In this document: in pieces, positions 1-33,234 of the stretch | How the letters are laid out: every line of letters starts with the position of its first letter | Position numbering within the stretch: the first letter of the stretch is position 1 | Source: Paludibacteraceae bacterium | GTDB lineage: Bacteria > Bacteroidota > Bacteroidia > Bacteroidales > Paludibacteraceae | NCBI GenBank assembly: GCA_017525455.1 | Contig: JAFXSS010000133.1 | Coordinates: forward strand, 1 to 33,234 | Direction of reading: 5' to 3' | Length of the DNA stretch: 33,234 nt | Position numbers and translations under genes: made by a program | Notes under the pieces: generated by a model | Databases searched by the model: none | What the model was told of the DNA's origin: nothing | Seen by the model: the letters and a program-made list of their open reading frames with translations, nothing else

Positions 1-49
1 CCAGCTGAAACTGCTCATTAGGTCTATATAGTACTCTCTCATCTTTCAT
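1..49 (-). CDS. N-terminus of a divergent gene, possibly RhuM-family (partial)
   Basis: Reading leftward from an ATG at 49-47, an open frame of 16 codons (MKDERVLYRPNEQFQL) runs off the window edge. A good Bacteroidota promoter on the same strand lies about 75 bases upstream (129-159), giving a leader of normal length. The pattern of a charged start followed by hydrophobic-Y-x-P resembles my recollection of the N-termini of RhuM-like (KilA-N associated) proteins, which are often found in accessory or mobile regions. Sixteen residues are too few to assign a family, so the gene is supported mainly by promoter plus open frame, and the family name is a guess. Confidence 0.4.
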   Translation of the reverse strand, partial: MKDERVLYRPNEQFQL

Positions 50-128
50 CGTCAATAAACGTCTTTTATTATATCTTCATCTGTTTAACGTCAGTGAGTG
101 GTGGAGAGGTTCTAAACCTTTGTGGGTG

Positions 129-159
129 CAAAGGTACACAAAAATAATGATATTTGCAA
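129..159 (-). promoter_or_regulatory. Bacteroidota promoter for the leftward gene
   Basis: On the minus strand the -33 element TTG (159-157) is followed by 20 bases and then the -7 element TACCTTTG (136-129). Transcription would start near 120 and run left into the partial gene at 49. Confidence 0.7.
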
Positions 160-342
160 GAAAGGTTGTGATTTTTTTGCTATACGGGATGATAATTTGC
201 TGTTTTGCAGCGGCGGGACATCGCCGAGCACTAAACGGATGATACAGGCAGCTATCAGTAGTCAGAGATCAATAGGCGGCGGTCTCAATTGTAATTGTTA
301 AAAGACAATTTGCGAATATACGCAGCATTATTGAGCAATAAT

Positions 343-373
343 TTGCATAATTCAAAAGAATTTAGTAATTTTG
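343..373 (+). promoter_or_regulatory. Bacteroidota promoter for the SulP transporter
   Basis: TTG at 343-345 (preceded by T), a 20-base spacer, then TAATTTTG at 366-373, which matches TAnnTTTG fully. The expected start site near 380 gives a leader of about 38 bases before the ATG at 418. Confidence 0.8.
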
Positions 374-417
374 CTTGAATTTATCAATAAAGACCATCCA
401 TTAAGACAATTGACAGA

Positions 418-2145
418 ATGAATATTCATTATTCGGCAAAAGACGTATTCAAGCCTAAACTGTTTCATACATTGCGTAACTATAGCAAGGCACAGTTCGG
501 TCAGGATGCCCTGGCGGGAATCATTGTAGGTATAGTGGCTATCCCATTGGCGATAGCATTCGGTATATCTTCAGGCGTAGGACCGACGGAAGGATTGGTG
601 ACGGCAATCATTGCAGGTTTGCTGATATCCCTGTTCGGCGGCAGCAAGGTGCAGATTGGCGGTCCGACAGGCGCGTTCATCGTAATCATCTACGGCATAA
701 TCCAGCAATACGGTTTGGCGGGACTGATGATTGCCACAATCATGGCAGGCATACTGCTCGTGCTGATGGGTGTGGCGCATCTGGGATCGGTCATCAAGTT
801 TGTGCCCTACCCCGTGATTGTAGGATTCACAGCGGGTATAGCGTTGACGATCTTCTCCACGCAGATGAACGATTTCTTCGGTTTGGGATTGCAAGACGTG
901 CCGGCAAACTTCGTTGACAAGTGGATATACTACGCACAGCACTTCGACGTCAACTGGTGGACGCTGGGCGTAGGTCTGTTCTCACTCGCCGTATGCATCT
1001 GTATGCCGCTGCTGACCAAACGCATACCCGGCAGTTTGGCGGCAATCATTCTCGCCACCTTGGTTGTATGGCTGCTCAAGCGGTTTGCACCGGAGTCGTG
1101 GGGCGTAGGCAGTCTGCTGACTATCAGCGATCTGTACGAACTGCCGCATGGCATACCTGCGCCGCATATGCCTGCATTGGAGTTGGCGGAAGGTGAGTCG
1201 ATATTTACGCTGATTCAGAAACTGTTTCCCTCGGCATTTACCATAGCTATGTTAGGCGCTATCGAATCGTTGCTGTCGGCGATGGTGGCTGACGGTGTGA
1301 TTGGCGACAAGCATAACTCCAACACCGAGCTGATTGCCCAAGGTGTGGCGAACATCGTTGTGCCGTTCTTCGGCGGCATACCGGCTACCGGTGCCATAGC
1401 CCGTACGATGACAAACATCAACAACGGCGGACGTACACCCGTGGCGGGAATAATCCACGCCGTGGTGCTGTTGCTGGTGCTGCTTTTTCTCGGTGAGTTC
1501 GTAGGACTGATACCTATGTCCTGTTTGGCAGCTGTGTTGATCATGGTGGCATATTCGATGTCAGGCTGGAGGACGATAGCCGGACTGATCAAACATCCGA
1601 CGCGCGACCTGTGGGTGCTGCTCATCACGTTCTTCCTGACGGTAATCTTCGATTTGACCGTTGCTAACGAGGTAGGTATATTGCTCGCGCTGGTGCTGTT
1701 CCTGATGCGTACCAACGAGCAGACACATATCCGCACGTTCAACAAAGAGATCGATCCCAACGAAGATACGGATATCCAGCTTAACCTCGAGCACCTGACA
1801 ATCCCCGATGGCGTGGAGGTATATGAGATCGACGGTCCGTACTTCTTCGGCATAGCCAACCGCTTTGACGACATTATGAGTCACGTATCCGGCGAGAAGT
1901 GCCCTATACGTATCATCCGTATGCGTAAAGTGCCGTTCGTGGACTCAACCGCTATGCACAACCTTTCTATTCTCATCGAACGTTCGCACCGCGAAGGAAT
2001 GACGATCATCCTGTCAGGCGTGAAGACTCATGTGCTGCACCAGTTGCAGACCTACGGCATAGAGCAGGAGATGAATCCCGAAAATATCTGCCCGAATATT
2101 CACGAGGCGCTTAAGCGTGCCCGGGCACTGCTGGAGAACGGGTAA
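418..2145 (+). CDS. SulP-family inorganic anion transporter with STAS domain
   Basis: This is a 575-residue inner-membrane transporter of the SLC26/SulP family, which moves anions such as sulfate, bicarbonate or dicarboxylates. The substrate cannot be told from sequence. Residues about 25-425 form many hydrophobic segments beginning with the family-typical GIIVGIVAIPLAIAFGI stretch and the GGPTGAF motif. Residues about 462-570 are a cytoplasmic STAS domain with the VDSTAMH loop (Asp509-Ser510), the site that is phosphorylated in related anti-sigma antagonists. Length is normal for bacterial SulP proteins. The ATG follows the promoter at 343-373 directly and the gene appears monocistronic, since a separate promoter precedes dapB. 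Confidence 0.93.
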   Translation: MNIHYSAKDVFKPKLFHTLRNYSKAQFGQDALAGIIVGIVAIPLAIAFGISSGVGPTEGLVTAIIAGLLISLFGGSKVQIGGPTGAFIVIIYGIIQQYGLAGLMIATIMAGILLVLMGVAHLGSVIKFVPYPVIVGFTAGIALTIFSTQMNDFFGLGLQDVPANFVDKWIYYAQHFDVNWWTLGVGLFSLAVCICMPLLTKRIPGSLAAIILATLVVWLLKRFAPESWGVGSLLTISDLYELPHGIPAPHMPALELAEGESIFTLIQKLFPSAFTIAMLGAIESLLSAMVADGVIGDKHNSNTELIAQGVANIVVPFFGGIPATGAIARTMTNINNGGRTPVAGIIHAVVLLLVLLFLGEFVGLIPMSCLAAVLIMVAYSMSGWRTIAGLIKHPTRDLWVLLITFFLTVIFDLTVANEVGILLALVLFLMRTNEQTHIRTFNKEIDPNEDTDIQLNLEHLTIPDGVEVYEIDGPYFFGIANRFDDIMSHVSGEKCPIRIIRMRKVPFVDSTAMHNLSILIERSHREGMTIILSGVKTHVLHQLQTYGIEQEMNPENICPNIHEALKRARALLENG

Positions 2146-2165
2146 GCAGGTCTGACCCCATTTTT

Positions 2166-2214
2166 GTACTTCGAGGACACCGACATGCCTGACGGCATCC
2201 CACCTCGAAAGTAC
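2166..2214. repeat. Long imperfect hairpin after the SulP gene
   Basis: GTACTTCGAGG (2166-2176) pairs with CCTCGAAAGTAC (2203-2214), leaving one extra A. It encloses a second stem, ATGCC-TGAC-GGCAT (2185-2198). It starts 20 bases after the transporter stop codon, so it could stabilise or end that transcript, but no T-run follows on either strand and it is not a standard intrinsic terminator. Confidence 0.7.
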
Positions 2215-2236
2215 GGCGAGGCAATGCCGGGCATAA

Positions 2237-2374
2237 GCAACTTTTCCCGCAGAAAAATAATAACTATGTTATTCCTTTTTTAGTGCCGTAGCACCTGCTC
2301 TCATGCAAGCATGAGCAGGCACTTCTGCACTAAAAAATGCACTAAAGTGCAATTTTTCTGCGGGAAAGTTTGCA
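2237..2374. repeat. Cloverleaf-like branched inverted repeat
   Basis: An outer stem pairs TTTCCCGCAGAAAAAT (ending at 2258) with ATTTTTCTGCGGGAAA (starting at 2352), and weaker complementarity extends it outward to about 2237 and 2374. Three hairpins fill the inside almost without gaps: AATAAC-TAT-GTTATT (2259-2273); TTTTTTAGTGC/GCACTAAAAAA (2276-2286 with 2327-2337), which caps an inner stem around CATG-CAAG-CATG (2302-2313); and TGCAC-TAAA-GTGCA (2338-2351). The right outer arm runs into the dapB -33 box. It may be a mobile palindromic element, a cruciform or a structured RNA; the sequence does not decide. Confidence 0.75.
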
Positions 2375-2400
2375 AATGTGCATTTTTTTTTGTACCTTTG
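2369..2400 (+). promoter_or_regulatory. Bacteroidota promoter for dapB
   Basis: TTTG (2369-2372), a 20-base spacer, then TACCTTTG (2393-2400). Transcription should begin near 2406, which excludes the upstream ATG at 2370 and supports the dapB start at 2457. Confidence 0.85.
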
Positions 2401-2456
2401 TAGGCTTTTTGTGTGCGCATATATGTTCGCGCACGCTCGCACAATGCATTAACACA

Positions 2457-3248
2457 ATGAAAATAGCTCTTATCGGATACGGCAAAATGGGACGGATGAT
2501 CGAGTCCGTAGCCCTCTCACGCGGGCATGAGATCGTTTGTATCATTGATGCACAACCTATCCCTTGCCCCTCTCTGAACGGAAAGATAATATTTACTCCC
2601 GACAAAGGGTTTGCAAGCGAAGCTTTCCGCAGCGCGGATGTGGCAATCGAGTTCAGCTGTCCGCATGCAGCGGAACAGAATGTACGCAAAGCACTGGAGC
2701 TGGGCGTAGCCGTAGTTAGCGGCACGACAGGATGGGATGTGGAAGGGCTGAAAGCGGACCTCTCCCCGGCCCTCCCCTCAAGGGAGGGAGAAAAACGCAA
2801 AGTTGACCATCCGGGAGTGATATGGAGCAGCAACTACAGTGTGGGAGTGAACATATTGTTTGCCGTCAACAAGTATCTGGCACAGTTATTGCAACGAACA
2901 GGTGGGTACACACCGTTTATCACCGAGGTGCACCATGTGCATAAACTCGATGCGCCATCGGGCACAGCCAAGACTTTGGCGGAAGACATCTCCCCGACCC
3001 TCTTCTCAAAAGAGGGAGACAATACCCGTCTTAACGGGGAGTGTGGGGGAAATGTACCCATTACGTCAATACGCGAAGGCGAAGTGCCCGGCATACATGA
3101 GGTGCGATGGGAGAGCGAGGTGGATATACTCACGCTACGCCACGAAGCCAAGTCACGCCAAGGATTCGCGCTCGGCGCAGTGCTGGCGGCAGAGTGGCTA
3201 CGAGGCAAAACAGGATGGCACAGCATGGCAGAAGTCTTGAAGATTTGA
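2457..3248 (+). CDS. dapB: 4-hydroxy-tetrahydrodipicolinate reductase
   Basis: This cytoplasmic enzyme reduces the product of DapA with NAD(P)H in the diaminopimelate/lysine pathway, feeding peptidoglycan and lysine synthesis. The protein has 263 residues. The ATG at 2457 places the dinucleotide-binding motif GYGKMGR immediately at the N-terminus; the ATG at 2370 is upstream of the promoter and gives an unrelated leader. The SGTTGW motif and the catalytic HHVHKLDAPSGTA segment are intact, so it should be active. Two in-frame palindromic insertions add the similar peptides LSPALPSREGE (residues 102-112) and ISPTLFSKEGD (178-188). A third extra stretch near residues 35-50 may also be inserted. 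The stop codon lies inside an octamer tandem repeat that leads to lepB. Confidence 0.95.
   Translation: MKIALIGYGKMGRMIESVALSRGHEIVCIIDAQPIPCPSLNGKIIFTPDKGFASEAFRSADVAIEFSCPHAAEQNVRKALELGVAVVSGTTGWDVEGLKADLSPALPSREGEKRKVDHPGVIWSSNYSVGVNILFAVNKYLAQLLQRTGGYTPFITEVHHVHKLDAPSGTAKTLAEDISPTLFSKEGDNTRLNGECGGNVPITSIREGEVPGIHEVRWESEVDILTLRHEAKSRQGFALGAVLAAEWLRGKTGWHSMAEVLKI
2758..2791 (+). repeat. Palindromic element, copy 1, inside dapB
   Basis: The stem CCCTCCC (2770-2776) pairs with GGGAGGG (2782-2788) around the loop CTCAA. The 34-base unit matches copy 2 at 29 positions, and the stem differences are compensatory. It is translated in frame as LSPALPSREGE. A possible outer stem pairs CTCCCCGG (from 2762) with CCGGGAG (2811-2817), one base short. 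Confidence 0.75.
2986..3041 (+). repeat. Palindromic element, copy 2, inside dapB
   Basis: The stem CCCTCTT (2998-3004) pairs with AAGAGGG (3010-3016) around the same CTCAA loop as copy 1. A second hairpin CCCGT-CTTA-ACGGG (3025-3038) follows, and an alternative outer stem pairs CTCCCCG (2990-2996) with CGGGGAG (3035-3041). It is read in the same frame as copy 1, giving ISPTLFSKEGD. Confidence 0.75.
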
Positions 3249-3285
3249 AGATTTGAAGATTTGAAAATTTGAAGATTTGAAGATT
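3238..3285 (+). repeat. Six tandem octamers between dapB and lepB
   Basis: Six consecutive 8-base units TGAAGATT fill the junction; the fourth unit has one change (TGAAAATT). The array begins within the last codons of dapB, supplies its TGA stop, and ends eight bases before the lepB ATG. Because 8 is not a multiple of 3, the array carries stop codons in all three forward frames. Confidence 0.9.
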
Positions 3286-3292
3286 ATATATA

Positions 3293-4693
3293 ATGAAATC
3301 ATTTAACGAACGGATACGTGAAGTAACAACCGGCGGATGGGTGCGTGCAGGTATATGGTGCACGCTGTATATAGCATTTGTGATATGGGTAGCATGGCAG
3401 GACTGGAAAAGTCTGTGGTGGCTGTTGCTGCTGCCGCTGATTGCCGATGTGTTTACAACCAAATATATCCCTTGGAGCTGGTGGCGCAAGTACAAACCTG
3501 CCGAAAAAGGCGAACCCGAGAACCCGCAGGCCAATAGTCTGCTCTACACCATCTGTTCGTGGATAGATGCCATCGTGTTTGCGCTGGTGGCGGTATATTT
3601 TATCAACATCTATATCTTCCAGAACTATCAGATTCCTTCGTCCTCGCTAGAGAAATCATTGCGCGTGGGCGATTTCCTGTACGTATCGAAGATGGGTTAC
3701 GGTGCACGCGTGCCGCAAACGCCGCTGAGCATGCCGCTCGTGCAACACACCTTCCCCAACTGGCTGGGCGGCGGCAAGAGTTATCTGGACAACCCGCATT
3801 GGGAGTACAAGCGCCTGGCAGGCTGGAAAACACCGCAGAAAGGTGATATAGTAGTGTTTAACTTCCCTGCCGGTGACACCGTTTGCACCAAATATCAAAA
3901 CCCCGACTACTATACCCTGTGTTACTATCAGGGACGGGATGTTGTAAACCGACGCAAGGATGTTTTCGGCGATATAGTTGTACGTCCCGTTGACCGCCGT
4001 GAGAACTATGTCAAGCGTTGTGTAGCTACGCCGGGCGACTCGCTGATGATCGAGGACAATGTGATTTTCACCAAGTCACTTACCAACAACGGCAAACCGC
4101 AAATCGATTGGCAGCGCGAGCCGACGCACGAATTTGCACAACTCAACTACTTCATTCGGACCGACGGGCATGTGCTGACCAAGAGTTACCTGGACAAGAT
4201 CGGTATAAGTCTGGATGACCGCATACAAATAGAAGCCGGATTGTATCATTTCCCGCTCACGGAAGAGATGAAAGAGCAATTGGAAAAGAATCCGCATATT
4301 GTGAACATCATGCTTGAGCCTTCGCAGAACGGGGGTGCGGTATATCCGCTCGGACATAACGACTGGACACGCGACAACTACGGACCGATATATATCCCGC
4401 GCAAAGGCGACCGCGTGATGATCACCGAACAAAACTACTGGTTGTACAAGCGCATAGCCGATGCCTACGAGTTCCAACCTATACGAATCGGCGAGGAATA
4501 TACGTTCAAGATGGACTATTACTGGATGATGGGCGATAACCGCCATAACAGTGCCGACAGCCGCTATTGGGGATTCGTGCCCGAAGATCACATCGTAGGA
4601 CAGCCGATATTTGTATGGCTGAGTATTGAGAAAGACAAGCCCTGGGGCAAAGGACATATACGATGGAACAGACTTGGCTTGAAAGCCGAATAA
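3293..4693 (+). CDS. lepB: Signal peptidase I (long Bacteroidota form)
   Basis: This membrane protease removes signal peptides from exported proteins on the periplasmic face. The protein has 466 residues, the long form usual in Bacteroidota. Hydrophobic segments lie at about residues 18-55 and 85-110. The catalytic serine is Ser118 in QIPSSSLEKSL, aligned to the enterobacterial PSGSMMPTL motif. The general-base lysine is Lys241 in ENYVKRCVATPGDSL. The C-terminal MMGDNRHNSADSRYWG box closes the fold. A large insertion separates the lysine and GDNR regions, as in relatives. The ATG at 3293 is the first after the octamer array and is preceded by an AT-rich stretch. It probably shares the dapB transcript. 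Confidence 0.93.
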   Translation: MKSFNERIREVTTGGWVRAGIWCTLYIAFVIWVAWQDWKSLWWLLLLPLIADVFTTKYIPWSWWRKYKPAEKGEPENPQANSLLYTICSWIDAIVFALVAVYFINIYIFQNYQIPSSSLEKSLRVGDFLYVSKMGYGARVPQTPLSMPLVQHTFPNWLGGGKSYLDNPHWEYKRLAGWKTPQKGDIVVFNFPAGDTVCTKYQNPDYYTLCYYQGRDVVNRRKDVFGDIVVRPVDRRENYVKRCVATPGDSLMIEDNVIFTKSLTNNGKPQIDWQREPTHEFAQLNYFIRTDGHVLTKSYLDKIGISLDDRIQIEAGLYHFPLTEEMKEQLEKNPHIVNIMLEPSQNGGAVYPLGHNDWTRDNYGPIYIPRKGDRVMITEQNYWLYKRIADAYEFQPIRIGEEYTFKMDYYWMMGDNRHNSADSRYWGFVPEDHIVGQPIFVWLSIEKDKPWGKGHIRWNRLGLKAE

Positions 4694-4695
4694 AA

Positions 4696-4735
4696 GACCC
4701 CACTCCTTCCCTTCCCGCAAAAGGGAGAGAGTAAT
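4696..4735 (+). repeat. Possible third palindromic element, intergenic
   Basis: In the lepB-WbqC gap, CCCTT and AAGGG flank a CCCGCAA-type loop, with CT-rich sequence before and AG-rich sequence after. It resembles the two dapB elements in composition and layout but is more diverged, so membership in the family is likely rather than certain. Confidence 0.45.
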
Positions 4736-4747
4736 CAGTCAGCATAT

Positions 4748-5275
4748 ATGACAGTGCTGCCAACGACATATTTGGGACCTGAGGCGTGGTACAAAGCGTA
4801 CTTTGCTGCCAAGCGTGCAAACGAACAGGTACTGGTTGAAGTGCAGGAGTCGTTTGTCAAACAAACCTGCCGCAACCGCTGCCTCATTCACGATGCACAA
4901 GGGCATGAAGTTATACTGACCGTGCCGGTGCTGAAGGTGGAACACAAGCAGTTGACCCGCGACGTACAGATTAGTTATCAGCAGCACTGGCAACACCAGC
5001 ACTGGATGGCACTGCGTAGCGCCTATGGCAAGTCGCCGTACTGGGACTATTATGCCGACTACTTCGCGCCGTTCTATCAGATGGAAACGAAGTGGTTGAT
5101 TGATCTGAATGACGGATTGCACGACGTTATAATGCGTCTGCTACGCAATAAACCGGACGAACCGCTTGCACGGCCGGTACATACAACTACATTTATGCAA
5201 GCAAACTTAGAGCAGTATTGGGGAGACGGCACAAGCATCCTCGACTCGCTCATGGATAATGGACCGATAGAATGA
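4748..5275 (+). CDS. WbqC-family protein
   Basis: This 175-residue soluble protein resembles the WbqC-like family, named after a gene of an O-antigen cluster and without a firmly established reaction. Supporting features are the early LGPEAWYKAYFAA segment, the aromatic YGKSPYWDYYADYFAPFY stretch near residues 95-115 and the overall length, slightly short for the family. No signal peptide or membrane segment is seen. Its stop overlaps the next gene's start (ATGA at 5272-5275), so the two are translationally coupled. The adjoining aminotransferase would be consistent with a small-molecule or sugar-modification role, but that is inference. Confidence 0.8.
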   Translation: MTVLPTTYLGPEAWYKAYFAAKRANEQVLVEVQESFVKQTCRNRCLIHDAQGHEVILTVPVLKVEHKQLTRDVQISYQQHWQHQHWMALRSAYGKSPYWDYYADYFAPFYQMETKWLIDLNDGLHDVIMRLLRNKPDEPLARPVHTTTFMQANLEQYWGDGTSILDSLMDNGPIE

Positions 5276-6285
5276 AAGATATTGATTGGACACACCTGAC
5301 ATTTTCGTACACGCCTACGGATTATATTGTCAGAAGTCATTATGCAAACGGCAGTTGGAGCAAACCGTACGCTACGGCAGACCCTACCGTTCCTTTGCAC
5401 GCAGCCGCAGCCGCGTTGCAGTACGCGCAACAGGCATTTGAGGGACTAAAAGCGTATCGTACCGTAGACGGCAAAGTGAGCATCTTCCGTCCGGAGATGA
5501 ACGCACAACGTATGCAGCAATCCGCCGAGGCAATGTATATGGCACCCGTACCGACGGATATGTTCATCGAAGCCTGCGAACTGGCAGTCAGGATGAACAT
5601 CGACTATCTGCCGCCGTACGAAACCGGGGCAACGCTGTATATACGCCCTATTCTGTTCGGTACGACACCTAAGGTTGGCGTCAGTCCGGCGCATGAGTTT
5701 GAGTTCTGCGTAGTAGTGACGCCTATCGGCCCGTACTTTCCCGCAGGGTTCGGCACAACGCCGTTCATCATCAACCGTCATGTGGACCGTGCCGCACCGC
5801 TGGGTACAGGCCAATGGAAAGTTGGCGGCAACTATGCCTCATCGTTCCGAGCCACCGAACCTGCGCACGAGCAAGGGATGGGTGTGCTGTTCCTGGATAG
5901 CGAGGAGCATAAGTATCTTGACGAATGCGGAGGTGCAAACATCTTCCTGGTGAAGCAGAACACATACGTCACACCTGCATCGCAGTCTATCCTGCCGAGT
6001 ATCATCAACGACAGTCTGATGACCCTGTGCGGTGATCTGGGCATACAGGTTGAGCGCAGAAAGATTGCTGTAGAAGAACTGGGCGAGTTTGAGGAAGCTG
6101 CATCCTGCGGCACAGGCGCGGCAATCTCGCCAATCTCGCGAATCATTGACCCGGATAGCGGAATCATATACGAATATGGCGAACGAGCAGGCAAAGTATG
6201 CGAACAACTGTACAAAGCCATACGCGATATTCAGTATGCGCGAGTACAAGATATACACCATTGGCGGCATTATGTAGATTTATGA
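5272..6285 (+). CDS. ilvE: Branched-chain amino acid aminotransferase
   Basis: This PLP-dependent fold-type IV aminotransferase of 337 residues interconverts leucine, isoleucine and valine with their 2-oxo acids. The early QQAFEGLKAYR segment and RPILFGT are typical of BCAT-type enzymes. The PLP lysine is Lys183 in GQWKVGGNYASSF, and the cofactor-binding EAASCGTGAAISPI segment lies near the C-terminus. It overlaps the WbqC-family gene by four bases (ATGA), which fixes the start. A D-amino acid or aminodeoxychorismate enzyme of the same fold is less likely given the KxGGNYA context. Confidence 0.92.
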   Translation: MKDIDWTHLTFSYTPTDYIVRSHYANGSWSKPYATADPTVPLHAAAAALQYAQQAFEGLKAYRTVDGKVSIFRPEMNAQRMQQSAEAMYMAPVPTDMFIEACELAVRMNIDYLPPYETGATLYIRPILFGTTPKVGVSPAHEFEFCVVVTPIGPYFPAGFGTTPFIINRHVDRAAPLGTGQWKVGGNYASSFRATEPAHEQGMGVLFLDSEEHKYLDECGGANIFLVKQNTYVTPASQSILPSIINDSLMTLCGDLGIQVERRKIAVEELGEFEEAASCGTGAAISPISRIIDPDSGIIYEYGERAGKVCEQLYKAIRDIQYARVQDIHHWRHYVDL

Positions 6286-6316
6286 TTTCTCTTGGCATCT
6301 TTGCGTTTTTCGTTCG

Positions 6317-6335
6317 GTCATTATGAACCAATGAC
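6317..6335. repeat. Small hairpin after ilvE
   Basis: GTCATT (6317-6322) and AATGAC (6330-6335) form a perfect 6-base stem around ATGAACC. It has no T-run, so it is at best an RNA-stability element. Confidence 0.4.
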
Positions 6336-6341
6336 ATTATT

Positions 6342-6373
6342 TGAAGATTTGAAAATTTGAATATTTTAAAATT
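6342..6373 (+). repeat. Octamer tandem repeats before the peptide transporter
   Basis: Four 8-base units decay from TGAAGATT through TGAAAATT and TGAATATT to TTAAAATT, ending six bases before the next ATG. This is the same unit as at 3238-3285. Confidence 0.75.
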
Positions 6374-6379
6374 ATAGTT

Positions 6380-7918
6380 ATGTTTGACAATCAACCCAAA
6401 GGGCTCTATGCCTTGGCATTAGCCAACACGGGCGAGCGTTTCGGTTACTACACCATGCTCGCAGTATTTGCACTCTTCCTGCGCGCTAACTTCGGTCTCT
6501 CGGCAGAAGCTGCAGGTTACATCTATTCCGGATTTTTGGCATTCGTGTATTTCCTGCCGCTGATTGGCGGTATCGTTGCTGACAAGATCGGTTATGGCAA
6601 GTGCGTAACCATCGGTATTCTGATCATGTTCCTCGGTTATATCCTGCTGGCTATACCTCTGGGAGGCATAGAAAGCGGCAATGTGGCTGTGGCTATGACC
6701 GCTATGCTTGCAGCATTGCTGTTCATATCACTGGGCACAGGTCTGTTCAAGGGCAACCTGCAGGTGATGGTAGGTAACCTGTACGATGATCCGAAGTATG
6801 CCGACCGCCGCGATGCAGCGTTCTCGCTGTTCTATATGGCGATTAACATCGGTGCCATGTTTGCCCCGACAGCCGCTGTCAAGATCATGGCCTGGGCTCA
6901 GCAGTCGTTGGGTTACAGCGTGAACGACAGTTATCACTTTGCATTCATGGTAGCCTGCGCTTCGCTGGTACTCAGTATAGCTATCTACTACGCATGCCGC
7001 CCCTGGTTCAAGCATGTGGAGAACACTGCCAAGCAGCAGGCTGCTGCCGGCGGTGCAAAAGTAGAGCCGCTCAGTCCCGAGCAAACGAAGAAACGTATGG
7101 TGGCGCTGTTCATGGTGTTTGCTGTGGTTATATTCTTCTGGATGGCCTTCCATCAGAACGGCTTGACGCTCACATATTTTGCCAATGAGTTCGTTACTCC
7201 TACAGTAACCGGCGTACAGACCATGGCATTCGACATCATCAATCTGGTGCTCATGGCTATACTGGTTTATGCCCTGTTCGGCGTGTTCGGCAAGAACACC
7301 CAAAAAGCCAAGACGATCTGGGCTTGCGTAGGTGTAGCCGTGATCGGTGCACTGGCATACAAGTACCTCCACCACCCGGCAGAGATTGGCATTTCCGCTC
7401 CTATCTTCCAGCAGTTCAACCCGTTCTATGTAGTAGCGCTTACACCTATCTCAATGGCCGTGTTCGGCGCACTGGCAGCCAAAGGTAAAGAGCCGAGTGC
7501 TCCGCGTAAGATTGCATACGGCATGGTGGTAGCAGCACTGGCGTATGTGTTCATCGCCGCTTGCTCGCTCAACCTCAATTCACCTGCCGTACAGGCTACG
7601 CTTGGTTTGGACGAGCGCACACTTGTCAACCCGAACGTGCTAATCTTTACCTACCTGATTCTTACCTTCGCCGAACTGCTGCTCAGCCCGATGGGTATAT
7701 CGTTCGTCAGCAAGGTTGCACCTCCGCAGTACAAAGGTATGATGATGGGCTTCTGGTTTGTGGCTACCGCTGTGGGTAACTTCCTGGTATCGGTTGGTTC
7801 GTCACTTTGGGAGAAACTGCCGCTCTGGGGCACCTGGTCGGTATTCATCGGCGTATGTGCCGTTTCAGCATTGTTCATGTTTGTAATGATGCGCAAACTG
7901 GAGGATGCTACGAAGTAA
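6380..7918 (+). CDS. POT/PTR-family peptide:proton symporter
   Basis: This inner-membrane major-facilitator protein has 512 residues and the number of hydrophobic segments expected for about 14 helices. The family signature is clear near the N-terminus: ANTGERFGYYTM, containing the E-R-F-x-Y-Y motif used for proton coupling and peptide binding. A second typical segment, GTGLFKGNLQVMVGNLYD, follows near residues 120-137, and DAAFSLFYMAINIGA near 147-161 is the PTR2 signature. Such proteins import di- and tripeptides. Substrate preference cannot be read from the sequence. It stands between an octamer-repeat leader and a coiled-coil protein gene. Confidence 0.93.
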   Translation: MFDNQPKGLYALALANTGERFGYYTMLAVFALFLRANFGLSAEAAGYIYSGFLAFVYFLPLIGGIVADKIGYGKCVTIGILIMFLGYILLAIPLGGIESGNVAVAMTAMLAALLFISLGTGLFKGNLQVMVGNLYDDPKYADRRDAAFSLFYMAINIGAMFAPTAAVKIMAWAQQSLGYSVNDSYHFAFMVACASLVLSIAIYYACRPWFKHVENTAKQQAAAGGAKVEPLSPEQTKKRMVALFMVFAVVIFFWMAFHQNGLTLTYFANEFVTPTVTGVQTMAFDIINLVLMAILVYALFGVFGKNTQKAKTIWACVGVAVIGALAYKYLHHPAEIGISAPIFQQFNPFYVVALTPISMAVFGALAAKGKEPSAPRKIAYGMVVAALAYVFIAACSLNLNSPAVQATLGLDERTLVNPNVLIFTYLILTFAELLLSPMGISFVSKVAPPQYKGMMMGFWFVATAVGNFLVSVGSSLWEKLPLWGTWSVFIGVCAVSALFMFVMMRKLEDATK

Positions 7919-7953
7919 CAGATCGTTTCATTGAAAGAATATAGACTAATGTT

Positions 7954-8691
7954 ATGAACGAACTGATTCAATATTTCCAAGCCCTGGAGGCACGTCTGGC
8001 TGCCCAGAATGCAAAGATTGCTGCGTTGGAACAACGTCTGGCTGAGAAAGACCAGCGCTTGGCAGAGATGAATGCAAACATCAACTCTGTACTGCAAGTT
8101 CTGCCTCAGATGGGCGAGAACATCGAAGCTATCAAGCATATGATTGACGAGGGCGTACAAGTTACCGCCGAACCTGAGGTTGAAGTGGAACTGGTGTATC
8201 CGGCAGACGAGGAAGCAACGGTTGAGTTAACGCAAGATACTCCCGCCGAACCCGAACCGACGCCGCAACCCGAGCAACCGGCTGAACCGGAGACTCCCGT
8301 TGTTCCCGAACAGCCGCAGCCGGCACCGGTAGTGGAGCAACCTGCTCCCGAACCTGTGGTTGAACAGCCGGCACCGGTGGCAGAACAACCTAAAGTAGAG
8401 CAAGCCGCTGCAGAGCAACCCAAACCCGAGGCACCGCGCTCACCGCAACAGACATCGCTGTTTGGCACGCCTGTGACGGATATTCGTCAGGCGGTATCGA
8501 TTGGCGACCGCTTCCTGTTCCAGCGCGAACTGTTCGGCGGCAATGCCGAGAAACTGCAACAGACTCTCGATGAACTCAACAACCTGCATTCGCTCGACGA
8601 GGCTATGGCACATGTGGATAGATTCGGCTGGGACAAGCAATCGCCTACCTACGAGTTGTTCCTGAACGTACTGCGCCGCAGGTTTCAGTAA
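7954..8691 (+). CDS. Coiled-coil protein with Pro/Glu/Gln-rich linker
   Basis: I do not recognise a named function for this 245-residue protein. It has three parts. Residues about 1-65 form a coiled coil with heptad-like LEARLAAQNAKIAALEQRLAE. Residues about 70-165 are low-complexity and repeat short units of Pro, Glu, Gln and Val such as PEQPAEPETPVV. Residues about 168-245 form a compact-looking domain (IGDRFLFQRELFGGNAEKL, then FGWDKQSPTYELFLNVLRRRFQ), of a kind I recall at the C-terminus of uncharacterised Bacteroidota proteins. No signal peptide is present, so it is probably cytoplasmic. The overall shape suggests a tethering or scaffold protein, but that is inference. Confidence 0.85.
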   Translation: MNELIQYFQALEARLAAQNAKIAALEQRLAEKDQRLAEMNANINSVLQVLPQMGENIEAIKHMIDEGVQVTAEPEVEVELVYPADEEATVELTQDTPAEPEPTPQPEQPAEPETPVVPEQPQPAPVVEQPAPEPVVEQPAPVAEQPKVEQAAAEQPKPEAPRSPQQTSLFGTPVTDIRQAVSIGDRFLFQRELFGGNAEKLQQTLDELNNLHSLDEAMAHVDRFGWDKQSPTYELFLNVLRRRFQ

Positions 8692-8723
8692 TTAGACCGC
8701 TACGCTGACAGAAAACTGACGAT

Positions 8724-9386
8724 ATGTTGTATGTAGTACCGACACCGGTCGGAAATATGGAGGACATCACCATGCGCGCCTTGCGCGTGTTGCGCGAGGT
8801 CGATGTGATTTATGCGGAAGATACACGTACTACCTCCGTGCTGCTTAAGCACTACGATATTCATACACCGCTACGTGCGCACCATAAGTTCAACGAACAT
8901 GAGACCTGCGAACGTATAGCCGATCAGATTGCTGCCGGCGAACAGGCGGCACTGGTCAGCGATGCCGGTACACCGGGAATAAGCGACCCCGGGTTCATGC
9001 TTGTCAGAGCGTGCGTGGCGCGAGGTGTAGAGGTACAATGTCTGCCGGGCGCTACAGCCTTCGTGCCGGCACTGGTAGATTCTGCTCTGCCGTGCGAACG
9101 GTTCTACTTCGAGGGGTTCCTGCCACAGAAGAAAGGTCGGCAGACACGTCTGCAACTGTTGGCGGAACAGGATCATACGATGATCATCTACGAATCGCCG
9201 TTCCGCCTGGTCAAAACCCTGGAGCAACTGGCCGAAGTGTTAGGCGCCGAGCGTCAGGCATCGGTCAGCCGCGAGATTAGCAAGATGTACGAGCAAACAC
9301 TGCGAGGCACACTCGCCGAACTGGCCGAACATTTCAAGCAACAACCGCCAAAAGGGGAGATAGTACTGATTGTCGCCGGTAAATAA
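8724..9386 (+). CDS. rsmI: 16S rRNA (cytidine(1402)-2'-O)-methyltransferase
   Basis: This SAM-dependent tetrapyrrole-methylase-fold enzyme of 220 residues methylates the ribose of C1402 in the 16S rRNA decoding centre. The start LYVVPTPVGNMEDIT and the segment AEDTRTTSVLLKHY are diagnostic, and LVSDAGTPGISDPG is the conserved glycine-rich loop. The region from FEGFLPQKKGRQ to the end completes the domain. It lacks the extra C-terminal domain of enterobacterial forms, which is usual in Bacteroidota. It lies 14 bases before the flippase gene. Confidence 0.95.
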   Translation: MLYVVPTPVGNMEDITMRALRVLREVDVIYAEDTRTTSVLLKHYDIHTPLRAHHKFNEHETCERIADQIAAGEQAALVSDAGTPGISDPGFMLVRACVARGVEVQCLPGATAFVPALVDSALPCERFYFEGFLPQKKGRQTRLQLLAEQDHTMIIYESPFRLVKTLEQLAEVLGAERQASVSREISKMYEQTLRGTLAELAEHFKQQPPKGEIVLIVAGK

Positions 9387-9400
9387 ATGGTAAATAGCAA

Positions 9401-10852
9401 ATGTCTGAGATGAAATCCTTGGCGAAGGACACCGCCATCTACGGAGTAAGCAGTATAGTAGGTAAGTTCCTGAACTACCTGCTTGTGCCATTATATACCT
9501 ACGTGCTCAAGCAGACGGCTGACTATGGTATTGTTACCAATCTGTATGCCTGGACAGCGCTGCTGCTGGTGGTTCTGACATATGGTATGGAGACGGGATT
9601 CTTCCGTTTTGCCAACCGCGAGGATCAGGATGCACCATCGGTGTATAAGACGGCTTTTCTCTGCCTGCTTACCTCCAGTGCGGTGTTTGCGGCATTGGTG
9701 GTGCTGCTAAGGCAACCTATAGCCGGAGCTCTTGGCTATGCCGATCATGCGGAGTTCGTGGCGATGATGTTTGTCACAGTGGCTATCGATGCGTTTGCCT
9801 GTATCCCGTTTGCGTACCTCAGGCAACAGAAACGCTCACTGCTGTTCGCGGGACTCAAACTGCTGTTCGTGCTGCTGAACATCGCGTTCAACCTGCTGTT
9901 TCTGGTCGTATTGGGCAAGAACGATGTGTTCTATGTCTTCCTGAGTAATATACTTGCCACTACTGTTCAGACGTTGGTTCTACTGCCATTCACGCTGCCC
10001 AAGGGCGGACGGTTCGATGGCGCTGTACTCCGGCAGATGCTTAGATACTCACTACCGCTGCTGGTATTAGGCGTGGCGGGAATAATGAACCAGACGCTGG
10101 ACCGCATACTTTTCCCCTACCTCTATACCGGTGCTGACGCGCAGGCGCAACTCGGAATCTACGGCGCGTGCTTCAAGGTGGCTATGGTAATGATGATGTT
10201 CACCCAGGCGTTCCGCTATGCGTACGAGCCGTTCGTGTTCAGCAAGCATAAGGATCGTCAGTCGGTAGAGGCATATGCCGATGCCATGAAGTATTACATC
10301 ATATTCTCGTACCTGATTCTGCTGGAAGTGATCTTCTATCTTGACATCTTCCGTTACATCGTATCCAGCGCTTACTGGGAGGGACTGAAGATCGTGCCGG
10401 TCGTGCTCTGGACGTACGTGTTCCAGGGTATATACTTCAACTTGTCGTTCTGGTACAAACTGACGGACGAAACCAAGTGGGGCGCCTACTTCTCGCTGAT
10501 TGGCCTTGTTATCACGCTGGTGCTACAGGTAGTGTTTGTGCCGGTTATCGGTTATTGGGCAAGTTGCGGCAGCAGTCTGGTTTGTTACTTTGTGATCATG
10601 CTGCTGTCGTTCTTCATCGGTCAGAAGAAAGCACCTATCCCGTACGACCTGAAGAGTATAGGTCTGTACACAATGCTTACCATCGGTCTGCTGGCTGTGT
10701 ATTACGCACTGCGCCTGTATTACATCCACAACATGTGGCTGATGATGGCGGTTGGCACGGTACTGCTGATTGCTTATCTGGCTATACTGGTGCACAAGGA
10801 TTTTCCGCTCAGCGGTCTGCCCGTGATTGGCAAATACTTCAAAAAACCGTAA
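9401..10852 (+). CDS. Polysaccharide/lipid-linked oligosaccharide flippase
   Basis: This 483-residue polytopic membrane protein belongs to the MATE/MVF-like polysaccharide biosynthesis superfamily (Wzx/RfbX type), which moves lipid-linked glycans across the inner membrane. The N-terminal SLAKDTAIYGVSSIVGKFLN segment and the alternating hydrophobic segments through the whole length support this. No glycosyltransferases flank it, so the cargo is unknown. Its TAA stop is the start of a heptamer repeat that leads to riboflavin synthase. Confidence 0.85.
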   Translation: MSEMKSLAKDTAIYGVSSIVGKFLNYLLVPLYTYVLKQTADYGIVTNLYAWTALLLVVLTYGMETGFFRFANREDQDAPSVYKTAFLCLLTSSAVFAALVVLLRQPIAGALGYADHAEFVAMMFVTVAIDAFACIPFAYLRQQKRSLLFAGLKLLFVLLNIAFNLLFLVVLGKNDVFYVFLSNILATTVQTLVLLPFTLPKGGRFDGAVLRQMLRYSLPLLVLGVAGIMNQTLDRILFPYLYTGADAQAQLGIYGACFKVAMVMMMFTQAFRYAYEPFVFSKHKDRQSVEAYADAMKYYIIFSYLILLEVIFYLDIFRYIVSSAYWEGLKIVPVVLWTYVFQGIYFNLSFWYKLTDETKWGAYFSLIGLVITLVLQVVFVPVIGYWASCGSSLVCYFVIMLLSFFIGQKKAPIPYDLKSIGLYTMLTIGLLAVYYALRLYYIHNMWLMMAVGTVLLIAYLAILVHKDFPLSGLPVIGKYFKKP

Positions 10853-10885
10853 TTCGTAATTTTTAATTTTTAATTCGTAATTCAT
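10851..10885 (+). repeat. Five tandem heptamers before riboflavin synthase
   Basis: Five consecutive 7-base units (AATTCGT, AATTTTT, AATTTTT, AATTCGT, AATTCAT) fill the gap from the flippase stop codon to three bases before the ribE ATG. No FMN riboswitch is visible here. Confidence 0.85.
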
Positions 10886-10888
10886 AAA

Positions 10889-11506
10889 ATGTTCTCGGGA
10901 ATAGTAGAAGCTATGGCTCAGGTGGTCAGGATTGACTGTGAGCAAACCAACAAGCATTTCACACTTCGCAACCCGTTCGGTGACGCGTTCAGCATCGATC
11001 AGTCGATTGCCCACAACGGCGTATGTCTGACCGTCGTGTCGTCGGACAAAGATACCTACACCGTCACTGCTATGCAGGAGACGCTGCGCCTGACGAACCT
11101 CGACAGTCTGAAGGTAGGCGACTATGTCAATCTGGAGCGTGCCATGACCTTGGACAAAGCATTGGACGGACATATAGTACAAGGTCACGTCGATCAGAAA
11201 GCCACTTGTATAGAACGCCGCGAGACCGACGGCTCATGGTACTTCCGCTTTGCCTATCACTCCACGCCGGAGATGATCAAACGCGGATATTTCTGTGTGG
11301 ACAAAGGTTCGGTTACTATCAACGGCGTCAGCCTGACCGTATGCGAACCCGACGTACAGGGCGACACCGGTTATGTATCGGTTTGTATCATTCCGTATAC
11401 CTTCGAAAATACAAACTTCAAGTTCATCGAGAAAGGTACGGAGGTAAACATCGAGTTCGATATCATCGGCAAATATCTCTCCCGTTATCTCGAACTCACT
11501 AAGTGA
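10889..11506 (+). CDS. ribE: Riboflavin synthase, alpha chain
   Basis: This 205-residue enzyme dismutates two 6,7-dimethyl-8-ribityllumazine molecules to riboflavin. It shows the internal duplication of the family. Repeat 1 begins MFSGIVEAMAQV and contains HNGVCLTVV. Repeat 2 begins GHIVQGHVDQKA and contains INGVSLTV. The N-terminal MFSG residues are part of the active site, which fixes the start at 10889. Other riboflavin genes are not in the window, and the neighbours (flippase, FKBP) are unrelated, so this is a solitary ribE. Confidence 0.96.
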   Translation: MFSGIVEAMAQVVRIDCEQTNKHFTLRNPFGDAFSIDQSIAHNGVCLTVVSSDKDTYTVTAMQETLRLTNLDSLKVGDYVNLERAMTLDKALDGHIVQGHVDQKATCIERRETDGSWYFRFAYHSTPEMIKRGYFCVDKGSVTINGVSLTVCEPDVQGDTGYVSVCIIPYTFENTNFKFIEKGTEVNIEFDIIGKYLSRYLELTK

Positions 11507-11535
11507 TAAAAAGATTTGAATGCTCTGCGAGCTAT

Positions 11536-11551
11536 TGAAGATTTGAAGATT
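11536..11551 (+). repeat. Two octamer units before the first FKBP gene
   Basis: Two intact TGAAGATT units sit 15 bases before the FKBP start, and a partial unit lies near 11513-11520. This is the third occurrence in the window of the same unit upstream of a start codon. Confidence 0.65.
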
Positions 11552-11566
11552 CAATGATTATATATT

Positions 11567-12151
11567 ATGGATAAAATTTCTTATGGATTAGGCCTCTCGT
11601 TAGGCCAGCAACTGAAATCAAGCGGCGTTAAGGAACTGGCTTACGCCGATCTGGCAGCCGGCATACAGGATATGCTGGAAGGTAACCAACCCAAGGTAAG
11701 TTTCCAGGAAGCCCAACAGGCTATCAACAAGTTCTTCGCCGAACTGGAGGAAAAAGCCTCCGTAGCCGCCAAGGCTGCAGGTGAAGCCTTTTTGGCCGAG
11801 AACGCCAAGCGTCCGGGAGTGAAAGTTACCGCATCTGGCTTGCAATACGAGGTACTGGATGCCACTATCGGACAGAAACCCAAAGCCACCGACACCGTTC
11901 GCGTACATTATGAGGGCACATTGCCCGACGGCACAGTGTTCGACAGCAGTTACAAACGCGGCGAGCCTATATCGTTCCCGCTCAACGGCGTTATTGCCGG
12001 ATGGACCGAAGGACTGCAACTGATGTCCGTGGGCTCGAAGTACAAACTGTTCATACCCTATCACCTCGGTTACGGTGAGCGCGGCGCAGGGGCATCCATC
12101 CCGCCGTACTCCGCACTGATATTCACGGTCGAACTGCTGGGAATAGAATAA
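11567..12151 (+). CDS. FKBP-type peptidyl-prolyl isomerase (cytoplasmic)
   Basis: This 194-residue proline isomerase has a FKBP_N dimerisation region (residues about 1-80, MDKISYGLGLSLGQQL) and a catalytic FKBP domain (about 88-194). The FKBP domain includes VHYEGTLPDGTVFDSS, GVIAGWTEGLQLMSVGSK and GYGERGAGASIPPYSALIF, retaining the usual hydrophobic active-site residues. There is no signal peptide, unlike the next gene, so it should act in the cytoplasm. It resembles FklB/Mip-type proteins. The downstream lipoprotein has a closely similar C-terminal domain, suggesting a local duplication. Confidence 0.93.
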   Translation: MDKISYGLGLSLGQQLKSSGVKELAYADLAAGIQDMLEGNQPKVSFQEAQQAINKFFAELEEKASVAAKAAGEAFLAENAKRPGVKVTASGLQYEVLDATIGQKPKATDTVRVHYEGTLPDGTVFDSSYKRGEPISFPLNGVIAGWTEGLQLMSVGSKYKLFIPYHLGYGERGAGASIPPYSALIFTVELLGIE

Positions 12152-12194
12152 CTCGACATCTCGAAAACAACTAATAAACAACAAACATACAACA

Positions 12195-13445
12195 ATGAAG
12201 AAATTATCAATCATCATCCTTGCCGCCATGGCAATGGTATCGTGCGGTAACACCTACACCGCACAAAAGGCTGAACTGGCTTGCATGAACGACAGTATCA
12301 ATTTTGCTCTGGGTATAGCCAACGGTTCGCAAATCAAGGCATACTACCTGCGCAACGACAGCTCGGTAGAGACTATCACTGAGTTTATCGATGCACTGCA
12401 GGCCGGTTACGACGGAGCTGTTCCCGAACTGACTGAAGAGGCACGTATCGGCAAGAACATCGGTTCGAGTATCGCTCAGAGCGAGAAGAAGGGTCTGGCA
12501 GACAATCCTGCATGGACGCTCAACGAGAAACTGCTCTTCCAGGGTCTGGTGAACGGTCTGAACCACGATACCACGGTTATGCAGCCGCAAGCAGCACGTC
12601 AGTTCTTCCAGGAGCAGTATGCTGCATCGCAAGGCTCGACCGAGAAAGCCGGCAAAGTCATCAAGGGTAACTGCCCCAGCAAGGTGAAAACCGTTGCACT
12701 CAAGTCGCTCAACGACTCTATCAACTATGCTTTCGGTCTGATCAACGGCAGCGATATCGCTATGTACGTATTGCTCGACGACACACTGGGTGCCAAGCAG
12801 ACTACGCTCATCAAGCACATCAACAAGGCCATGAAGGAGAAAGTGCACAACCCGCAACTCAAGAACATGGGTGAGCAGATCGGCAAGAGCATCAAGGAGC
12901 AGGAGGCTAACGGCCTGATCAACGAGCCGTCGCTGACCACCGACTTTGCGCTGATCAAGCAAGGCTTCATCAATAGTCTGCTGGGCGACGAAAGCCAGTT
13001 TGACGGTCATTCGGCCGGCGAGTACATCCAATCGACACTCGACAACATCAAGTACGGTCCGGTTAAGGAGCAAGGCGAGAAATTCCTGGAGGAGAACAAA
13101 CTCAAGGAAGGTGTAACCGTTACCGAGAGCGGTCTGCAGTACGAAGTACTGAAGATGGGCAAGGGCAAACGTCCTGTTGCTACCGACAAGGTGAAGGTTC
13201 ATTACCACGGCACGCTGATCGACGGTACAGTATTCGACAGCAGTGTGGATCGCGGTGAGCCTATCGTGTTTGGTCTGAACCAGGTTATTGCCGGTTGGAC
13301 CGAAGGCGTACAGCTGATGCCTGTTGGTTCGAAGTTCCGCTTCTACATCCCGCAGGAACTGGGTTACGGCAGTCGTGCTGCCGGCAGCATACCTCCGTAC
13401 TCTACTCTGATCTTCGAGGTTGAACTGCTCGGCATCGAAAAATAA
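12195..13445 (+). CDS. FKBP-type peptidyl-prolyl isomerase lipoprotein with duplicated N-terminal domain
   Basis: This 416-residue protein begins with a lipoprotein signal whose lipobox ends at Cys17 (AMVSC), so it should be anchored in the cell envelope and assist periplasmic or surface protein folding. Two FKBP_N-like repeats follow: residues about 31-147 (MNDSINFALGIANGS) and about 172-287 (LNDSINYAFGLINGS). The catalytic FKBP domain spans about 310-416, with GVIAGWTEG-like and PPYSTLIFEVELLGIEK segments. Mip-type proteins normally carry one N-terminal domain, so the doubled one is unusual. The A-rich leader before the ATG (AACAACAAACATACAACA) is typical of Bacteroidota starts. Confidence 0.92.
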   Translation: MKKLSIIILAAMAMVSCGNTYTAQKAELACMNDSINFALGIANGSQIKAYYLRNDSSVETITEFIDALQAGYDGAVPELTEEARIGKNIGSSIAQSEKKGLADNPAWTLNEKLLFQGLVNGLNHDTTVMQPQAARQFFQEQYAASQGSTEKAGKVIKGNCPSKVKTVALKSLNDSINYAFGLINGSDIAMYVLLDDTLGAKQTTLIKHINKAMKEKVHNPQLKNMGEQIGKSIKEQEANGLINEPSLTTDFALIKQGFINSLLGDESQFDGHSAGEYIQSTLDNIKYGPVKEQGEKFLEENKLKEGVTVTESGLQYEVLKMGKGKRPVATDKVKVHYHGTLIDGTVFDSSVDRGEPIVFGLNQVIAGWTEGVQLMPVGSKFRFYIPQELGYGSRAAGSIPPYSTLIFEVELLGIEK

Positions 13446-13483
13446 TCAAACAGCATAGCAGTCAAACTGCGAAGCTATCTATC

Positions 13484-15004
13484 ATGGGCATCATAGCACG
13501 ACAGAGCATCCGAGGCACCATCGTCACGTATCTAGGCGTGGCAGTGGGCTTCGTCACCACGTTCTTTGTCATCACGCGATTTCTGACGGCCGAGGATATT
13601 GGTCTGGCTCGCGTGCTGATTGATGCCGCCACACTGTTCATTGGCCTGGCGCAACTGGGCACCAACGCCAGTATACTGCGGTTCTACCCGTATTTTGTAG
13701 ATAACAGGGAGTCCGGAGAGGGCAGTCGCGACGAACACGGCTTTTTCTTTTGGACGATGGTAGTGCCTATGGTGGGATTTCTGCTGGTGGCGCTGTTGTT
13801 CATGGTGTGCTACGCACCGCTCAGCGCATGGTTTGGCGAGAAAAGTCCGCTGTTTGTCAACTACTATTACTTCGTTCTGCCGCTAGCGTTCTTCATGCTC
13901 TATCAGACGGTGTTTGAGACCAACGCCAATGTGCGCATGCATATCGTTGTGCCGCGTGCGGTACGCGAGCTGCTGACGCGCGTGGGTTTGCTGGCGGTGT
14001 ATCTGCTGTATGCGTTCGATGTGCTGACAATGGATGGGTTTGTATGGTCGCTCATCGGTGTATATGCGCTGGCAGCGCTATGCAATGCCGTCTATCTGTT
14101 CTCGCTCGGCAATATCAGTCTCAAGCCCGACTGGGATTATCTCAGGCGCAACACCTCGCTGGTCAGAAAATACGTGTTGTACACGGCGTTTCTGGTTCTG
14201 TCGGCTGTGGTGTCGGTGCTGGCACCTACGCTGTCGTCGTTCTTCATCACGGCAGAGATGGGACTCAGCTACACGGGCATCTTTGCCATAGCCACCTACA
14301 TGGCGGTTATGGTCAGTATCCCCTATCGTTCGCTCACGGCTATAGCATCGCCGCAACTGTCGATGGCTATCAAGCGCGGTGACCGCGCGGAGGCCGGCAC
14401 GTTGCTGGCACAGGTCAGCGGCAATCTGCTGCTGGTAGGCGGACTGATACTGGCAGTTATCTGGGTGAACATCGATGTTATCTTTGCCATCCTGCCCAAC
14501 GGTGCCACCTATGCCGTGGCGCGACGTACCGTTCTGCTGCTGGGTGTGGCACAACTGCTGGTAGCTACGTTTCAGTTTGCGCTGACTGCCTTGAGTTACT
14601 CACGGTTCTACCCGTTCTCGCTACTGTTCTCGTTCATACTGACGGCTACGGCGCTGGTGCTCAACAATCTGCTTATCCCGCGCTGGGGTATGGACGGAGC
14701 ATCGGTGGCTACGCTGGCTGCCAATGCCATCTATTTCGCACTGGCTGTGATCACCGTTCATTGGGTGCTGGGTTGCCGTATACTCACGCGCCGGCATCTG
14801 CTTACTATCCTGCTGCTGACGGTGTTGTTCGCGCTGAACAGCCTGTGCCTGCGCTGGGTGCCTGTGGCTAATATCTGGCTCAGCAGTCTGATGCGGTCGA
14901 TGCTGATCGTGGTGGCGGCATGGCTGGCATATCGCTGGCAACTGAGTCCTGAACTCAACAGCCTGATTCACGACAAACTGTCATCGCTCAACCATCGCAC
15001 CTGA
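13484..15004 (+). CDS. Second polysaccharide flippase-like protein
   Basis: This 506-residue membrane protein belongs to the same broad Wzx/MATE-like superfamily as the gene at 9401 but is not a close copy. The N-terminus GIIARQSIRGTIVTYLGVAV and the following VTTFFVITRFL are typical of Bacteroidota lipopolysaccharide biosynthesis flippases, and about 12-14 hydrophobic segments follow. The cargo is unknown. It ends five bases before truA. The presence of two flippases about 2.6 kb apart without transferases between them is noted as a finding. Confidence 0.85.
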   Translation: MGIIARQSIRGTIVTYLGVAVGFVTTFFVITRFLTAEDIGLARVLIDAATLFIGLAQLGTNASILRFYPYFVDNRESGEGSRDEHGFFFWTMVVPMVGFLLVALLFMVCYAPLSAWFGEKSPLFVNYYYFVLPLAFFMLYQTVFETNANVRMHIVVPRAVRELLTRVGLLAVYLLYAFDVLTMDGFVWSLIGVYALAALCNAVYLFSLGNISLKPDWDYLRRNTSLVRKYVLYTAFLVLSAVVSVLAPTLSSFFITAEMGLSYTGIFAIATYMAVMVSIPYRSLTAIASPQLSMAIKRGDRAEAGTLLAQVSGNLLLVGGLILAVIWVNIDVIFAILPNGATYAVARRTVLLLGVAQLLVATFQFALTALSYSRFYPFSLLFSFILTATALVLNNLLIPRWGMDGASVATLAANAIYFALAVITVHWVLGCRILTRRHLLTILLLTVLFALNSLCLRWVPVANIWLSSLMRSMLIVVAAWLAYRWQLSPELNSLIHDKLSSLNHRT

Positions 15005-15009
15005 CCGCT

Positions 15010-15753
15010 ATGCGTTATTTTATCGAATTTGCATACAGAGGCACGCATTACCACGGCTCGCAGGTGCAGCCTAACGGCATCACCGTGCAACAGGTGCTGG
15101 AGCAGGCTTTTCATACCATTCTACGTCAGCCTGTGGCGCTGACGTTTGCCGGGCGGACGGATGCCGGTGTGCATGCCGAGCAGATGTTTGCACATTTCGA
15201 TCTGGATACCGCACCTCCTACGCCCGATCGGCTTAACCGTCTGCTGCCGCAGGATATAGCGGTCAGCAGAATCTTTCCCGTGGCGGACGACATGCACGCA
15301 CGTTTCTCGGCTGTCAGCCGGACGTATGAGTACCGCATCTGTACCCGCAAATCGCCGTTTGCGCACGACTTGCGCACGTATGTACCCGGAGTGTTGGATT
15401 ACGCGGCTATGAACGAGGCTGCCGCACTGCTGCTCGGCACGCACGACTTTGCTTCGTTCTGCAAGGTGCATACCGATGTTAAAACCACTGTCTGCACCGT
15501 TACCGAAGCCTCTTGGCGCACGGATGATGACGGTGCTGTTTTCACCATCACGGCCGACCGCTTTCTCAGGAACATGGTTCGTGCCGTGGTCGGCACACTG
15601 ATGGAAGTGGGCCGGCACAAATTATCGCCCCGAGAGTTCGAGGCAATCATCTCTTCCCTGTCCCGCCAGGCGGCAGGCCAATCCGCACCGCCCGAGGGAC
15701 TGTTTCTGACTGCTGTACGCTATGAGTTCGGTTCTACTGCCAACTCTCGCTAG
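15010..15753 (+). CDS. truA: tRNA pseudouridine(38-40) synthase
   Basis: This enzyme of 247 residues isomerises uridines 38, 39 and 40 in the tRNA anticodon arm. The catalytic aspartate is Asp51 in FAGRTDAGVHAEQ. The early FIEFAYRGTHYHGSQVQ and the later FLRNMVRAVVGTLMEVG segments are diagnostic. It is the last gene of the plus-strand block and is followed by hairpins and a bidirectional terminator. Confidence 0.96.
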   Translation: MRYFIEFAYRGTHYHGSQVQPNGITVQQVLEQAFHTILRQPVALTFAGRTDAGVHAEQMFAHFDLDTAPPTPDRLNRLLPQDIAVSRIFPVADDMHARFSAVSRTYEYRICTRKSPFAHDLRTYVPGVLDYAAMNEAAALLLGTHDFASFCKVHTDVKTTVCTVTEASWRTDDDGAVFTITADRFLRNMVRAVVGTLMEVGRHKLSPREFEAIISSLSRQAAGQSAPPEGLFLTAVRYEFGSTANSR

Positions 15754-15771
15754 AAAAACATGAATATTGAA

Positions 15772-15792
15772 ACGAGCCCACTAAGGGCTCGT
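15772..15792. repeat. Hairpin after truA
   Basis: ACGAGCCC and GGGCTCGT form a perfect 8-base stem around ACTAA. No T-run follows, so it is more likely an RNA-end stabiliser than the terminator. A weaker CATCC/GGATG stem follows at 15812-15829. Confidence 0.65.
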
Positions 15793-15849
15793 GAAATACA
15801 ATATGACCATGCATCCATTACTACGGATGTTTAGCATAATGGGGGAAAG

Positions 15850-15874
15850 ATAAGGCGAATCGCCTTATTTTTTT
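15850..15874. terminator. Intrinsic terminator between convergent genes
   Basis: ATAAGGCGA and TCGCCTTAT form a near-perfect palindrome (three-base loop if drawn realistically) followed by seven Ts on the plus strand. It serves the truA end and, less strongly, could also serve the opposing OmpA/PD40 gene, whose stop codon overlaps the T-run. Confidence 0.8.
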
Positions 15875-18632
15875 ACTTCAGGAACTGCAGTTCGACACGG
15901 CGGTTCTGCTGCTTGCCTTCTTCCGTATCGTTGTCGGCAATCGGACGCGTAGCGCCATAGCCCTTGGCCACCAGCAACGAGGCGTTGCAACCCTGGCGGA
16001 TCAAAAACGAACGCACCGATTCCGCACGCTGACGGGAGAGCGTCATGTTCTTCTTGGCATCACCCGTCGAGTCGGTATGACCGCTGATCTCCACACGTAC
16101 ATTGCGCTGTTTGATGATATCAGCCACACGTATCAGTTCGTTCTCCGACTGCGGCAACAACTCGTATTCGTTGACGGGGAAGAACAGGTTGTTGACCTGC
16201 ACCGCCATACCCTGCTCGATCATCTGACGATAAGAGGTGAGTTGGATGTTCTTCTCTATACTGATCGTCTTCTTCTGCTCACGCAAGTCAATATTGTTCG
16301 ACAGCGGGAAGTACCGCTCGTCGTCGATATAATAACCGTAGTTCTTACCCAGCGGCATCACGAGATAGAACGTGCCGTTGGCGGGATCGGTCTGCGACTG
16401 ACCTATACTCTCGTGCGTATCCAGATCTTCCCATCGGATAGTAACGCCCACCGTACGTCCTGTCTCATCACGCACCGTACCGGATATGGTAGCCACTGCG
16501 TTCGGACGCATACTGAGCGGCAACTCAAGCATATACAGGTCATCGCCGTTGGAGTAATATGCCGTACTGCCGTCCGTACTGATCTTGTAGCCCCACTCCT
16601 GACGCGGAGAGTTGATCTGCGCACCAAGATTCACGGGCTCCGACCATTCGGTCCATGAGTCATCGCGCAGACGGGTGGTCTTGAACACATCCAGATCGCC
16701 CAGCGAACCGTGACCATCCGAACTGAAGTACAGAGTATGCATATCCGGGTGCAAGAACGGTTTGCGCTCCAGACCCGGTGTGTTGATAGTCGGACCCAGA
16801 TCTATCGGTTCACCCCATTCACCGTTATCATCCATCAGCGATACGAATATGTTAACCGATGTGCCTACCTCGTTCTCCACCTGCTTCTGTGCAGAGAAGA
16901 GCATGGCACGACCGTCGCTCGTGATCATGGCATCGCTCTGCCAGTTAGCTACATTGATATTGTCGGGCAAGGTGCGCGGACGCGACCAGCCTTCCTCGGT
17001 CTTGACAGTAGAGTACAGCAACCCGTTGCGGAAGAAGATGAGCTGCGTACCATCAGCCGACACCGATTGCATCGCCTCGTTCGAACCCGGCACACTCAGC
17101 TCGGTCATAGGCATAGCCCACTCCCAACCGCGTTTGGTGCGATGAGAGGTGTAGATATCCTCGCTGTTGCCTGCAGCCTTGTCATACACAACACGTACAA
17201 AATATATCGTATTGCCGTCGGCTGTCATCACAGGCGAATACTCCTTCATAGGCGAGTTGATGGAATCGGGAAAAGCCTCCGGCGTCAGGTCACCCTGACG
17301 ACCTTGCTCCAGAGCTTTGACCAGATTATTGTATGCCGGATCATCACCGAACGCTTCGGCAAACGGACGAACGGTTTGCAAGGCCATATCCACATCCTCA
17401 CGCAGCAGATAATCTGCTATCAAGCCGGTCATCCAACCATATGCCACACGATACGGCGCACCTAACTTAATCAGATTAGGCCAACCCATGTCGGTGGTTT
17501 TTACTATGTTGTACTGCTGAACCACCTTGCGGTCATGAGCCTCCAGTTGTTCAAACCGCGGATTGGGATACTGGTCATACAGGCGCGTGATATCCGCCAC
17601 CTGACCTGTACTGCAGTACACATCGTGCAGAATCAGCCATGTCGTATCCCGTATATCTTCACACGGCGCATTCTGGTACGCCAGCAGTGCCGCAGGCGCG
17701 CTTTGCTTGTTACGCGCAATCTGCATGATGGCATAGTACAGTTTGCGTAGCTCGATAGGATCTTTGCGTTTGGCAGCCTTATCCTTGAGCGTCAGCCAGT
17801 CGCCTTCGCGAACAAACGAGGCATACTTATCCGCTGCCTGCAGCGCCAGCTGCTGACGGCCGTACGGGCTGTCGGGATAGGTAATCACATACTGCTCCAG
17901 TGCTTCCGCCGTACCTGTACGTTGTGCATCGCGCAGTGCCAGGGCATAGATCTGTTGCCACGCATCAGGCACATCCTCGGCATCGGGATACTGGTCGATA
18001 TATGTTCGATAAGCCTGCATCGTGTTCTGCTTCTGCGCCAACTGATAGGCCAATCTGTTACGCCGGGCTGTAGCTTCCTTGACATCCTGACCGTTAGGAT
18101 GCTGCTCGATGAAAAATTCGTACGAGCCTATCGTGTTGCGTTCAGCCGCAGACTCAAATGCCAGATGACTCAGGTGCTCCTTGGCTTGCCGCTGCAGCGA
18201 AGGTACGGCACGCGGATAAGACTTCAGAAAATCGTTGTACGCCTCTTCCGTATTCACAGCCTCAGCATCTTTCAGCGCCAGCGAACATACCTCATGAATC
18301 GAGGTGTTCAGCAACTCCTTGGTCAGACCTTTGGCTATCAGTTTGTCCTGCGCGGCAGGCTCCAGACGCGTAAACTTGCTCTTGCAGTCGCAAATGTACT
18401 TGTAAGCCTTGGGTATATCCCGTCCGCTATAGTCGTCGGTGGAATACAACTTGGCCGCAGCAAACAGATACGGCACATCAGCCGCATCCTTGCTCAGGTG
18501 CTTGTCGATATCCTTCTGCACAGCTTCGTAGTTGCCCTTCAGCATCTGTTTCAGTCCGGGATATTCATAATCCTGTGCCTGCAGCAGACATACGCACAGC
18601 AATGCTATCACAGGTAGTATAATTCGTTTCAT
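15873..18632 (-). CDS. OmpA-family envelope protein with TPR-like and PD40 propeller regions (PorE-like architecture)
   Basis: This 919-residue exported protein starts with a signal peptide (MKRIILPVIALLCVCLLQAQ) that lacks a convincing lipobox. Residues about 25-420 are helical repeats of TPR or tetratrico-like type. About 455-690 contain PD40/WD40-like propeller strands such as MTADGNTIYFVR, SADGTQLIFF and FSSDGHGSLGDLDVFKT. About 700-780 look like a regulatory beta-sandwich. About 805-919 are an OmpA-type peptidoglycan-binding domain with ISGHTDSTGD and NRRVELQF. The domain order matches PorE of the type IX secretion system and related proteins, but PorE is a lipoprotein, so orthology is uncertain. 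It is last in the parC operon. Confidence 0.88.
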   Translation of the reverse strand: MKRIILPVIALLCVCLLQAQDYEYPGLKQMLKGNYEAVQKDIDKHLSKDAADVPYLFAAAKLYSTDDYSGRDIPKAYKYICDCKSKFTRLEPAAQDKLIAKGLTKELLNTSIHEVCSLALKDAEAVNTEEAYNDFLKSYPRAVPSLQRQAKEHLSHLAFESAAERNTIGSYEFFIEQHPNGQDVKEATARRNRLAYQLAQKQNTMQAYRTYIDQYPDAEDVPDAWQQIYALALRDAQRTGTAEALEQYVITYPDSPYGRQQLALQAADKYASFVREGDWLTLKDKAAKRKDPIELRKLYYAIMQIARNKQSAPAALLAYQNAPCEDIRDTTWLILHDVYCSTGQVADITRLYDQYPNPRFEQLEAHDRKVVQQYNIVKTTDMGWPNLIKLGAPYRVAYGWMTGLIADYLLREDVDMALQTVRPFAEAFGDDPAYNNLVKALEQGRQGDLTPEAFPDSINSPMKEYSPVMTADGNTIYFVRVVYDKAAGNSEDIYTSHRTKRGWEWAMPMTELSVPGSNEAMQSVSADGTQLIFFRNGLLYSTVKTEEGWSRPRTLPDNINVANWQSDAMITSDGRAMLFSAQKQVENEVGTSVNIFVSLMDDNGEWGEPIDLGPTINTPGLERKPFLHPDMHTLYFSSDGHGSLGDLDVFKTTRLRDDSWTEWSEPVNLGAQINSPRQEWGYKISTDGSTAYYSNGDDLYMLELPLSMRPNAVATISGTVRDETGRTVGVTIRWEDLDTHESIGQSQTDPANGTFYLVMPLGKNYGYYIDDERYFPLSNNIDLREQKKTISIEKNIQLTSYRQMIEQGMAVQVNNLFFPVNEYELLPQSENELIRVADIIKQRNVRVEISGHTDSTGDAKKNMTLSRQRAESVRSFLIRQGCNASLLVAKGYGATRPIADNDTEEGKQQNRRVELQFLK

Positions 18633-18666
18633 AGGCGTCTTGGTTTCAGCGTACCGTTATCAGTTT

Positions 18667-19641
18667 TCACTTATCACTGTGCCAGAACAGTTTCTTCAGA
18701 AACCGGCAGAGATAATCCTGCCAGTTGGCCCAGGTATGACCACCGTTACTCTCGTAATAAGTATATTCGAAGTTATTCATATCCAGCCACATACGATAGT
18801 CCTGCAACTGAGCATACAGAAAATCATCGCGTCCGATAGCTATCCAGTACACAGGCGGCGTAGCAGCCATTGCCCGCAGATCGGTCATCCAGTTGTTGTA
18901 GGCCGGCGAACCGTAATCCAACTCCAGGTCAAATCCCATGGTATGGAACTGCGAATCTTCAATCGTAGCCACCAACAATTCTTCCCGCCGCGGGATGATC
19001 ACCGGCGAGAACAGACCTATATACTCAAACTCGCCACGCAGGTAGTGCGACACATGCATCGTATGGAACCCGCCCATCGATAGTCCTGCTATAGCCCGCT
19101 CGGCAGGCTTGCGGCTGACGCTGTACCGACGCTCCACCTCGGCCATGAACGCGCGGAAGTTCTCCTCCCAATACCCCGACATCTCATAAGTCTGCTCCTG
19201 GTCACGCGTCAGCTTGCGCCAGTGCGCCGCTCCGGCAAACGTGTCAAACGCCTCACCTTCCGGCGTGGCATTGGGGGCTTCCATCAGTGCCTGGCGCTCA
19301 TCGGCAGGTATGCTGCCCAGAAAGTTATCCGGCATCACTACCACCATCTCCTTGACCTGGCCGGTCGTAAGCAGCAGGTTCATCCAGCGGTACAGATTAC
19401 CCTGTATGGTCCAGTCGTCCTCTGAACCGAACATACCATGTTGCAGGTAGAGTACGGGAAAAACAATATGATCAGTCTGTACGCGCTCGGCGTATTTGTT
19501 CGGCAGATAGATGCGGCATGGCACACCCAGTATAGTGTCGCGCTCGATAGTGCCGACCTGGTTGCCATAAACCACAGCAGCCGAAACCGGCTGCATCAGG
19601 ATGACTGCTATCAGTGATAGCAAGAATGGGGTACGTTTCAT
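18667..19641 (-). CDS. Secreted esterase, alpha/beta hydrolase fold
   Basis: This 324-residue exported hydrolase of the putative-esterase family (esterase D / feruloyl-esterase-like) opens with a signal peptide ending near VSAA. The nucleophile is Ser188 in IAGLSMGGFHTM. An acid residue lies in IGRDDFLY and the catalytic histidine in NGGHTWANWQ near the C-terminus. The VLYLQHGMFGSEDDW segment is the usual HGxxG oxyanion region. The substrate is unknown; relatives act on acetyl, feruloyl or other acyl esters of sugars. It lies four bases downstream of parC. Confidence 0.9.
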   Translation of the reverse strand: MKRTPFLLSLIAVILMQPVSAAVVYGNQVGTIERDTILGVPCRIYLPNKYAERVQTDHIVFPVLYLQHGMFGSEDDWTIQGNLYRWMNLLLTTGQVKEMVVVMPDNFLGSIPADERQALMEAPNATPEGEAFDTFAGAAHWRKLTRDQEQTYEMSGYWEENFRAFMAEVERRYSVSRKPAERAIAGLSMGGFHTMHVSHYLRGEFEYIGLFSPVIIPRREELLVATIEDSQFHTMGFDLELDYGSPAYNNWMTDLRAMAATPPVYWIAIGRDDFLYAQLQDYRMWLDMNNFEYTYYESNGGHTWANWQDYLCRFLKKLFWHSDK

Positions 19642-19645
19642 ACGA

Positions 19646-22285
19646 TTAGAGGTCTAACGACAACTGCACATCGGACTCTCCGTTGGTGATGGTGAAAGGT
19701 ATCGACGGTTTGGACGCTGTATCCGTTGTCGGTGTTTGTGCCGTGGACTCCGTGGACTCCGCAGCATCGGTAGGATTATCCTCACCGTCAGCAGGATCGG
19801 GTTCCGGTTCTGGTTCCGGCGGAGCTGGAGTAACATCCACTATGTTGGCTATATCATAATTACTCAATCGTTTACCACGCGCCTTGGCCGACTTGACATC
19901 TATAAACTCCGCCATCGTCACATCCAAAGCCGGGCGATTATCGTCAGCGAACTGAAGTTGGAAGATTGCCTCCTCGCGGTCCGACAATACAACCATACGG
20001 TTCTCCGGTGTCTCACCGAGCATCGACTGAGCTTTGGCCAATGCATCAGCCAGTGTGAAACGCTTGCCGTAGTAGAACTTCAGCTCATCGTTCCACATAG
20101 CCAGCGACCATATCTTCTCCGGCTGCCACTTCTCGATACGCAGGATATTGTTGTCGAAGTGGGCTGTAGGATCGAAATTGTTGAGGTAATAATTGCCGTC
20201 GGTGGTGATAACCAATATACGGTCATCATCGTCAAACTCGCCAAGATACGTGCCTTGCTCGTCGTAATTCACGCGCAGCACATCAGGATCAAACCAAACC
20301 TTGCGACCACCCAGCGTCGAGTGTCCTTTCTGCTTCAAGGTGATGGATTTGACTTCAAACTTTGTGAGCACATTACCCATCGCACCGCGGTTCTTAACTG
20401 CCAGTTCCGACAGATCTTTAAGTACCTCCACCTTTTTCAGATGCAACTGCGGCTTGAGTGCAACGCGTATCACCTCCGCCTCGCCGTTGGGGTTAGCCGT
20501 GAAGTATATCACTTTCGACCCGGGCTTGCCCTGCGTGAGGTCATACTCCTTGTCACGCGCCACACCTGTTACATGGAAGCGCTTCATGAAGTACGTGCCC
20601 TTCTTGCCGTCGCGGTACACCACATTGTATATGGTGCGCACATCGTCCTTCTTGAAGATTGCTATGTGCAATATATCCGTACCTATAAATACTTTCTCCG
20701 CCACACGCAGAATCTTGTACTTGCCGTCGCGATGGAACACGATGATATCGTCTATATCGGAGCAGTTGAACAGGAACTCGTCTTTCTTCAAGCCCGTTCC
20801 CACAAATCCGTCGGCATAGTTGATATACAATTTCTCGTTGGCTTCGACTACGGTCTTGACGTTGATGTTGGCAAAGTTGCGGACCTCCGTCTTGCGCGGG
20901 TAGCGCGCACCGTACTTCTGCTTGAGCATCTCAAACCATGCTATCGCATATTCGGTCAAGTGCTTCAGGTTATGTACGGTTTCCTTGATCTTGCAGTCCA
21001 GATCCTTCATCAGTTCATCGGCTTTCTTGGCATCGAACTTGGTAATACGGATCATGCGAATCTCAAACAGCCGCTCTATATCCTCAGTGTGGACCTCGCG
21101 GATCAGTTTGGCCTTGAACGGCTCCAGTGCTTTGTCCACAAACTGAATCAGTTTCTCCTTGCTCGTGGCCTGCTCGTAACCTTGCTCCTTGTAGATGCGG
21201 TTCTCGATGAATATTTTCTCGAGCGAGGTATAGAAGTACTGCTCCTCCAGTTCGGCTTTCTGAATCTCCAACTCCTGACGCAACAGTTCTTTGGTATTGT
21301 CGGTCGAGAGTTTGAGCAGCGTCGATACATTGGTGAATATCGGCTTCTTGTCCTGTATAACGCAGCAGTTAGGTGATATCGACACCTCGCAGTCGGTAAA
21401 TGCGTACAGGGCATCTATCGTCTTGTCTGACGATGCACCCGGTGCCAGCTGCACAACGATCTTTGCCTCCTCGGCAGTAAAATCATCCACCTTGCGGATC
21501 TTGATCTTACCGCGCTCCTGAGCTTTGAGGATAGTATCAATAATCTTGGATGTAGTAGTACCGAAAGGCACCTGGCTGATTATCAGCGTCTTGTTGTCAT
21601 CTGCCTTGCTTATGCGTGAGCGAATCTTAATCACACCGCCACGCTCGCCGTCATTATAACGGCTCACATCTACCTCACCGCCTGTCGGGAAATCCGGATA
21701 GAGCGTGAATTCCTCGCCTCGCAAGTATGCGAGCGAAGCATCACACAGTTCAACGAAGTTGTGTGGCAGAATCTTGGAGTTCAGACCCACGGCTATACCC
21801 TCTACGCCCTGCGCCAGCAGCAGCGGGAACTTGACGGGCAGATGCACAGGCTCCTTCTTCCTGCCGTCGTACGATGCCATCCAGTGCGTGGTCTTGGGAT
21901 TGAACACCGTCTCCAGAGCGAACTTCGACAACCGCGCCTCGATGTATCGAGGAGCAGCTGCACCGTCACCGGTCAGGATGTTACCCCAGTTACCCTGGCA
22001 GTCAATCAACAGATCTTTCTGCCCGAGTTGCACCAGCGCATCGCCTATCGAAGCATCGCCGTGCGGGTGGTACTGCATCGTCTGACCGACGATATTGGCA
22101 ACCTTGTTGTACTTGCCGTCATCCACCGCCTTCATGGCGTGTAATATACGGCGTTGCACAGGTTTCAGGCCGTCCTCGATAGCGGGAACGGCTCGCTCAA
22201 GAATGACATACGAAGCATAGTCCAGAAACCAGTCCTGGTACATGCCTGTCAGGTGATATTTGATTGCGTCGCTGAACTCAGCCAT
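19646..22285 (-). CDS. parC: DNA topoisomerase IV subunit A
   Basis: This 879-residue type IIA topoisomerase subunit cuts and rejoins DNA to decatenate chromosomes. The catalytic tyrosine is Tyr114 in GAAAPRYIEARLS, and the quinolone-region motif YHPHGDASIGDA precedes it. The C-terminal domain has beta-pinwheel-type repeats but no recognisable GyrA-box (QRRGGKG), which favours ParC over GyrA. The last 65 or so residues are an acidic Pro/Glu/Asp/Thr-rich tail ending in QLSLDL, likely disordered. The partner parE is not in the window. A 55-residue membrane protein gene lies five bases upstream in the same operon. Confidence 0.92.
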   Translation of the reverse strand: MAEFSDAIKYHLTGMYQDWFLDYASYVILERAVPAIEDGLKPVQRRILHAMKAVDDGKYNKVANIVGQTMQYHPHGDASIGDALVQLGQKDLLIDCQGNWGNILTGDGAAAPRYIEARLSKFALETVFNPKTTHWMASYDGRKKEPVHLPVKFPLLLAQGVEGIAVGLNSKILPHNFVELCDASLAYLRGEEFTLYPDFPTGGEVDVSRYNDGERGGVIKIRSRISKADDNKTLIISQVPFGTTTSKIIDTILKAQERGKIKIRKVDDFTAEEAKIVVQLAPGASSDKTIDALYAFTDCEVSISPNCCVIQDKKPIFTNVSTLLKLSTDNTKELLRQELEIQKAELEEQYFYTSLEKIFIENRIYKEQGYEQATSKEKLIQFVDKALEPFKAKLIREVHTEDIERLFEIRMIRITKFDAKKADELMKDLDCKIKETVHNLKHLTEYAIAWFEMLKQKYGARYPRKTEVRNFANINVKTVVEANEKLYINYADGFVGTGLKKDEFLFNCSDIDDIIVFHRDGKYKILRVAEKVFIGTDILHIAIFKKDDVRTIYNVVYRDGKKGTYFMKRFHVTGVARDKEYDLTQGKPGSKVIYFTANPNGEAEVIRVALKPQLHLKKVEVLKDLSELAVKNRGAMGNVLTKFEVKSITLKQKGHSTLGGRKVWFDPDVLRVNYDEQGTYLGEFDDDDRILVITTDGNYYLNNFDPTAHFDNNILRIEKWQPEKIWSLAMWNDELKFYYGKRFTLADALAKAQSMLGETPENRMVVLSDREEAIFQLQFADDNRPALDVTMAEFIDVKSAKARGKRLSNYDIANIVDVTPAPPEPEPEPDPADGEDNPTDAAESTESTAQTPTTDTASKPSIPFTITNGESDVQLSLDL

Positions 22286-22290
22286 CCGGA

Positions 22291-22458
22291 TTAGTCAATG
22301 CGCTTGTTGATAATGATGTATGTCAGGATACCAACAAACTCAAGCGCCAGACTGCTGACGAGCAGACCATTGCTCGGAGTACTGAAGTAATAAATACACA
22401 GGCATATTACTCCGCAAAGGAAGATGATCAATCCGAGATTTTTAAGAAACGAATTCAT
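22291..22458 (-). CDS. Small membrane protein (55 residues)
   Basis: Reading leftward from the ATG at 22458, the frame encodes 55 residues ending in INKRID. It has two hydrophobic segments (residues about 9-26 and 31-50) separated by a short STPSN turn, with positive residues at both ends, so it is a two-helix hairpin with both termini probably cytoplasmic. It is preceded at about 45 bases by a perfect promoter and is the first gene of the parC operon. Small proteins of this form occur widely in Bacteroidota; no function is known to me. Confidence 0.8.
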   Translation of the reverse strand: MNSFLKNLGLIIFLCGVICLCIYYFSTPSNGLLVSSLALEFVGILTYIIINKRID

Positions 22459-22501
22459 ATTAGATAGATTTAAGAAAGTTCCTAATTTTATATTGCGACC
22501 G

Positions 22502-22533
22502 CAAAGTTACTAAAAATTTTTCAAATTTGCAAA
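22502..22533 (-). promoter_or_regulatory. Bacteroidota promoter of the small-protein/parC operon
   Basis: On the minus strand TTTG (22533-22530) is followed by 20 bases and TAACTTTG (22509-22502). It lies 54 bases downstream of the dprA stop and separates the two minus-strand operons. Confidence 0.88.
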
Positions 22534-22586
22534 TAAAAAATCACATATCCGTGCTTTTTGCTACCAACAGAATGTCAAACATGACC

Positions 22587-23666
22587 TCAAATTGCCATAA
22601 ACCTGCCTCCCGGGAAGGATTTTACCCGTTTCTGTATTTCCAGTGTCATCATGTGCGTGATGATTTCCGAGTAAGGTATATCCGCCTCTTCGGCCATATC
22701 GTTCACCAGCATTCCGTTCTCCGCCTCCCTTAGCATCTGCAGCAGTTTTTTCTGCTCGGGTGTCAGATCATCGTCGCCATCTGTCAAACCCTGGAGTGAT
22801 GTTTGTACGGGTCGTTCGGCCGTTGCCCACATCATCGCATCAATCAGGTCGTCGGGTGATTGCAACAATGCTGCCCGCTGGTCGCGAATCAGGCCGTTGC
22901 AGCCGGCTGATGTCTCATCGCTGCAGCGCCCGGGTAGGGCAAACACAGGCCGGTTGTAGTCAAACGCCATCGCTGCTGTGATCAGCGAACCGCCTTTGGC
23001 ACGCGACTCAACCACCACCGTACAGTCCGACAGTCCGGCAATGATCCTGTTGCGCGCTACAAAATGATGTTTCTCAGGTGTGTTGCCTGACATATATTCG
23101 GTCACTATGCCTCCGTTCTCCAGTGCACGTACCGCCTCGTTGCGATGGTTAGGCGGATATATTCTGTCCAGCCCGTGTGCCGGGATAATCAGCGTAGGTA
23201 TGCCTGCCTCCAGCGCAGCACGGTGCGCAGCTATATCAATGCCGTAAGCCAGGCCGGATACGATGGTCAGGTTTGGCAATCGGTTAGCCAGTTCGAGCAC
23301 CAGATCACGCGTGAACAGTTTGCCGCGTTCGGTAGCCTGACGCGTACCTACTATGGATACGAAATGCCCGTCATGAAGATTGATGTTTCCTTTGGTGTAC
23401 AATAGTATAGGCGCATCCGGACATTGCGCCAGCAGCAGCGGATAATCGGCGTCATGCAGGTAGTAGGTGCCTATATGATGCTTCTGCACAAACTCCATTT
23501 CACTCTGCGCCCGTTGCCACGACTCATTCTTACCCGGCAGGCATATCCTGTCCCAAGCCTCTTGAGCATCAGGATAAGCGGTCAGCACCTCGCGTGCCAA
23601 TCGCTGCCGCTCCCCGTACAGATGAGTCAGGGCTATCACATAAGGTAATTTGTCAGGCGAAATCAT
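22587..23666 (-). CDS. dprA: DNA-processing protein DprA
   Basis: This 359-residue cytoplasmic protein binds single-stranded DNA and loads RecA during uptake of transforming DNA. A Rossmann-like domain spans about residues 100-290 with SIVGTRQATERGK, VSGLAYGIDIAAHRAAL and FVARNRIIAGLSDCTVVVES. A C-terminal winged-helix domain (about 295-359) ends with VKSFPGGRFMAI. The start overlaps the VanZ stop by four bases (TCATGA region), fixing the ATG at 23666. It is last in the operon with upp and vanZ. No competence pilus genes are in the window. Confidence 0.94.
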   Translation of the reverse strand: MISPDKLPYVIALTHLYGERQRLAREVLTAYPDAQEAWDRICLPGKNESWQRAQSEMEFVQKHHIGTYYLHDADYPLLLAQCPDAPILLYTKGNINLHDGHFVSIVGTRQATERGKLFTRDLVLELANRLPNLTIVSGLAYGIDIAAHRAALEAGIPTLIIPAHGLDRIYPPNHRNEAVRALENGGIVTEYMSGNTPEKHHFVARNRIIAGLSDCTVVVESRAKGGSLITAAMAFDYNRPVFALPGRCSDETSAGCNGLIRDQRAALLQSPDDLIDAMMWATAERPVQTSLQGLTDGDDDLTPEQKKLLQMLREAENGMLVNDMAEEADIPYSEIITHMMTLEIQKRVKSFPGGRFMAI

Positions 23667-24085
23667 GATTCCAATATCGGTTGGTTGGATCTATTTACAG
23701 TGGGTATATAGTATGCTGCAAACAACGCTATGCCGACCGCAGCACCTATGGCATCCGCCAGCCAGTCAACCAAGTCGCACCTGCGTGGGGGACAATAGTA
23801 CTGCGCCCACTCCATCAGGCCTCCGTACGCCAACGGCAGCAACAGGGCTATGGCGAACAGCACAGGTGCTTTCAGTCGCACACGGTAGCCGTCACCCGCC
23901 AGACACAATGCCAAAACCATATACGCCAGCATATGTCCCCATTTGTCGGCCAGAGGTATATCCCCTATCACGGCAAACGGCACCTGCTTGATCAAGCTCA
24001 GGTATGTTATACCTATCAGCACAAGCAGCGATGGCAGGAAGTGCCACCGCTGCCTATGTGTATAAGACATACGGGAGTGAGGCAT
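23663..24085 (-). CDS. VanZ-family membrane protein
   Basis: This 140-residue protein has four hydrophobic segments and the VanZ-like pattern: DKWGHMLAYMVLALCL near residues 46-61, then GGLMEWAQYYCPPRRCDLVDWLADAIGAAVG near 87-117. VanZ-like proteins are linked in some bacteria to glycopeptide tolerance, but most chromosomal members have no known role. An alternative start at Met6 (MSYTHRQRW) is possible. It overlaps dprA by four bases. Confidence 0.88.
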   Translation of the reverse strand: MPHSRMSYTHRQRWHFLPSLLVLIGITYLSLIKQVPFAVIGDIPLADKWGHMLAYMVLALCLAGDGYRVRLKAPVLFAIALLLPLAYGGLMEWAQYYCPPRRCDLVDWLADAIGAAVGIALFAAYYIPTVNRSNQPILES

Positions 24086-24104
24086 TAGTGCTATCTACGA
24101 TTTA

Positions 24105-24791
24105 TCAGTTACAATCGGAGAGGTGAATCTTGATCCCGTAACACAAATCGCCGGCATCACCCAAACCGGGAACGATATATTTCTTATCATTCAAGATAGG
24201 GTCTATCGCTGCGCACCATACGGTCACATCCGGGCTGTCATTGAGCGACTGACGCAGACAATCGATTGCCTGGGGCGTACCGATAGTGCAGCACAAATGC
24301 GTATGTTTCGGCTTGCCGTGACGAAGGAGCGCTAGATATCCCACCTCCATCGACATGCCGGTAGCTAACATCGGATCGGCTATAATCAGTGTTTTGCCTT
24401 CAATCGAAGGAGCAGCCATATATTCCGCTACAATCTCCAGTTCCTGCTTGCCGTCTACAACACGTCCTGCCCGGCGATAAGCCGACAGAAAAGCGTTCTC
24501 AGCGTGATCAAAGATGTTTAGAAACCCCTGATGTAGCGGCAGTCCGGCGCGAAGGATAGTAGCCAGCACAACCTGATCGGTAGGCAACTGAACGGTAGCT
24601 GTGCCCAGCGGAGTGGTCACATCTTTCGGGGCATAATTTAGAGCACGGCTCACCTCCACCGCCATTACTTCGCCTATGCGCTCAATGTTACGGCGGAAAC
24701 GCAACGGGTCCTGCTGGATGGTCACATCGCGAATCTCGCTCAGAAACTGATTGAGAATACTGTTGTTCTCGGATAAGTTGATGACTTGCAT
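24105..24791 (-). CDS. upp: Uracil phosphoribosyltransferase
   Basis: This 228-residue salvage enzyme makes UMP from uracil and PRPP. The PRPP-binding loop is IADPMLATGMSM, and the uracil-binding C-terminal segment is IVPGLGDAGDLCYG. Other supporting features are ILRAGLPLHQGFLNIFDHAENAFLSAYR and IGTPQAIDCL. It starts two bases after the preceding gene's stop. A bifunctional PyrR is unlikely because the uracil motif fits Upp. Confidence 0.95.
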   Translation of the reverse strand: MQVINLSENNSILNQFLSEIRDVTIQQDPLRFRRNIERIGEVMAVEVSRALNYAPKDVTTPLGTATVQLPTDQVVLATILRAGLPLHQGFLNIFDHAENAFLSAYRRAGRVVDGKQELEIVAEYMAAPSIEGKTLIIADPMLATGMSMEVGYLALLRHGKPKHTHLCCTIGTPQAIDCLRQSLNDSPDVTVWCAAIDPILNDKKYIVPGLGDAGDLCYGIKIHLSDCN

Positions 24792-24793
24792 AC

Positions 24794-25432
24794 TTACTTC
24801 TGCGACTTGACGTTCTTTACCTCAGCCTTGATAGCCTCACGTTTGTTCTTGAGCGAAGTCTCCAACTGCTTGATGTCAGCCTCTTTGTTGATAATCTCGT
24901 TACTGTACACCATCAGGTCGGTACGCATCTGCTGGAGTTGCATCGGGTGGTTGGCAAGTTGCGTCTGACGGTTGGTGGTAGCGTTGATTGCACCGTCCAA
25001 ACCGCGGCGCTGGTTCTGCAACTGGTCCAGAGCTTTCTCACGGGTCTCCTCGTTCAGCAAACTGGTGTTGTTGATGGCACGCAGCTGCTTGTCGGCATTC
25101 TCCTTGATCTTAGCCAGTTCGTCCAACTCCTTTTGCGACAATGTCTGCAGATTCTTAAACGAAGCCTCAGCCTTGTCAACATACGCCATCATCTGCTTTT
25201 GGAAGTCCTTCTCAGCCTTCAGCTGGCCTTGTACATCCTTCAGCTTCTTGGCATCATCCTTCATCAGTTTCTCCAGACGCTCAAGCTCAAGCAGGTACGA
25301 TTGACCCTGATACTGCGCACGCAGCGAGTCGAAGTTAAAATCCGTGATGTGGATGTTCAGCGGGGTAACATGTTGTGCCGACAGCGATACGCTCAGCATA
25401 GCAAACAGTGCTAAAAAGATTGATTTTTTCAT
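24794..25432 (-). CDS. Exported coiled-coil protein, OmpH/Skp-like in form
   Basis: This 212-residue protein starts with a signal peptide (MKKSIFLALFAMLSVSLSAQ), after which residues about 40-205 are almost continuous coiled coil rich in Lys, Glu, Gln and Leu. That form fits periplasmic chaperones such as OmpH/Skp, but I see no conserved motif that proves it. It is the first gene of the minus-strand operon with upp, vanZ and dprA and has a strong promoter at 25497-25528. Confidence 0.85.
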   Translation of the reverse strand: MKKSIFLALFAMLSVSLSAQHVTPLNIHITDFNFDSLRAQYQGQSYLLELERLEKLMKDDAKKLKDVQGQLKAEKDFQKQMMAYVDKAEASFKNLQTLSQKELDELAKIKENADKQLRAINNTSLLNEETREKALDQLQNQRRGLDGAINATTNRQTQLANHPMQLQQMRTDLMVYSNEIINKEADIKQLETSLKNKREAIKAEVKNVKSQK

Positions 25433-25496
25433 AATAATTGGTATTTAAAAGTATATTGATGTCGCAGGTTGAACGATATTTTTCGATTTGACGATG

Positions 25497-25528
25497 CAAA
25501 GATACAAAAAAATTTGGTAATTTGCAAA
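25497..25528 (-). promoter_or_regulatory. Bacteroidota promoter for the coiled-coil/upp operon
   Basis: On the minus strand TTTG (25528-25525), 20 bases, then TATCTTTG (25504-25497). It overlaps the plus-strand promoter at 25513-25544. Confidence 0.85.
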
Positions 25529-25544
25529 AAAAGTTGTAACTTTG
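25513..25544 (+). promoter_or_regulatory. Bacteroidota promoter for the exonuclease/Sua5 gene
   Basis: TTTG (25513-25516), 20 bases, then TAACTTTG (25537-25544). Transcription should start near 25551, supporting translation from the ATG at 25574 rather than the TTG at 25562. Confidence 0.85.
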
Positions 25545-25573
25545 TGTGCTTTTATTGAATTTTGTCAAATTTG

Positions 25574-26824
25574 ATGGAACACGCCAAGCAATTTTCGCAT
25601 CATATATCCAAGGATCTGGTCAACCTGATGCCTCTGGTTTCATTCGACGGCCAGACGATCATTGTTGACCGCCCTGAGCAGGTGGAGGAAGCTGTCTCAT
25701 ACCTGCGTGACTGTCCTGTATTGGGCATCGATACCGAGGCGCGTCCGTCGTTCACTCGGGGTACGCATTATCCTACCGCTCTGGTGCAGATTGCTACCGA
25801 GCAGCGCTGTTACCTGTTCCGGTTGAACAAGATTGGCATGCCGGCATCGCTGGCACGTATCTTCAGCAGCAAGCAGATTTGCAAAGTGGGTCTGGCGTTC
25901 AAGGATGATCTGAACGGCCTGCGCCGCCTGCACGACTTCAAACCGCAGAACTGTGTGGATCTGCAGTCTTTCGTATCCGGATACGGCATACTGGAACTGG
26001 GATTGCAAAAGATTTTCGCCATTGTCTTTGGCAAGAAGATCAGCAAGTCGCAGCAGCTCACCAATTGGGAGGCCGATACGCTCACGCCCGAGCAGGCACG
26101 TTACGCTGCCACCGATGCCTGGGCTACACTGCTCATCTATCAGGCACTGCAGGATTCGGCAGCCCTGCCCAAACGGGAGGTGGAACGGCTCAAGTCCGCC
26201 GAACGTCAGGCACAGGTGCAGCATCAGCTGGATATCAATATGCACAAAGATATCGACCGGGCTGTCGAGGTGCTGCGCAACGGCGGCGTCATCCTGTACC
26301 CGACTGATACGGTTTGGGGATTGGGTTGCGATGCTACCAACGACGAGGCGGTCGACAAACTCTTCCGCATCAAGCAGCGCGACAAGGGCAAATCCGTACT
26401 GGTACTGACGGACTCGCCCGACAGGATAGCCGACTATATACCCGATATACCCGAGGCGGCAGCCAATCTGCTGGTGGTGTCTGCACCTGAGGATGGTGTT
26501 GCACCCAAGCCGATCACGATCATCTATCCCAAGGCGCACAATGTATCCAAAGGCATCACGGCCGAGGATGGCAGCCTGGGCATACGAGTGACCTATGAGC
26601 GGTTCTCCAATATGCTCTGCCGCCAACTGGGCAAACCGCTGGTATCCACATCGGCTAACTTTGCCGGACGCCCCACACCCAAAGCGTTCTGCGAGATCGA
26701 CTGCAAACTGCTGGCCGCTGTGGACTATGTCTGCCACTCGCGGCGAGGTGAGAACAAACCCGCCCAACCCAGCAGTATAATCAAGGTCGGTGCTGACAAT
26801 ACCGTAACCGTCATCCGCCCGTAA
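25574..26824 (+). CDS. Fusion of 3'-5' exonuclease and Sua5/YrdC threonylcarbamoyl-AMP synthase
   Basis: This 416-residue protein joins two normally separate proteins. Residues about 30-205 are a DEDD-type 3'-5' exonuclease domain with Asp53/Glu55 in GIDTEARPSF, a KDDL segment and the YAATDAWATLLIY motif. After a charged linker, residues about 223-416 are a Sua5/YciO/YrdC domain that makes threonylcarbamoyl-AMP for the t6A37 modification of tRNA; its motifs are LYPTDTVWGLGCDAT, KQRDKGK and VSTSANFAG. The frame is continuous across the junction. An in-frame ATG at 26240 marks where a free-standing Sua5 would begin and could give a second product. I chose the ATG at 25574 because of promoter distance. 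Confidence 0.88.
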   Translation: MEHAKQFSHHISKDLVNLMPLVSFDGQTIIVDRPEQVEEAVSYLRDCPVLGIDTEARPSFTRGTHYPTALVQIATEQRCYLFRLNKIGMPASLARIFSSKQICKVGLAFKDDLNGLRRLHDFKPQNCVDLQSFVSGYGILELGLQKIFAIVFGKKISKSQQLTNWEADTLTPEQARYAATDAWATLLIYQALQDSAALPKREVERLKSAERQAQVQHQLDINMHKDIDRAVEVLRNGGVILYPTDTVWGLGCDATNDEAVDKLFRIKQRDKGKSVLVLTDSPDRIADYIPDIPEAAANLLVVSAPEDGVAPKPITIIYPKAHNVSKGITAEDGSLGIRVTYERFSNMLCRQLGKPLVSTSANFAGRPTPKAFCEIDCKLLAAVDYVCHSRRGENKPAQPSSIIKVGADNTVTVIRP

Positions 26825-26854
26825 ATCACAAATCTACCAATAGTAAATCTATTC

Positions 26855-28126
26855 ATGTCGCAACGTCGCAAACTACAATTAGGATACATAGCTGTCGACT
26901 TTCTGACCGCGGAACTGGTATGGCTGATCTTCCTGCTCTTCCGCTGGCTGGTGTACGAGGGAAAAGTGTTCGGGGTAAATACAGTGCTTATTCCCGCTTT
27001 CGGTTTTTATCTGCCGCTCATATTGTATCCTATAGGTTGTCTGATTATCCACTACCTGTCGGGCTACTACCTGCGCGTCCAGCGCAAGCGCCTGACGCAT
27101 GAGTTGCTCACCACCTTCATATCATCGATAGTTATTGCACTCAGTGCATTCTTTATCATCATTATCGATGATCAGGTGGAGGACTACCATCGCTACGTCA
27201 TATCGCTGGCTGTGCTTTGGCTGTTGCAGTTCAGCATCAGTTACATCTTCCGTCTGCTGCTTACGCTGCTCATCAGGCGTCACGCCGCTGCTCCGGCTAC
27301 ATTCACCGTCCATACCGAGCAGCAGGTAGCTGACATCAAGCCCAACAAAGGCGACCGCGTGATCATCGACCTGCAACCCTCGCTCGACGAGAATACACTG
27401 TACCGCATCATCCAACGCATCTATCCGCTGGATGTGGAGATCGCCGTTGTACCCAAGCTCTACGACATGCTCACCGGTGCCGCCAAGATTCCCGAACTCG
27501 ACAGCAACCCGCTGGTGCTGATCACCGAGCATAAGATGACGGATTCCGAACTGTGCATCAAGCGTGCCTTCGACATCGTGGCTTCGCTGCTCACGATGAT
27601 CTTACTTTCGCCGGTGTACATCCTGCTGTGGATTTTAGCCTACAGTTCGTCGAAGGGACCGGCATTCTATAGCCAGCAACGTATAGGACTGCACGGCAAG
27701 CCGTTCAATATCTATAAGTTCCGTACCATGGTTCAGTATGCCGAGGACGATGTGCCGCAACTCTCGGCCGACGACGACCCGCGTGTCACGCGCGTAGGGC
27801 ATTTCATGCGCAAGTACCGTCTCGACGAACTGCCGCAGATGTGGAACATTCTCCGGGGTGATATGTCCATTGTCGGACCGCGGCCCGAGCGGGAGTTCTT
27901 CATCCGTCAGATTGTCAAGCAGGCACCGTACTACTGCCTGCTGTACAAGATTCGTCCGGGCATGACCAGCTGGGGACCGATACGCGTCGGATATACCGAT
28001 ACTCTGCAGAAGATGATCGACCGACTGAACTACGACATCGTATATATGGAGAACATGTCACTCCGACTGGATATCAAGATCCTGTTCTACACCATCGGCG
28101 TCATTGTCGACGGCAAAGGCAAGTAA
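26855..28126 (+). CDS. Polyprenyl-phosphate sugar-phosphate transferase (bacterial sugar transferase)
   Basis: This 423-residue membrane enzyme starts surface-glycan synthesis by moving a sugar phosphate onto undecaprenyl phosphate. The N-terminal half has about four hydrophobic segments (residues about 12-150). The C-terminal domain begins at about residue 230 with [18 protein letters not shown] and holds the family motifs [33 protein letters not shown]-like [20 protein letters not shown] and VGPRPERE. The sugar is not predictable. It follows the exonuclease/Sua5 gene by 30 bases. Confidence 0.9.
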
Positions 28127-28165
28127 CACCCATGTCACAGTAACAACCTGACTACTTATAGCAAA

Positions 28166-28375
28166 ATGGAAAACAACATGACATACGACCAAGCCATCAA
28201 GCGCGTGGAAGAGATTGTGCACGAACTGGAGCAGACCGAGGCTCTGTCCGTCAGCGCCTACAAGCAAAAAGCCGAAGAAGCCCGACAACTCCTGCGGTTC
28301 TGCGAATCACAACTGCGTGATATGGAAAATGCCCTAACCGACATCAACCCATCGGATCAACATCGGGTTGGATAA
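28166..28375 (+). CDS. xseB: Exodeoxyribonuclease VII small subunit
   Basis: This 69-residue protein is two helices with the family pattern MTYDQAIKRVEEIVHELEQ followed by AEEARQLLRFCESQLRDMENAL. It is the small subunit of exonuclease VII, which degrades single-stranded DNA. The large subunit gene xseA is not in the window. An internal Met at codon 5 is a possible alternative start. Its last 32 bases overlap the end of priA on the opposite strand. Confidence 0.82.
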   Translation: MENNMTYDQAIKRVEEIVHELEQTEALSVSAYKQKAEEARQLLRFCESQLRDMENALTDINPSDQHRVG

Positions 28376-30608
28376 TCGTGCCCTTGCAATTAGGCAGCGT
28401 ACGGATGTACGCGATGGATTGCATAACTATCTTTTTAGCCTGAGCAAACGAAGCATTGACCTCTATGCGCAAGCGGATGGTGCGAAGATGCATGTTCTGC
28501 ACACGGGCTATGGGCGGCACTATCACAGCCGAACATCTTACTCCGAAAGCCGCATGCAGGCGCTCGTACAGTTCGCGCGATGCGGTGTCCAGGCGCGAAT
28601 AGTCACGATGCTTGAGCGTAAGCACAATCAGCCGGTAGAACGGCGGGAAACGGAACGCACGGCGTTCCTTCAACTGCGCGGCATAGAATCCCTGATAATC
28701 ATGATTTTGCAGATATACGTACAACGGGTTATCCGGCTGGAACGTCTGTACCACCACCTCGCCACGGCTGCCTGTTCGACCGGCGCGGCCGGCCACCTGT
28801 TCCAGCATCTGGAAAGCACGCTCGTAACTGCGAAAATCCGGCGATTGCATCATGCTGTCGGCATTCAGTACGGCTACGAGTGACACATCGTTGAAGTGCA
28901 GACCTTTGGTTACCATCTGCGTACCTATCAGTATGTCCACCTCATGACGGGCAAAAGCATTGATCAGTCGCTGATGACTGTTCTTATTACGCGTAGTATC
29001 AAGGTCCATGCGCGCTACGCGTGCGTCGGGAAACAGCCGGGCTACCTCATCCTCAATCTTCTCCGTCCCCATACCGTAATCCCGCCATTCACCGCTGCAT
29101 GACGGACAGGCAGCAGGTGCGCTGATGCTGTAGCCGCAATAGTGGCACACGAGGGAGTTGGTGCGCTTGTGGTACGTCAGACTCACATCGCAGTTGCAGC
29201 ACTTGGGCACATAACCGCACTTGCGGCAGGATATGTACGGTGCGTAACCGCGCCGGTTCTGGAAGATGATAATCTGCTTGCCATGAGCCAGTTGCTCACG
29301 TATCCTGTCCACCAGCGGATCGGCAAAATGTTCGTACATCTCCTTGCGATGATACTGCCTCTTGAGGTCCACCATCGTTATCTCGGGCATACTCAGTCCG
29401 GCATAACGTTCGGTCATCTCCACGAGCCGGTACTTGCCGGCCATGGCGTTATAGTACGTCTCTATAGCCGGAGTGGCTGTGCCCATCAGCACCTGTGCGC
29501 CGGCATCACGCGCCATCATCAGCGCTACGGAGCGGGCATGATAACGCGGTGCGGGATCCTGCTGCTTGTAGGAGGTGTCGTGCTCCTCATCCACTATCAC
29601 CAGCCCCAGATTGGTAAACGGCAGAAACACTCCCGAACGGGCACTGAGCAGCACTTTGGGCTGGGGCGATTGCAACATATCGCGGTAAATCTCCACACGT
29701 TCCATATCGCTGAATCGTGAGTGATAGACGCCCAACCGATTGCCGAACACGCGCTTCAGCCGGTCAGTCAATTGGGTGGTCAGTGCTATCTCTGGCACCA
29801 GATACAGTACTTGTTTGCCCTGAGCGAGCATCTCGCGGATCAGATGCATATACACCTCGGTCTTGCCGCTGGAGGTCACGCCGTGCAACAGACAAACCTT
29901 GCCTTCGGCCATTCCTGTATGTATCTCATCCACAGCACGTTGCTGCTGCTCCGTGAGCGGATGAGCAGGCTCTACATCGGCGTCGTACGAGGGTATACGG
30001 CTTACCACCTCGTGCGCTGCGCATAGTATCTGTTTCTCTATCAGCGTACGCAGCACGGCTGTCGATTCGCCGGAGAACTCGATGAGCTGACGTTGCTCTA
30101 CCGGATGAGGTGCGCCATCGAAAGCATCGGATAATTCCAGGAAATATTCAAGCAGCCGTTTCTGCTTCGGTGCACGGCGCAGCGAGTCTAACACAGGCTG
30201 CAGCATCTCCACATCCGTGTACTGCGGATGCAGGGATACATATACTTCAGTACGTGCCGTGTAATCGTTGTCGAGCATTCGCGCAGGCAGCGCGGCTGTC
30301 ATCACCTCGCCCAAGGTGCACAGGTAATAATCGGCCATCCAGCGCCACAGGCTCAGTTGCGAGGGCAGAACGACTGGTCGTTCGTCCAGCACCTCGATAA
30401 TATCGCGTAAGGTTAGGTTCGACGGTGTCAACGGCGAATTGCCGGCATCAACCTCTGTATGAATGCGGTACACCAGTCCGGTTATCGTCTTGCGGGCCAA
30501 TGGCACCAACACACGCATGCCCACCTCGGGGCATGACATGCCGTCAGGAATACGATAGGTGTAGGTATCCGCTATGGCCAGAGGCAGGATGACGTCAATG
30601 TTCGTCAT
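28344..30608 (-). CDS. priA: Primosomal helicase PriA
   Basis: This 754-residue replication-restart helicase reloads the replisome at stalled forks. It has an N-terminal DNA-binding region, the Walker A motif [14 protein letters not shown], the DEEH Walker B motif, and a zinc-binding insert with paired cysteines ([13 protein letters not shown] and [17 protein letters not shown]). Helicase motifs [11 protein letters not shown] and [10 protein letters not shown] follow. Length is normal to slightly short for the family. Its start overlaps the tdk end by 14 bases, and its C-terminus overlaps xseB. Confidence 0.95.
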
Positions 30609-31185
30609 TGGCTATGGCTTGCTCGTAGCAGTGGCGGCAGAGCGGTTCGTAGCTGTCGGTCTCACCCAGCAGCACACGTTTCTCGTTGGCTACCAGACGG
30701 TGACTGACATATGCCAGGTCGCCGCAGCGCACACAGATAGCATGGGTCTTGTAAACATCCTCGGCTATCGCCATCAGGGCAGGCATCGGACCGAAAGGCA
30801 CACCCTTGAAATCCATGTCCAGACCTGCGCAGATAACGCGTATACCACGTTTGGCAAGCTCGCTGCAGACCTCCACGATGCCCATGTCGAAGAACTGCGC
30901 CTCGTCTATTCCTACTACATCGATATCATTGGCCAGTAGCAGAATAGTCTGGCTGGACTCGACAGGTGTGGACTGAATGACATTGTGGTCATGCGAAACC
31001 ACATCCTGCTCGCTGTAGCGCACATCAATAGCGGGCTTGAAGATTTCTACACGCAACTTGGCAAACTGTGCACGTTTCATTCTCCGGATGAGTTCTTCGG
31101 TCTTACCGGAAAACATACTGCCGCATACGACCTCGATACTACCGCGTCGCAAGGCAGGTCCTTTAGTGTCTCGTTCGTTGAACAT
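30595..31185 (-). CDS. tdk: Thymidine kinase
   Basis: This 196-residue type II thymidine kinase phosphorylates thymidine in the salvage pathway. The P-loop is [11 protein letters not shown], the DEAQFF segment is the Walker B-like motif, and the zinc-binding region has [13 protein letters not shown] and CRHCYEQA. It overlaps priA by 14 bases and lies 13 bases downstream of recJ, so the three form one operon. Confidence 0.95.
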
Positions 31186-31198
31186 ATACTCTGAATGA

Positions 31199-32932
31199 TT
31201 ATTGATTCACAGGCTCGGTGGGCACTATATCATCCACCTTCATCTGCAGCGATGTCACGCCATTGTATGTATTTTCCTCCAAGCTGTAGCACACATCTAC
31301 AGCATTGCCGTTCTGTATATACATAGCCATATCTCCCTTGCCGAAAGCTATACCGTTCACTGCCACATTGCGGTCGGTCAGGTCGAGTTTAAGATGCTCA
31401 CCCTGCTTACCCACTCGCTTGGTGTAGCGGTTGTTGATCAGCCCACGTGTCACAAACCGCGGATGCGGATTATCCGGTCCAAACGGCTCCAGATGTCGAA
31501 GCACATTGTAGAACTGCCGGTCGATATCCTGCAGCGACAGTTCAGCCTCCACACGTATGGCCGGTATCAACTGCTCCGGCGTGATATGTGCAGCCACATA
31601 TGCCTCAAACCGGCGTTTGAACTCCGGCAGGTTAGCGGGCAACATAGTCAGTCCGGCTGCATACGGATGGCCACCGAAGTTTGTAAGCAGGTCACCGCAG
31701 GCTTCGATAGCCGAATATACATCGAACCCTCCCGGACTGCGGGCCGAACCGGACACTTTGCCGTCGTCAGTATCTGCCAACACGATGGTCGGACGGAAAT
31801 AACTCTCTGTCAGCCGGGAGGCTACTATACCCAGCACACCGCGGTTCCATTCAGGACCGTAGGCTACATTGGTATGTTTGCTCGGGTGCTCGGGATCAGC
31901 CTCCAGTTGCTGCAAGGCTTCTTGTGTGATGGTCTCATCTTTCTCCCGGCGCTCGTTGTTCACGTTCTCGATGGTCTGCGCAATTTCCGTTGCCATCGTA
32001 GCATCATTGCTTATCAGCAGATCGACGGCCGCACGCCCAGAACGGATTCGTCCGCAGGCATTCAGACGCGGAGCGATACGGAACCCCAGGTCGGATATAT
32101 TCACCTGCTTGCCCTCCAGATCTGCCACTTTCAGCAGCGCCTGCAATCCTACTGACGGGTGCAGGTTGATCTGCCAGATGCCGAAGTACGCCAGCACGCG
32201 GTTCTCACCGGTCAGCGATACTATATCCGCTGCTATCGACATAGCCAGCAGTTCCAGCAGCGGGGTGAACGTAGCATCAAACGGCATGCCGTGCGTCTGC
32301 GCATAAGCCTGCGCCAACTTGAATCCTACACCGCAGCCCGATAGTTCCTTGAACGGATACGGGTCAGCAGCCTGCTTGCTGTCCAGCACGGCCACAGCCT
32401 CGGGATGTTCGTCATCGGGCATGTGATGGTCGCAGATGATAAAGTCTATACCGCGCTTGCGCGCATACTCCACTTTGTCGGCAGACTTGATGCCGCAGTC
32501 CAAAGCTATGATCAGCGTGCATCCCTGCTCCTGGGCATAATCCACTCCACGGAACGATATGCCGTATCCCTCGGTGTAACGGTCGGGAATATAATAGTCG
32601 ATGTTCGTATAGAAGGTGCTCAGGAACCGATACATCAGCGCCACAGCCGTGGTGCCGTCCACATCATAATCTCCGTATATCAGTATCTTCTCGCCGTTAT
32701 CCACGGCTTGCGACAAACGTTGCTCTGCCTCTCGCATGCCCATCATCAGCATGGGGTCATGCAACTGTTCAAGCGACGGGTGCACAAACGCGGATGCCTG
32801 CTCACGCGTCGTGATACCACGACGTACCAACAACGCCGTCGCTATAGGACTGATGTGCAACTCCTGCGCCAATCGGTCGCGTAGAGCCGCCTGATCATCA
32901 GTCAAAGTCTGTATCTTCCACAAATATTTCAC
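31199..32932 (-). CDS. recJ: Single-stranded-DNA-specific exonuclease RecJ
   Basis: This 577-residue DHH-family 5'-3' exonuclease acts in mismatch, base excision and recombination repair. Metal-binding motifs include [45 protein letters not shown] and the [12 protein letters not shown] segment. The DHHA1 region has [20 protein letters not shown] and [12 protein letters not shown]. Length is typical. It is upstream of tdk and priA in the same operon. Confidence 0.95.
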
Positions 32933-33003
32933 TTCTATTCCTTATCTTCGTTTATCTCTTCCCCATAACCCTTCACGGGGACCCCAAAGAAACCACAGCG
33001 TCC

Positions 33004-33234
33004 TTATTCCATCCTCACCATCTTCCTGTCGGTATCTCGCCACAGAGGCAATGCTTCGCGATAATGCTTGAGCACGGGCATCGACAGGTCGGCTATGCGC
33101 GTGCCCTGTTCGTTGTCGGCGAACCCGAGCAGTTCTTTCAGTCTTGTGTCATACGCTACGGAGTGACCGTTGTAATGCCAGCCGGCACCGTCGTCCCCCA
33201 CCAGGTTAGCTGCCACTATGTAACACTGGTTCTC
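33004..33234 (-). CDS. C-terminal part of a nitrilase-family amidase (YafV/Nit2-like)
   Basis: The last 76 codons of this gene lie in the window and the frame is open to the right edge; the GTG at 33216 is internal rather than a start. The sequence ENQCYIVAANLVGDDG, then GWHYNGHSVAYD, matches the nitrilase/omega-amidase region that follows the catalytic cysteine, and it ends with a segment rich in aromatic and charged residues (REALPLWRDTDRKMVR). The catalytic Cys is beyond the window. YafV-type enzymes hydrolyse 2-oxosuccinamate or similar amides, but the substrate here is not shown. It is probably the first known member of the recJ-tdk-priA operon. Confidence 0.75.
   Translation of the reverse strand, partial: ENQCYIVAANLVGDDGAGWHYNGHSVAYDTRLKELLGFADNEQGTRIADLSMPVLKHYREALPLWRDTDRKMVRME

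Follow-up and report, generated by a model that had tools for sequence, protein, structure and literature searches.

Rickettsia and Wolbachia provide the best-known examples of palindromic repeats that are translated into protein, and other small repeats have been found in genes here and there in other bacteria. According to two reports (PMC3767692, PMC2229807), the Rickettsia palindromic elements (RPE, about 100-150 bp in length) and their Wolbachia counterparts reside in genes for conserved proteins, where they leave the frame unbroken and occupy exposed parts of the product, and in Rickettsia orthologous genes can carry different groups of elements at the same site or close to it. The Correia/NEMIS element is another small repeat described in genes, in a 107-bp form (PMC2229807). 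REP elements, mostly intergenic, are also known inside genes of several bacteria, some of them being fused in frame (PMC3733652). A different kind of relative is TMECO, an intrastrand triplex motif with 9-nt arms that follows the formula CCCTCNCCC-N3-6-GGGNGAGGG-N3-GGGNGAGGG; its description counts 3610 such motifs over 262 proteobacterial genomes and places all 23 copies of E. coli K-12 between genes (Holder et al. 2015, PMC4666352). For the Bacteroidota, we found no report of coding palindromes of this kind in the open-access literature that was searched.

The stretch of DNA analysed here (33,234 nt; hereafter the window) corresponds to contig C41 in a Paludibacteraceae draft genome (2.15 Mb, 165 contigs, 85.6% complete). 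On its forward strand, positions 2457-3248 encode DapB, a 4-hydroxy-tetrahydrodipicolinate reductase of 263 amino acids, which has both DapB domains (PF01113, PF05173) and scores 122.8 bits against TIGR00036 (cut-off 122). As a first-pass annotation of this DNA had observed, dapB hosts two in-frame copies of a small palindromic element. Copy 1 (2757-2790, forward; residues 101-112, DLSPALPSREGE) and copy 2 (2985-3018, forward; residues 177-188, DISPTLFSKEGD) were both recovered by profile and pattern alike, and copy 2 has a counterpart in the related genome G007. Both begin at a codon boundary and are read in one frame. Each contains a forward-strand hairpin with 7/7 pairs and the loop CTCAA, located at 2770-2788 in copy 1 (arms 2770-2776 and 2782-2788) and at 2998-3016 in copy 2 (arms 2998-3004 and 3010-3016), and the change from CC/GG to TT/AA described for the stem is indeed real. 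Two details needed revision: the best identity over six registers tried is 28/34 rather than 29/34, and the conserved unit stops at 3018, 23 bases before the end of 3041 assigned to the feature. We consider it highly probable that both segments belong to a dispersed repeat of about 34 nt with a triplex-type layout, which has made its way into protein-coding genes in a genus of Bacteroidales.

The unit recurs well beyond dapB, in keeping with the insertion proposed at first pass. Allowing up to three mismatches, its 30-base core was found 254 times, spread over 23 of the 61 genomes scanned from the same genus (range 0-61 per genome), and the reversed core pattern had no match in all 61; across the phylum, 7 of 198 genomes (the window's own included) contained the core and none the reversed pattern. 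The window's own draft holds 3 copies only, which counts against our reading; the third, close to the end of contig C44, did not score as genic. We analysed 152 of the 254 copies together with their flanks, comprising all copies of G075 (61), G018 (28) and G057 (16), 22 of the 23 copies of G051, and one to three copies from each of 19 other genomes, so that the copy-rich G050 (36), G021 (19), G063 (15) and G071 (12) are represented by one or two copies each. Alignment of this set yielded the 34-nt consensus AACCYCWCCCCRRCCCTCYCCTCAAGRGAGGGAG, conservation running from 5 bases upstream of the core to its penultimate base. No Rfam family reached its gathering score within the window. A stem-only pattern (19 nt, one mismatch) was discarded as a search tool: it matched 4 times in G000, compared to 2 matches of its reversed control, and this control matched in most of 8 genomes.

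The consensus contains an arm that the first-pass annotation had missed. Its 5' block, CYCWCCC, mirrors the pyrimidine arm of the hairpin, which gives the unit the three-arm layout of an intrastrand triplex. Motifs of this class combine the two arms of a hairpin with a third, mirrored arm, the arms measuring 6-15 nt and the loops 1-6 nt; the 7-nt arms and the loops of 5 and 3 nt lie within these ranges and make the unit, judged by its sequence, a candidate member. The putative third-strand arms of the dapB copies map to 2760-2766 and 2988-2994 on the forward strand, each with 6/7 matching triads. Among all 152 copies, the hairpin arms pair at 7/7 positions in 140, while at least six of the seven triads match in 136 and all seven in 48. 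At the variable stem pair (C-G in 99 copies, T-A in 51, T-G in 2), the third arm covaries in part with the stem: T stands next to purine A in 48 of 51 cases, and C next to purine G in 68 of 101, with T in the other 33. Three control position pairs displayed no such association (P 0.30, 1.0 and 0.73); the Fisher P value of 4e-14 for the covariation ignores the kinship of the copies and is too small because they are related. At one other triad T would match, and 87 of the 152 third arms have it there, whereas 60 have A and 5 have C; these A and C bases would speak against a strict triplex. The paired stem changes, from which selection on folding had been suggested, do extend throughout the family, but they reflect the descent of the copies as well as any selection. 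Single copies folded scarcely better than shuffled sequences of identical base composition (z values of -0.63, -1.55, -0.25 and -1.67), and the stability of single hairpins was dropped as evidence, since these values are near those of shuffles; that it is not unusual also counts against our reading. DNA folding may yet have a role in the spread of the element.

Whether a copy is genic was decided with a home-made dicodon score, which was trained with long ORFs from the loci that carry the copies and applied to at most 180 bases on each side. By this measure, 86 of the 152 copies lie in an open frame and are flanked by coding signal left and right. Another 43 have such signal on a single flank and 17 on no flank, 5 are found at contig ends, and one is flanked by signal left and right without being open. 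This lone copy carries a stop at its left end followed by a new ATG, and thus lies between genes. We saw no frame-breaking copy among the 152, the 43 one-sided copies having been classed by score rather than singly. The genic share of the genus copies is about equal to that of random positions, of which 1765/3000 were called genic in the same loci (Fisher P 0.61 versus the copies; these control loci are centred on copies) and 1276/2000 within the window (Fisher P 0.08). Genic copies use all six reading frames (forward 35, 17 and 4; reverse 3, 3 and 24), another feature absent from the first-pass account; the reverse frame that holds a stop in 128 of the 152 copies accounts for just 3 genic ones. 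Copies in other families (six genomes) behave differently, with 2/26 being genic (P 2e-6 versus 86/152) against 828/2000 random positions under a score trained on those loci, although the contrast weakens to 2/26 versus 363/2000 under the genus-trained score. With the own-locus score, one additional copy of these families is coding on both sides and not open. Similarly, tandem ACTCAAC heptamers, sampled in L007 and in 20 regions that we selected from G007, were genic in 5/29 arrays versus 1168/2000 random positions. The heptamers thus mostly avoid genes, unlike the 34-nt element, and we rejected them as the same phenomenon. Overlapping ACTCAAC matches number 184 in G007 and 4, all at one place, in G000, though these genomes are close. 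On these samples, entry into genes is a property of this element in this genus and not of short repeats generally.

The 86 genic copies reduce to 73 sites, distributed over 63 gene clusters. Copies from two or three genomes fall no more than 8 residues apart at 12 of these sites; such coincidence is not always due to descent, given that window copy 1 and a G075 dapB copy occupy the same loop in different frames. Pfam matches were obtained for 28 of 30 host proteins that we chose, and 16 of 33 element sites fell inside a displayed Pfam-matched stretch. The hosts include EPSP synthase, a valyl-type tRNA synthetase, S-adenosylmethionine synthetase, DXP synthase, Mur ligases, alanine racemase, RibD, class I and class IV aminotransferases, an aldose epimerase with two copies, an SMC_N protein, GH32, signal peptidase and DapB itself. 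Another host, which we take from its Pfam domains to be an HflX-like GTPase, has one element site common to three genomes. Homologues spanning the site in another genome were available for 45 copies, and for 28 of the 45 at least one homologue lacks the peptide. The modal length difference between proteins with and without it is 12 residues, a value dominated by one gene. Neither the homologues of genic copies nor the dapB relatives offered a clean empty site at close range, because the loops are too variable, and the length of the insertion is consequently not fixed. These observations also bear on the idea that the inserts are selected, either as loop cassettes that tune enzymes or for a structural role of the DNA or RNA within genes. 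The retention of at least six triads in 136/152 copies and the shared site in the HflX-like GTPase argue for it, as does the refilling of the same DapB loops with different repeats (see below); however, the hosts are diverse, the peptide is not conserved since the frame varies, and homologues exist without it. We therefore regard selection of the inserts as unlikely, and the segments are probably tolerated rather than useful.

How the element moves is a related question. Being a short palindrome with many copies, it could be a REP-type element that depends for its movement on a Y1 tyrosine transposase, in which case its genic copies would be a by-product; REPs inside genes are known (PMC3733652), and weak matches to PF01797 were detected in the copy-rich genomes G018, G051, G065 and G071. 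Overall, however, PF01797 matches occur in 22/61 genomes and in none of the copy-rich G075, G050, G021, G057 and G063, absences that must be read against the incompleteness of the drafts (G075 71%, G021 63%), and the consensus of the element has neither a GTAG nor a CGTC end. Because PF01797 genes do not track copy number, a Y1 transposase is unsupported as the mover, and we judge this explanation to be rather improbable.

A third explanation holds that the two segments are ordinary variation of fast-evolving DapB loops, their likeness being due to chance or to duplication within the gene. DapB loop lengths do differ among relatives, and both copies are in one gene. Against this, an HMM trained on 143 copies, excluding all those of G000, G007 and locus L173 and hence the dapB copies in question, detected both window copies in a set of 43 dapB genes drawn from the genus and the order (E 2.6e-11 and 2.7e-7), while the reversed genes gave nothing under E 3.7, and the unit is found in many unrelated genes and genomes. 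In addition, the 30-base core, as a joint pattern of both copies, had two mismatch-free hits in the window and none in 100 shuffles. Chance likeness is rejected on the shuffles, the genus-wide copies and the HMM, and we consider ordinary loop variation very improbable. Even less credible is that ribosomes skip the hairpins, as they do bypassing elements in yeast mitochondria: the copies are stem-loops within genes, but no frame-breaking copy was seen among the 152 and the stop-bearing frame is rarely used.

Entry of a dispersed repeat, our preferred reading, is also compatible with what surrounds the copies in DapB. Residues H159, H160, K163, S168, G169 and T170, which are assigned a catalytic role, are invariant across 45 aligned sequences, and the copy segments fall in two variable loops without overlapping conserved motifs; the claim that the motifs are intact and the frame kept thus holds. 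The dN/dS of dapB to G007 is 0.20 overall and 0.125 without its three variable loops. AlphaFold (mean pLDDT of the model 86.7) predicts copy 1 as coil from residue 103, whereas copy 2 would start within a helix to residue 183 and continue as coil; the ten-residue blocks at the copies have lower pLDDT, namely 68, 75, 86 and 54. The third DapB loop (2554-2610, PIPCPSLNGKIIFTPDK), which is not the element, is longer than in G007 and most aligned relatives.

Among its relatives, the named ones being largely Bacteroidales MAGs and many of them from ruminant rumen and gut, DapB carries the element in patches. The HMM found six copies over the 43 genes: the window's 2, 1 in G007 and 3 in G075, one of them partial. 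Close orthologues have no unit or another repeat in its place, and the insertion reading survives this alignment. The copy-1 loop contains four ACTCAAC units in G007, CTCAAACC repeats in L074, and sequence of the GAATTAAAAATT or GAATTGAAGATT kind in G015, G006, G021 and G002. The copy-2 loop is filled by CTCAAACC in L074, AGTCGAA in L064, ATGCACA in G017, and an in-frame palindrome, CTCCCTTCCCTTCAGGGAGGGGCTGGGGG, in G022 (L011; HMM E 1.1, not significant), which resembles a divergent inverted copy. In each of the window, L074, G015 and G075, a single repeat class occupies both loops. In L016 (the dapB of G001), the match shifts to another frame after residue 208, just past loop 2, which is a frameshift or an assembly error and not caused by the element.

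Copy 2 also has a history of its own. In a recombination tract of ~180 nt around it (2942-3121, forward strand), G007 resembles the window, and elsewhere it resembles L074: in the tract, 43 informative sites group it with the window and 0 with L074, as opposed to 102 and 323 sites, respectively, over the whole stretch (permutation, 0/10000). Tract sites inside the loop, which is replaced in L074, are non-independent; 4 sites before and 8 after the loop agree as well. Either G007 and the window's lineage exchanged the tract, or L074 received another stretch. The dS to G007, 0.05 in loop 2 (19 sites) versus 0.63 outside the loops, favours the former alternative. The tract complicates any account of copy 2 by simple vertical descent.

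Further repeats were noted in the window. An 8-nt tandem repeat, TTGAAGAT, spans the dapB end with some six copies (3237-3285) and has a related array at 6339-6373; it is another short repeat class of this genome. Upstream of dapB (2232-2378), two nested inverted repeats with arms of 27 and 25 nt (85% and 84% complementary) are possibly regulatory. Two adjacent ORFs at 11567-13445 have similar C-terminal ends (FKBP-like by eye) and apparently represent a tandem duplication.

Taken as a mechanism, the element would insert with little regard to genes, and copies that break a frame would be purged, leaving survivors that keep it. Those in genes would be translated as 11-12 additional residues and tolerated in variable protein loops, and a loop might then pass with its repeat between lineages by short homologous recombination. 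On a broader view, it is conceivable, although we hold this tentatively, that the triplex-type repeat is a general loop supplier in this genus, in that it and several short repeats particular to single lineages keep entering the same tolerant loops of conserved enzymes, replace each other there and pass between species, thereby remodelling the clade's proteome in six frames. The question of how repeats enter genes becomes testable over dozens of sister species, and a word of caution applies to annotated enzymes, whose variable loops may be repeat DNA.

How, then, does the element compare with the systems described? It differs from Correia elements (over 100 bp) in being 34 nt long, and although it shares with REP elements a short palindromic repeat and the presence of some copies in genes, it lacks their characteristic ends. 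Similar to TMECO, it consists of a C-rich arm, a loop, a G-rich arm, a 3-nt loop and a mirrored G-rich arm, and it is numerous in some genomes with few or no copies in relatives. In contrast to TMECO, its arms have 7 nt (152-copy consensus) and 86/152 copies are genic; thus, a 34-nt unit of a class described as purely intergenic in E. coli is here found in genes as often as random positions are. The first-pass interpretation, which likened the element to RPE, is partly supported. Like RPE, the element lies within ORFs without destroying the frame, and dapB orthologues hold different repeats at one loop. It departs from RPE, as far as a comparison by description only allows, in its 34 nt (instead of about 100-150 bp), its mirror arm, its residence in a Bacteroidales genus and its use of six frames. 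The Rickettsia-like reading is therefore supported as a way of working, and not as membership.
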